Source of the DNA: Nilaparvata lugens
Lineage: Eukaryota > Arthropoda > Insecta > Hemiptera > Delphacidae
DNA length: 64,000 bases
Direction: 5' to 3'
Assembly (NCBI RefSeq): GCF_014356525.2
Contig: NC_052512.1
Span: 978,797 to 1,042,796, forward strand
Shown: positions 1 to 64,000 of the stretch, piece by piece
Layout of the letters: the number at the start of each line of letters is the position of its first letter
Position numbering within the stretch: the first letter of the stretch is position 1
Notes under the pieces: model-generated
The model's database searches: none
What the model was told of the DNA's origin: nothing
What the model saw: the letters and a program-made list of their open reading frames with translations, nothing else
Position numbers and translations under genes: made by a program

Positions 1-469
1 AGAGTCCTGACAGGACCCTCCATGTGTGCTTTATTATAATATAATGTCTACAGGCAGGATTTGAATGCCTTCTCTAGCAGAACAAACTCGTCTGGACTGC
101 TTGACGGCTGCCTACATCTTTTGCTTTGCTCATCTGAAAAATAACATATACATCATTCGTTTATAAAATTTATAATTATTAATATATATTGTGTAGACTT
201 GATAGCATTCGATGACCATAGAATTGCACCCTGTAAGACAATGTTTAATACAACAAGATTTTAGAATTTCCTATTAAGCCGTGTTGATCCTAAATAATAT
301 CATTCAACACCAATAGTAATGCATTCTATGAGAGCTATGCAAAATGTTAATAGATGAACATTGTTTCAAATAATGAAATTATTTTGAAAATCATCCACAC
401 CATTTTATGCATCCATCCTGTTCACCCGGGCTCATATATGATTGGGCACCATGTGGAAGAGACGGTTCG

Positions 470-559
470 ATAGCATTCATCTATAATTTTGCTGTATTGT
501 AAGCTATTGCATATAAGTGTATAAGCCAGTATATATTCTAATCTACATAAATAAAGTAC

Positions 560-597
<38 letters not shown>
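470..597 (+). mobile_element. 3' end of a truncated LINE with (CAAT)n tail
   Basis: An AATAAA-like motif (ATAAATAAAG, about 547-556) is followed directly by nine CAAT units at 561-596. This arrangement, a polyadenylation-like signal then a short tandem tail, is typical of non-LTR retrotransposon 3' ends. No coding sequence is recognisable upstream within the window. The mirror copy is the (GATT)n tract at about 38892-38927. Confidence 0.5.
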
Positions 598-603
598 TTT
601 TTT

Positions 604-1959
604 TTCAGCGTTACTTTCCATCTTAAGATAGCATAGTCCAAAAATAGAAGCCTTCCCCACTGTTGTTAGAATAATTATGATAATTAGTCAAAACCAAAGT
701 TTACTTTAATAATACATGTGTAGGTAACCTTTTTTGAATTACTGTGTGTCTACCGCATTTCCTAATCTCAGTTCATTGTCAAATCCGTAAGCTATTAATT
801 TATTTCTGTTTATCAACCAAGCCTGAATCCCTTTTCCACATGTATATTACTAGTGTGTATATTAAACTTGCAGCAGGATTCAAGTGACTTTTCGTGGAAT
901 TGACAATAACAGAAATAACAGTAATCATAATAATGCCGGTGAATTATGACGGTGAACTTCTATTGTGATTTTCACCATGGTACATTCCAACCTTCTATTC
1001 GCGTATTCTATTTAATATTCGTTATTCTGTTTTTCTATATGCAGTATTACCTGTCTGTACTTATATTATTTCTTCTCTTCCTTCCTCTTCTCATTCTGAC
1101 CTCCCTCCAAATTAGCTCAATCATGCTCAAAACTAGTGTTATACTGTATATTTTTATAATATAGGCATGCTTACTTCATTTATATACCAACATCATTAAC
1201 TCTGTACTCTATGATATCTGTATCAATTCCTTCGCTCTCTCTTACTCTTGCATCTCTCTCCTTCGGTTTTTTTCATCCTCCCAATTTCATTTTCTTATTA
1301 TCTACCTCATTTTATGCACCGGATTTTTACTACTTTCTCCTATATCTCTCTCTCTTCATCCACCTTTTTAGACAATAATCTTACATAATCTATGTGTATT
1401 CTCACACAGCTTAGTCCTCTCGCACATTCTTCTCTCTAATAACCGTCAACTGCAATTTGAAATCAATCTGCTGATTCATATTTCTCGTTCTTATTTTCCA
1501 TCTCTCTGTACACTCTCTTTTAATTGTCTATCCTCTCAATGACTTTCATATACTCTCTGTACTTTTTCTGCTGTGTTTCTGCTGGAGTTTTCTTCCTGTT
1601 TTCAGACCTGGTTCCTGTGACTTCTCGCACGCGCTCTCTCTCTTGCCGCCGCCCTGGCTCTCTCTCGCTCCCCCACCTGCTCGCTCCCATCATCATCTAC
1701 CACTGCCACCACATTGGATTATCTGCTGGACTCTGATAAGTTTTATAATAGTGCACTGTAAATTAATTTGGACTAGAATTTCTATTTTTCCAACGGACAC
1801 CGAACTATCTGATGCATTCATGACTATTCTTGTATTTGAGATTTTCTTAGTTTTAAGCCTTCCTAGTTTTAGTTTTACCTTACCCTTTTATTCGTCTGTC
1901 ATGCTCTGCTATTTAGTGGGATCTATGTCTTTCTGAGTCTTGAATGATGCCTTCCAGTG
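604..1959 (+). other. Noncoding pyrimidine-rich stretch, probable LINE A 5' UTR
   Basis: No supported gene. The plus strand is rich in C and T and contains a GC-rich patch near 1640-1690. The end of the stretch (AGCTCGCTCGCCCTC, around 1967) resembles the sequence just before the endonuclease region of LINE B (about 14302), so this is probably the 5' untranslated part of the same LINE family. Open frames here are interrupted and not conserved between the arms. Confidence 0.4.
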
Positions 1960-4079
1960 ACAACCCAGCTCGCTCGCCCTCTCCTCATTTTAACTTGAAT
2001 AATAATAATGATAACAATATTCAGGACAAAGGCATAATATTAGCTAACAAACTTCATCCTCTTAAGAATCTTTTTAAAGCCGCTCCATCTCAATGTTCAA
2101 TCACTCAGCTGCCACATGGATAACTGAGAGCAATTTTCAGATATCAAGACTTCAATGTAATAGGTATTTCAGAATCATTTCTAAAGCCTAGTATTCATTC
2201 TAGTCAAGTTGCATTGCCCGGATATAATCTATTTCGAAATGATAGGCTAATGAGGCTTGTGGAGGGGTTGCAGTCTTTGTGAAAGATTATATAAAAACAA
2301 AAATATCAATCTCATCAGAGCAGGAGTATTCTGCCAGACCTGAATTCATGTTACTTGAATTATCTTTATCTAGCTCTATTAACTAGAATTACCAAGTAGT
2401 TGACACTTCACGTACTTGGAAGTTGTGTGACCAATTGTAATGAGGAGCAAAAGGAAATTCAAAAACGTATCCTTGCCGCAAATCGCAATTTTCTCATTAC
2501 TGAGCATACTCAAGAATAAAATGTACACCGTATATGTTAAAATAAAGCTCTATAAGAGTATAATAAGAACGGTGGTTTGCTACGGTAGTGAAGCTTGGAC
2601 CATCACAGCCAGACAGCGGGTATCTTGGATGTGTTTGAGAGAAAAATCTGAGAAGAATCTATGGACCGGTTTGCGAGGATGGACAATGGCGCATACGTAC
2701 GAATGCTGAATTGAAAGAGCTTTATGCAGAACCCCAATTATCGGCCCACATAAAATTGATGCGTCTCCGATGGGCAGGGCATGTGCAAAGAATGCCTGAA
2801 ACACGAGCGCCAAGGAAAGTGTTAGTTGGTCACCTGGAGGAAGACGACCTGTGGGGAGACCAAGGGAGCGATGGGAGGATAGAGTGCAAAAGGATGCTAA
2901 TGAAATGTTACAATTGAGGGGATGGAAGAGAGCGGCGTTAGATAGAGATGGATGGAGGCGTATTTTGGTTGAGGCCAGAGCCCGATTTGGGCTGTAGCGC
3001 CATTGGAGAGAGAGAGAGAGCTCTATTAACTACTTGTTGGTATCTGCTATCGCCCACCAAAAATTGGCCAATTCAGTGACTTCGAAAATGCCTTACTTTC
3101 TCTCATGCCTCATTATAATACTAGCTATGGGAGGTATGAACACTGACCTAAATATGACGATTCGTAACTTTGACTACTTTCAACTGACCACAATATTCCA
3201 TGCCTTAATATGACGCTCAGAAATTTATTACTTACAGATACTTCAAACACATTGACGGAGACGCTTTTTTGAATGACGTAGCTCAAACCCCCTGGCATCA
3301 GATTGAAGCCTTACCCACTGTTATGCAATGGTTGGAACTTTTGAAAATGGACATCAATCTGTATGATAAACATGCACCCTATGTGACAAGGAGGATAAAC
3401 AGAAAACGACGTGTACCATGGATGACTCTGGAATACTCAAAATGATGGACAAAGAGACAAAGCTCACAGAAAATTTAAAAAGACATTTGACTTGGACAGT
3501 TTAATTGAGTATCGCAGTTTGAGAAATAAAGTAGAACAACAGCTACGGAATTCGAAGACTTGGTACTTCAACTCATTCATGACAGACAATAGATAAGACT
3601 CTAGATCACTATGGCGCGGAATAAAAGAATTTGACCTTGGTAAACAGAAATCTATAACTGAAATTGACTTACCTTTGGACGATATTAACAAACATTTCGT
3701 TTCTCATTCGACACAACGTGACAAGACAGTTATCAATAATCATAATAATAATCTCAAACATCAGGTAACCAATCTAAATGTACCACTTGAAAACAAATTC
3801 ACATTCAACTATATCTGAAGTGGACGTTTCTAAAGCAATACAAAGTAGTCACAGCAATGCAATGGGGTGGAGAACATACCATTAAATTTATTAAAAAATG
3901 TTGTTTGCAGTGTTGCCCACCATAAAATTTATTTTTAACAAGTCCCTTGAAAACAACGAATTTCCTGAAAATTGGAAGCTTGCTCTAGTACATCCACTAA
4001 ACGAAGTCACTTCTCCCAATAAAGTTGATGATTTCAGACCAATTAGTATTTTACCCGCTCTGTCCAAAATACTTGAAAG
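1960..4079 (+). pseudogene. LINE A, 5' half: endonuclease and start of reverse transcriptase, decayed
   Basis: Degraded ORF2 of a Jockey-superfamily-like non-LTR retrotransposon. Readable pieces in order are an AP-endonuclease start (FNVIGISESFLKPS, near 2150), a second endonuclease motif degraded to GGMNTDL (near 3130; LINE B keeps GDMNTDL), the linker KTFDLDSLIEYRSLRNK (near 3480) and the opening of the RT domain (FRPISILPALSKILES, near 4035). Frameshifts and stops separate them. A 633-bp LINE fragment is inserted at 2386-3018, and the LTR element at 4080-10560 splits the RT domain. The RT continues at 10565. The right-arm copy lies at about 35327-37540 on the minus strand and is further rearranged. 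Confidence 0.8.
2386..3018 (+). mobile_element. 5'-truncated LINE insertion with 14-bp target-site duplication
   Basis: Flanked by AGCTCTATTAACTA at 2372-2385 and again at 3019-3032. The insert encodes the carboxy end of an RT from another LINE family: a CYGSEAWTI motif near 2578, then a frame containing LMRLRWAGHVQRMPETRAPR near 2755. It ends in a short (GA)n tail. Exact duplication plus 5' truncation plus tail is the signature of target-primed reverse transcription. In the right arm only the last ~200 bp of this insert survive (37050-37265, minus). Confidence 0.85.
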
Positions 4080-5104
4080 TGTAATAGTGTGAAATTGAGT
4101 GGGTAGATTGTAGTTGTTTTTTTGTGTGTCTTATTTTCCAGGCTTTTGAACTGGAATGAACTTTGATTCGTCCTTCAGATTTTAGTGTGAAAATATTTGA
4201 CCATGTTCATTGAATTTGCTAACTTGTTGCTTATTGTCGAAATTAAAGCAATTTTCGTGCATTTTTCAAGTACAGTATCAATTTCATGTCGAAAAACCCA
4301 CTGTATTTGAAAATTGTACGAGAATTGACCTTTTTGCAGCTTCAGCTTTGCCACTGGAAGTTATGCTCAACGCTTGTGGAGGGGGAATAATTTTCAGTGA
4401 AAAGGCCACAGTTGGTATTGAGACGTGAATGGAAAATCATGTAATGGTTCGCGAGCCTCGGTCCTCTGAATGGGTCTGTTGCCCATCCAGAGGGACAAAT
4501 TGAAAAGTTTTCCATTATCAGTACTTTTGTTGTAATTTGTATAGTAATCTAAAATTGATAGAACCATAGATGGGAAATTAGAGGTTAATTGTGTGCGTGA
4601 ATTTAAGTAGAGTGTGGTGAGTTTCATAACGTCTGAGTTGATTGAGTTTTGGATTAAGTGCTCTCAAAAGTAAAATTTGAAATTGTTGAAATGGTGAGTG
4701 TCAAACTGTTGTTTTTATTCAACATGAAATTTAGTACATAGAATGACCGAGGCCCGAATTTAGTTGCAGCAAGTTAGCAGGTTCCCAAAATGTATTGATT
4801 GAAATTGAATATTCCTTTTTTTTTTCTGAGTAACTCTGTTTGAAAATTTGACATGATTTCTATTGATTCGTTAATGAGTTCAATAAACCTGAGTTGAATT
4901 TTAAAAAGTATTTTTATTGTAGTTCCTGGCTCATAGTAACTATGTTTGCTAGAATATGTGACAATGATGATAATCTGTGCATTGGATGAACAAATCCACT
5001 GAAAGCTCCCAATCAATCAAGGATTCAAATACCGGTAGATGAATTGATAGCAGTAAACTTTAGCAATATTATAGAAGAGAAGAAACAACCCCCCTCCGTT
5101 TACA
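4080..5104 (+). repeat. 5' LTR of the non-autonomous element
   Basis: 1025 bp, begins TGTAATAGTG and ends CCGTTTACA. It aligns along its whole length with 9542-10560, with scattered substitutions and small indels, so the insertion is not very recent. In the right arm the matching LTR (about 34731-35326) has lost its inner ~420 bp through the deletion at left-arm 4682-5605. Confidence 0.9.
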
Positions 5105-5105
5105 T

Positions 5106-5123
5106 TGGTGGCAGCGGTGGGAT
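5106..5123 (+). promoter_or_regulatory. Primer binding site, complementary to tRNA-Leu(UAG) 3' end
   Basis: TGGTGGCAGCGGTGGGAT starts two bases after the 5' LTR. It is the reverse complement of ATCCCACCGCTGCCACCA, the 3' end of animal tRNA-Leu(UAG) including the added CCA, over 18 of 18 bases as I recall that tRNA. The third copy of the element has a decayed version at about 18509. Confidence 0.75.
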
Positions 5124-5502
5124 AGACTGTTAGAATGCCTATCAAACCACATGTTTTTTTTTTATATATTTAATATTTTGGAAGATTAATCAAATCAAGA
5201 GACAAAGATATCACCTGGTTACAGAATTATGTCAGGTGTGGTCCAGGGTTAAATTTAAAATACCCCCACCAGTTACAGAAATGGTGTCATGTCTGTGGGG
5301 TTTGTCTGCAAAAATGACAAACATTCAAATGCCATATAATCATTAGTTTTGAGGATTGGTAAGAAGTATTGAGGAAACAGCCTGTTCAAAACGAATAATT
5401 TCTTAGCAACACGAGCAGGAACATGAAGTATAAAATTCTATTCTGATAACATAACCTTGAGAGTAGTATAATACGTGAAATATTTCGAGATGAAAAGTGT
5501 TA

Positions 5503-5719
5503 TAGTGAGGTCCACGTTATAATGGCAGTGGATGAAGATAGAAGAATAGCGATGCCGATTCTCCGCATTAATTAATTATATTTCTACACTGTCAATAACA
5601 TAATTGGCATTGTTGTGGACCTAGAAAAGCATAGTACCACCGACTTTGTCGAATGATAGACAAGGATAGCAAAACCAAAGTTGATCAAATACTGTCACTA
5701 TAACGTGGACCGCACTATA
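5503..5719. mobile_element. ~217-bp MITE with TATAGTGAGGTCCACG termini
   Basis: Terminal inverted repeats of about 30 bp begin TATAGTGAGGTCCACGTTAT and are bounded by TA, as expected for Tc1/mariner-type insertion. The clean copy of the LTR interior at about 18900 lacks it, giving an empty-site comparison. The same family occurs near 55370 and 56400 and as a back-to-back pair at 63297-63828. In the right arm only the 3' part remains (34617-34730). Confidence 0.8.
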
Positions 5720-6087
5720 GTGTATGTTATGAAAGGAGTTTTGAAATCTGGAAATTTGAATTAAAAATTATTTTCTAGTTGAACATTTTATGAAGTTAGA
5801 AATCAGTAATCTGTTGTTGAGCTTGAGAATATCACTATGTGAAATTCAATATTCCAAGATCTGGAACAATGGAATAAATTTGTAATATGAGCTCTCCGGT
5901 GACTGCAAAAGCTGGCAACATTGCACCAGACTGATGGAATTATAGAAAATGTAGAACGCATCATTCAATAGAGAGATATGATTTTTGTTGACTTGAAAAA
6001 CTTTGTATTGTAACTTTTCGTTCAAATGTGATATTCATTTTCGTTATGGAAATGTTGAGTGGATTTTTTTGTGTTTTGTAAGAGAGA

Positions 6088-7790
6088 GGCCTTAGGCCTC
6101 TTTCACACGATAGGAGACGTGCAACTTGAACACTGAACAGTGTTCTCGTTTTTTTGTCGAAGTACATTGAGTCAAATCGTGTCTTTCACATGGTGACTCC
6201 TATCCAGGAACCTCGTTTTGTCACGTCTTTTTCCCCTCGAGGCAAGCAGAGGCAAGATCTAACAACTACGCCGCCGTTTCCACAAAGTATGACTCATCAC
6301 TTTTTTCTCAAAGTCTAACTTCCTTAAAAATATAGATAGAAGATTTCTGATTTCGGATTTGGATTCAGCGACCCCAAATTCTTTAAAGCGTAAGTCCCGT
6401 TTTCGAAAATATCCGAAAACAAGGAAGTTATGGCTGTTTTTAATAAAGCTTTCTATTATCATATAATTATACGGTAAAAACGAACAGGTACTGTAGCTAT
6501 TATAATACAACTTACACTGTATTCGTGTAGAAATTTGGTAGGTTATTTATCTTGATTTCTGGAATACCCCAAAATAAGGGAGTAAGATAACTTTGAAAAA
6601 CCAAAGTTTTCCTGCCGATTGAAGAAACATTAAAAATTAGTCTACAAGACATATTATGTCTTAGAATAAAAACGTGTAACAAATATCAGATCACTATTCA
6701 AGCTATCAAGCTTTTCATAAATTTCATAAGTTTGTGTCGACGGTATATGACATAAAAGGCAAATGCTCGCGCTTGGTCCATAGTTCTACGACTGAGGAAT
6801 GAGGATTTAGGTCAGCAACTAAAATCGACAAGCCATGATTGTCAATCTTACTCATGATACAAAGCTTCGTACTATGATACATGGTTTTCATTCCGTATCA
6901 TTCTTTAATAAAAATAAAACAAGATTCCGGTTTCAAAGCATCAAAGTCGCCAGGCTGGTCTGAGCTATTCATGACTTTTTTTCAGTATGCATTATCAACT
7001 CAGCAGTTCTAATACACAGACATCACTACTTGGAATGCCATGACATTTTCTATTCTTTCAATTCCTATTATTACCATAGATCGATTCAGATCAGCACAAT
7101 GTTTATACTGTATGTTCATAATAGATTTTTCTGATTGGAAAAGAAATAGTCAATAATTGCTGGAGAATTTAAAGTGATATTCAACGATTTGAACCTGATA
7201 AATTGGATTGTTGAATGACAATTGAAATTCAGTGAATTTTACTGTACAACATTCCTTTTCCTCCTATTTTATTGGGTGATGAGTGGAGATGATTTATGAT
7301 TTCATATTTGGATTCATCTTTTCATAGTTCAATATTTTTTTGGAAAACTAGAACTTTTAAAAATTAAAAATGTTTATGTATAAACTTCTCAGGTGTTCAA
7401 AAACTTCTTAAAACCTTTGCCTGTCCCTTTGTGAGGCAGGAGTATTATTATCTTAGTATGTACTATATAATCATATGATAATGGAAAGCTATATTAAAAA
7501 CAGCTATAACTCCCTTGTTTTCGGGTATTTTTGAAAATGGGACTTACGCTTTAAAGAATTTGGGGTCGCTGAATCCAAATCCGAAATCAGAAATCTTCTA
7601 TCTATATTTTTAAGGAAGTTAGACTTTGAGAAAAGTGATGAGTTATAGGTTTGAGCAAACGTCGGCATAGTTGTTAGATCTGTCGGCTTATTCGTAAGAT
7701 CCCCATGTGAAAGTACAGGAGAGCTGCAAAATATGAAATATGATCTTCTGTAATATGATATTCCAGGAGCGAGGTCTCTGCCGTGTGAGG
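6088..7790. mobile_element. Composite insertion: outer MITE carrying a fold-back element
   Basis: The third LTR-interior copy (near 19280) reads straight across this point, so ~1.7 kb was inserted here. The outer ends resemble inverted repeats (GGCCTCTTTCACACGATAG at the left; GTCTCTGCCGTGTGAGG at the right). Inside lies the fold-back element at 6255-7681. Present in both arms (right copy about 32559-34250), so it predates their divergence. Confidence 0.65.
6255..7681. mobile_element. 1.43-kb fold-back/MITE with ~225-bp terminal inverted repeats
   Basis: Begins AGATCTAACAACTACGCCG and ends in the inverted form (...CGGCATAGTTGTTAGATCT). The inverted arms run about 6255-6480 and 7456-7681 and differ by a few bases. 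The ~975-bp middle has no recognisable protein. Right-arm copy: 32667-34077. Confidence 0.75.
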
Positions 7791-9541
7791 TATAAAGTTG
7801 ATTATATCTAGATGTGTTTTGAGGAAAAATTGTTGTTGCGAGAGATTGAGATGATGAAGTGATATTTATGAAAGAGCAATGATAAAGAATATTGTATTAT
7901 TTCCGCCCGTTTGAACTGAATACTTGTTTGACGACTGGATCAAGTAGATTGTAATTTGAGCATTTCAGTTATTGTGGGCAGAAACTATTGGTAAATAAGG
8001 TAAAATGGATCAAGATGTGATTTTTCTATTACTCAGCAGGACTGAGGTACCGAGGATAATACAGGCGGTGTTATCGAGTGATGACGACGATTCAGTGGGA
8101 CTGAGAGGTTAAGGGATCGGGAATCCCAAGGTGAGATTGAATTTGGGAAATTCAATGAGAGAGATAACACAGTTGGTTGTTATGAATATGGATCGGGCAT
8201 CCATATTGTAGTAGTTCTTTATTGAAGGCATTTTTGACTATGCTGGCTCTTAAGAGGGCGATAGGGAAATTGGCCATCAATAAGAAGTAGGGGAAGTATT
8301 ATATTTGATGGTTTTGTTCTATTATTCGACTAAGCTAAGGCTGCGAGTAGATCTGACCTGAATAGTTGAAAGAGAGAGAGCTGACTCGGAAGTGTATGTT
8401 GGAAAGAGAGAGAAACAGTATAGATGGTGTAGATATCAATAAGTGTGTATGAGTGAGAACGACCAATAGAGAGAAAGTAACAGTTGGAAAGAGAATAAAA
8501 TACTTCTTGGACTTTATGATGAACAATGGAAATGGAGTAGAACAGAAAATCGTAATTATATCATTTTGTCAAAGATGAATGAGACTAGAAATGAACAAAA
8601 GAAGGAGAAGAGATTAGAGAAGGGATAAACAGTTGTAGAGAAAGCGGAAAATTAGTTGGAAACGTAATAGATAATTGAATCAATAATGAGTTGGACATTA
8701 TGACTACAATATTGAAAGCTACTCTGAAAATGCAAGCTGGCAGGCTATTGTTTCGAATCCACAGACAGAGAGATAGAATAATATTTTTATTTATTTTGAA
8801 ATTAATTGATACGAGATAATGAAATGACAGTTGATAATGACTTTGGAAATTATTTAAGTTTTGAGAAATAGATTATGCGCTCAAATTATTGTTGTCTTAT
8901 GTGAAAAGTGAATATTTTGAGTTGAATTAATTTCATAGGGCCCGGTCATTTCTATTTTGAACAAGTGTTGGTTTTTCTCTCTGTGTCTGGCACACCCAAC
9001 TCTTATGTAAGTTGTGAGTTTTGATGGAATGTTGAGTGATAACAGTTGAAAAGATTAGTTCCTATTGGAGGAAACAGTGAATTGTCTTCTGGCATATCAC
9101 GGCCTGTCTACAAGAGGCTAATGTGTGCATGTGTGATGGGGCCATTCCATCTATGCTCCACTCCAGTTGACATCATTGCTACAACTGCTGATGTGATGTC
9201 TACTGTTCCGGGAGAATGCTGACTTCCTGATGTCGCTGAGACCAGCGAACATCTGACTGGCTTCCGGCTGCCAGAACTGATCTACAGCAGCTGTATTGCA
9301 GTTCGCGATGATGTCACCACCTTCCGCGGGCTGAGATGTCTATGTACTACCGTCAGGTGCATGAGTGGATCTCTTCGACCACCCCCATCCATATCGAAGT
9401 GATGTTTTAAGTTCCAGCTGCAAGCGTAGATGATGATGTCAACCGAAAATGAGAGTATCAGAGTGTCAAGTGTTTAGAGTGAGAGAGCAAGTGTGAATGA
9501 AAGATAATAATAGTGAATTCGTCTTTTTTAGGGATGGGGTA
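7791..9541 (+). other. Remainder of the LTR element interior, noncoding, with polypurine tract
   Basis: Internal sequence of the LTR element, matched by the third copy at about 19310-21030. A GC-richer stretch (about 9080-9440; 20690-20990 in the other copy) stands out from the AT-rich background, but no frame is kept between copies. Just before the second LTR the sequence AGGGATGGGGTA (9530-9541) is a plausible polypurine tract for plus-strand priming. Confidence 0.6.
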
Positions 9542-10560
9542 TGTAATAGTGTGGAATTGAGTGGGTAAATTGTAGATGTTTTTTTTGTGTCTTATTTTTC
9601 AGGTTTTGAACTGGAATGAACTTTAATTCATACTTTCCGATTTTAGTGTGAGAATATTTGACCATGTTCATTGAATTTGCTAACTTGTTGCTTAGTTGTC
9701 GAAATTAAGCAATTTTCGTGAGTTTTTCAAGTACAGTTTCAATTTTTGTCGAAAAACCCACTGTATTTGAAAATTGTACGAAAATTGACCTTTTTGGCTT
9801 TGGCTTTTCCACTGGAAGTTATGCTCAACGCTCGTGGAGGGGGAAATTTTCAGTTAAAAGGCCACAGTTGGTATTGAGACGTGAACGGAAAATCATGTAA
9901 TGGTGCGCGAGCCTCGATCCTCTGAATAGGTCTGTTGCCCATCCAGAGGGACAAATTGAAAAGTTTTTCATTATCAGTACTTTTGTTGTATTTGTATAGT
10001 AATCTAAAATTGATAGAATCCATAGATGGGAAATTAAGAGGTTAATTGTGTGCGTGAATTTAGTAGAGTGTGGTGAGTTTCATAACGTCTGAGTTGATTG
10101 AGTTTTGGATTAAGTGCTCTCAAAAGTAAAATTTGAAATTGTTGAAATGGTGAGTGCCAACTGTGTTTTCATTCAACTTGAAATTTAGTACATAGAATGA
10201 CCGAGGCCCGAATTAAGTTGCAGCAAGTTAGCAGGTTCCAAAATGTATGGATGAAATTGAATATTACTTTTTTTCTGAGTAACTGTTTGAAAATTTGACA
10301 TGATTTCTATTGATTCGTTAATGAGTTCAATAAGCCAATAACCTGAGTTGAATTTTAAAAAGTATTTTTCATTGAAGTTCCTGGCTCGTAGTAACTATGT
10401 TTGCTAGAATATGTGATAATGATGATAATCTGTGCATTTGAATGAACGAATCCACTAAAAGCTTCCAATCAATCAAGGATTCGAATACCGGTAGATGAAT
10501 TGATAGCAGTAAACTTTAGCAATATTATAGAAGAGAAGAAACAACCACCCTCCGTTTACA
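9542..10560 (+). repeat. 3' LTR of the non-autonomous element
   Basis: 1019 bp with the same termini as the 5' LTR. It is followed directly by the target duplication AAAG (10561-10564) and then by the continuation of LINE A's RT domain. Right-arm copy: 29774-30804. Confidence 0.9.
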
Positions 10561-10564
10561 AAAG

Positions 10565-12168
10565 GATTGTTCATTCACAAGTTGTAGAGTTTCTAGAAGC
10601 CAATAGGAAACTACATAATTCCCAATCTGGATTCAGAAATCTTTTTCTACTGAAACCGCTCTCTTGCATGTCACTGATGATATTAGGTTAGCTATGGATC
10701 AAAGAAAGTGTACTGTCCTCTGTCTGTTTGACTTTTCAAAGCATTCGACACTGTAGATCATGAAATTCTCCTGAACAAACTAGCTATTCTTGGGCTCACA
10801 TTCCCACATCTAATGAATTGTAACTCTCAGCTCAATGATATGCAAGTAACCTTGAACGATAAACTTCAGCGATGTCAAAACTATTGCCTCAGGTTTGTTT
10901 ACTCTCTCCAACGCCATGAACGGATCACTCAAGCTCATATTGACAGTTCAACTTAAAAGTTACCTGATCAGAGAAAGCTTTGTATAATCAAGCTTGTTGA
11001 GGAAATTTTAAAATATGGTGAACCAATCTATTTCAAAAACGATTTTAATTTGTCTCTGAAGTAGGGGAATTGATGTTTCCCACACTAGAACAGGTTAAAT
11101 ACTCCAAGTACTTCAAGAACTCAAATCATCGAAAAACTATTAAATTTATACAAAATCCTCCTTGTTAGCGGTTGTCGTGCATGGAATGCACTCCCAAATC
11201 AATTAGGTCCATAGAGTCTAGCGGGCTTCACCCGTAAATTGAGACATTATCTTTTAGAAAAATGGCTGGAACTGTCCAACCCTGAAGCAGCATGACATTC
11301 ATTGAACCTTCCATAATCCTCATCCTTCCTTCTATCTTTCCCTCCACTCACAAGTAAAAATTATGGGTTTTCTCTTTTATTTCATTCATGTAAATTTAGC
11401 ATAAAAATGTGTATAGGCTACATTTAAGATTGTTTCTTATTCAAACTCTTCCTCGAGTGGATTTTAGCAACCTCATCTTTATCCCTTACCCTCTCTTTTG
11501 TATTATAATTTCCCCTTCATAATTCCCTAATTAGAATTATTATTATTTCTTCATGAACTTTCATAATCATATTATCTTGTTATTTACATAAACTAATCTC
11601 TTTTGTACAATAATTTCCCTTTGTTAATAACATTATTTTTGGATTGAATCAACAAATCTCTTTTCTAATAAACTTTCACTCCCTCATTATTCCAATTATT
11701 ATATCATATCGATTTTCTAATTATTGGAGTTTACTTTTTCTTTATTTTTATCCTTATTATTGCCTCTTCTCTGTTAATTGATTCAACTTCGAAGATTTAT
11801 CGTTTCCATGATTTGGTTTTTACTTATTGATATTTCCAGTCTTAATTTTTTTCTTTTTGCTTAGACAAGATTTCGTTCGAATTTTAACTTTATTTTTATG
11901 CTTGAGTGCTGAAGGGGAGGTATCCTTGATACCCTCTCTGAGAATGTAATTCTCAAGGTCCAAACTTCACCGTTTCATGTGAAAACATTTCAGTAGTACC
12001 TAACTTTTCATTTTCATCATTTTTTTTTGCTCAATATTATGTAGAACTCATTAGTTTATATGATTCACCATGTCATTTTACCACTACTGGTATTTATTTT
12101 AACGCTAGAACGTAAGTTGAATTATGTTTTGTTAAACACATGAATAAAGGAATCTGAATCTGAATCCA
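10565..12168 (+). pseudogene. LINE A, 3' half: reverse transcriptase remnant and 3' UTR
   Basis: Continues the RT domain broken at 4079: IVHSQVVEFLEANRKLHNSQSGF near 10565 (two pieces of one frame), then motif A (FDFSKAFDTVDH) near 10725 with a one-base frameshift. Between about 10800 and 10815 the sequence jumps from LAILGLTF directly to the post-catalytic region (NDKLQRCQNYCLRF near 10855). The stretch that holds the catalytic YADD motif in LINE B is therefore missing: an internal deletion of several hundred bases. A ~1.1-kb 3' UTR follows, then AATAAA (12143-12148) and a hexamer tail (AATCTG repeats, about 12150-12168). Right-arm copy: 28133-29773, minus. Confidence 0.8.
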
Positions 12169-12290
12169 AATCTCCTCTCTCACTCTCTCTCTCTCTCTCT
12201 CCTCTCTCTCCTCTATTGTAAAGTGTAAATAAAAGTCATTTATCTATCTATCTATCTATCTCTCCTCCTCTCTCACTCTCTCTCACTCTG
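12169..12290. repeat. (CT)n and (TATC)n microsatellites
   Basis: CT-rich runs at about 12174-12215 and TATC units at about 12240-12262, followed by further CT-rich sequence. Mirror at about 28016-28130. Confidence 0.9.
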
Positions 12291-12292
12291 GA

Positions 12293-12391
12293 ATGTCTGG
12301 TCATCTGACGGGAGGATCAAGATCTCTATCGGCGAGGGAGGATCCAAGAGGGTCCACACAGTCTAGAGATGACCGACCTTCTAAAATGAAG
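12293..12391 (+). CDS. Weak candidate coding exon, 33 codons, Ser/Arg-rich
   Basis: Starts ATG TCT GGT CAT and runs 33 codons to AAG followed by GTAAAT, a good 5' splice donor. It is markedly GC-richer than its surroundings and the predicted peptide is rich in Ser, Arg, Asp and Gly (begins MSGHLTGGSRS). No stop lies just upstream. Against it, the right-arm copy (minus, about 27913-28013) has two one-base insertions that create a stop after SRG, and no downstream exon was found. Either one arm has sequencing errors, one allele is broken, or this is not coding. I do not recognise the peptide. Confidence 0.22.
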
Positions 12392-13190
12392 GTAAATTGA
12401 ATTATTTCAGCATTCAATGACTAAGGTGCCCTTCACTGCTATAATAGGAATTCGTATTAATAAATGTCACAGTAGATATACCTTGGCATTTTTCATGAGC
12501 TGGCTTTCTGTTCTATAATGAATCTTTCCACTGCTATTTATGATTATATATAAGGCAATTATGTCAAACTGAGGAAATCCACATTTGTTGATACTGATTA
12601 ATAAATTCATCTTGATATTAATTCCCAAACCACGTTCTATGCATCACCTGCTATACTCCAGAGGGTACTAAGAAAATTATTATCTCTATTCTTACTGATA
12701 ATTAATTACATCTTTTACCTAAATTATTTCCATAATTAATAATTCTTGAAATGCTGAATTTCAAATAAATTGAATGATTAACATACGTTATGGATATAGA
12801 TGTAATCTATAGGTATGGATAGTGATCTCATCTATATTAGGTGTACATAATGATATCATCTACTATTGCCACAGCTCGAACAATAGAAGCTGTGGGGTAA
12901 TAGAAACAATAGAAACAGAGGGGTGGGTAGTCTGTTCATATGCTTATGTAGGGGCTGTGTTTCATTTAACATTATCTCAGACATTCATTACCAAAATAAT
13001 ACAGTACTCAATTGCTGCTTTTATCGTTATTGCAAATCCCAATAATTGTTTGCCCTTGTTCTCATACTTTACCGTTCAATCCTATTTGAAACTCATCTAA
13101 AATAATCTCTAGCACTTTCTCAATAGTCTCCTCTACTTCTCATTTTTTTCTCATTTCTCTTCTTCATCTTATAGTTATTATATTACTAGA
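12392..13190. other. AT-rich stretch with no recognisable gene
   Basis: Low-GC sequence conserved in both arms. The longest open frame (12822-13100) has hydrophobic low-complexity content and no family resemblance. Nothing else supported. Confidence 0.5.
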
Positions 13191-13264
13191 TTAATGTTGT
13201 GGTTATTATATTTAGTATATGTTGGGATTGTTGTGATTGTTGCGAAGATGATTTTATTCTTTTC

Positions 13265-13395
13265 CATTCTTCTTCTTCTTTTTCTTCTACTTCTTCTTTT
13301 TCTCCTTCTTCTTTTTCTTCTTCTTCTTCTTCTTCTTCTTCTTCTTCTTCTCCTCCTTCTTCTTCTTCTTCTCTTTCTTTTCCTTCTCTTCTCCT
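13265..13395. repeat. (CTT)n microsatellite
   Basis: Long run of TTC/CTT triplets with occasional variants. The mirror tract at about 26915-27035 has a different arrangement of interruptions, so it varies in structure between the arms. Poly-Arg, poly-Glu and poly-Leu frames over it are artefacts of the repeat. Confidence 0.95.
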
Positions 13396-13794
13396 TTCCT
13401 TGATTAATTCTATGACCATACGATGTTCCATTTCTTACTCTATAGTTCAGTTTCAAATGTTCTTCTCAATTGCACATTTCTTCTATTTCTTCTCTCCTTC
13501 CCTATTATTATCATTTTCTCCCTGTGATTTTTTTCCACTAGCTATTCAGGATGTTCGAATGTTCATTTGCTTTGTCACAATAGATTAACTTTTCTCTTTC
13601 TATCTGAGTACTTTCTACTATTTCCATATTTGATATTCGATTCTTTCTCACAGTGAATCATACAGTTATGAAATATTATTCATTATCTGTTGTATAATGT
13701 ATCATTTCTCAGGTGATAACTTTCTTCAAAGACTTTTTTAAAGATTTTTCGTTTTTTCTGCTGCCTTTTTTTCTCTCTTTTACAGTTTTACTGG

Positions 13795-13985
13795 ATTCCA
13801 TTCCACTCTATCTCCACGCTTGTGCACGATCTTCCACTACTGGATCCATCTCTCTCTATCTCCACTTGGACTCGATTTTCCACCACTGAATTCCATCTCT
13901 CTCTGTCTCCACTTGGACTCAATCGTCCACTACTGGATTCCTTCTCGCTCTACCTCCACTTGGAGATCTTCCACTACCTAGGTCA
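13795..13985 (+). repeat. ~47-bp tandem repeats in the LINE B 5' region
   Basis: About four degenerate units built on CTCTATCTCCACTTGGACTC followed by a CCACTACTGGATTCC-like segment. Mirror at about 26315-26515 with a slightly different unit structure. Tandem repeats in this position recall monomer-type 5' UTR promoters of some LINEs, which is inference only. Confidence 0.65.
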
Positions 13986-14724
13986 GTTCTTCCACATTTC
14001 ATCTTATTCAGCATTCGGATCATTCACCACTGGAACTCCACAGATCACAACATCTATATCTTATTGTGTTAAGTGATTTTTGAACTAGTTTTTTAAATAG
14101 TGAAGGGAGCCGAACTGTCAAGGCATACAGAATGCACTCGAATCAAGAGACTTTATATCTTCTTTTTATATTTTTATATCTTTTATTTTTCATTTAGGTT
14201 GAGTTTTATCAGTTTCATTCCCATTTTCCCCGTCATGTGTCGTTCTGAGTCAGTTCAAGGTTGGTCTGCTGCTTCCATGATGTCTCTCACTGACACGTCG
14301 CTCGCTCGCCCTCAAGTAGTATGATTATTTCAATAATAGTAATAAATGACACAGGTTTGTTTTCCATCAAATAGCTCCACTCATTCAAAAACTTTTCATG
14401 GCTGCTCACCTTAACGTCCAATCCCTCAGCTGTCACATTGATGGAATCGGCCATCCACTCTTTTCAGGACTTCAATGTATTGAATTTCCGAATCATTTCT
14501 GAACCTAGTATTCCATCAATCTTGTTGCATCACTGGATATAATATTTTCCGAAATGATAGATTAAATGAAGCTTGTGGGGGTGTAGCAGTTTATGTGGAA
14601 GATGGTATCAAAACAAAAGTTTTTAACCACATCTAAACAGGAGTATTATTCTAGACCAGAGTTCATGCTACTCGAATTATCCTTATCTAGTTCTGATAAA
14701 TTAATCGTTTGTATCTGTTATCGC

Positions 14725-15607
14725 CAGAGGCGAGGCGTCCGGTCATCTCTGGATTCGGCGATGACTGGACAGAAATTGATATGTAATGTGTATATTATTA
14801 AATTGAAAATATTAAAAATAAATACAAAAAAGGTGAAGAAACCAAAAGTGAAACGTTTTTTGCGAGCGCGCCAAGCTTGAATAAAGTAGACTACTGGATT
14901 CAGTTCCATCCGTTCAATGTGATTCTCGAAAACATGCGATTCCAGTAATGCTATTTTAGCATTGGTTACCACCACTCCTCTGCATCATCACTCTCCCTCT
15001 TCCCGTAAACGATGGTGGAGTGAACGGTCAAAGACATCGCTATTTTCTGCGATTCCACTGTTCCGCGCCAGTGTTGCAAACATACGATAGTTATATTTTG
15101 TTTGCAATTTGTTATTGATAATTACTATTATTTCTTCTATGTTTGGTTTTGAAGCATCTAAATTTAGAAATCTACTTTGTGAAAATAATCAAGAACTGAA
15201 AATAAGTGAAGTGAACAACTACAAGACTTGACTTATTTCGTACTGTGTGTAACCTTATCTAAATTTGGGAGAGGAATAGCACAAGGTTACCTTATTTTTT
15301 CTCTCCCTGTCATTTTTGATGATGTACTTGTTGTATGAATCAATAAAGAATAAAGAATTCCATTTCAATTTTTTCAATTAATTTGAGGGCCAGTTTCCGA
15401 GCTTGAGATTTAGCCAAGTTCTAGACTTTTCAACTGTAGGATTTTGAATAGTGAGCTTATCTTATACTAGATGTCATCTTGCTCGATAAATAATCGTCCA
15501 AAATGGAACATAATCTTTAAAGTAGGGGGGGGGGGCAGCTTTCATTCAAACTTTCAAATGAATTGTTCTTGGAGATGACTGAGCCAAAAAGTCACGCCTC
15601 GCCCCTG
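14725..15607. mobile_element. 883-bp hAT-type MITE with exact 8-bp target duplication
   Basis: Begins CAGAGGCGAGGCGT and, in the better-preserved right-arm copy, ends ACGCCTCGCCACTG. The CAG start plus an 8-bp duplication (GTTATCGC at 14717-14724 and 15608-15615) is the hAT superfamily signature. The right copy (24674-25556, minus orientation of host) is also 883 bp with the same duplication. No transposase is encoded. It contains a short poly-G run (near 15530) and an open frame at its start that reads through from the interrupted endonuclease. Confidence 0.88.
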
Positions 15608-15912
15608 GTTATCGCCCACCAAAAATGTCACTTCACAGATTTCGAAAATGCCTTGCTTTTTCTTATGCCTTGTTTTAACCGTATAATAGTTATGGGGGAT
15701 ATGAACACCGATTTGAACATGACAAATTGTAGCTTTGACTACTTTTAGCTGACTACAATTCCCAATGCCTGAACATGACTATTTTACCTCTCGATCCAAC
15801 TCATCATACTAATGAATCAGACCTCATTGTCAGTGATCCCACGAGGTTGTTCAAACAGGTCAAATTCCAGTCCCAGCTGTTCTGGACATGATTGATCTAC
15901 TGTGTACTTTCC

Positions 15913-16320
15913 AATAAAACTTGGTAACTTTCAAAGAAACAATGGTAAAGATTGAAGCTTTTGAACTCTGGCTGTACAGAAGAATGCTGAAAATATCCTG
16001 GACGCAAAAGTTACTAATCAAGAGGTTCTCAGGAGAATGAATAAAGAACCGAGCTCCTGAATACCATTAAAGTAGAAAACTCCAATACCTCGGCCACATT
16101 ATGAGGAATAGCTCAAGATACACACTTCTGCAAGAGATCCTTCAAGGAAAAATCAACGGAAAAAGGGGACCTGGCAGAAGGAGAATTTCATGGCTGGCAA
16201 ATCTGAGGCTATGGTTTCACCAGTCATCTGCAGAGCTGTTCCGTAGTGCCGTCAACAAGATCAGGATAGCCATTATGATCGCCAACATCCGAAACGGAGC
16301 AGGCACGTGAAGAAGAAGAA
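15913..16320 (+). mobile_element. 408-bp 5'-truncated LINE 3' end with 11-bp target duplication
   Basis: Flanked by GTGTACTTTCC at 15902-15912 and 16321-16331. It encodes the carboxy terminus typical of one group of insect endonuclease-RT LINEs (RKLQYLGHIMRNSSRY, then GKRGPGRRRISWLANLRLW, near 16080-16210) and ends in a (GAA)n tail. The right-arm copy (23960-24367) is the same length with the same duplication. Confidence 0.88.
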
Positions 16321-18321
16321 GTGTACTTTCCCATAAGATACCTAAGCCAGAACAGAAAATTATCACATATAGAGACTTCAAAAACTTTGATGAAGCCGCC
16401 TTTCTATCTGATGTGGTGGCTCAGACTCCATGGCATTAAATTGAAGCGTTACCCTCAGTTGATGAAATGGTCAAGACTTTCGAGAATTGGACTTTGACTT
16501 TGTATGACAAACATGCACCTCATGTGACAAGGAGGATTGATAGAAAACGACGAGTACCGTGGATGACTGAAGACATACTTGAGATGATGGGACGTAGAGA
16601 CAAAGCACATAGGAAATTTGAAAAGACATTCGACTTGGACAGTTTGATAGAGTATAAGAGCCTTAGAAATAGAGTCAAACAGGAATTACGGAACTCAAAG
16701 ATTAGGTACTTGAATTCGTTCATGACAAACAATAGACAAGACTCTCAATCACTTTGGCAGGAATAAAAGGATTTGGGCTTGGCAAACAGAACTCTAATCA
16801 CCAATTGATTTACCATTGGACAATATGAATGACCATTTCTTTTCAAATTCCAACGAATGCGACGAAGTTGTCATTGGTAATCATATCAATGATCTTGAAG
16901 AGCAGGTTATAAACTTAGATATACCACTTATTGATCAATTTCATTTCCACCAATCTCAGAAGAGGACACTTTCAAAGCAATTCAACGTATTCATAGTCAT
17001 GCTATGGGTGTAGACAAAATTCCTGATAATTTTATCAAGAAGATGTTATTTGCTGTTTTACCAACAATACCATACATTTTCAACAAGTCACTTGAAGAAG
17101 GAAATTCCCTGAAAACTGGAGGTTTGCTCTGGTTCGCCCTCTAAATGAAGTTGCATCACCCAATAAAGTTGAGGATTTCAGACCAATCAGTATTTACCTG
17201 CATTGTCCAAAGTGTTAGAAAGACTTATTCATGCTCAAGTTGTAAAATTTCTAGACAACAATAGTAAGCTTCATAACTTTCAATCAGGCTTTAGTAAATT
17301 CCATTCAACTGAGACAGCTCTTCTCCGTGTCACCGATGATATAAGGTCAGCTATGGACCAAAGAAAATGCAACATCCTCACCCTATTTGATTTTTCTAAA
17401 GCATTTGATACTGTTGATCGTAAAGTTCTTTCAATAAGTTAGCTATTCTTGGTTTTAGTCACAACTCCCTAGTTTGGTTCAAATCCTATCTCTTAGGTAG
17501 GTACAACGTGTTTCTGTTGGTGACAAAAAGTCAAATTAGAAAAATGTTATGCATAGAGTACCACAAGGTTCATTTTAAAGCCCTCTCCTATTCACTCTGT
17601 ATGCTAATGACCTTTCTTCCATTATCAAGTTCTCCAGCTTCCATACTTATGCAGATGACCTTCAAATTTATTTAAGGTGTCTCATAACAAAAATAGATGA
17701 AACAGTTGGAATTATGAATCAAGATATTCGATATTTGAATGGACAAAGAAAAATAGCCTTAAGCTTAATCCATCAAGACACAACCATTATAATGGGATAT
17801 TCTTGTCTTATAAACAATATTGACCTTGAATCGATTCACAAAATAGTATAGATGGTAATGACATTCCTTACTGTAGCTCAGTGAAAAATTTAGGAATTAT
17901 TATGAATAATACTCTTGACTGGTCAGAACAAGTGAACAAAACATGTAAAAAGGTATTTTAGCGATGCATTCATTGAAGAAAATGCACGACATCCTCCTAG
18001 AATCATTAAATTGTATTGGTTCAATCTCTTATCTTCCACATTTAACGTATTGTAATTCTGTTCTCAACTATATGCGAGTCACTCTGAATGATAAACTACA
18101 ACGTTGCCAAAATTATTGTCTACGTTTCCTCTACTCTCTTCAACGTCATGAACACCCCTGCCCACATTGCCAGTTCAACATTGAAGCTTCCCTTCCCGAT
18201 CAAAGACGTTTTCGAATAGTCAAGCTTGTTAGAGATATCTTGAAATACAGAAATCCGAACTAGTTCTAAGATGATTTCTAATTTGTTTCTAAAGGTAGAA
18301 AGATAGATGCTTTACATACTT

Positions 18322-18391
18322 GTAAACGGAGGGGGTGTTTCTTCTCTTCTTAATATTTGCTAGAGTTTACTGCTATCAAATCATCTACCGG
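18322..18391 (-). mobile_element. LTR end fragment cut by the assembly gap
   Basis: TGTAAACGGAGGGGGTG and onward is the reverse complement of the LTR 3' end. It marks where an LTR element entered LINE B in opposite orientation; the rest is in the gap. The equivalent right-arm end is 21881-21951. Confidence 0.8.
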
Positions 18392-18491
18392 NNNNNNNNN
18401 NNNNNNNNNNNNNNNNNNNNNNNNNNNNNNNNNNNNNNNNNNNNNNNNNNNNNNNNNNNNNNNNNNNNNNNNNNNNNNNNNNNNNNNNNNN
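18392..18491. other. Assembly gap of exactly 100 N
   Basis: One hundred N, the usual convention for a scaffold gap of unknown size. It separates the left arm from the rest and cuts through an LTR fragment. Confidence 0.99.
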
Positions 18492-21039
18492 AGTTTGGTT
18501 CATTATTTTGATTGGTGCGCAGCGGTGGTATAGACTGCAATAATTTCTATCGAACCAAAAGTATTTTTATATATTTTTTGTTTTGGAAGATTAATCGAAT
18601 GAAGACAAAGATATCTCCGGTTACAGAAATGATGTCAGGTTGGTGTAGGGTTTAAATACCTTCACCGGTTACAGAAATGGTGTCATGTGTGTGGGGTTTG
18701 TCTGCAAAAACGACAAACACTCAAATGCCAGATTAATAAGTAGTTTTGAGGATTGATAAGAAGTATCGAGAAACATCAGCCTGTTCCATTTGGAATATTA
18801 TTGTTTAGCAACACGAGCAGGAACATGCAGTATAACATTTTATTGTGTTAACCTTAGCCTTGTAAGTGTGATACGTGAAATATTTTGAGATGAAAAGTGT
18901 TAGTTTAGTTATGTTATGAAAGGAGTTTTGAAATCTGAAAATTTGGAATTGAATGAGAATTATTTTTTTTAGTTGATCATTCTATGAAGATAGAATTCAG
19001 TAATCCGTTGTTCAGCTTGAGAATATTGCTGAGTGAAATTCGATTCAAGATCAAGAACAATGGAATGGAAATTTGTAATATGAGTTTTCCGGTGACTGCA
19101 AAAGCTGGCAACATTGCACCAGACTGATGGAATTATGGAAAATGTAGAACGCTTTGTTCAATAGAGAGAAATGATTCTTGTTAAATTGAAAAACTCTGTA
19201 ATGTTATATTTTGACAGATTTTTATTATCATATTTTGTCATGAAAAATGTTGTGTAGAATTTTTTTAAATAATGTTTTGTGAGAGATAGTCCAAGGAGGT
19301 GGGAAGTTGATTTTATATCCAGTTGTATTTCGAGGAAAAAAACTGTTATGTTGCGAGAGATTGAGATGATGAAGTGATTATTTGAAAGAGCAATGATGAA
19401 AGAATATAGTATGATTTTCCGCCCGTTTGAACTGAATACTCATTTTACGGCTGGATCGAGTAGGTTGTAATTTGAGGAATTCGGTTTATTCTGGGCAGAA
19501 ATTATTGGTAAATAAGGTAACATGGATTAGATGCGATTTTTTTACTTAGTGGTACTTAGGTAAGGATAATACAGGCGGTATTATCGAGTGGTGATGACGA
19601 TCTCAGCGGGACTGAGAGGTTTTGGAATCGGGAATTCCAAGGTGCGATTGAATTCGGGAAATTCAATGAAAGAGATAACACAGTTAGGTGAACTGGTGTT
19701 ATGGACATGATCGGCATCCATAGTTTAGCTGTTTAGAAGTTCTTGATTGTAGGCATTTTCGACTATGCTGGCTCTTAAGAGGGCGATAGGAAAATTGGCC
19801 ATCAATAAGAAGTAGGGGAAGTATTTATTTGATGGTTTAGTTCTATTATTCGACTAAGCTAAGGCTGCGAGTAGATCTGACCTGAATATTGAAAGAGAGA
19901 TAGCCGACTCGGAAGTGTATGTTGTAAAGAGAGAAACAGTGTAGATGGTGTAGATATCAACAATGTGTATGAGAGAGAGAATCTGTTTATTGTGTAATAA
20001 GAGTGATTAAGATCAACAAGTGTAATTGAGAATGAGAGAGAAAGTAGGGTTGGGAAGATACTCCTTGGACTGTACGATGGAACAATGGAAATTAGAGTAA
20101 AACAGTAAATCGTAATCATATTATTTTGTGAATGAGAGTAGAAATAAAACGAAAGAAGGTAAGAAGAACATGAGAAGGAACATAGAATAAACAGTGGTAG
20201 AGACAAACGGAAAATAGTTGAAAACGTAAAAGATAATTGAATCAATATGAGTTGGACGTTATGACTACATATTGAAGGCTAATCTGGAAATGCAAGCTGG
20301 CAGGCTATTGTTCTGAAACCGTAGACAGAGAGATAGGAAAATTGTTATTTATTTTGAAATTATTGATAGAGATAATGAATGACAGTTGATAATAACTTGG
20401 GAAATTATTTGAAGTCTTAGGAATATATTATGCGTTCAAATTTATTGTTGTCTTATGTGAAAAGTGAATATTTTGAATTGAATTAATTTTAAAGGCCCGG
20501 TCATTTCTATTTTGAGCTACAGAGTGTAAATTTTTCTGGGTCTGGCACACCCAACTCTCATGTAAGTTTTGAGTTTTGATGAAATGTTGAGTGATAACAG
20601 TTGAAAAGGTTAGTTCCTGTTGGAAGAAACAGTGATTTGTCTTCTGGATATCACGGCTGTCTACAAGAGGATATTGGTGCAAGAGTGATGGGGCCATTCC
20701 ATCTATGCCCCACTCCCGATGACATCATTGCTACTGCTGATGTTGTCCACTGTTCCGGGAGGAGCTGACTCCCTGATGTCGCTGAGGCCACCAACAGCTG
20801 ATTGTCTTCCGACTGCCAGAACTGACCTACAACTGACAGCTCTGGCTGCCGTTCCAGCTGAAGTCAACCACCTTGGGCTGAGATGCTGGGTGCTACCGTC
20901 AGGTGCATGGGTGCATCTCTTCGACCACCCCCAACCATGTCGGAGGGCTGTTCCAGTTCCGGCTTCAGGCGTAGATGATGATGTCAACCGAAGATGAGAG
21001 TGTCAAGTGTTTGGAGTGAGAGAGCAAGTGTGAATGAAA
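18492..21039 (+). mobile_element. Third copy of the LTR element interior, without nested MITEs
   Basis: Starts near the primer site (GGTGCGCAGCGGTGGTATAG, a decayed tRNA-Leu site, about 18515) and follows the interior of the 4080-10560 element to about 21030, but lacks the insertions at 5503-5719 and 6088-7790. It contains the same GC-richer block (20690-20990), in which two antisense open frames are not conserved in the other copy and are not called. Confidence 0.8.
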
Positions 21040-21587
21040 AATTCCCCTGAGTCTAAAAAACTGGTTTTTGGGTATTGGTCGGTATGTGTGTGTTGGTGTG
21101 TGTATGAGTGTATGTGCGTCTGTGTACACGATATCTCATCTCCCAAAACGGAATGATTTGAAATTTGGAACTTAAGGTCCTTCCACTATAAGGATCCGAC
21201 ACGAACAATTTCGATCAAATGCAATTCAAGATGGCGGCTAAAATGGCGAAAATGTTGTCAAAAACAGGGTTTTTCGTGATTTTCTCGAAAACGGCTCCAA
21301 CGATTTTGATCAAATTCATACCTAAAATAGTCATCGATAAGCTCTATCAACTGCCACGAGTCCCATATCTGTAAAATTTCAGGAGCTCCGCCCCATCAAT
21401 GCAGATTGATTCCCAATTATCAGGCTTCAGATACAATTGGAACAAAACAAATCAAGTGGAGTAGATTGAGCATGAAAATCTCTACAATTAATGTTCAGTA
21501 ACATTTTCACCTAAAATTGAAAATAAACTTTAAATTCAAGAAAATGTGATTATTCAATTGCAAATTATTGTTGATTCTATTAAATGA
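21040..21587. repeat. Unclassified insertion, GT-rich start
   Basis: Replaces the end of the LTR interior and the first part of its 3' LTR. It begins with a TGTGTG-rich tract and continues with a low-complexity motif set (AAGATGGCGGCTAAAATGGC, TTCTCGAAAACGGCTCC). The style is that of a high-copy dispersed insect repeat; no termini identified. Confidence 0.5.
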
Positions 21588-21762
21588 TTCACTATGAAGA
21601 GAAAGCAGACCTCATGTGTGTCTCCAGCGTTATTGCCCTGTCACCACTGCTGGCTCAAATACTTGAATAGTAGACTTGGGATGCGCGGGAACACTAGCGT
21701 CAGGTGATCAATTTTCTTAACGGCAAGGAAAGTTGTGTAAGTGTGCCACACCAGATTTTTTT
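21588..21762. repeat. ~170-bp dispersed repeat, copy 1
   Basis: About 90 percent identical by eye to 42949-43117, from TTCACTATGAAGAGA to CCACACCAGATTTTT. Ends in a T run. Class unknown. Confidence 0.8.
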
Positions 21763-21763
21763 C

Positions 21764-21951
21764 ATTGAAGTTCCTGGCTCGTAGTTACTATAGTTGCTAG
21801 AATAGGTGAAAACCGATGAAAATCTGTGCATTTGAATGAACGAATCCACTAAAAGCTCCCAACCAATCAATGATTTGAAACCGGTAGATGATTTGATAGC
21901 AGTAAACTCTAGCAAATATTATAGAAGAGAAGAAACACCCCCTCCGTTTAC
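21764..21951 (+). mobile_element. Truncated 3' LTR end of the third LTR-element copy
   Basis: Matches the last ~190 bp of the LTR (from TTCATTGAAGTTCCTGGCTC to CCGTTTACA) and abuts LINE B. The upstream ~830 bp of this LTR are replaced by 21040-21762. Confidence 0.85.
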
Positions 21952-24900
21952 AAGTATGTAAAGCATCTATCTTTCTACCTTTAGAAACAAATTAGAAATC
22001 ATCTTAGAACTAGTTCGGATTTCTGTATTTCAAGATATCTCTAACAAGCTTGACTATTCGAAAACGTCTTTGATCGGGAAGGGAAGCTTCAATGTTGAAC
22101 TGGCAATGTGGGCAGGGGTGATATGTTCATGACGTTGAAGAGAGTAGACGAAACGTAGACAATAATTTTGGCAACGTTGTAGTTTATCATTCAGAGTGAC
22201 TCGCATATAGTTGAGAACAGAATTACAATACGTTAAATGTGGAAGATAAGAGATTGAACCAATACAATTTAATGATTCTAGGAGGATGTCGTGCATTTTC
22301 TTCAATGAATGCATCGCTAAAATACCTTTTTACATGTTTTGTTCACTTGTTCTGACCAGTCAAGAGTATTATTCATAATAATTCCTAAATTTTTCACTGA
22401 GCTACAGTAAGGAATGTCATTACCATCTATACTATTTTGTGAATCGATTCAAGGTCAATATTGTTTATAAGACAAGAATATCCCATTATAATGGTTGTGT
22501 CTTGATGGATTAAGCTTAAGGCTATTTTTCTTTGTCCATTCAAATATCGAATATCTTGATTCATAATTCCAACTGTTTCATCTATTTTTGTTATGAGACA
22601 CCTTAAATAAATTTGAAGGTCATCTGCATAAGTATGGAAGCTGGAGAACTTGATAATGGAAGAAAGGTCATTAGCATACAGAGTGAATAGGAGAGGGCTT
22701 TAAAATTGAACCTTGTGGTACTCTATGCATAACATTTTTCTAATTTGACTTTTTGTCACCAACAGAAACACGTTGTACCTACCTAAGAGATAGGATTTGA
22801 ACCAAACTAGGGAGTTGTGACTAAAACCAAGAATAGCTAACTTATTGAAAGAACTTTACGATCAACAGTATCAAATGCTTTAGAAAAATCAAATAGGGTG
22901 AGGATGTTGCATTTTCTTTGGTCCATAGCTGACCTTATATCATCGGTGACACGGAGAAGAGCTGTCTCAGTTGAATGGAATTTACTAAAGCCTGATTGAA
23001 AGTTATGAAGCTTACTATTGTTGTCTAGAAATTTTACAACTTGAGCATGAATAAGTCTTTCTAACACTTTGGACAATGCAGGTAAATACTGATTGGTCTG
23101 AAATCCTCAACTTTATTGGGTGATGCAACTTCATTTAGAGGGCGAACCAGAGCAAACCTCCAGTTTTCAGGGAATTTCCTTCTTCAAGTGACTTGTTGAA
23201 AATGTATGGTATTGTTGGTAAAACAGCAAATAACATCTTCTTGATAAAATTATCAGGAATTTTGTCTACACCCATAGCATGACTATGAATACGTTGAATT
23301 GCTTTGAAAGTGTCCTCTTCTGAGATTGGTGGAAATGAAATTGATCAATAAGTGGTATATCTAAGTTTATAACCTGCTCTTCAAGATCATTGATATGATT
23401 ACCAATGACAACTTCGTCGCATTCGTTGGAATTTGAAAAGAAATGGTCATTCATATTGTCCAATGGTAAATCAATTGGTGATTAGAGTTCTGTTTGCCAA
23501 GCCCAAATCCTTTTATTCCCTGCCAAAGTGATTGAGAGTCTTGTCTATTGTTTGTCATGAACGAATTCAAGTACCTAATCTTTGAGTTCCGTAATTCCTG
23601 TTTGACTCTATTTCTAAGGCTCTTATACTCTATCAAACTGTCCAAGTCGAATGTCTTTTCAAATTTCCTATGTGCTTTGTCTCTACGTCCCATCATCTCA
23701 AGTATGTCTTCAGTCATCCACGGTACTCGTCGTTTTCTATCAATCCTCCTTGTCACATGAGGTGCATGTTTGTCATACAAAGTCAAAGTCCAATTCTCGA
23801 AAGTCTTGACCATTTCATCAACTGAGGGTAACGCTTCAATTTAATGCCATGGAGTCTGAGCCACCACATCAGATAGAAAGGCGGCTTCATCAAAGTTTTT
23901 GAAGTCTCTATATGTGATAATTTTCTGTTCTGGCTTAGGTATCTTATGGGAAAGTACACTTCTTCTTCTTCACGTGCCTGCTCCGTTTCGGATGTTGGCG
24001 ATCATAATGGCTATCCTGATCTTGTTGACGGCACTACGGAACAGCTCTGCAGATGACTGGTGAAACCATAGCCTCAGATTTGCCAGCCATGAAATTCTCC
24101 TTCTGCCAGGTCCCCTTTTTCCGTTGATTTTTCCTTGAAGGATCTCTTGCAGAAGTGTGTATCTTGAGCTATTCCTCATAATGTGGCCGAGGTATTGGAG
24201 TTTTCTACTTTAATGGTATTCAGGAGCTCGGTTCTTTATTCATTCTCCTGAGAACCTCTTGATTAGTAACTTTTGCGTCCAGGATATTTTCAGCATTCTT
24301 CTGTACAGCCAGAGTTCAAAAGCTTCAATCTTTACCATTGTTTCTTTGAAAGTTACCAAGTTTTATTGGAAAGTACACAGTAGATCAAATCATGTCCAGA
24401 ACAGCTGGGACTGGAATTTGACCTGTTTGAACAACCTCGTGGGATCACTGACAATGAGGTCTGATTCATTAGTATGATGAGTTGGATCGAGAGGTAAAAT
24501 AGTCATGTTCAGGCATTGGGAATTGTAGTCAGCTAAAAGTAGTCAAAGCTACAATTTGTCATGTTCAAATCGGTGTTCATATCCCCCATAACTATTATAC
24601 GGTTAAAACAAGGCATAAGAAAAAGCAAGGCATTTTCGAAATCTGTGAAGTGACATTTTTGGTGGGCGATAACCAGTGGCGAGGCGTGACTTTTTGGCTC
24701 AGTCATCTCCAAGAACAATTCAGTTGAAAGTTTGAATGAAAGCTGCCCCCCCCCCTACTTTAAAGATTATGTTCCATTTTGGACGATTATTTATCGAGCA
24801 AGATGACATCTAGTATAAGATAAGCTCACTATTCAAAATCCTAGAGTTGAAAAGTCTAGAACTTGGCTAAATCTCAAGCTAGGAAACTGGCCCTCAAATT

Positions 24901-26520
24901 AATTGAAAAAATTGAAATGGAATTCTTTATTCTTTATTGATTCATAAAACAAGTACATCATCAAAAATGACAGGGAGAGAAAAAATAAGGTAACCTTGTG
25001 CTATTCCTCTCCCAAATTTAGATAAGGTTACACACAGTACGAAATAAGTCAAGTCTTGTAGTTGTTCACTTCACTTATTTTCAGTTCTTGATTATTTTCA
25101 CAAAGTAGATTTCTAAATTTAGATGCTTCAAAACCAAACATAGAAGAAATAATAGTAATTATCAATAACAAATTGCAAACAAAATAATAACTATCGTATG
25201 TTTGCAACACTGGCGCGGAACAGTGGAATCGCAGAAAATAGCGATGTCTTTGACCGTTCACTCCACCATCGTTTACGGGAAGAGGGAGAGTGATGATGCA
25301 GAGGAGTGGTGGTAACCAATGCTAAAATAGCATTACTGGAATCGCATGTTTTCGAGAATCACATTGAACGGATGGAACTGAATCCAGTAGTCTACTTTAT
25401 TCAAGCTTGGCGCGCTCGCAAAAAACGTTTCACTTTTGGTTTCTTCACCTTTTTTGTATTTATTTTTAATATTTTCAATTTAATAATATACACATTACAT
25501 ATCAATTTCTGTCCAGTCATCGCCGAATCCAGAGATGACCGGACGCCTCGCCTCTGGCGATAACAGATACAAACGATTAATTTATCAGAACTAGATAAGG
25601 ATAATTCGAGTAGCATGAACTCTGGTCTAGAATAATACTCCTGTTTAGATGTGGTTAAAACTTTTGTTTTGATACCATCTTCCACATAAACTGCTACACC
25701 CCCACAAGCTTCATTTAATCTATCATTTCGGAAAATATTATATCCAGGTGATGCAACAAGATTTGATGGAATACTAGGCTTCAGAAATGATTCGGAAATT
25801 CCAATTACATTGAAGTCCTGAAAGAGGTGGATTGCTCCGATTCCATCAATGTGACAGCTGAGGGATTGGACGTTAAGGTGAGCAGCCATGAAAAGTTTTT
25901 GAATGAGTGGAGCTTATTTGATGGAAACAAACCTGTGTCATTTATTACTATTATTGAAATAATCATACCTACTTGAGGGCGAGCGAGCTGACGTGTCAGT
26001 GAGAGACATCATGGAAGCAGCAGACCAACCTTGAACTGACCTCAGAACGACACATGACGGGGAAAATGGGAATGAAACTGATAAAACTCAACCTAAATGA
26101 AAATATAAAAGATATAAAAATATAAAAAGAAGATATAAAAGTCTCTTGATTCGAGTGCATTCTGTATGCCTTGACAGTTCGGCTCCCTTCACTATTTAAA
26201 AAAACTAGTTCAAAAATTCACTTAACACAATAAGATATAGATGTTGTGATCTGTGGAGTTCCAGTGGTGAATGATCCGAATGCTGAATAAGATGAATATT
26301 GTGGAAGAACTGACCTAGGTAGTGGAAGATCTAGTCCAAGTGGAGGTAGAGCGAGAAGGAATCCAGTAGTGGACGATTGAGTCCAAGTGGAGACAGAGAG
26401 AGATGGAATTCAGTGGTGGAAAATCGAGTCCAAGTGGAGATAGAGAGAGATGGATCCAGTAGTGGAAGATCGTGCACAAGCGTGGAGATAGAGTGGAATG
26501 GAATCCAGTAAAACTGTAAA
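21952..26520 (-). pseudogene. LINE B, right-arm copy
   Basis: Reverse-complement counterpart of 13795-18321, including the hAT MITE (24674-25556) and the 408-bp LINE insertion (23960-24367). It keeps a longer open endonuclease start (25401-25889) than the left arm because of fewer frameshifts there. The carboxy half of that frame reads into the MITE and is not LINE protein. Confidence 0.82.
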
Positions 26521-28132
26521 AGAGAAGAAAAAGCCAGCAGAAAAACGAAAAATCTTTAAAAAGTCTTTGAAGAAAGTTATCACCTGAGAAATGATACATT
26601 ATACAACAGATAATGAATAATATTTTCATAAATGTATGATTCACTGTGAGAAAGAATCGAATATCAAATATGGAAATAGTAGAAAGTACTCAGATAGAAA
26701 GAGAAAAGTTAATCTATTGTGACAAAGCAAATGAACATTCGAACATCCTGAATAGCTAGTGGAAAAATCACAGGGAGAAAATGATAATAATAGGGAAGGA
26801 GAGAAGAAATAGAAGAAATGTGCACAATTGAGAAGAACATTTGAAACTGAACTATAGAGTAAGAAATGGAACATCGTATGGTCATAGAATTAATCAAGGA
26901 AAGGAGAAGAGAAGGAAAAGAAAGAGAAGAAGAAGAAGAAGGAGGAGAAGAAGAAGAAGAAGAAGAAGAAGAAGAAGAAGAAAAAGAAGAAGAAGAAGAA
27001 AAAGAAGAAGGAGAAAAAGAAGAAGAAGAATGGAAAAGAATAAAATCATCTTCGCAACAATCACAACAATCCCAACAATTATACTAAATATAATAACCAC
27101 AACATTAATCTAGTAATTATAATAACTATAAGATGAAGAAGAGAAATGAGAAAAAAATGAGAAGTAGAGGAGACTATTGAGAAAGTGCTAGAGATTATTT
27201 TAGATGAGTTTCAAATAGGATTGAACGGTAAAGTATGAGAACAAGGGCAAACAATTATTGGGATTTGCAATAACGATAAAAGCAGCAATTGAGTACTGTA
27301 TTATTTTGGTAATGAATGTCTGAGATAATGTTAAATGAAACACAGCCCCTACATAAGCATATGAACAGACTACCCACCCCTCTGTTTCTATTGTTTCTAT
27401 TACCCCACAGCTTCTATTGTTCGAGCTGTGGCAATAGTAGATGATATCATTATGTACACCTAATATAGATGAGATCACTATCCATACCTATAGATTACAT
27501 CTATATCCATAACGTATGTTAATCATTCAATTTATTTGAAATTCAGCATTTCAAGAATTATTAATTATGGAAATAATTTAGGTAAAAGATGTAATTAATT
27601 ATCAGTAAGAATAGAGATAATAATTTTCTTAGTACCCTCTGGAGTATAGCAGGTGATGCATAGAACGTGGTTTGGGAATTAATATCAAGATGAATTATTA
27701 ATCAGTATCAACAAATGTGGATTTCCTCAGTTTGACATAATTGCCTTATATATAATCATAAATAGCAGTGGAAAGATTCATTATAGAACAGAAAGCCAGC
27801 TCATGAAAAATGCCAAGGTATATCTACTGTGACATTTATTAATACGAATTCCTATTATAGCAGTGAAGGGCACCTTAGTCATTGAATGCTGAAATAATTC
27901 AATTTACCTTCATTTTTAGAAGGTCGGTCATCCTCTAGACTGTGTGGACCCTCTTGGATCCTCCCTCGCCGATAGAGATCTTGATCCTCCCGTCAGATGA
28001 CCAGACATTCCAGAGTGAGAGAGAGTGAGAGAGAGAGAGAGATAGATAGATAGATAGATAAATGACTTTTATTTACACTTTACAATAGAGGAGAGAGAGG
28101 AGAGAGAGAGAGAGAGAGTGAGAGAGGAGATT

Positions 28133-29773
28133 TGGATTCAGATTCAGATTCCTTTATTCATGTGTTTAACAAAACATAATTCAACTTACGTTCTAGCGTT
28201 AAAAATAAATACCAGTAGTGGTAAAATGACATGGTGAATCATATTAACTAATGAGTTCTACATAATATTGAGCAAAAAAAAATGATGAAAATGAAAAGTT
28301 AGGTACTACTGAAATGTTTTCACATGAAACGGTGAAGTTTGGACCTTGAGAATTACATTCTCAGAGAGGGTATCAAGGATACCTCCCCTTCAGCACTCAA
28401 GCATAAAAATAAAGTTAAAAATTCGAACGAAATCTTGTCTAAGCAAAAAGAAAAAAATTAAGACTGGAAATATCAATAAGTAAAAACCAAATCATGGAAA
28501 CGATAAATCTTCGAAGTTGAATCAATTAACAGAGAAGAGGCAATAATAAGGATAAAAATAAAGAAAAAGTAAACTCCAATAATTAGAAAATCGATATGAT
28601 ATAATAATTGGAATAATGAGGGAGTGAAAGTTTATTAGAAAAGAGATTTGTTGATTCAATCCAAAAATAATGTTATTAACAAAGGGAAATTATTGTACAA
28701 AAGAGATTAGTTTATGTAAAATTTACATATTTATTTAATTAACAAGATAATATGATTATGAAAGTTCATGAAGAAATAATAATAATTCTAATTAGGGAAT
28801 TATGAAGGGGAAATTATAATACAAAAGAGAGGGTAAGGGATAAAGAATGAGGTTGCTAAAATCCACTCGAGGAAGAGTTTGAATAAGAAACAATCTTAAA
28901 TGTAGCCTATACACATTTTTTATGCTAAATTTACATGAATGAAATAAAAAGAGAAAACCCATAATTTTTACTTGTGAGTGGAGGGAAATGATTATGAAGG
29001 ATAAGGATGAGGATTATGGAAGGTTCAATGAATGTCATGCTGCTTCAGGGTTGGACAGTTCCAGCCATTTTTCTAAAAGATAATGTCTCAATTTACGGGT
29101 GAAGCCCGCTAGACTCTATGGACCTAATTTGATTTGGGAGTGCATTCCATGCACGACAACCGCTAACAAGGAGGATTTTGTATAAATTTAATAGTTTTTC
29201 GATGATTTTGAGTTCTTGAAGTACTTGGAGTATTTTAACCTGTTCTAGTGTGGGAAACATCAATTCCCCTACTTCAGAGACAAATTAAAATCGTTTTTGA
29301 AATAGATTGGTTCACCATATTTTAAAATTTCCTCAACAAGCTTGATTATACAAAGCTTTCTCTGATCAGGTAACTTTTAAGTTGAACTGTCAATATGAGC
29401 TTGAGTGATCCGTTCATGGCGTTGGAGAGAGTAAACAAACCTGAGGCAATAGTTTTGACATCGCTGAAGTTTATCGTTCAAGGTTACTTGCATATCATTG
29501 AGCTGAGAGTTACAATTCATTAGATGTGGGAATGTGAGCCCAAGAATAGCTAGTTTGTTCAGGAGAATTTCATGATCTACAGTGTCGAATGCTTTTGAAA
29601 AGTCAAACAGACAGAGGACAGTACACTTTCTTTGATCCATAGCTAACCTAATATCATCAGTGACATGCAAGAGAGCGGTTTCAGTAGAAAAAGATTTCTG
29701 AATCCAGATTGGGAATTATGTAGTTTCCTATTGGCTTCTAGAAACTCTACAACTTGTGAATGAACAATCCTTT
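28133..29773 (-). pseudogene. LINE A 3' half, right-arm copy
   Basis: Counterpart of 10565-12168. Here motif A is in frame with its neighbours (LCLFDFSKAFDTVDHEILLN near 29570), so the left-arm frameshift at that point is a one-base indel between arms. The same internal deletion removes the YADD region, so the deletion predates the split of the two copies. Confidence 0.82.
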
Positions 29774-32700
29774 TGTAAACGGAGGGTGGTTGTTTCTTCT
29801 CTTCTATAATATTGCTAAAGTTTACTGCTATCAATTCATCTACCGGTATTCGAATCCTTGATTGATTGGAAGCTTTTAGTGGATTCGTTCATTCAAATGC
29901 ACAGATTATCATCATTATCACATATTCTAGCAAACATAGTTACTACGAGCCAGGAACTTCAATGAAAAATACTTTTTAAAATTCAACCTCAGGCTTATTG
30001 GCTTATTGAACTCATTAACGAATCAATAGAAATCATGTCAAATTTTCAAACAGAGTTACTCAGAAAAAAAAGTAATATTCAATTTCATCCATACATTTTG
30101 GAACCTGCTAACTTGCTGCAACTTAATTCGGGCCTCGGTCATTCTATGTACTAAATTTCAAGTTGAATGAAAACAACAGTTGGGCACTCACCATTTCAAC
30201 AATTTCAAATTTTACTTTTGAGAGCACTTAATCCAAAACTCAATCAACTCAGACGTTATGAAACTCACCACACTCTACTAAATTCACGCACACAATTAAC
30301 CTCTTAATTTCCCATCTATGGATTCTATCAATTTTAGATTACTATACAAATTACAACAAAAGTACTGATAATGAAAAACTTTTCAATTTGTCCCTCTGGA
30401 TGGGCAACAGACCTATTCAGAGGATCGAGGCTCGCGCACCATTACATGATTTTCCGTTCACGTCTCAATACCAACTGTGGCCTTTTAACTGAAAATTATC
30501 CCCCTCCACGAGCGTTGAGCATAACTTCCAGTGGAAAAGCCAAAGCTCCAAAAAGGTCAATTTTCGTACAATTTTCAAATACAGTGGGTTTTTCGACAAA
30601 AATTGAAACTGTACTTGAAAAACTCACGAAAATTGCTTTAATTTCGACAACTAAGCAACAAGTTAGCAAATTCAATGAACATGGTCAAATATTCTCACAC
30701 TAAAATCGGAAAGTATGAATTAAAGTTCATTCCAGTTCAAAACCTGAAAAATAAGACACAAAAAAAACATCTACAATTTACCCACTCAATTCCACACTAT
30801 TACATACCCCATCCCTAAAAAAGACGAATTCACTATTATTATCTTTCATTCACACTTGCTCTCTCACTCTAAACACTTGACACTCTGATACTCTCATTTT
30901 CGGTTGACATCATCATCTACGCTTGCAGCTGGAACTTAAAACATCACTTCGATATGGATGGGGGTGGTCGAAGAGATCCACTCATGCACCTGACGGTAGT
31001 ACATAGACATCTCAGCCCGCGGAAGGTGGTGACATCATCGCGAACTGCAATACAGCTGCTGTAGATCAGTTCTGGCAGCCGGAAGCCAGTCAGATGTTCG
31101 CTGGTCTCAGCGACATCAGGAAGTCAGCATTCTCCCGGAACAGTAGACATCACATCAGCAGTTGTAGCAATGATGTCAACTGGAGTGGAGCATAGATGGA
31201 ATGGCCCCATCACACATGCACACATTAGCCTCTTGTAGACAGGCCGTGATATGCCAGAAGACAATTCACTGTTTCCTCCAATAGGAACTAATCTTTTCAA
31301 CTGTTATCACTCAACATTCCATCAAAACTCACAACTTACATAAGAGTTGGGTGTGCCAGACACAGAGAGAAAAACCAACACTTGTTCAAAATAGAAATGA
31401 CCGGGCCCTATGAAATTAATTCAACTCAAAATATTCACTTTTCACATAAGACAACAATAATTTGAGCGCATAATCTATTTCTCAAAACTTAAATAATTTC
31501 CAAAGTCATTATCAACTGTCATTTCATTATCTCGTATCAATTAATTTCAAAATAAATAAAAATATTATTCTATCTCTCTGTCTGTGGATTCGAAACAATA
31601 GCCTGCCAGCTTGCATTTTCAGAGTAGCTTTCAATATTGTAGTCATAATGTCCAACTCATTATTGATTCAATTATCTATTACGTTTCCAACTAATTTTCC
31701 GCTTTCTCTACAACTGTTTATCCCTTCTCTTAATCTCTTCTCCTTCTTTTGTTTCATTTCTAGTCTCATTCATCTTTGACAAAATGATATAATTACGATT
31801 TTCTGTTCTACTCCATTTCCATTGTTCATCATAAAGTCCAAGAAGTATTTTATTCTCTTTCCAACTGTTACTTTCTCTCTATTGGTCGTTCTCACTCATA
31901 CACACTTATTGATATCTACACCATCTATACTGTTTCTCTCTCTTTCCAACATACACTTCCGAGTCAGCTCTCTCTCTTTCAACTATTCAGGTCAGATCTA
32001 CTCGCAGCCTTAGCTTAGTCGAATAATAGAACAAAACCATCAAATATAATACTTCCCCTACTTCTTATTGATGGCCAATTTCCCTATCGCCCTCTTAAGA
32101 GCCAGCATAGTCAAAAATGCCTTCAATAAAGAACTACTACAATATGGATGCCCGATCCATATTCATAACAACCAACTGTGTTATCTCTCTCATTGAATTT
32201 CCCAAATTCAATCTCACCTTGGGATTCCCGATCCCTTAACCTCTCAGTCCCACTGAATCGTCGTCATCACTCGATAACACCGCCTGTATTATCCTCGGTA
32301 CCTCAGTCCTGCTGAGTAATAGAAAAATCACATCTTGATCCATTTTACCTTATTTACCAATAGTTTCTGCCCACAATAACTGAAATGCTCAAATTACAAT
32401 CTACTTGATCCAGTCGTCAAACAAGTATTCAGTTCAAACGGGCGGAAATAATACAATATTCTTTATCATTGCTCTTTCATAAATATCACTTCATCATCTC
32501 AATCTCTCGCAACAACAATTTTTCCTCAAAACACATCTAGATATAATCAACTTTATACCTCACACGGCAGAGACCTCGCTCCTGGAATATCATATTACAG
32601 AAGATCATATTTCATATTTTGCAGCTCTCCTGTACTTTCACATGGGGATCTTACGAATAAGCCGACAGATCTAACAACTATGCCGACGTTTGCTCAAACC

Positions 32701-35326
32701 TATAACTCATCACTTTTCTCAAAGTCTAACTTCCTTAAAAATATAGATAGAAGATTTCTGATTCGGATTTGGATTCAGCGACCCCAAATTCTTTAAAGCG
32801 TAAGTCCCATTTTCAAAAATACCCGAAAACAAGGGAGTTATAGCTGTTTTTAATATAGCTTTCCATTATCATATGATTATATAGTACATACTAAGATAAT
32901 AATACTCCTGCCTCACAAAGGGACAGGCAAAGGTTTTAAGAAGTTTTTGAACACCTGAGAAGTTTATACATAAACATTTTTAATTTTAAAAGTTCTAGTT
33001 TTCCAAAAAAATATTAAACTATGAAAAGATGAATCCAAATATGAAATCATAAATCATCTCCACTCATGACCCAATAAAATAGGAGGAAAAGGAATGTTGT
33101 ACAGTAAAATTCACTGAATTTCAATTGTCATTCAACAATCCAATTTATCAGGTTCAAATCGTTGAATATCACTTTAAATTTCAGCATTATTGACTATTTT
33201 TCCAATCAGAAAAATCTATTATGAACATACAGTATAAACTTGTGCTGATCTGAATCGATCTATGGTAATAATAGGAATTGAAAGAATAGAAAATGTCATG
33301 GCATTCCAAGTAGTGATGTCTGTGTATTAGAACTGCTGAGTTGATAATGCATACTGAAAAAAAGTCATGAATAGCTCAGACCAGCCTGGCGACTTTGATG
33401 CTTTTGAAACCGGAATCTTGTTTTATTATATTAAAGAATGATACGGAATGAAAACCATGTATCATAGTACGAAGCTTTGTATCATGAGTAAGATTGACAA
33501 TCATGGCTTGTCGATTTTAGTTGCTGACCTAAATCCTCATTCCTCAGTCGTAGAACTATGGACCAAGCGCGAGCATTTGCCTTTTATGTCATATACCGTC
33601 GACACAAACTTATGAAATTTATGAAAAGCTTGATAGCTTGAATAGTGATCTGATATTTGTTAACGTTTTTTTTCTAAGACATAATATGTCTTGTAGACTA
33701 ATTTTTAATGTTTCTTCAATCGGCAGGAAAACTTTGGTTTTTCAAAGTTATCTTACTCCCTTATTTTGGGGTATTCCAGAAATCAAGATAAATAACCTAC
33801 CAAATTTCTACACGAATACAGTAAGTTGTATTATAATAGCTACAGTACCTGTTCGTTTTTACCGTATAATTATATGATAATAGAAAGCTTTATTAAAAAC
33901 AGCCATAACTTGTTTTCGGATATTTTCGAAAACGGGACTTACGCTTTAAAGAATTTGGGGTCGCTGAATCCAAATCCGAAATCAGAAATCTTCTATCTAT
34001 ATTTTTAAGGAAGTTAGACTTTGAGAAAAAAGTGATGAGTCATACTTTGTGGAAACGGCGGCGTAGTTGTTAGATCTTGCCTCTGCTTGCCTCGAGGGGA
34101 AAAGACGTGACAAAACGAGGTTCCTGGATAGGAGTCACCATGTGAAAGACACGATTTGACTCAATGTACTTCGACAAAAAAACGAGAACACTGTTCAGTG
34201 TTCAAGTTGCACGTCTCCTATCGTGTGAAAGAGGCCTAAGGCCTCTCTCTTACAAAACACAAAAAAATCCACTCAACATTTTCCATAACGAAAATGAATA
34301 ATCACATTTGAACGAAAAGTTACAATACAAAGTTTTTCAAGTCAACAAAATCATATCTCTCTATTGAATGATGCGTTCTACATTTTCTATAATTCCATCA
34401 GTCTGGTGCAATGTTGCCAGCTTTTGCAGTCACCGGAGAGCTCATATTACAAATTTCTATTCCATTGTTCCAGATCTTGGAATATTGAATTTCACATAGT
34501 GATATTCTCAAGCTCAACAACAGATTACTGATTTCTAACTTCATAAAATGTTCAACTAGAAAATAATTTTTAATTCAAATTTCCAGATTTCAAAACTCCT
34601 TTCATAACATACACTATAGTGCGGTCCACGTTATAGTGACAGTATTTGATCAACTTTGGTTTGCTATCCTTGTCTATCATTCGACAAAGTCGGTGGTACT
34701 ATGCTTTTTCTAGGTCCACAACAATGCCAAATTTTACTTTTGAGAGCACTTAATCCAAAACTCAATCAACTCAGACGTTATGAAACTCACCACACTCTAC
34801 TTAAATTCACGCACACAATTAACCTCTAATTTCCCATCTATGGTTCTATCAATTTTAGATTACTATACAAATTACAACAAAAGTACTGATAATGGAAAAC
34901 TTTTCAATTTGTCCCTCTGGATGGGCAACAGACCCATTCAGAGGACCGAGGCTCGCGAACCATTACATGATTTTCCATTCACGTCTCAATACCAACTGTG
35001 GCCTTTTCACTGAAAATTATTCCCCCTCCACAAGCGTTGAGCATAACTTCCAGTGGCAAAGCTGAAGCTGCAAAAAGGTCAATTCTCGTACAATTTTCAA
35101 ATACAGTGGGTTTTTCGACATGAAATTGATACTGTACTTGAAAAATGCACGAAAATTGCTTTAATTTCGACAATAAGCAACAAGTTAGCAAATTCAATGA
35201 ACATGGTCAAATATTTCACACTAAAATCTGAAGGACGAATCAAAGTTCATTCCAGTTCAAAAGCCTGGAAAATAAGACACACAAAAAAACAACTACAATC
35301 TACCCACTCAATTTCACACTATTACA
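29774..35326 (-). mobile_element. LTR retrotransposon, right-arm copy with internal deletion
   Basis: Counterpart of 4080-10560. One LTR is complete (29774-30804), the other truncated (about 34731-35326). Relative to the left arm, 4682-5605 is missing, which removes the inner LTR part, the primer site and the first part of the interior up to the middle of a MITE. The junction shows only a ~3-base overlap, suggesting an end-joining deletion. Confidence 0.85.
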
Positions 35327-37540
35327 CTTTCAAGTATTTTGGACAGAGCGGGTAAAATACTAATTGGTCTGAAATCATCAACTTTATTGGGAGAAGTGAC
35401 TTCGTTTAGTGGATGTACTAGAGCAAGCTTCCAATTTTCAGGAAATTCGTTGTTTTCAAGGGACTTGTTAAAAATAAATTTTATGGTGGGCAACACTGCA
35501 AACAACATTTTTTAATAAATTTAATGGTATGTTCTCCACCCCATTGCATTGCTGTGACTACTTTGTATTGCTTTAGAAACGTCCACTTCAGATATAGTTG
35601 AATGTGAATTTGTTTTCAAGTGGTACATTTAGATTGGTTACCTGATGTTTGAGATTATTATTATGATTATTGATAACTGTCTTGTCACGTTGTGTCGAAT
35701 GAGAAACGAAATGTTTGTTAATATCGTCCAAAGGTAAGTCAATTTCAGTTATAGATTCTGTTTACCAAGGTCAAATTCTTTATTCCGCGCCATAGTGATC
35801 TAGAGTCTTATCTATTGTCTGTCATGAATGAGTTGAAGTACCAAGTCTTCGAATTCCGTAGCTGTTGTTTACTTTATTTCTCAAACTGCGATACTCAATT
35901 AAACTGTCCAAGTCAAATGTCTTTTTAAATTTTCTGTGAGCTTTGTCTCTTTGTCCATCATTTTGAGTATTCCAGGAGTCATCCATGGTACACGTCGTTT
36001 TCTGTTTATCCTCCTTGTCACATAGGGTGCATGTTTATCATACAGATTGGAGTGTCCAATTTTCAAAAGTTCCAACCATTGCATTAACAGTGGGTAAGGC
36101 TTCAATCTGATGCAGGGGGTTTGAGCTACGGCATTCAAAAAAGCGTCTCCGTCATGTGTTTGAAGTATCTGTAAGTAATAAATTTCTGAGCGTCATATTA
36201 AGGCATGGAATATTGTGGTCAGTTGAAAGTAGTCAAGTTACGAATCGTCATATTTAGGTCAGTGTTCACAGAACTACTAGTAATGCTAGCAGGTAACTCG
36301 TGCTTCGCAAAGGTACAATTAGAAACTTGACCCACTGAATGTCTAGACAAAAAAATCCTAAATAAACAAAGAGCTTTGTGTCCCATGTACCGTGACGTAT
36401 CGTCCCGGAATGGTGGTGTGAGCACTATTATCAGGTCTGGCTGCCGTCGATACGCCAATCCAATCAACCATCAGAGAAATTTCTGTGTGTCGTGTTGGCG
36501 AAAAATCGGTGTTTGGAATTAACAAATAAACTACCATATGCTGATTTCCTACAAACTTGATTCTCACTTTTCATGATTTTAGAAATCAATTTCTTTCAAC
36601 ATATTTGTTGCAATTTTAATCATGAGATTAGAAAAGAAAAATTAAAAAAAAAAATGTTTTCTTTCAACTCCAGATTTCAAACTAGAATCATGGCCTCAGC
36701 TTATAGAAAGACAAAGTTAGTAGACAACTGTCTACTAACGTTGATGGAAAGATACATTTTCAAGATGTTCGATGATTTTGAACTGGTAGTATTATAGTCC
36801 ACTAGACTATGATGAATAATTCTAAAGTCTGATTTTTACGGTAATATTGGCGTTCAAAGGAGACTCTTTTCCGTTTGTATTATCCTTAAAACCGTATTTC
36901 TACGTCGACGTGAAATTCAAAAGGAACATACTTGTTAAATTTCATGAAAATCTATTGCTGAGTTTCGCTGTAAATGCGGAACATAAATATAACAAAAATA
37001 TAAATATAAAGAGAAATGCAAAACCGTCGACTTGAATCTTAGACCTCACTTCGCTCTCTCTCTCTCTCTCTCTCTCTCTCCAATGGCGCTACAGCCCAAA
37101 TCGGGCTCTGGCCTCAACAAAATACGCCTCCATCCATCTCTATCTAACGCCGCTCTCTTCCATCCCCTCAATTGTAACATTTTCATTAGCATCCTTTTGC
37201 ACTCTCCTCCCATCGCTCCCTTGGTCTCCCACAGGTCGTCTTCCTCCAGGTGACCAACTAACACTTACCTGGGCACTGCAACTTGACTAGAATGAATACT
37301 AGGCTTTAGAAATGATTCTGAAATACCTATTACATTGAAGTCTTGATATCTGAAAATTGCTCTCAGTTATCCATGTGGCAGCTGAGTGATTGAACATTGA
37401 GATGGAGCGGCTTTAAAAAGATTCTTAAGAGGATGAAGTTTGTTAGCTAATATTATGCCTTTGTCCTGAATATTGTTATCATTATTATTATTCAAGTTAA
37501 AATGAGGAGAGGGCGAGCGAGCTGGGTTGTCACTGGAAGG
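35327..37540 (-). pseudogene. LINE A 5' half, right-arm copy, rearranged
   Basis: Counterpart of 1960-4079. It carries about 0.78 kb of foreign sequence at 36269-37049 and lacks most of the LINE insertion and endonuclease segment found at left-arm 2222-2818. Confidence 0.75.
36269..37049. other. Right-arm-specific insertion, unclassified
   Basis: Absent from the left arm. Low GC, no recognisable protein. One end contains TAACTCGTGCTTCGCAAAG (near 36296), reminiscent of ends of some insect DNA elements. A 28-nt hairpin unit at 36715-36742 recurs at 61265-61290. It joins a (CT)n run at 37050. Confidence 0.6.
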
Positions 37541-38891
37541 CATCATTCAAGACTCAGAAAGACATAGATCCCACTAAATAGCAGAGCATGACAGACGAAT
37601 AAAAGGGTAAGGTAAAACTAAAACTAGGAAGGCTTAAAACTAAGAAAATCTCAAATACAAGAATAGTCATGAATGCATCAGATAGTTCGGTGTCCGTTGG
37701 AAAAATAGAAATTCTAGTCCAAATTAATTTACAGTGCACTATTATAAACTTATCAGAGTCCAGCAGATAATCCAATGTGGTGGCAGTGGTAGATGATGAT
37801 GGGAGCGAGCAGGTGGGGGAGCGAGAGAGAGCCAGGGCGGCGGCAAGAGAGAGAGCGCGTGCGAGAAGTCACAGGAACCAGGTCTGAAAACAGGAAGAAA
37901 ACTCCAGCAGAAACACAGCAGAAAAAGTACAGAGAGTATATCAAAGTCATTGAGAGGATAGACAATTAAAAGAGAGTGTACAGAGAGATGGAAAATAAGA
38001 ACGAGAAATATGAATCAGCAGATTGATTTCAAATTGCAGTTGACGGTTATTAGAGAGAAGAATGTGCGAGAGGACTAAGCTGTGTGAGAATACACATAGA
38101 TTATGTAAGATTATTGTCTAAAAAGGTGGATGAAGAGAGAGAGATATAGGAGAAAGTAGTAAAAATCCGGTGCATAAAATGAGGTAGATAATAAGAAAAT
38201 GAAATTGGGAGGATGAAAAAAACCGAAGGAGAGAGATGCAAGAGTAAGAGAGAGCGAAGGAATTGATACAGATATCATAGAGTACAGAGTTAATGATGTT
38301 GGTATATAAATGAAGTAAGCATGCCTATATTATAAAAATATACAGTATAACACTAGTTTTGAGCATGATTGAGCTAATTTGGAGGGAGGTCAGAATGAGA
38401 AGAGGAAGGAAGAGAAGAAATAATATAAGTACAGACAGGTAATACTGCATATAGAAAAACAGAATAACGAATATTAAATAGAATACGCGAATAGAAGGTT
38501 GGAATGTACCATGGTGAAAATCACAATAGAAGTTCACCGTCATAATTCACCGGCATTATTATGATTACTGTTATTTCTGTTATTGTCAATTCCACGAAAA
38601 GTCACTTGAATCCTGCTGCAAGTTTAATATACACACTAGTAATATACATGTGGAAAAGGGATTCAGGCTTGGTTGATAAACAGAAATAAATTAATAGCTT
38701 ACGGATTTGACAATGAACTGAGATTAGGAAATGCGGTAGACACACAGTAATTCAAAAAAGGTTACCTACACATGTATTATTAAAGTAAACTTTGGTTTTG
38801 ACTAATTATCATAATTATTCTAACAACAGTGGGGAAGGCTTCTATTTTTGGACTATGCTATCTTAAGATGGAAAGTAACGCTGAAAAAAAA

Positions 38892-38929
<38 letters not shown>

Positions 38930-39489
38930 GTACTTTATTTATGTAGATTAGAATATATACTGGCTTATACACTTATATGCAATAGCTTACAATACAGCAA
39001 AATTATAGATGAATGCTATCGAACCGTCTCTTCCACATGGTGCCCAATCATATATGAGCCCGGGTGAACAGGATGGATGCATAAAATGGTGTGGATGATT
39101 TTCAAAATAATTTCATTATTTGAAACAATGTTCATCTATTAACATTTTGCATAGCTCTCATAGAATGCATTACTATTGGTGTTGAATGATATTATTTTAG
39201 GATCAACACGGCTTAATAGGAAATTCTAAAATCTTGTTGTATTAAACATTGTCTTACAGGGTGCAATTCTATGGTCATCGAATGCTATCAAGTCTACACA
39301 ATATATATTAATAATTATAAATTTTATAAACGAATGATGTATATGTTATTTTTCAGATGAGCAAAGCAAAAGATGTAGGCAGCCGTCAAGCAGTCCAGAC
39401 GAGTTTGTTCTGCTAGAGAAGGCATTCAAATCCTGCCTGTAGACATTATATTATAATAAAGCACACATGGAGGGTCCTGTCAGGACTCT

Positions 39490-41890
39490 CATACCTTCCT
39501 GTTCAACCTGGAGAAGAAAATCGTTCACACCATCACCAACAATTCATGAACATGGGACCATCAAGTTCAACCTTGTATTAGAGTCAACATGTTCCCGCAC
39601 AACTTGAAGCAAGAGGAGTTTCAGAATGTAGCCTTTAAGACTCCAAACTACTCAATCTTCAACATCATAGATCTCCCTAACACGTAAGTGAAGCAGTGAG
39701 CACTCTACTGGATGAGAAGGCAAAGTTCGAAGGAAACTCAAGTAGATGGAGTCCTCTGATCATCGATAGACTCCTCATACGCATGAGCAAGCTTATACCA
39801 CTACAAGGATCTTCCTATATCTAGCTACCAGCCAAAATAGCAGCACGCAAAGCCGTCATCAACCCAAAGAATAGTGATCAACAATGTTCAAGTGGGTAAT
39901 CCTTGCCGAACATGTGCAAGGAGCAAATCCCCATAATAGGTATCATCATTTGTTGAAAAATACAATTTCAACAGAATATAATTTCGCACCAGCATTAATC
40001 AAATCAATCGTTTTTAGAAGGATAATCATGTAGTGTCAGTCACATCTAAGGTGTGGATGAGAAAATATCATATTTCCGAGAAGAGCCAGTGAGGAGATGG
40101 CTGATAATCACTTTGATCTTCTCCTTCTATGTGAGAGTGAAAATGATGGCAGCAGTGACGACACCTTTTTTGAGGATTAGAATGAAGCAAAAATCAATAG
40201 CCACTACTGCTACATTAAGAACTTTGAAAGACTCGTTGGATCCCAGCTCACAAAGCATCATGGAAATATCATCATTTGTCATCGATGCGTTACCTATTAT
40301 TCAACTATTAGAAATGATGAGCAAAAGATGAGGGATCACGAACAGTTTTGTGCCAACAACAAATCTGCAAGGATCATCATGCCTAAGCTGAGAGAAAGAT
40401 GTGTTTGAAGATGTTCGTTTGGAGACTCATGATCTGGATTATGCACACTACTTCACATCACCAGGCTTCTCCTTTGATGTTATGCTGAAGTATACAAAAG
40501 TTGAACTATAACTCCTGACTGACTATGACATGTATATGTTCATTAAATGAGGCATCAAAGGCGGAATAACAACATGTGTTCATCGACATGCCATTGCCAA
40601 CAACACTTACACACGAGCGTCTCCAAGAAGCTTCATCATATCTCATGTATACAGACGCCAACAACCTGTATGACTAAGCGATGTGTCAGCCGCTTCCATG
40701 TCGAGAGTTTCAGTGGATGGGGCAAGAAGAGTTGGAAGCATTGGCAAGGGGTATGACAGTTAGTCCAGATGAAATGAAGTATGGCTGAATTCTCGAAGTT
40801 GACATTGAATACCCCTCCGAATTGCACGATGAGCACAATGACCTCTCATTCCTGGCAGAAAACAAGAAAACTCCAAAGTCCGTACATGTAGGACTCATGA
40901 CAACATTGACCGACTGTGAGCATTATGTTTGTCACTACTGCGCTCTAGAACAGGTGGTACAGCATGGACTGAAGATTGAAAAGGTGCATCAAGGTGTAAA
41001 GTTTGTACAAGAAAACTTTCTAGCACCCTACATCATGCTCGATATCAAGCTAAGACAACAGTCAAAGAACAAGTTTGAGAAAAATTTCTCCAAATTAATA
41101 AACAATGCTGTCTTTGGCAAGACAATGGGGAATATGAGAAAGAGAATGAACATGGATCTTTTTAATGAGGAGAAGTGACTGAGAAAACTGATTGTTTGAC
41201 CGATATACAAGGATTGTATTCTTGTCTTTGGCAAGAATATCTGTGCTGTAACATTCCATGAGGAAAAAGTAGCTGAACAAGCCTATCTTCATTGGTTTGA
41301 CAGTGTTGGACATTGGCAAGACATTAATGTACCAGTTCCACTATGATGTGATGAGACCTCTTTACAAAGACCGCCTCAAACTGCTCTATCTAGATAAAGA
41401 CAGTCTATTCCATCTAGTGGAAACTGAGGATATGTATAAGGATATCGTTGACAAAGAGGAGCTGGAAGTGGAGTGTTTGACACCTCTGAGTACCCTGCTT
41501 ACCACCCATGCTATTCTGAAACCAACAAAATGGTACTTGGAGCTCAAGGATGAGTAAGCAGCCAGGGCTCCACTTGAATAATTGGGGCTGACATCAGATC
41601 TGTATGCCTGCAGATGCATCACAAAAGATTCGGCTCAATTGAAGAGTGGCTTGACAAAGAAGGCTGAAGGAGAAAGGAGACCAATACTTGGACAAGAACT
41701 TCCAAAAACCCAACCCAATGCCAACTGTTACATCAGCTTTTAAGACTTTATTGACTGTCTCTATGAGAACAAAGATATTTATAGAGAGCAAGTGATGTTT
41801 GGTACTGGAAAACATGAAATCATGACTCTGGTGCAGAAGAGAAGGTGCTAAGCAATGCTGATGAAAAAGGTTGTAAAGCCATATTTGACC
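39490..41890 (+). pseudogene. Decayed protein-primed DNA polymerase B (Polinton/Maverick or adintovirus-like)
   Basis: Fragments of a type-B DNA polymerase run colinearly through several frames: amino-terminal pieces near 39540-39880 and 40180-40420, then YTKVEL and DYDMYMFIK near 40490-40545 with GIKGGIT just after, KLINNAVFGKTMGNMRKR (fingers/motif B region, about 41090-41145) and RLKLLYLDKDSLFH (motif C region, about 41370-41415). In motif C the usual second acidic pair reads DKDS. Frameshifts and in-frame stops make it non-functional. No capsid, integrase or protease gene is seen nearby, so only the polymerase survives here. It sits just outside the right arm of the inverted repeat. Confidence 0.78.
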
Positions 41891-42948
41891 TACATGTGCC
41901 CAGCTGGCAGTCTGTCAGTGGAGCATGTGAATTTTTGAATAAGTAAATCTTTACCACTGCATTGACTGGCTTCACAGTTATAATGAAGAGGTGGATAAGG
42001 ATTTCAAATATTGCACAGGACAATAAGGCACAGGCATCAATCCAACTTGCTACCATCTGACAAAGGGGTCAGCGGTGTGAGATGATACTGAGTGTGATCA
42101 ACGACGGCATTTTAATTAGAATTCCCTATACTTTTTATGACCTGTAGTACTGCTTCGAATTAATACTATGACCCTGTATTTCAGTCAATTTGATTTCAGA
42201 GATTATGTTGAACCATTTTTAAATAAATCTTGAGAGTGTATTATTTCTGAAGATTTAATTATAGATACTGTGAATCGCTGATTCATCCAACACATTTGGT
42301 GGAGAATATAGTTGGTTGATAACTTTATTAATCTGTCAATAATAATAAATAAAAATACTAGTACAAGATTGGTCATGCATGGAGACAGGATTAAAAATGA
42401 AAGATACACCATTGAATCAATAAATATAATTACAATTAAATTAACGAGCAAAAATAAAATATGAAGCAACAAATATGAAAACAGTATGAGAAAATATGGA
42501 AGAAAAATATCACAGATGGCTCAATCAAAATTCTTATTCTGCTTAATAGCATCAACTAATAATTTTTATGATTTTCACATCAGCATAGATTTCTATAGCT
42601 CAAGCATTGGACTTGCTTCTGCTTATCGAATAGTTGTTTTATAACTCAGTATTCCAACAATATCAAGGATTTCAAATATTAACTCTCAGGGTCTGAGTTC
42701 GGCCGTCAGTGGAATTCAGATAAATGATTTATCTTATGAACTTTGAGCTTCCATAATTCTTATTATACTAATAATACTGATTTTTAAATATGTTAACGAC
42801 TTCACTGAGTTCAGTTCATTACTTATTAAGAGTTTTTAAGATTTAAACTTTGATAATGAGTAAAATTAATTCTTATAAGGGAATCAGTCTGTTGCTCTCA
42901 TGTTGTTTGGCGTCTTGGTCAGTCTCTGGCAAGCAAGTGGGCAGTTGG
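41891..42948. other. AT-rich intergenic stretch
   Basis: No recognisable gene. The first ~200 bp may still be polymerase tail. The rest is low-complexity AT-rich sequence with only short hydrophobic frames. Confidence 0.5.
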
Positions 42949-43117
42949 TTCACTATGAAGAGATAGCAGACCTCATGGTGTCCTCCAGCGTTATTGCCCT
43001 GTCACCGCTGGCTCAATCTTTGAATAGTAGACTTGAGATGCGCGGGAACACTAGCGTCAGGTGATCAATTTTCATAACGGCAAGGAAAGTTGTGTGAGTG
43101 CGCCACACCAGATTTTT
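42949..43117. repeat. ~170-bp dispersed repeat, copy 2
   Basis: Second copy of 21588-21762, same orientation, ending CCACACCAGATTTTT. Shared features include the GC-rich core ATGCGCGGGAACACTAGCG. The flanks of the two copies are unrelated, so these are the approximate boundaries of the unit. Confidence 0.8.
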
Positions 43118-43238
43118 GTCAATGTACTTGAACAAAACGGCGACAAAAAGACATTTGATAAGCAAGGAATTTATATAACTTTAAAGGAGATTATAAAATG
43201 GATGATGATTATAACATAATAATATGCCACTCAATTAT

Positions 43239-43338
43239 NNNNNNNNNNNNNNNNNNNNNNNNNNNNNNNNNNNNNNNNNNNNNNNNNNNNNNNNNNNNNN
43301 NNNNNNNNNNNNNNNNNNNNNNNNNNNNNNNNNNNNNN
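43239..43338. other. Assembly gap of exactly 100 N
   Basis: Second 100-N scaffold gap. Order and orientation of the contigs on either side rest on scaffolding alone. Confidence 0.99.
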
Positions 43339-43477
43339 CAGTGTTTCTATCAGTTGAGGATCTGATACCTGAAATTATTATGAATTGTTAATATATCGAT
43401 TGTTAAAAGTTATAAGACTTGAAAGAGAGAAAAAATATAAGAAAATCTTGTTTTTTGAAAATACATCACTTTGAAAG

Positions 43478-45607
43478 TATGAAAGTATTTATTGCCAAAA
43501 TCAAAAGTACATAAAAGCAGCAATATCTGTAACTAGAATTAAAACATAAAAAACTAAGTACAATATGTGTGTTTATAAATCATTAATCCTAACTCATCAA
43601 TTTGGCAGACACTAGCATAAGATAAACTTGTTCGCTAGTGCCGGTTGCATCAAACAAAATAGGTAACCGAAAATAAATACAAAAGATAGCAAGACAGTGC
43701 TGGCCCATCTTCAACTAACAGCATACAAAAACAATAAATCCAAAATCAACAATCCATATTGTAGGTAGGCCTACTTAAAATTTAAATAAACTCTAATTTG
43801 AAAAATTAATTATCCTTTATCCAGTTGTTAACCAGAAATTTCTTTTTCTTATTCAGATTATATCTGTTAAACACAAACTCCCCCGGTACTATATTAATTA
43901 ATCTTGTGCTGATATAAATCAATTGCCTTCGAACTATTTTCAAGTTAGCCGGATAGGTCCAATACCTATTTAAGGTTCCAGGACGAAGGGCATAAGGATT
44001 ATCCTGAACAACAAAATAACCTTCATATTTATTTATATATTTAAGAAGCCTGAATATATATAGTTGTCTCACAGTTTTTACTTCTAATTCCTTAAAAATT
44101 AGGTCCGTGCTGTAAATTCTTGGCTTCATTAAAAGCGTTTTGACGTGACAACGTCTTATAAATTGGTTTGCCGGGAGACACTTCAAGAAACTGCGTTACG
44201 TTCCCACGTTATGCGCTCACAATGAGAGCGAGTGAGAGCGTTCGTTTCGGTTCACGGTCGTCTGGAAAAGAGCACGAATAGGAGCAGTGGCGAGCAATGC
44301 CGCACCAACCCGAAGGCATTCACCTGGAGAGAGAGTGAAACGGAGCAGTCAACCTGCGCAGGCGCCGCAAGCAATCTCCTGCGACTGCGCCACTAATTCA
44401 AAATGTCAAGTCAATGGTTGTCTCTCTCGCTCTTAGGTGGGCGCGGGCTAACCATGCCCGAGTGGAAGGGACGCGTGCCTCTCACTCACTCTCATTGTGA
44501 GTTATTATTTCATCCTTCTTCCTACTATAAGAATGAATATTCACATTAAAATTATTTTACCACTCAAAGTCGTTGTCACGTAAAACTTTCGCCCGTATAC
44601 CGACTTTACAGGAAACCATGCAATTTTTTTTATAATTAGTTTTTGTGCTACAAAAATTTGGTTCAGATGTCAATCTAATGCACCTCCCCATATGGTTATC
44701 CCATCACACCCAAGTATTTAACACTTTGTTCTCTTTTTATGGGCACACAATCACAGTTATCTTCATTCCCGTAATAGTTACAATTCGAATGTATTCTAAG
44801 ACTGTGATTCTCATCTGGTTTGCCAATACTATTTGCGGAAAATATCAAGTACTTGGTTTTGCCTACATTTAAACTTAAGGTATTTACATCCATCCATTTT
44901 TTAACGAAAGCCATATCCTTCTCTGCTTCTTCAAAAGTGCGGTACCAAATATTCCCTGAGAATATCACACCAGTGTCATCGGCGAATGACACAATCTTAC
45001 CGTTACGTAATTTTAACTTCAGCAGATCATTTACATACAAAATGAAGAATAACGGCGATAACACCGTACCCTGATGAAGACCAAAAGATGTCAATTTTTC
45101 AGTGTTACCTTGATATACCTGATATCTATCCTGTAAATAGCTCCTAATAAGACATAGTGGTAGTCCTCTTATTCCATACCTGCCAAGTTTCGAAAATAAA
45201 TTTTTGTGAGGGACCGTATCAAACGCCTTGGATAAATAAAAAAGAACTGTGAGTGTTTTCCTATTATCATTCAAGCTCTGAGATATTTCTCTCGTAAAAT
45301 ATATTAATGCATCTTCGGTGCTTCTATCAGACTGAAAACCATATTGATTTTTGTCTATTATGTTATTTTTAAAAATAAATTTTATGAGCTGGTCCTTTAT
45401 TATTTTCCCAAATATTTTTGTAATATTAGAGAGCAGACTTATAGGTCGATAATTTATTGGATCGCAAGGATCACCCTGTTTTAGAATAGGCTTGATTATA
45501 GTTACTTCAAGTGTGTTTGGGAATTTCTCTGTTTCAAAGCATTTGATTCTTAATTGAGACGCCGAGTAGTAAACATCGTTGTATAGAGCTGCGGAACATA
45601 ATAACAA
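43478..45607 (-). pseudogene. LINE C: reverse transcriptase and carboxy-terminal part, inactive
   Basis: Minus-strand LINE, with an RT frame at 44696-45607 (303 codons) and a carboxy-terminal frame at 43806-44186 (DLIFKELEVKTVRQLYIFR). RT motifs are NYRPISLLSN, YGFQSDRSTEDAL, LHQGTVLSPL and SFADDTGV. Motif A reads FYLSKAFDTV: the first catalytic Asp is Tyr. After the RT comes a Cys cluster (DNCDCVPIKRE) like that of the helicase-bearing LINE, so the two belong to the same clade. The region between RT and carboxy terminus is broken by a MITE (44216-44501). The 3' UTR ends at about 43478 with AATAAA and an ATACTTTC repeat. The upstream part of ORF2 is at 52340-52800, beyond the inserted element. 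Confidence 0.8.
44216..44501. mobile_element. 286-bp GC-rich MITE inserted in LINE C
   Basis: Terminal inverted repeats CTCACAATGAGAGCGAGTGA and, inverted, CTCACAATGAGAGTGAGTGA (one mismatch in 20). The interior is clearly GC-richer than all its surroundings (for example GCGCAGGCGCCGCAAGC near 44357). No clear target duplication could be fixed. No coding capacity. Confidence 0.7.
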
Positions 45608-45675
45608 TTGTGTTGTGATTATTGCAAAAGTGAGTTATAGCTGATAGACTAGTGAATCCATCCGTTACGTTACGT

Positions 45676-46698
45676 ATGAGATCACCGGTCAGGGCGCCAT
45701 ATGGATTAATTCCGGAATTCGAGGAAGTGGGAGAAGAGCAGGAGCAATCATCATCTTCAGGACAGGTCCAGGAGTCCCCTACAATGGAGAAACCAGCAGA
45801 GCAATCTACATCAAAGGTAATCAGCAATGAATTTTCAAAGGATTATGAACTTTTAAAGCAGATAAAGCACGAACTTAATCTATGGGCGGAAGCGGAATAT
45901 GAAAAAAGAAAAGTTCTGAGGGCTGATTTCGACAGATTTATTTCAATAACTAATGAATTGTCGGAAACAATCGTCAAACTAGAAACAAGGTCAGTGACAA
46001 TTTCACAGCTAGCGGCAGGGCTCGGAAACACTAATAAGGGTATTCAGGAGTCCCTTAAAAATATAAATAAGGCGGTAGACACTATGAAACAAAGTGAAAG
46101 TAGGCCTATGTTAAGCTATGCTGATATGGTGCAGTTGCCAGGAAAATTGAAGGACAATAAAGTTGCAGGGAACAATGTTAGGAAACTACAACCACAGGAG
46201 CATATAGTTATGTTGCAGCCAGTCAAACCAGTCCTGAACGAAGTGGAAAACAGTAGAATTATTAAAAATGTATTGCGGGAGAATATCAAAAACAAAGACG
46301 ATATTAGAGTTAAAAAGACCGTGAATGTTAGAGGAGGTGGCCTCATGATTTTTCTGAATTCGGAAGAGGACAAGAAGAAAATCATTGAAAATGAGGCGTT
46401 GAAGACTGGAAATATGAAAAATTTGAAAATAGTTGAACCACAGAATAGGAAGCCACGTTTAATAATTTACGATGTCCCTAGTGATTTAAGCAAAGAGGAA
46501 CTAGCCGAGAGTATTTTCAACAAAAACTTTGCTATCTCTGAACTAGGAAAAGAATCATTTTTAAACGGATGTAAGCCTCTCTACAAGGTTGGACCAAAGA
46601 ACAAGGAAGTAGTTCATTGGATCATTGAATGTGAGCCCGAGATAAGAAGAATTCTAATAAATAGGTCACGTTTCAAAGTATTGCAAAAAAGAAAGTGA
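45676..46698 (+). CDS. LINE ORF1, gag-like RNA-binding protein (frame-shifted before its zinc knuckles)
   Basis: 340 codons from the first ATG (MRSPVRAPYGLIPEFEEVGE). An acidic, Ser/Gln-rich amino end is followed by a predicted coiled-coil-like region rich in Leu, Glu and Lys (about residues 50-130), then a basic region and a part that could be an RRM-like fold (about residues 215-330: GGGLMIFLNSEED, PRLIIYDVPSDLSKEELAES). This is the usual architecture of Jockey/R1-type ORF1 proteins, which coat the LINE RNA and accompany it to the target. The frame ends at TGA 46696-46698 immediately after an A6 run (46685-46690), but the next frame continues into two zinc knuckles. The true protein therefore probably extends to 46885, with a one-base error or mutation, or programmed frameshifting, at the A run. 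Confidence 0.8.
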   Translation: MRSPVRAPYGLIPEFEEVGEEQEQSSSSGQVQESPTMEKPAEQSTSKVISNEFSKDYELLKQIKHELNLWAEAEYEKRKVLRADFDRFISITNELSETIVKLETRSVTISQLAAGLGNTNKGIQESLKNINKAVDTMKQSESRPMLSYADMVQLPGKLKDNKVAGNNVRKLQPQEHIVMLQPVKPVLNEVENSRIIKNVLRENIKNKDDIRVKKTVNVRGGGLMIFLNSEEDKKKIIENEALKTGNMKNLKIVEPQNRKPRLIIYDVPSDLSKEELAESIFNKNFAISELGKESFLNGCKPLYKVGPKNKEVVHWIIECEPEIRRILINRSRFKVLQKRK

Positions 46699-46885
46699 AG
46701 TCTGCGGTCACTGTGCTGAAGATCATAGTACTAAAGATTGTCCAAATACCGCCAAGGAAGCAATATGTAGCAATTGTAAGAAGAACAAAAAGCCATCAAA
46801 TCATAAAGTTCACGATCCACAATGTCCTAGCCACCAGAAATCATTGCAGCAATTGATTGAAAAGACTAATTATGGGATTGTTTAA
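46691..46885 (+). CDS. ORF1 carboxy terminus in the next frame: two zinc knuckles
   Basis: In the frame one base on from ORF1, the sequence encodes CGHCAEDHSTKDCPN (CX2CX3HX4C) from 46703 and then CSNCKKNKKPSNHKVHDPQC from about 46772, a second Cys/His cluster. It ends at TAA 46883-46885. Gag-type knuckles at the end of ORF1 are standard in this LINE group and bind nucleic acid. The helicase ATG (46872) lies inside the last codons, giving a 14-nt overlap. Confidence 0.75.
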   Translation, partial: ESEVCGHCAEDHSTKDCPNTAKEAICSNCKKNKKPSNHKVHDPQCPSHQKSLQQLIEKTNYGIV

Positions 46886-48809
46886 AAATATATATTGTTC
46901 TCAAAAAATAATAAATCAGACTGGAAATATTGTGATGGATATTAATGAAATTTTAGGTAATTTGAATTATACATATAGAGTTCAACAAAGATCAAAAAGT
47001 AGGACATCACTCGTATTTAATTTTGGAGGTTACACTGACCTGAATATTTCCTTCGCCAGCGTAAAAAACGGAAAAGTAAATATTTCCAAGGGCATTGCTA
47101 CCGTAGTAAATAGGAAATGTATGAGCATTGATTACTTCAATAGTCTAACTACTATATTTTCACAAACAAAGCAAATTGATGCGTCGGTGAAATTCGACGA
47201 GACATTGAAAATACTCAATTTGTTTTTATTGACAGATAATAGTAACTTGCTTTCCAATCTAGAAATATTACTATCTATGATCGATGAATGGGCTTCAGAT
47301 AAACAAGCTCTGACAGTTGGAATTGATTTTTTTGGAACCATGGCTGATGTATCTTGTATTGATCTCTTAAGTACTGTCTTGGCAACAAAACACATTAAAT
47401 ATGTGTTTTACTACAAGGGTATAAATAATCTTACATTTTTAAATATTCCAGAAGAGAAAAACAATGAGAAACCATGTCCAACGGGATACTTACCTGAAAA
47501 ACCACCCAAACATGAATTTATAAATAGTATGCTGGAGCTCAGAAATCTTCTGAGTCAACATGATCAGATAAATTCTATTATTTACTATGAAATTCTGACT
47601 AACATTACAAAAAAAAACTTATTGAGCTCTTATTCGTACCTAATAGAGATAAAGCGTAAAGAGATGAATATTTATGATAATAATCTAAGAACATTTCTAT
47701 GGCCAACTAGGAAAAGTTATAGAATGGGCTTCTGCTTGGATAACGAAGGAACCTACGTGGAATTCAACGAGAGTAATAAAAGATTCTTAACAAAAGAAAA
47801 ATACATTCTTGTTAGTAGAGATACACAACTCATGTTAAACGGTGAGCTGTATCAGAAAATATCATCAATTGACATTTCTGCTTCAAGTCTTCCTAATATT
47901 ACGTGGATAGATGGTGTGCCAGGGTGTGGAAAGACGTTTGAAATACTGAACCAGCATAAACCAGGAATAGATTTAGTTCTCAGTCAAACAAGAGCAGGAA
48001 TCAAAGACATCAGAGAGGCTGTCATTCATAAGTACGGTAAGGATTACTGTAGAAAGATAATAAGATCAGATTACAGAACCGTTTCATCTTTCATTATAAA
48101 TGGAGTGGGCAAGAAATATCATCGTGTCTTTATAGATGAGGCTGTACTGATGCATGCTGGCTACATTGGTTTCATTGCGAAATTATCAGGATGCTCCGAA
48201 GTTTTCCTACTTGGTGATTCTAAACAGATTCCTTACATCGAAAGGAGTGGACTGAAAGTTAGATGGTCTCATCCTTCAGTTTTTTGTGAGTCCACACGGA
48301 AAGTGACTTTAACTAGAAGATGTCCGATCGATGTATGCTGCGCACTATCCAAATTCTATGGTAAAATTGAAACAACTAGTGGAACTCTTCGCTCAATTAG
48401 GAAGACCATCTTTAACGGCGGTCTTCCACAGCTTGATCCAGAAACACTTGTATTAACATACACGCAGAATGAGAAAAAAATTATTCAAGAGTTACTAGGT
48501 GACAGGATTGATAAAACAATAAAAATTCACACGATACACGAAGCACAAGGTCTTACTTATAGAAATGTTATTCTAGTGAGGACAAATTCAAAGGATCTAG
48601 AGATCTATAACAGTGAAAGTCATGTGATTGTAGCACTCAGTAGGCACACTCATAGTTTCAACTATCTAACAACAGCGGAGAATGATCTCATATCATTGCT
48701 TATAAAAAACACATTAAGCTTTGATGATAAATATATAATGAGATGGCAGAGGAAAATAGAGGAGAACAAGCATGGAGGGGTGCGTATGAATAAGCATGAT
48801 GATGAGTAA
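46872..48809 (+). CDS. Superfamily-1 viral-type RNA helicase encoded by a LINE
   Basis: 645 residues from ATG 46872. The carboxy half (about residues 345-625) is a complete SF1 helicase of the alphavirus-like plus-strand RNA virus type: Walker A GVPGCGKT (348-355), Walker B FIDEAVLMHAG (Asp422-Glu423), motif III LLGDSKQIPY (448-454), RRCPIDV (motif IV region), IHTIHEAQGLTYRNVILVR (motif V region, Glu557 to Gly560) and ALSRHTHSF (motif VI, Arg591). All catalytic residues are present and there is no internal stop. The amino half (1-340) resembles nothing I recognise; no methyltransferase motif is evident. Expected activity is NTP-driven RNA unwinding; a role in the LINE cycle (RNA remodelling, target-primed synthesis, or countering RNA silencing) is inference. 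ATG overlaps the ORF1 tail and the stop overlaps ORF2 by 14 nt. A longer frame from TTG 46857 exists but ATG fits the overlap pattern. Confidence 0.93.
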   Translation: MGLFKNIYCSQKIINQTGNIVMDINEILGNLNYTYRVQQRSKSRTSLVFNFGGYTDLNISFASVKNGKVNISKGIATVVNRKCMSIDYFNSLTTIFSQTKQIDASVKFDETLKILNLFLLTDNSNLLSNLEILLSMIDEWASDKQALTVGIDFFGTMADVSCIDLLSTVLATKHIKYVFYYKGINNLTFLNIPEEKNNEKPCPTGYLPEKPPKHEFINSMLELRNLLSQHDQINSIIYYEILTNITKKNLLSSYSYLIEIKRKEMNIYDNNLRTFLWPTRKSYRMGFCLDNEGTYVEFNESNKRFLTKEKYILVSRDTQLMLNGELYQKISSIDISASSLPNITWIDGVPGCGKTFEILNQHKPGIDLVLSQTRAGIKDIREAVIHKYGKDYCRKIIRSDYRTVSSFIINGVGKKYHRVFIDEAVLMHAGYIGFIAKLSGCSEVFLLGDSKQIPYIERSGLKVRWSHPSVFCESTRKVTLTRRCPIDVCCALSKFYGKIETTSGTLRSIRKTIFNGGLPQLDPETLVLTYTQNEKKIIQELLGDRIDKTIKIHTIHEAQGLTYRNVILVRTNSKDLEIYNSESHVIVALSRHTHSFNYLTTAENDLISLLIKNTLSFDDKYIMRWQRKIEENKHGGVRMNKHDDE

Positions 48810-51800
48810 TAATAACGTGCTGGATGTGGCAAATGAACTTGATTCCGTGGATGAGATAGAGGACAGTGTGATTGAGGATAAACAACAACTCCACGTTGCT
48901 CTTCAACACTCTAATATAACTGTATTTTCTCTCAATATCAGAAGTATTAGGAAGAACTTCGATGACCTGATGATTCAACTACAGGATATGTCCCATGATT
49001 TCGATATAATAATACTAACAGAATGCTGGATCAAAAGAGATTATACACAGAAGCAACTGAAGGACTACAATATTTTTCACTCTTTGAATAATCGTACTCA
49101 AAATGATGGAGTAATTGTATATGCAAAGGAAAATCTCAATGTACAATCGGTAGAACTAAATATCAGACAGGCCAACGTTCTTCATCTACGACTTCAAACA
49201 TCAAAGGAGAGATATAATATATTAGCAGTGTACAGATCACCTTCCTACGCCAGCATAACAGAGTTTTTAGAGGACTTTGAAACAGTGCTTGGTAGACTGA
49301 GAGGTCAACTTATTATTTGCGCAGGAGACTTCAACATTAATACGCTACAGCCACATCAGCATTATCAACTTGATGATTATTACGACTTATTGAGTGAACA
49401 CGGTTTGAAGAACTGCATTAAAAAGGCTACCAGAGTAACAGCGGGAACGTCTTCTTGTTTGGATCATATGTTGACCAACTGTAAAAGTAAAATCCATCCA
49501 ATCGTGTATCACTCGAGTATCACAGACCACTTCATTACAATTCTTGGACTGGAAGAACATCAGTTAGACAGAACAAATGGGGATGAACAGAGCTCAACTA
49601 ACTGTCAACTCTCAACTAACTGTAAATCTGTCAACTTGAACGGCTTGAGGAGAGGACTGCGAGTGGAACAATGGACGGAGGTTTTTGAGTCAAATAACAC
49701 AGACTCAGCTTACGAAAAGTTCCTAGAAATTCTACAAAAACATATGGAGAGCAATACACATCATTACAGACAAAAGAAGAGGATCAAGAGCATAAAACCA
49801 TGGATAACACGAGGACTTATCTCAGCTATAAGAACAAGGGATTCTCTAAATAGAAGAAGGAAGCTGGACCCAGAGAACGGAGAACTCGCTAACTACTACC
49901 GAAGATACAGAAATACACTGACGTCACTCATCCAAACTACAAAAGAAAATTATTTCAAGATGCAACTAAATGAAGCAAACAATGATGTAAGGAAGACATG
50001 GAAAATAATCAAGGATGCTACAGATTCAGATCAGAAAAAGGATATACAACTGAATGCTTTGAAAATTAATGGTGACATAGTCACACTGAAAGATAATCCT
50101 AGAGAACTATTGAGTCATGTAAATAATTTCTTTGTTAATATTGGAGAGAGTATGGCTAACAAAATATCTGAGAGTCTGAATAAAAATATTAACGAAATTA
50201 TAGCAGATAATGTACCAGAATTGCATGTACAGAGTAATATGTTTCTTTTCCCCATAGATGAAAAGGAAATAATAAACACAATTGATTCTTTACACATCAA
50301 TAGTGCACCAGGCCTAGATGGATTAGATAACAGGACCTTGAAAGGAATAAAAGATTTAATTTCTAAGCCTTTAACTCATATTTTTAATCTGAGCTTGTTA
50401 TATGGTACTTTTCCAAGAGCAATGAAGCAAATCTGTGTCAGACCTATACATAAAGCAGGCGATAAACTAATTATTAGTAATTATAGACCTATTTCACTGA
50501 TTAGCAATGTATCAAAAATTTTAGAAAAACTAGTTAAATCAAGATTAATAAGCTTTTTAGAAATTAATAATATTCTTTCTCCTAACCAATTTGGCTTCCG
50601 CAAAGGTATAAGTACAGAATTAGCTGTACTAGAATTATCAAAATTTGTAACTAGCAATTTAGAGGAAAAGAATAAATGTCTAGCAGTATTTTTAGATTTA
50701 GCAAAGGCCTTCGACTCTGTTTCCCATGACTTATTAATAAAAAAGCTTGAGGCAATAGGTATAAGAGGAGTGCCACTTGAATGGTTCAGATCCTACCTCA
50801 GCAATCGACAGCAAAAAACAAAGGTTGAGAACCATATGAGTGCAGAGGGTTCCATGAAGTTTGGAATACCTCAAGGAACAGTTTTAGGACCAATTTTGTA
50901 TTCGATCTTTGCAAATGAGTTGTGCTCCATTCAAATTCAAGGTAGAGTTATAGCCTTTGCTGACGATACAGCACTCCTTTTTCAAGGAAAAAACTGGGAA
51001 GAAGTGTTCCAAACAGCAGAGATAGAACTCACAAAAATCACTAGTTGGTTAAGAAATAACTTATTGTCATTGAATTCAGAAAAAACAAAATTTTTAGCTT
51101 TTTCTTTAACAAATAGCACAAAACCACACATGACAACAATGAAGCTCCATAATTGTGATAGAAATTGTAACAATAATTGTAATTGCCCACTAATAGAACG
51201 CTCTGACAATATAAAGTATTTAGGAATAATAGTAGATGATTCATTGAAATGGAACAAACACATAACATATACAACTGCCAAAATAAGGAAGCTTATATAC
51301 AAATTCTATCAATTAAGGCGTATCATAGACAAAGAAATGTTAAAAACTGTATACTTAACATTAGTTGAATCTCTTTTAAGGTACGGTCTGTTAGTTTGGG
51401 GTGCAGCTAACTTCAGTTTTATAGATCCATTATTTAAAACTCAAAAACGCATTTTGAAAATAATGGGAAACAGGGAAATCCAGTTTTCAACTGTAGAATT
51501 ATTTATAGAAAATAGAGTACTCAGCGTTAGGCAATTGTATATATTGTTGTTATTAGGGTATATGAAAAAACATCAAAATAGGAACCATATCATAAATCAT
51601 AGCCATAATACTAGAATAAGAGAACGTTACAATCAAGAAGTACCAAGAATGAATACAGCGTTTGGGCAAAGATCACTAGGATATTTAGGGCCTACAATAT
51701 CTAATAGAATACCATTAGAAATCAAAGGAGAGGAAAATTTCAATAGGTTCAAAAGAAAAATTAGACATTGGTTATTCAGTATTGGGATACAAAGTAGTGA

Positions 51801-51825
51801 GGAACTAATAGTAAGTAGGATTTAG
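48796..51825 (+). CDS. LINE ORF2, AP-endonuclease and reverse transcriptase, intact
   Basis: 1009 residues. Endonuclease (about 35-250): LNIRSIRKNF, TECW with Glu76, GDFNIN (177-182) and TDHF (Asp244, His245). RT (about 480-760): NYRPISLISNVSKILEKL, FGFRKGISTELAV, motif A LDLAKAFDSV with Asp634, GIPQGTVLGPILYS, and catalytic FADD (721-724). A Cys cluster follows (C787, C791, C795, C797, then PLIER and IKYLGI), then a carboxy domain with TVYLTLVESLLRYG and SVRQLYI. There is no RNase H domain. The protein would nick the target and copy the LINE RNA in place. Start: three in-frame ATG codons (48796, 48799, 48802), all inside the end of the helicase ORF. The clade is Jockey-superfamily-like; exact placement needs a tree. 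Confidence 0.93.
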   Translation: MMMSNNNVLDVANELDSVDEIEDSVIEDKQQLHVALQHSNITVFSLNIRSIRKNFDDLMIQLQDMSHDFDIIILTECWIKRDYTQKQLKDYNIFHSLNNRTQNDGVIVYAKENLNVQSVELNIRQANVLHLRLQTSKERYNILAVYRSPSYASITEFLEDFETVLGRLRGQLIICAGDFNINTLQPHQHYQLDDYYDLLSEHGLKNCIKKATRVTAGTSSCLDHMLTNCKSKIHPIVYHSSITDHFITILGLEEHQLDRTNGDEQSSTNCQLSTNCKSVNLNGLRRGLRVEQWTEVFESNNTDSAYEKFLEILQKHMESNTHHYRQKKRIKSIKPWITRGLISAIRTRDSLNRRRKLDPENGELANYYRRYRNTLTSLIQTTKENYFKMQLNEANNDVRKTWKIIKDATDSDQKKDIQLNALKINGDIVTLKDNPRELLSHVNNFFVNIGESMANKISESLNKNINEIIADNVPELHVQSNMFLFPIDEKEIINTIDSLHINSAPGLDGLDNRTLKGIKDLISKPLTHIFNLSLLYGTFPRAMKQICVRPIHKAGDKLIISNYRPISLISNVSKILEKLVKSRLISFLEINNILSPNQFGFRKGISTELAVLELSKFVTSNLEEKNKCLAVFLDLAKAFDSVSHDLLIKKLEAIGIRGVPLEWFRSYLSNRQQKTKVENHMSAEGSMKFGIPQGTVLGPILYSIFANELCSIQIQGRVIAFADDTALLFQGKNWEEVFQTAEIELTKITSWLRNNLLSLNSEKTKFLAFSLTNSTKPHMTTMKLHNCDRNCNNNCNCPLIERSDNIKYLGIIVDDSLKWNKHITYTTAKIRKLIYKFYQLRRIIDKEMLKTVYLTLVESLLRYGLLVWGAANFSFIDPLFKTQKRILKIMGNREIQFSTVELFIENRVLSVRQLYILLLLGYMKKHQNRNHIINHSHNTRIRERYNQEVPRMNTAFGQRSLGYLGPTISNRIPLEIKGEENFNRFKRKIRHWLFSIGIQSSEELIVSRI

Positions 51826-52150
51826 ATTTAAGCAGTATTCTTTTTAAATAAGGTAATTTATATGTAGAAAATAGTACCTCGGTTTAGTATCTTTGTACTA
51901 GGTGATGCTTAGGGTAATAGATATAGTTTTAGATTTTTGGAATTTTTGTATTATCTGTTGTAGCATAAATTAGTATTAATTTGATGATAACCTCGACACA
52001 TATATTATATAGTGAGGTATCATTTTTGTAAACACTGAATATTGTTATATTATTGAAAATATATGAAAAAAATATGTAATGTATGAATTTATGAATAAAC
52101 TCCTCTGGATGTGTCGTCCAACATCCAGAGAAATTATTATTATTTTTAAT
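51826..52150 (+). other. 3' UTR and tail of the helicase-bearing LINE
   Basis: AT-rich untranslated region. AATAAA lies at 52094-52099, just before the hairpin, and an ATT-rich tract (about 52131-52145) forms the tail. The following ~190 bp (52150-52339), rich in AGGAGG-type purine repeats, belong to neither recognised LINE and remain unassigned. Confidence 0.6.
52103..52130 (+). promoter_or_regulatory. Perfect 10-bp stem-loop before the LINE tail
   Basis: CTCTGGATGT, an 8-nt loop (GTCGTCCA), then ACATCCAGAG, a perfect stem ending directly at the ATT-rich tail. In stringent LINEs the RT recognises a 3' stem-loop in its own RNA, and this hairpin is a good candidate for such a signal. Confidence 0.65.
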
Positions 52151-52339
52151 TATGAGAAGAACACGATCTTTGGGATTTACAGTGTGATCTTGATGCGAGG
52201 AAGGACTTTCCACTATCACTCAAGATGTAGGAGCTCTAAAACCACCGGAGGAGGAGCCAGGAAGGAGAATGGTCCAACGGAGGAGAGAAGGAGGCAAAGG
52301 AAAACGATGGGAGGAGGTGAGGAGAAACAGACTTTTAAT

Positions 52340-52800
52340 TAAACAGAAGGAAGAAACTCAAGCTCTCTATTATCACTGTTTTTCGGTATTTGTTGAGCAT
52401 GACTTTTACCCACATTTACGAAATATTTGTTCAAAACTTCTGCACTGATATCAATGTCATCATTCTTTTCCTTTCTATTATTAATTGCGTCGTTTATATA
52501 TTGCCAAAGCTTCCGTTTATTTCCCTTATATTGATCTATTTTTATTTTGTAATAGTTTGCTTTGGCTGAAGTAATGGTATTATTTAATATGTTTCTATAG
52601 GTTTTATAGTTATTTTTTAGTTGAATATTAAGGGTTCCTTCATCATTTTTTATGCAGTTTATCCCTTATTTTGATAGATTTTATTAGACCAATAGTTATC
52701 CAGGGTTTCGATGGTTTATCCCTATGTGATACAGTTAAAGTACGTGTTGAGTCTTCAATATTCATCTGTAACATAAATCTCAAATAGTTGAATTTGAAAA
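52340..52800 (-). pseudogene. LINE C, upstream fragment (between endonuclease and RT)
   Basis: On the minus strand, DKPSKPWITIGLIKSIKIRDK (two readable pieces) is followed by frameshifted remnants and ends with GKSHAQQIPKN near 52400. This linker precedes the RT in LINEs of this clade; the helicase-bearing ORF2 has the equivalent IKPWITRGLISAIRTRDSL. The fragment stops where the unassigned purine-rich block begins, and about 50-60 codons are missing before the RT at 45607. Confidence 0.7.
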
Positions 52801-52869
52801 AAGCAAACACTATTCAATGGTAAAATGCATTAGCCTACAACAATCACTAACTAGCAGTTGGGAGAACTC

Positions 52870-53400
52870 GCTACACTCACTAACATCAGTACTCACACAC
52901 GCCCACCTATTCACACACAAACAAATTGGATTTAGAGTATGATGATATAAATGCAATAGTATCGGTGGAGGACGCTGAGATATAGAAGTTCTTTACACTT
53001 TTGAGCTAGGATGCACGGTTGAAGAGATAGAAAATCTGAAACTTGAAATTTTGGACTTGTGGGGGGGATTCGAATTCCAAAAATTAGAACATTCTGAACA
53101 TGTGATACATGAAATAATACCGCTTTGTAGCGCTGAGAAGAATGAATCCAATTTGAACCTGATCCAATAAAGTAATGAAAAGTTAGATTGATTTTTAGGG
53201 TAAAATTTCCGAATAAAGGACCGCTATCTTGAAACGGGGATAAATTTAAAAATCTTGATATATAAGTTTCTGCGCCTTACTTCAAAGTACTTGTATACAA
53301 AATTTCAACCAAATCGGACCATAACTGCGACTGTATCTGCGGTACAAACATACAAACGCCGATTGACTTGAAACATAGAATTTGCTTTGCTCATTCAATA
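52870..53400. repeat. Dispersed repeat, inverted copy at about 59150-59430
   Basis: Shares with 59150-59430, in reverse complement, a CACACAAACAAATTGGATTTAGAG-type segment (52915 region), the GAGGACGCTGAGATATAGAAG region, and the end TTGACTTGAAACATAGAATT. Interior length differs between the copies. Class unknown. Confidence 0.6.
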
Positions 53401-53524
53401 ATAATAGAATTGAATAAACTTAGCATATTAGGTAGTTATTAAAATATGAGTTATTAAAAAAGAAAGATCTACTAAAGTGAATCGTGTAATATTTTATTGA
53501 AGTAGCCTAAAAATAATAATATCG

Positions 53525-53735
53525 AGTGGCCTGGCTGGCTCTGGTCTGGTGTCAGAGCTTTCAGGTCGCAACTGATCAATTTCAGGACATCAGACATGAC
53601 CCAACGACTTCTTTTTAGGCAACCGTGACGTGTTCATCCAAAACACGGGAGTGGCCTGAGATAAATATCTTGCCCGGGCTGGGATCTGAACCCGGGCCTC
53701 TGAATCATAAAGCCAGCATTGAAGTAACAAGTAAC
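53525..53735 (-). mobile_element. Possible tRNA-derived SINE
   Basis: On the minus strand, GGCCCGGGTTCAGATCCCAG contains a near-consensus pol III B box (GGTTCAGATCC, one mismatch), with GCTGGCTTTATG a plausible A box upstream. The unit is more GC-rich than its neighbours. Only one copy is in the window, so SINE status is unproven. Confidence 0.4.
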
Positions 53736-53970
53736 TTAAAACCCCAAAAAAGATTTCATTCAGTTATACCTACTAAAAAAGTCAAGAAGATTGATTGATA
53801 ATAGTCGAAATTACAATTTGTGTTGTAATTCATTCATTCACCAATTAATTAGCTGGTTAGCATCAAAAGCAAAAGTGCAGTCTGGAGGCGATTTCTGTAT
53901 CTGAGTTATTATTGAAGATATCGACACATTTCTAGTAGATGCATTTCTATTTTTATTACAGAATACTTAC

Positions 53971-54387
53971 CTCTATAACTTTTGTAAACCTTGGAAAAAC
54001 AGGATTGCCATTTAAGGCAATAATTGGCACTTTGGGCCAAACCTCTGGTACCATCACAGTTGCTGGTACCGAATCATTTTCAGGAGCCAAAACTATGTCA
54101 ATGTTTTGAGGTTTATCATCACCGCCATCGTCATGGTTTTGCGAACTGAAAAATCGCAAAGAACAGGACCTAACCAAGTCTGCCTTCCGAGAATGATTAA
54201 AAACATTTTTAAATAAAAATCTACCATTTCTCAACGAAGTCCTTGAAATTACTAAATTTTGATTATTAGGAACAAGAGTATGATGTAACAATTTACCGGC
54301 TCGGTGAACATTAGACAATTTCCCAACCTTTAGATAGTTTATCAAAAAAGACGAACTTCTTGAACGTAAAGTGCTACACGAAAACAT
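53971..54387 (-). CDS. Lon: Mitochondrial Lon protease homolog, first coding exon (partial)
   Basis: 139 codons from ATG 54387, ending in GAG at 53971 followed by GTAAGT, a consensus 5' splice donor. Residues 1-80 are rich in Arg, Lys and Ser with almost no acids (for example SLRFFSSQ), as expected of a mitochondrial targeting sequence. The exon ends PEVWPKVPIIALNGNPVFPRFTKVIE, given here as PEVWPKVPIIALNGNP plus VFPRFTKVIE, the start of the Lon substrate-binding amino domain. Lon is the ATP-dependent matrix protease that degrades damaged proteins and binds mitochondrial DNA. Exon 2 should start at the next Val codon; it was not found between here and the N gap at 43338, so intron 1 is long and, if the scaffold is right, contains the LINE cluster. 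This is the only host gene I am confident of. Confidence 0.9.
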
Positions 54388-54479
54388 AATTAATTAACGT
54401 GGTTGTTGAATTTCTACATTGAAATATTTTACTCGTATATAACTCTCAATAATAGAAAAATTATAATAAAGTACAACAT

Positions 54480-56010
54480 TCAACCAAATCAGAAAGCATG
54501 AAAATTCACATTCCTTTTTCATTTAAAAATCAATGACATAACACTATATTTGAAAAACCTCTATCCTTCCAGCATATTGCAATTTCAAAACAAAATCCTA
54601 ACCTATCTTTTCAGCTTTAAAATTCAAAAGCATAATTCTACTGTACTCTAGCCTTTCTAGCATATTGCAATTTCAAAGCAAAAACCTAAACTAACCTTAT
54701 GAAACTTATTGAATATAATCAAAAAAAGAACCCAACCACTAACCCCTTCACATATTAATTTAGATTTCAAAGAAAATTCTACAACCCTAACCTATCCTTT
54801 CACATTTGAAACACTCAAAAAACATAACTCTAACTGCACCCTAGCCCCTCCAGCATATTGCAATTTCAAAGCAAAAACCTAACCCATCCTAATAACACAT
54901 TATTAAATATAACCTAAATTAAACCTAACCTCTAACCCTTTCACGTTTGATACATTAGATTTATTCATCATCTTTAGAACAAAACATAAGCATGTGTGGT
55001 TCATTTCATGAACATGTTCACAAACATATGGTTCATTTCATGAACATGTTCACAAACATGTGATTCAAATCAAAATCCTAAACCCCCTAACCTATCCTTT
55101 TACCTTTGAAACATCAAAAAACATAACTCTACCAAGACCCTAGCCCCTTCTAGCATATTGCAATTTTAAAGCAAAAACCTAACCTATCCTAGTAAAACAT
55201 TATTAAATATAACCTAAATAAAACCAAACCTCTAACTCTTTCACATTTGTTGAACGATAGACAAGGATAGTAACACAGCAGCTTCTCTTTGTCTCAGAAA
55301 CAGAGTAACGGCCAGCAACAGTCACAGCTATAACATAGTTATTCAAAAGTATTTTTTGAGTATCTATAGTGAGGTCCACGCTATAATGGTAGTTTACGAT
55401 TTGCAATGGTGTTGCTATCCTTGTCTATCGTTCAAAAATGTGAAAAGAGTTAGGGGTTAGTTTTTATTTGGGTAATATGTGTTAATGTTTTATTAGGATA
55501 GTTAGGTTTTGCTTTAAAATTGCAATATGGCTAGAAGGGGCTAAGGTCTAGGTAGAGTTATGTTTTTTGATGTTTCAAAGGTGAAAGGATAGGTTAGGGG
55601 GGTTAGGCTTTCGCTTTGAACCACATCTTTGTGAACATGTTCATGAAATGAGCCACATGTGTGTGAAACATGTTCATGAAAGAACTACATGTTTATGTTT
55701 GGTTCTAAAGATGACGAAATAAAATCTCAGGTATTAAATGTGAAAGGATTAGAGGTTAGGTTTATTAGGTTATTTATAATGTGTTATTAGGATGAGTTCG
55801 GTTTCGCTTTAAAATGCAATATGCTAGAAAGTGCTAGGGTCCAGGTAGAATAATGCTTTTGATATTTCAAGGTGGAAAGATAGGTTAGATTTTGCTTTGA
55901 AATTGCAATATGCTGAAAGGGATTAGAGGTTTTCAAATAGTTGTTTATTGATGTTTTTAAATGTAAAAGGGGAGGTTGAGGGTTCGGTTTTTGTTTTGAA
56001 ATGACAATAT
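54480..56010. repeat. Degenerate repeat cluster upstream of Lon, inverted about 55350
   Basis: Units built on TAGCATATTGCAATTTCAAAG, CAAAAACCTAACCTATCC and ATCAAAAAACATAACTCTA recur several times at 54560-55240, then in reverse complement at 55440-56010. A TATAGTGAGGTCCACG-containing MITE-like unit sits at the centre (about 55245-55445, bounded by inverted GAACGATAGACAAGGATAG). A 33-bp tandem unit (GGTTCATTTCATGAACATGT...) occurs at 54997-55062. It lies directly upstream of the Lon start, so promoter elements may be embedded here; none can be named. Confidence 0.7.
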
Positions 56011-56269
56011 GCTGACTTAGTTATAGTGTTTTTAACATCAGTTAAATACAACTGTTATATTTTATCAATTATATTTTTCAAATGTATCTTCCTTTTTATC
56101 AAATAAAATGATAATATATTGATTATTATATTGAATTTAATGATAAATCATCATTGGATAATAATATCTTCATCAAATAGAATGACGATTGGCTCCAGTT
56201 ACAGTGCTCGGTAACCATCATCACAAAGAACGTTACATTCAAAGATCTGACTGAATGGAACGGGAAAAA

Positions 56270-56530
56270 CCCGTTGCTAACGCATGCGCGATACGGTGCT
56301 GTCTGAGACAGAGAGTGGTTTGTAGCTTCGACCATTAATATAATATAATTTATATTAATGGTCGAAGGTTTGTAGCAACACCATTGAAAATCGTACACTA
56401 CCATTATAACGTGGACCTCACCATAGATACTCGAAGAATACTTTTGGATAACTATGTTATAACTGTGACTGTTGCTGGCCGTTACTCTGTTTCTGAGACA
56501 AAGAGAAGCTGCTGTTTTGTGCTTTTCCAC
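56270..56530. mobile_element. MITE fragment related to the centre of 55245-55445
   Basis: Contains the inverted form of the same AACGTGGACCTCAC terminus (about 56409) and shares the region around CTGTTGCTGGCCGTTACTCT (about 56470) with the 55,300 element. Short frames across both are reading through the same repeat and are not genes. Confidence 0.6.
56326..56367. repeat. Perfect 18-bp stem-loop
   Basis: CTTCGACCATTAATATAA and its reverse complement, separated by 6 nt. Probably the centre of a fold-back element. Confidence 0.85.
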
Positions 56531-56639
56531 AGAGAAGGGATCAGAGGGAACATTCTTACTGACTATTGTTTCGCCTTATGTGTAGTATCACTTATACCGG
56601 TAGAAAGCGCTTGTATACGCAAATGACGATTTCTGTCTG

Positions 56640-57177
56640 AGCTGAGTTAGTACTGTAGTAGGGGGACGTAGTGGGGAGTCATTGGCATCCTACACTTCCC
56701 TCTCCAACAAACCAGTTCACACCACTCTCTCCCCCCAGCAAAAAAACTGCTGACAGCATTTGTGGCTTGAGGCATGTATGTCTATGTCATTGTTTTGCTA
56801 ATAGTACATAGGACATTCATTTTTCTTATTATCATCACTTGCTACTCTCAACTCTCCAGATCGCATGAACGCTGCTTCTCCAGTGACAAAGAGGATTAAT
56901 TTTTATTTCTAATCAACAAGAACTAGAAAACAATAAGTGAATGAGTGGCCAGATTTTGTAACTTTATTACATTATGTACTTCAATTCAATAATTGAAAAA
57001 ATTTAAATCAATCTAATTTAATCCACAATATTGTGATTTTGAACTTAAAAATTGAGAAAGAGCATGGAATAATTTTAATAATGACATGTTCTTGAGGTGC
57101 TGTGTAATGCAGCATTATATTTCTCTATTATTGTTCTAAAATGATTTTAATAAATGATGTCAAAACTGCTCATTAAC
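56640..57177. other. AT-rich intergenic, no gene seen
   Basis: No supported coding or RNA feature. Confidence 0.5.
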
Positions 57178-57290
57178 AATAATATTGTTTCAGTTACTTT
57201 TTTTCATTGAATAGCCAAAGATTGTTAACCTTAATAATATTATTTCAGTTGCTTTTTGTTTTCATTGAATAGCCAATGGTTGTCAACCTT
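57178..57290. repeat. ~55-bp tandem duplication
   Basis: Two diverged units, AATAATATTGTTTCAGTTAC... at 57178-57232 and AATAATATTATTTCAGTTGC... at 57233-57290, each containing CATTGAATAGCCAA. Confidence 0.85.
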
Positions 57291-60200
57291 TTTCATGGAC
57301 TGTACCCATAGTGGAAAGTTCTAATTTTGCATATGAGCTAAATGCTGTTAGGCTAGCCGTCTAGCGGGAGAATGGGGAAGAGGGAGTAATTTGAAAATTC
57401 AATGAATTTCTCTCATTATAAACTTATAAGAGCCACTATCTTCTTAGCATTCAGTAAAATAACATCCAGTTTCATTGTATATTATAAGGAGGAAATTGAT
57501 TGATACTCTTTAAAAAGATTTACCTACCCCTGTTATTATGTATGTGTATTTTTGTCGTAAATGTATTTCCTTTCCTTGATATAATACAAAATTATAAGTA
57601 GAGCAATAAAGAGCAAAACTAAAATCGTAAATCAATTTTGAAATAATCTTCATGACCTTTTAGAAGAAACTTTGTGGCTGAATCTGCTAATCAATTCCGA
57701 CCATTTTGATAAACTTGAAACGCAAAAAATGCTGTTGATTTTATCATTTTTATTCATAGTTCACTTGGACACACGGTACGATTCAATCACTTGAAAATAT
57801 CAAGAGATTGAAGATATTCTCCTCATATTCACGATCTCGGTATTTCTAAGATGGAAAACAGTAGTTGAAGATAAATATTTATGGTAACTGAGCTCCTATA
57901 GAATAAAATTTAGAACCAATCATGAGTTTCTATGATGTATGATCCTCGTTTAAGAGACTCTTGATTAACAGTGGAATTGCGAAAAAATGGTAAAACTTCA
58001 ATCGTCACTTTTTCAATCGGTTGTAACTTTCTAATGGTATTGAAATCGAAAGTATTGTTGATTGGAGTGAGAAGAGGAGGAAATTCCTCACATCCTTGAC
58101 TAGATTTTGATTTTATATCTGTATTATTTCATAAGATATGCAGCATTGAATAAATAAATTGTCGTTATTCTGTGTATGGAATATGGGTTGAAGTACAGTG
58201 TACACTCAACAAAAAATTTCCCATTTCTCTTAGGAACTTGACTCATGATATATGATTTCCAACTAGGTACCTTGACAAGCCGAAAAGAAAGAGCGTACGG
58301 GAAGATCCGAACATTGTATCAAAAGTTATGAATGAAATTTCGATCCTTGAGGTGTCCTGAAAATCTTTGAGATAGAGCGTTCCACCTGTTCTCAGATTGT
58401 AGAGCACAAAATTACGCCTAGTAGGATGTTGAATTATACATTTTTGAATTGTGACAATCGGAAGATATTGTTGATTGAATACTATAGGATTTATCAAAAT
58501 TGATTTTCCATGAAATTCTACTCGTTTTGGAAAAACTGTAGGATAGAACTGATTGAAGTTATAGAGGTCTGAATGATTCCATTTTATTCTGAATTTTATA
58601 AACAGTAAAACAGTAAAAAAGGAGAGGATTTTTTTTGTCCAATGACTGGATTTGATTGTAATAGCTCAGAACTGGAGAATGAACCAGACATATTAGGTAT
58701 TGGGCACTCTGTACAAGGAAATTTTGCATGCGAAAATTGGTTCTGGACTTCTCTTATGCATACAAACCCTAAAAAATGGGGTTATAGGGTTTATAGGTTT
58801 TTGGTTTGGCCAAAGACCGTTCAAGTCAGAAGGAAGCTTTTCCATCAAGGGCCAAGCGTAGTGATAGAGTATGTGCATATTTTTTGTAAATATTGTTGTT
58901 CACTGATGTTTTTCACTTAGTTTTATCTTTATATTTTCATATTTCAAATAAGTGATTTAATACTTCATATTTATCGTGGTATTACAGTATGTTTTTTCAC
59001 CTTACAAATCGTACCAGATAGAATAGAACATTCATGATTGTGTGCGGCTGTGTGGGCGTTATGCTCATGCATGTTGATGTTACAGATTTTTGTGTTGAAA
59101 AATTAGAGTTGGGTAGCTTAGGGGGTTAGGTTTTTGTTTGGAATTGCAATATGCTGGAATGGGTTGGAGACCAGATTGAGGTATGTTTATTGAGCGAAGC
59201 GAATTCTATGTTTCAAGTCAATCAGCGTTCGTCTATTTGTAAGATTTTTTATGTTTCCAATCGTGCTTGTAAGCTCAAAAGTGTAGAGAACTTCTATTTC
59301 TCAGCGTTCTCCACCGATCCTATTGCATATATCATCATACTCTAAATCCAATTTGTATGTGTGTTTGTGTGTGAATAGGCAGTCGTGTATGAGTATAAAT
59401 GTTAGTGAGTGTAGCGAGTTCTACTGTTCTCCGAACTAATAGTTATGAAACATTTCATAACCATATAAAGTAGAATACCCGTTTCCTGATTTTATGATAC
59501 AATGGTAATTAAAAGATTTACTGTTATCTTTAAGGTTTATAAATAGTTTTCCAAACGAAAATTGTATAATAAAGTGATTGACCATGTCACCTCAATTTAA
59601 TTAATTGATTATAAATAATTGATTAATAATTAGTAATTAGGTGTGAATAATTAATTAATTAATAATTTAATTAATTGAGCACCTCCGCTCTGTAATTGGC
59701 GCTTGTGCGAGTGTGCAGGACAAGTTTGTAGGATAACTGCAGTAACCATGATAACACGATTACAAACGCATCCACCCCTAGTAGGCCTAGACAATAGAAT
59801 ACCTGGACAAAGTTTGGGACCCTAGAACAGTCTGGTAGGGCTTCATCTCCATCTTCTCCAACAAAAATTTTTAGCACATGGAATTAGGGATATTTTATTT
59901 TTTTCAATTATATCACCTTCTGCTTCTCATACTGAGTCTAAAAGAATTGTTTTATCCACCTAATACGAAATTTAGTTTTATATGTTTATCATATTGTATG
60001 TTGATATTCCAATACGCTCTCAACTGCAATGTCAAATAATGAGCTGTCTTTGTTTAAAATGAATGAATTGCCTTTCGTGACAGCTATTCTTTGTAAACTA
60101 CCTTTGAACAGTTGCTCTAGTGAGCCAGGGTGTCAATTTGTAGATTGTAGATTCCAACCAGTTTGACACACGCACAACTGCCAACGCCCTTCTTGCAGAA

Positions 60201-60326
60201 AGGTGTTGCTGAAGCCTACGTGAACAATAGTATTTCAAAACATTGTTATTCGAGGAGCTATTCACAAGTAATTGTGAATAAGGGCCTGTCTATTATAAAC
60301 TGTAAGATGTTGAACAAACTAATATA
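57291..60326. other. AT-rich intergenic with repeat remnants
   Basis: Contains the inverted repeat copy at about 59150-59430 and a TTAATTAATTGA-rich tract at about 59598-59676. The 58642-58920 open frame has no family resemblance and is not called. Confidence 0.5.
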
Positions 60327-60721
60327 CAGTCGAACCTCTCTATAACAACCTCCACCTAACGAAATCCTCTACACGACAAATTTTTACCTGGTCCCATGAC
60401 ATTTTAGAGTTTTTGCTGCTTATTTACCTCTATTTAACGAATTTCGGACCTCTCAACAACAAAGTTTTTTCTTGACTTCAACATACAAAGTGTAGTGTGT
60501 ATGGAAGCAGACGGTCATTTTCAAGGAATTCTTTAGTTTCAGCAGAAAGGTCAATAGACTAAAAATAATGGCAATTCAGGTAGGAAGAAGATAGGGTGGT
60601 ACGATATTATAAGATCCATAGGATCGTGGCAGTTTTCTTGACAGAACCTCTCAATAACGAATACCTCTCAGCAGCGAATTTTTTCTCGGGATAATCGACT
60701 TCGTATACAGAGGTTCGACTG
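60327..60721. mobile_element. 395-bp pogo/Tigger-like MITE
   Basis: Begins CAGTCGAACCTCTCTATAAC and ends in the inverted form (GAGGTTCGACTG), flanked by TA on both sides. The interior repeats the motif CCTCTCAATAACGAAT-like several times, in the style of pogo/Tigger-derived MITEs. Noncoding. Confidence 0.85.
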
Positions 60722-60723
60722 TA

Positions 60724-63296
60724 TTTTCATTTTCATAGTATTGCTTTTCGTAACATTAAAGGACTGATGAATTTCGAAGTATTTTCTATTCTGATTGTGA
60801 ATATAGATGTTATTATGGAATGTTGAATATTATTGTTTAACTTTGTGCTCATATATTCTATTGGTATTCATGATAAATTAAGCTTGGTAAATATATTTTG
60901 TTTATTTATAGTGGTTTTGTATAGAATAATATTATTGAACTAGCGTGAGTTTTAACTTTTGACTTACTGAAGACAAAGTCGTTGTCCGTCTGTTTGTATG
61001 TTCTACAATAACTTTAGAAAGAATTGATCAATCTTCTCAAATTATGAACACATATTCTCCGAACCCTTTTACAGGTCAAGTTTGTTGGACAACAAATTGA
61101 CTCACTCTTTTGTCCTTTTTCAGGATATAAAATAACATTGAAAGTGCATTAGAAAAAAATTGTTATGATCTATCATTTGGTCAGCTGAAGAATTCTTTGC
61201 ATGCAATTACTACAGTTTTTCCATTCATTCATTCGTAACATCATCTGAGGTTATTTGGGAGCAAAGTTAGTAGACTGTCTACTAACGTTGATTTGGGAGC
61301 AATCACACACACTGACATAATATGATTTTAGCTGGTTCATTATACTTTACAACTTTTGTATCAACAAAATGATATGGGTTGATATAATTATCAATTTGCG
61401 GTTTTGGCTATTTATTTTCTCTTGGAACTATGTATCGAAATCATGTATCAAACATTTAAAAAAATCTTTGAGTGTCAAAGATGTTGAAGCGACAGAGTAA
61501 TATTTTTAGAGTAATTTTTCATTTCAAATAACATTCCCAATGGAAACTGCTGTCAATTATTATTGTAAGAGAAATATTTAGCAGCTTTAGTAATTTTCAT
61601 AAACTCTGTATAATCAAAATTGAGGGTTTCAAAGATTACAATGCAAAACAGTTCTTGAGCGAGTTCTCTGAACCACGGGGGTCACAAGTTCATACAGATA
61701 GAAAAAAGATAAATTCTTTTAACCGTATATTATCATAATATGCTAGAATAGTATCAGTAGTTATTAGTAATTTTTCATATAGTGATAGCTAATAGTGGGT
61801 TATAGTAATTGCAAAAATAATAGACTATTTATTATTTGATATAGCCTATTACTAAATAAGTTTCATAGAATGTGTAAATTATTTATTATGCAGATTTTTA
61901 TATAATTTGCATTCATCAATTCCATTGAATTAAATTGAATATCATTCTGGGATATATTATGTCACACACTGTCAACAAATTTATTACTTTATATTTCTTT
62001 TCTATAAAATATATTATTGAAAGGAAATAAATTATGGAGGTTTCTGTTTTCTTCGTGATCTATTCATTATTTGAGTTTATGAATTTTGTACTCAGAAATA
62101 AATATGGCTGTCTAGCAAGTAGTCAAATAGAAAAAAGCATGAAATATTTTTTTCTGTATACCCAGTTTCCAGTAAGTTACAATTATTAATCCAGAAGATA
62201 TAAAGAATAATTTTATTTGACTTTAATTTTTATTAATGGACTAATCATATGAATAGATGGTATGGTGATTTAATAATAAATTATTTGATTTGAAGTTTCA
62301 CTTTGAATTGAAAAAAAGTATAACAATAATTAATTGATGGATCCTCAATTTAATCATTGATAAAAATTAATCTGGAAGGATCTCATTATCAGATTATTTG
62401 CCAATGTGTAATAGAATTGACTCATTTATTTATTTATTTATGCATTCATAGAAATAAAATAATTCCAAACTTATTATGAATTATATTGGAAAAGGAGCAA
62501 CAGCTTTTATGTTGATATCAGCAGCATGAGATAATACTGAGAGGGAAATTATGGAGTACTGTAGTATCACACAGAAAATATATTTTCCTTTCTCCTCTCT
62601 GAGAAGTTACTGTATTAGTGTGTGATTCACTGTATGGTGTGTGCATGTGTGCGTGTATACGCTTCATAAAATCAAAAAGACAGCAGAGCAGAGCAAGCCG
62701 ATCATCTACTAGTAATATTAGATAATTGCCAATCGTGACTTGTTTTTATTTTGTTGAATGTGGATGTGGAATGACAATAGCGGAGCAAGGGGAGTAGGTG
62801 ACAGAGTACTACAACTGTTGGAGGGGGATTTCTGAATTAGCGGGGAAGGCCTGTCGATGGTACTGATCTCTCGTAGCGAGTTGAAGAACTAACTGTTAGT
62901 CACCCATTTTACCCCCCTCCACACCCACACAACACTGCTGGTCACCCAACATTAGATGAGTTCTCTGTCCCTTCTCTGTGGCTTTTCCTATAATAGTACA
63001 GTTTACCAACGTAAGTTAATTCCTAAAATTTATTCAAATAACATGCATCTAATTTTGTACAAAAAATGATCATTCAATTTCAATTATGAAATAAATCAAT
63101 AACTCAAACAATTATTGTTTGTTTTTGAGGAATAACTCTTGTATTTCTGTAATATCTTTTTGAAACATTTTTCAGAGCACTTTATTTGAGAGCAATATGA
63201 AATTTAAATCAAAATGATTCAGATTGTGTGTAGACAATAATCAATTAATCGAAGATTTGCACAACAGTGCCAATGAACAGTCAAAATATAATTACT
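60724..63296. other. AT-rich intergenic, no gene seen
   Basis: Only simple AT-rich sequence, plus the small hairpin insertion at 61265-61290. Confidence 0.5.
61265..61290. repeat. 26-nt hairpin insertion flanked by 12-bp direct repeats
   Basis: GTTAGTAGAC, one T, GTCTACTAAC, then GTTG. It lies between ATTTGGGAGCAA at 61253-61264 and again at 61291-61302. A second copy with a 4-nt loop is at 36715-36742. Confidence 0.75.
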
Positions 63297-63828
63297 ATAG
63301 TGAGATCCACGTATAATTACAGTGGATTAAAATGGGAGAACAGCTTTACCGATTCTCTGCCTTGATTTATTATCTTTCTACATTGTCAAAAACAGATTTG
63401 GCATCGTTGCGGAGCAAGAAAAGGATAGTACTACCTGCTTTGTCGAATGATAGACAAGGATAGCAACACCAAAGTTGATCAAATACTATCATTATAACGT
63501 GGACCTCACTATATCTTCCTACACTGCCATTATAACGTGAACCTCACTATATAGTCAGGTCCACGTTATTAGTGAGGTTCACGCTATAATGGCAGTGTAG
63601 GAAGATATAGTGAGGTCCATGTATAATGACAGTATTTGATCAACTTCGGTTTTGCTATCCTTATCTATCATTCGACAAAGCCGGTGGTACTATCCTTTTC
63701 TAGGTCCACAACGATGAAAATTATGTTTTTGACAATTTAGAAAGATAATTAATCAAGGCAGAGAATTGGCAACGCTGTTCTCCCATTTTAATCCACTGTC
63801 ATTATAACGTGGACCACACTATAGCAAG
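63297..63828. mobile_element. Back-to-back pair of TATAGTGAGGTCCACG MITEs forming a palindrome
   Basis: One MITE copy runs about 63297-63512 and an inverted copy about 63606-63828. Between them, a further inverted pair of 36-bp arms (TCTTCCTACACTGCCATTAT..., one mismatch) surrounds a short TATAGTCAGGTCCACG core. The whole unit is nearly self-complementary around position 63555. Same family as 5503-5719. Confidence 0.85.
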
Positions 63829-64000
63829 GAGGATAGGAAGATAGGAGTAAAGAGTTGCCAGATCTCAGCCTTGCCACCAAACCAGCTGATACTGGTATAT
63901 CTGATGAATTTAACTGTGCATTATTGTTGAAAATAGTTGATCATATTATTTTTATTTGTCAAGAAATAGTATGTTTCGCACCTAGGGCCAAAAATGAGAC

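What the first reader, a model, noticed from the sequence alone, without database searches (positions are those of the whole stretch)
45610..52150. A LINE that carries a complete plus-strand-RNA-virus-type SF1 helicase as its own ORF between gag and EN-RT
Seen: three collinear ORFs, the middle one with all SF1 helicase motifs intact and no stop over 645 codons, next to an intact 1009-residue EN-RT. Known: this helicase family is a hallmark of alphavirus-like RNA viruses, and non-LTR elements do not normally encode helicases. From memory, unchecked, Lazareva and colleagues (2015) reported tobamovirus-like helicase domains fused to the carboxy end of ORF2 in insect R1-type LINEs. Here the helicase is a separate middle cistron in what looks like a different clade, which would be an independent capture or an undescribed architecture.
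Basis: partly seen in the sequence, partly recalled or inferred. Interest (0 to 1): 0.96.

Follow-up and report, generated by a model that had tools for sequence, protein, structure and literature searches.

The report
Planthopper LINE carrying viral-type helicase
A retrotransposon (LINE) in the brown planthopper genome carries, between a gag-like gene and its reverse-transcriptase gene, a complete helicase gene of the kind found in insect RNA viruses and likely captured from one; a 2017 paper already reported such helicase LINEs in this species, and what is added here is the three-gene layout with overlapping genes, an extra front domain on the helicase protein, and substitution patterns that point to selection to keep it.

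Summary
Window 45546-52150 is a near full-length LINE of Nilaparvata lugens (identified by names and contig lengths) with a gag-like ORF1, a 645-residue ORF with the SF1 viral-helicase motifs, and a 1009-residue EN-RT. The family is young and multicopy: 18 of 47 EN-RT matches span residues 1-1009 without a stop. I found no helicase-less version: 34 of 34 EN-RT copies starting at residue 1, and 61 of 61 gag copies examined (of 98), have helicase sequence beside them. Helicase dN/dS within subfamilies A, C and D is 0.21-0.54 (B: 0.52-0.66 on few changes), similar to EN-RT. The window copy's ORF1 is not intact: an 83-bp deletion breaks the first of three CCHC knuckles and shifts the frame. In full copies ORF1 overlaps the helicase ORF by 11-14 nt and the helicase ORF overlaps EN-RT by 8 nt in all four subfamilies, suggesting serial termination-reinitiation. 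The helicase protein carries an extra ~190-residue N-terminal domain, tentatively macrodomain-like. The core is not new: Morozov et al. 2017 reported SF1H ORFs next to or overlapping the EN-RT ORF in N. lugens Jockey-like LINEs and argued for independent origin. Function is unproven.

The parts
45546..52150 (+). whole LINE copy, from the shared 5' end to the (ATT)n tail (ends approximate to a few bases)
   Evidence: 5' end shared with L011, L014, L015, L016 and 3' tail with sister copies
45676..46698 (+). ORF1, gag-like, truncated in this copy (340 aa against 430 in sisters)
   Evidence: first ATG; 99% identical to the 430-aa ORF1 of L014 over residues 1-335; CCHC region missing
46665..46666 (.). 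site of an 83-bp deletion relative to 7 of 7 sister copies that span it; breaks the first knuckle and shifts the frame before the other two
46872..48809 (+). helicase ORF, 645 aa
   Evidence: PF01443 6.7e-40; AlphaFold model mean pLDDT 82.4
46926..47429 (+). extra N-terminal domain of the helicase protein (about residues 19-186), tentatively macrodomain-like
47460..48761 (+). tobamovirus-like helicase unit, residues 197-630
48796..51825 (+). EN-RT ORF, 1009 aa
   Evidence: RVT_1 and endonuclease domains; 18 of 47 genomic match rows full length without a stop, this copy included
48802..48809 (+). 8-nt overlap of the helicase stop and an EN-RT ATG
   Evidence: same length in subfamilies A-D
52103..52130 (+). 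3' hairpin with a perfect 10-bp stem, followed by a (ATT)n tail
   Evidence: sequence and fold; the whole 3' UTR does not fold unusually well (z -1.85)

Best explanation
This is a copy of a multicopy three-ORF LINE family of Nilaparvata lugens whose middle ORF encodes an SF1 helicase likely captured from an insect virga-like RNA virus, and whose three proteins are likely made from one RNA by two successive stop-start reinitiations. Shown: ORF order, overlaps, intact helicase motifs, many near-identical copies, helicase sequence beside every copy checked, and substitution patterns of purifying selection within subfamilies. Inferred: the helicase works for the element rather than the host, as an ATP-driven unwindase in the element's ribonucleoprotein. 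There it would melt double-stranded or structured stretches of the element's own RNA, which would keep the template open for target-primed reverse transcription and deny Dicer its substrate. Untested: the N-terminal domain as a substrate-binding module carried over from the virus. The window copy itself is predicted to be defective, because its gag ORF is truncated and its first overlap is destroyed.
Against: No transcript, protein or activity was examined. Seven of 150 scored copies have a 401-aa helicase frame; in the two of these examined (L015, L016) one A is lost in the A9 run at 47609 while EN-RT stays open. If these are real and not assembly errors, copies with a broken helicase frame have spread, so the helicase may be dispensable in cis. 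Within B, dN/dS is 0.52-0.66 on 6-7 changes and the other B pairs have no synonymous change. Short-range dN/dS mixes pre- and post-insertion changes. The P. xylostella TRAS helicase showed only a moderate effect in a plant assay that its authors call not unequivocal (PMC4686597). In the 5-row trees EN-RT and helicase topologies disagree if P0010 and P0025 share a contig.
Confidence: 0.6

Rival explanations
1. The helicase protects the element as a silencing suppressor that binds small RNAs, without needing unwinding, as proposed for tobamovirus helicase domains and TRAS helicases.
For: PMC4686597 section 6 cites silencing suppression by tobamovirus helicase domains and reports that the P. xylostella TRAS helicase moderately promoted movement of a suppressor-deficient plant virus in leaves.
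Against: The key ATPase residues are invariant in the 23 aligned proteins, more than a pure RNA binder should need. The published assay is described by its authors as not unequivocal.
Confidence: 0.25
2. The helicase is retained for host antiviral defence, the host profiting from LINE-made viral helicase or its RNA.
For: Proposed in PMC5563155 and PMC6338049.
Against: Constraint is shared by the element's other ORFs and is seen among recent copies of subfamilies A, C and D, which fits selection on the element rather than on one host locus.
Confidence: 0.08
3. The helicase is a passenger that contributes nothing and is carried because the ORFs overlap.
For: Some amplified copies have a broken helicase frame. 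Overlap with both neighbours makes clean loss difficult.
Against: dN/dS 0.21-0.54 in A, C and D with neutrality rejected in the three pairs tested, two of them sharing a copy; key motif residues invariant at 32-50% identity to the window protein.
Confidence: 0.1

Closest known systems
SF1H-carrying Jockey-like LINEs of Hemiptera and Orthoptera (Morozov, Lazareva, Solovyev 2017, PMC5563155)
   Same: Same species; helicase as a single-domain ORF next to or overlapping the EN-RT ORF; viral SF1H; dozens of genomic copies; described as a capture separate from TRAS
   Different: The paper calls the helicase ORF 'ORF1' and gives a 2-nt overlap with ORF2 in one contig. Here a separate CCHC gag-like ORF lies upstream, overlaps are 11-14 nt and 8 nt, and the helicase protein has an extra N-terminal domain
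TRAS/R1 LINEs with C-terminal SF1H in ORF2 (Lazareva et al. 2015, PMC4686597)
   Same: Insect LINE with a tobamovirus-like helicase
   Different: Helicase at the C end of the EN-RT protein, after a spacer of more than 300 residues; here it is its own ORF before EN-RT
Tobamovirus replicase helicase (ToMV, PDB 3vkw)
   Different: About 25% identity; here free-standing with an extra N-terminal domain rather than part of a replicase
SART1 stop-start translational coupling (Kojima et al. 2005, seen only as cited in PMC5972666)
   Same: Overlapping stop and start between LINE ORFs
   Different: One junction of type UAAUG in SART1; two longer overlaps here; coupling not tested here

Membership tests
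SF1H-carrying Jockey-like LINEs (Morozov 2017) | Helicase ORF close to or overlapping the EN-RT ORF, upstream of it | tested here: met
   8-nt overlap in subfamilies A-D
SF1H-carrying Jockey-like LINEs (Morozov 2017) | Complete SF1H motif set | tested here: met
   PF01443 6.7e-40
SF1H-carrying Jockey-like LINEs (Morozov 2017) | Found in Nilaparvata lugens | tested here: met
   P0142 [N. lugens] lies on a contig of 46,099,291 bases and P0152 on one of 80,435,752, the lengths of G000:C9 and C4
SF1H-carrying Jockey-like LINEs (Morozov 2017) | Helicase is in the element's first ORF | tested here: not met
   A separate CCHC ORF1 precedes it; the paper may have missed this ORF
SF1H-carrying Jockey-like LINEs (Morozov 2017) | EN-RT belongs to the Jockey clade on a tree with named references | not tested
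   No named clade references at hand; the tree used mostly unnamed proteins
TRAS/R1 LINEs with SF1H | Helicase at the C end of ORF2 | tested here: not met
Alphavirus-like SF1 helicase (PF01443) | Profile match and fold | tested here: met
Macrodomain (for the N-terminal domain) | Macrodomain fold | tested here: inconclusive
Macrodomain (for the N-terminal domain) | Sequence profile match | tested here: not met
   No macro family among the 19 families matched by any of 21 members at E up to 10 (HMMER filters drop most weak matches)
Stop-start coupled LINE translation (SART1 type) | Overlapping stop and start codons | tested here: met
Stop-start coupled LINE translation (SART1 type) | Downstream ORF translation depends on upstream termination | not testable with these tools
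   needs reporters

The most novel reading that the evidence does not exclude
A tricistronic LINE that makes three proteins from one RNA by two serial stop-start reinitiations, with a captured viral cassette (macro-like domain plus SF1 helicase) that arms the element against RNA silencing, and whose ORF1-helicase half has travelled between EN-RT lineages.
Probability: 0.25. Interest if true: 0.72.

Novelty: new variant of a known kind. Interest (0 to 1): 0.45.

Why it matters
LINEs normally carry one or two genes, and RNA-virus genes kept under selection inside mobile DNA are rarer still (recalled background). The young copies in a pest insect in which RNA interference is routinely used make two questions testable: whether a viral helicase helps a LINE copy itself or hide from RNA silencing, and whether a eukaryotic RNA can be read by two reinitiations in a row.

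Tried and rejected
Host helicase origin: rejected on similarity. PDB sequence hits are viral helicases, then reductases at E 0.016 and above; the nearest folds are ToMV and chikungunya-type helicases, with Upf1, Sen1 and IGHMBP2 lower. No tree with host helicases was built.

Helicase-less sister elements: looked for and not found. L030 lost most of the helicase by a deletion running into EN-RT; it is a deletion derivative.

Relatives in IMG/VR viral contigs: two scans, none confirmed.

Calicivirus-type UGGGA motif in the 100 nt upstream of the stops: only inside the ORF1/helicase overlap itself in B and D, absent in A and C, and no UGGG upstream of any helicase/EN-RT stop; not supported.

Target-site duplication: none evident by eye in the copies printed.

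Contig-length match of P0010 and P0025 (5415 bp): suggestive only. With 19 helicase and about 120 EN-RT contigs one chance match is not unlikely (my estimate), so the tree conflict is reported as a lead.

No macro family matched at sequence level, so the macrodomain reading stays tentative. PDB families absent from the VIA list are not excluded.

Full report
WHAT IS THERE. The window holds three collinear + strand ORFs. Counting from the first ATG they are ORF1 45676-46698 (340 aa), helicase 46872-48809 (645 aa) and EN-RT 48796-51825 (1009 aa). Pfam gives Viral_helicase1 (6.7e-40) for the middle ORF, and RVT_1 (5e-39) with endonuclease domains for the last; ORF1 has no match over its cut-off. 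The element runs from about 45546 to a (ATT)n tail at about 52150, just after a perfect 10-bp hairpin at 52103-52130.

WHERE IT IS FROM. The genome has 1.085 Gb in 6870 contigs. An ORF1 relative named Nilaparvata lugens lies on a contig of 46,099,291 bases and another on one of 80,435,752; these are the lengths of G000:C9, which holds the window, and of C4. The host is therefore the brown planthopper.

THE FAMILY. The helicase profile scored 150 of 807 candidate places in this genome. 144 of 150 have no stop inside the core and 49 of 150 have an open frame of 640 residues or more; these are the best-scoring places, so the sample leans to intact copies. I name four subfamilies A-D (window = B). 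The helicases of A, D and C are 50, 48 and 45% identical to that of B, while the aligned pieces of eight B copies are 98.5-100% identical to the window. EN-RT: 47 match rows (45 of 55,685 candidates scored), of which 18 span residues 1-1009 without a stop, the window copy included.

THE WINDOW COPY IS DAMAGED. Seven of seven sister copies that span the site hold 83 bp that the window copy lacks after 46665 (read base by base against L010). This shifts the ORF1 frame. Full ORF1 is 430 residues in B and ends in three CCHC knuckles whose cysteines and histidines are invariant in one copy each of A-D. The deletion takes part of the first knuckle and the frameshift takes the rest. In intact copies the ORF1 stop overlaps the helicase ATG by 14, 14, 11 and 14 nt (B, A, C, D; for D if a later Met than the first is used), and the helicase stop overlaps an EN-RT ATG by 8 nt in all four. 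Of 19 ORF1 relatives found, 12 end in T-N/D-Y-G plus 1-3 residues (two of the 12 are N. lugens), as an embedded start codon would favour. Two ORF1/helicase pairs share contig length and source (P0149/P0006 at 4454 bp; P0150/P0007 at 3508 bp). Contig identity is inferred from length, not seen.

IS IT KEPT? Of 98 ORF1 matches scored (of 1703 candidates), 49 have a listed helicase 0.9-2.9 kb downstream. I fetched 12 of the other 49 and all 12 have helicase sequence downstream, one (L030) only in part; 37 were not checked. Of 34 EN-RT matches that start at residue 1, 20 have a listed helicase 123-125 bp upstream, 4 are covered and 10 were fetched. All 34 carry at least the helicase C-terminal part; four of the ten fetched show only its last 29-144 residues in the 1.3 kb looked at. 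Thirteen rows that start later were left out. Helicase dN/dS runs from 0.21 to 0.54 within A, C and D (one further C pair differs by a single synonymous change) and from 0.52 to 0.66 within B, on 6-7 changes; the remaining B pairs have no synonymous change at all. The three pairs tested reject neutrality: p 0.0009, 0.0008, 0.002, the last two sharing L021. EN-RT gives 0.18-0.44 and ORF1 0.12-0.65. Between subfamilies dS is saturated or nearly so.

AGAINST. Recurrent helicase frameshifts sit in A/T runs: an A9 run at 47609 in L015, L016 and L046; an A7 run at 48474 in L033, L042, L046, L047 and L050; others in T6 and A6 runs. Seven of 150 places have the 401-residue frame that the A9 loss gives (two of the seven examined). 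These may be assembly errors, or copies moved with the help of others.

TREES. With the four subfamilies and two outside pairs, helicase and ORF1 both separate A, B, D from C and the outside pairs with full support. In the EN-RT tree of 47 rows (quick method), A and B, D with P0025, and C with P0067 fall in three places, with other proteins, some named from moths and butterflies, in the same part of the tree. This fits one old capture with divergence or losses, or exchange of halves. The helicase status of most rows is unknown, so I leave it open. RT clade was not tested against named references.

KNOWN WORK. PMC5563155 (abstract, Results parts 1-2 of 3, Discussion part 1 of 2, passages) reports for N. 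lugens dozens of SF1H ORFs very close to or overlapping the EN-RT ORF of Jockey-like LINEs, one overlapping by 2 nt, calls the helicase ORF 'ORF1', and finds the Jockey helicases on a separate branch from TRAS. PMC4686597 (abstract, sections 4 and 6) reports TRAS elements with a C-terminal helicase and a moderate effect in a plant silencing-suppressor assay. PMC6338049 (passages) proposes antiviral roles. PMC5972666 (passages) summarises SART1 coupling. PMC6627886 and PMC5714877 (passages) were looked at for primers only. No title or abstract start in the listings points to a description of the upstream CCHC ORF, the double overlap or the N-terminal domain. Repbase and subscription papers were not searched.

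VERDICT. A true and well-formed feature whose core was published in 2017 for the same species. The three-ORF layout with double overlap, the extra domain and the selection test are the additions. Mechanism is inferred.

Noticed in passing
window 43788-45544 and 52366-52786, - strand: An older, broken LINE related to subfamily C (RT 53% identical) into which this element inserted; about 60 residues of it are missing at the junction and no match to it was found upstream of about residue 306.
   Followed up: partly
window 47609-47617: An A9 run in the helicase ORF that is A8 in L015, L016 and L046; seven of 150 genomic copies have the 401-residue frame it would give. Assembly error, slippage hotspot or mobilised broken variant.
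   Followed up: partly
L010:1-1343: Pieces of a second B copy lie directly next to the tail of the first, possibly an insertion into its own (TTA)n tail.
   Followed up: no
P0153, P0154, P0155, P0158: ORF1 relatives in wasps (Ampulex compressa, Mischocyttarus mexicanus); P0155 ends TDYGK, compatible with an overlapping downstream start. Whether they carry the helicase is unknown.
   Followed up: no
P0017, P0018, P0019: A more distant helicase branch (32-35% identity) with about 100 extra residues at the N end; host and linkage unknown.
   Followed up: no
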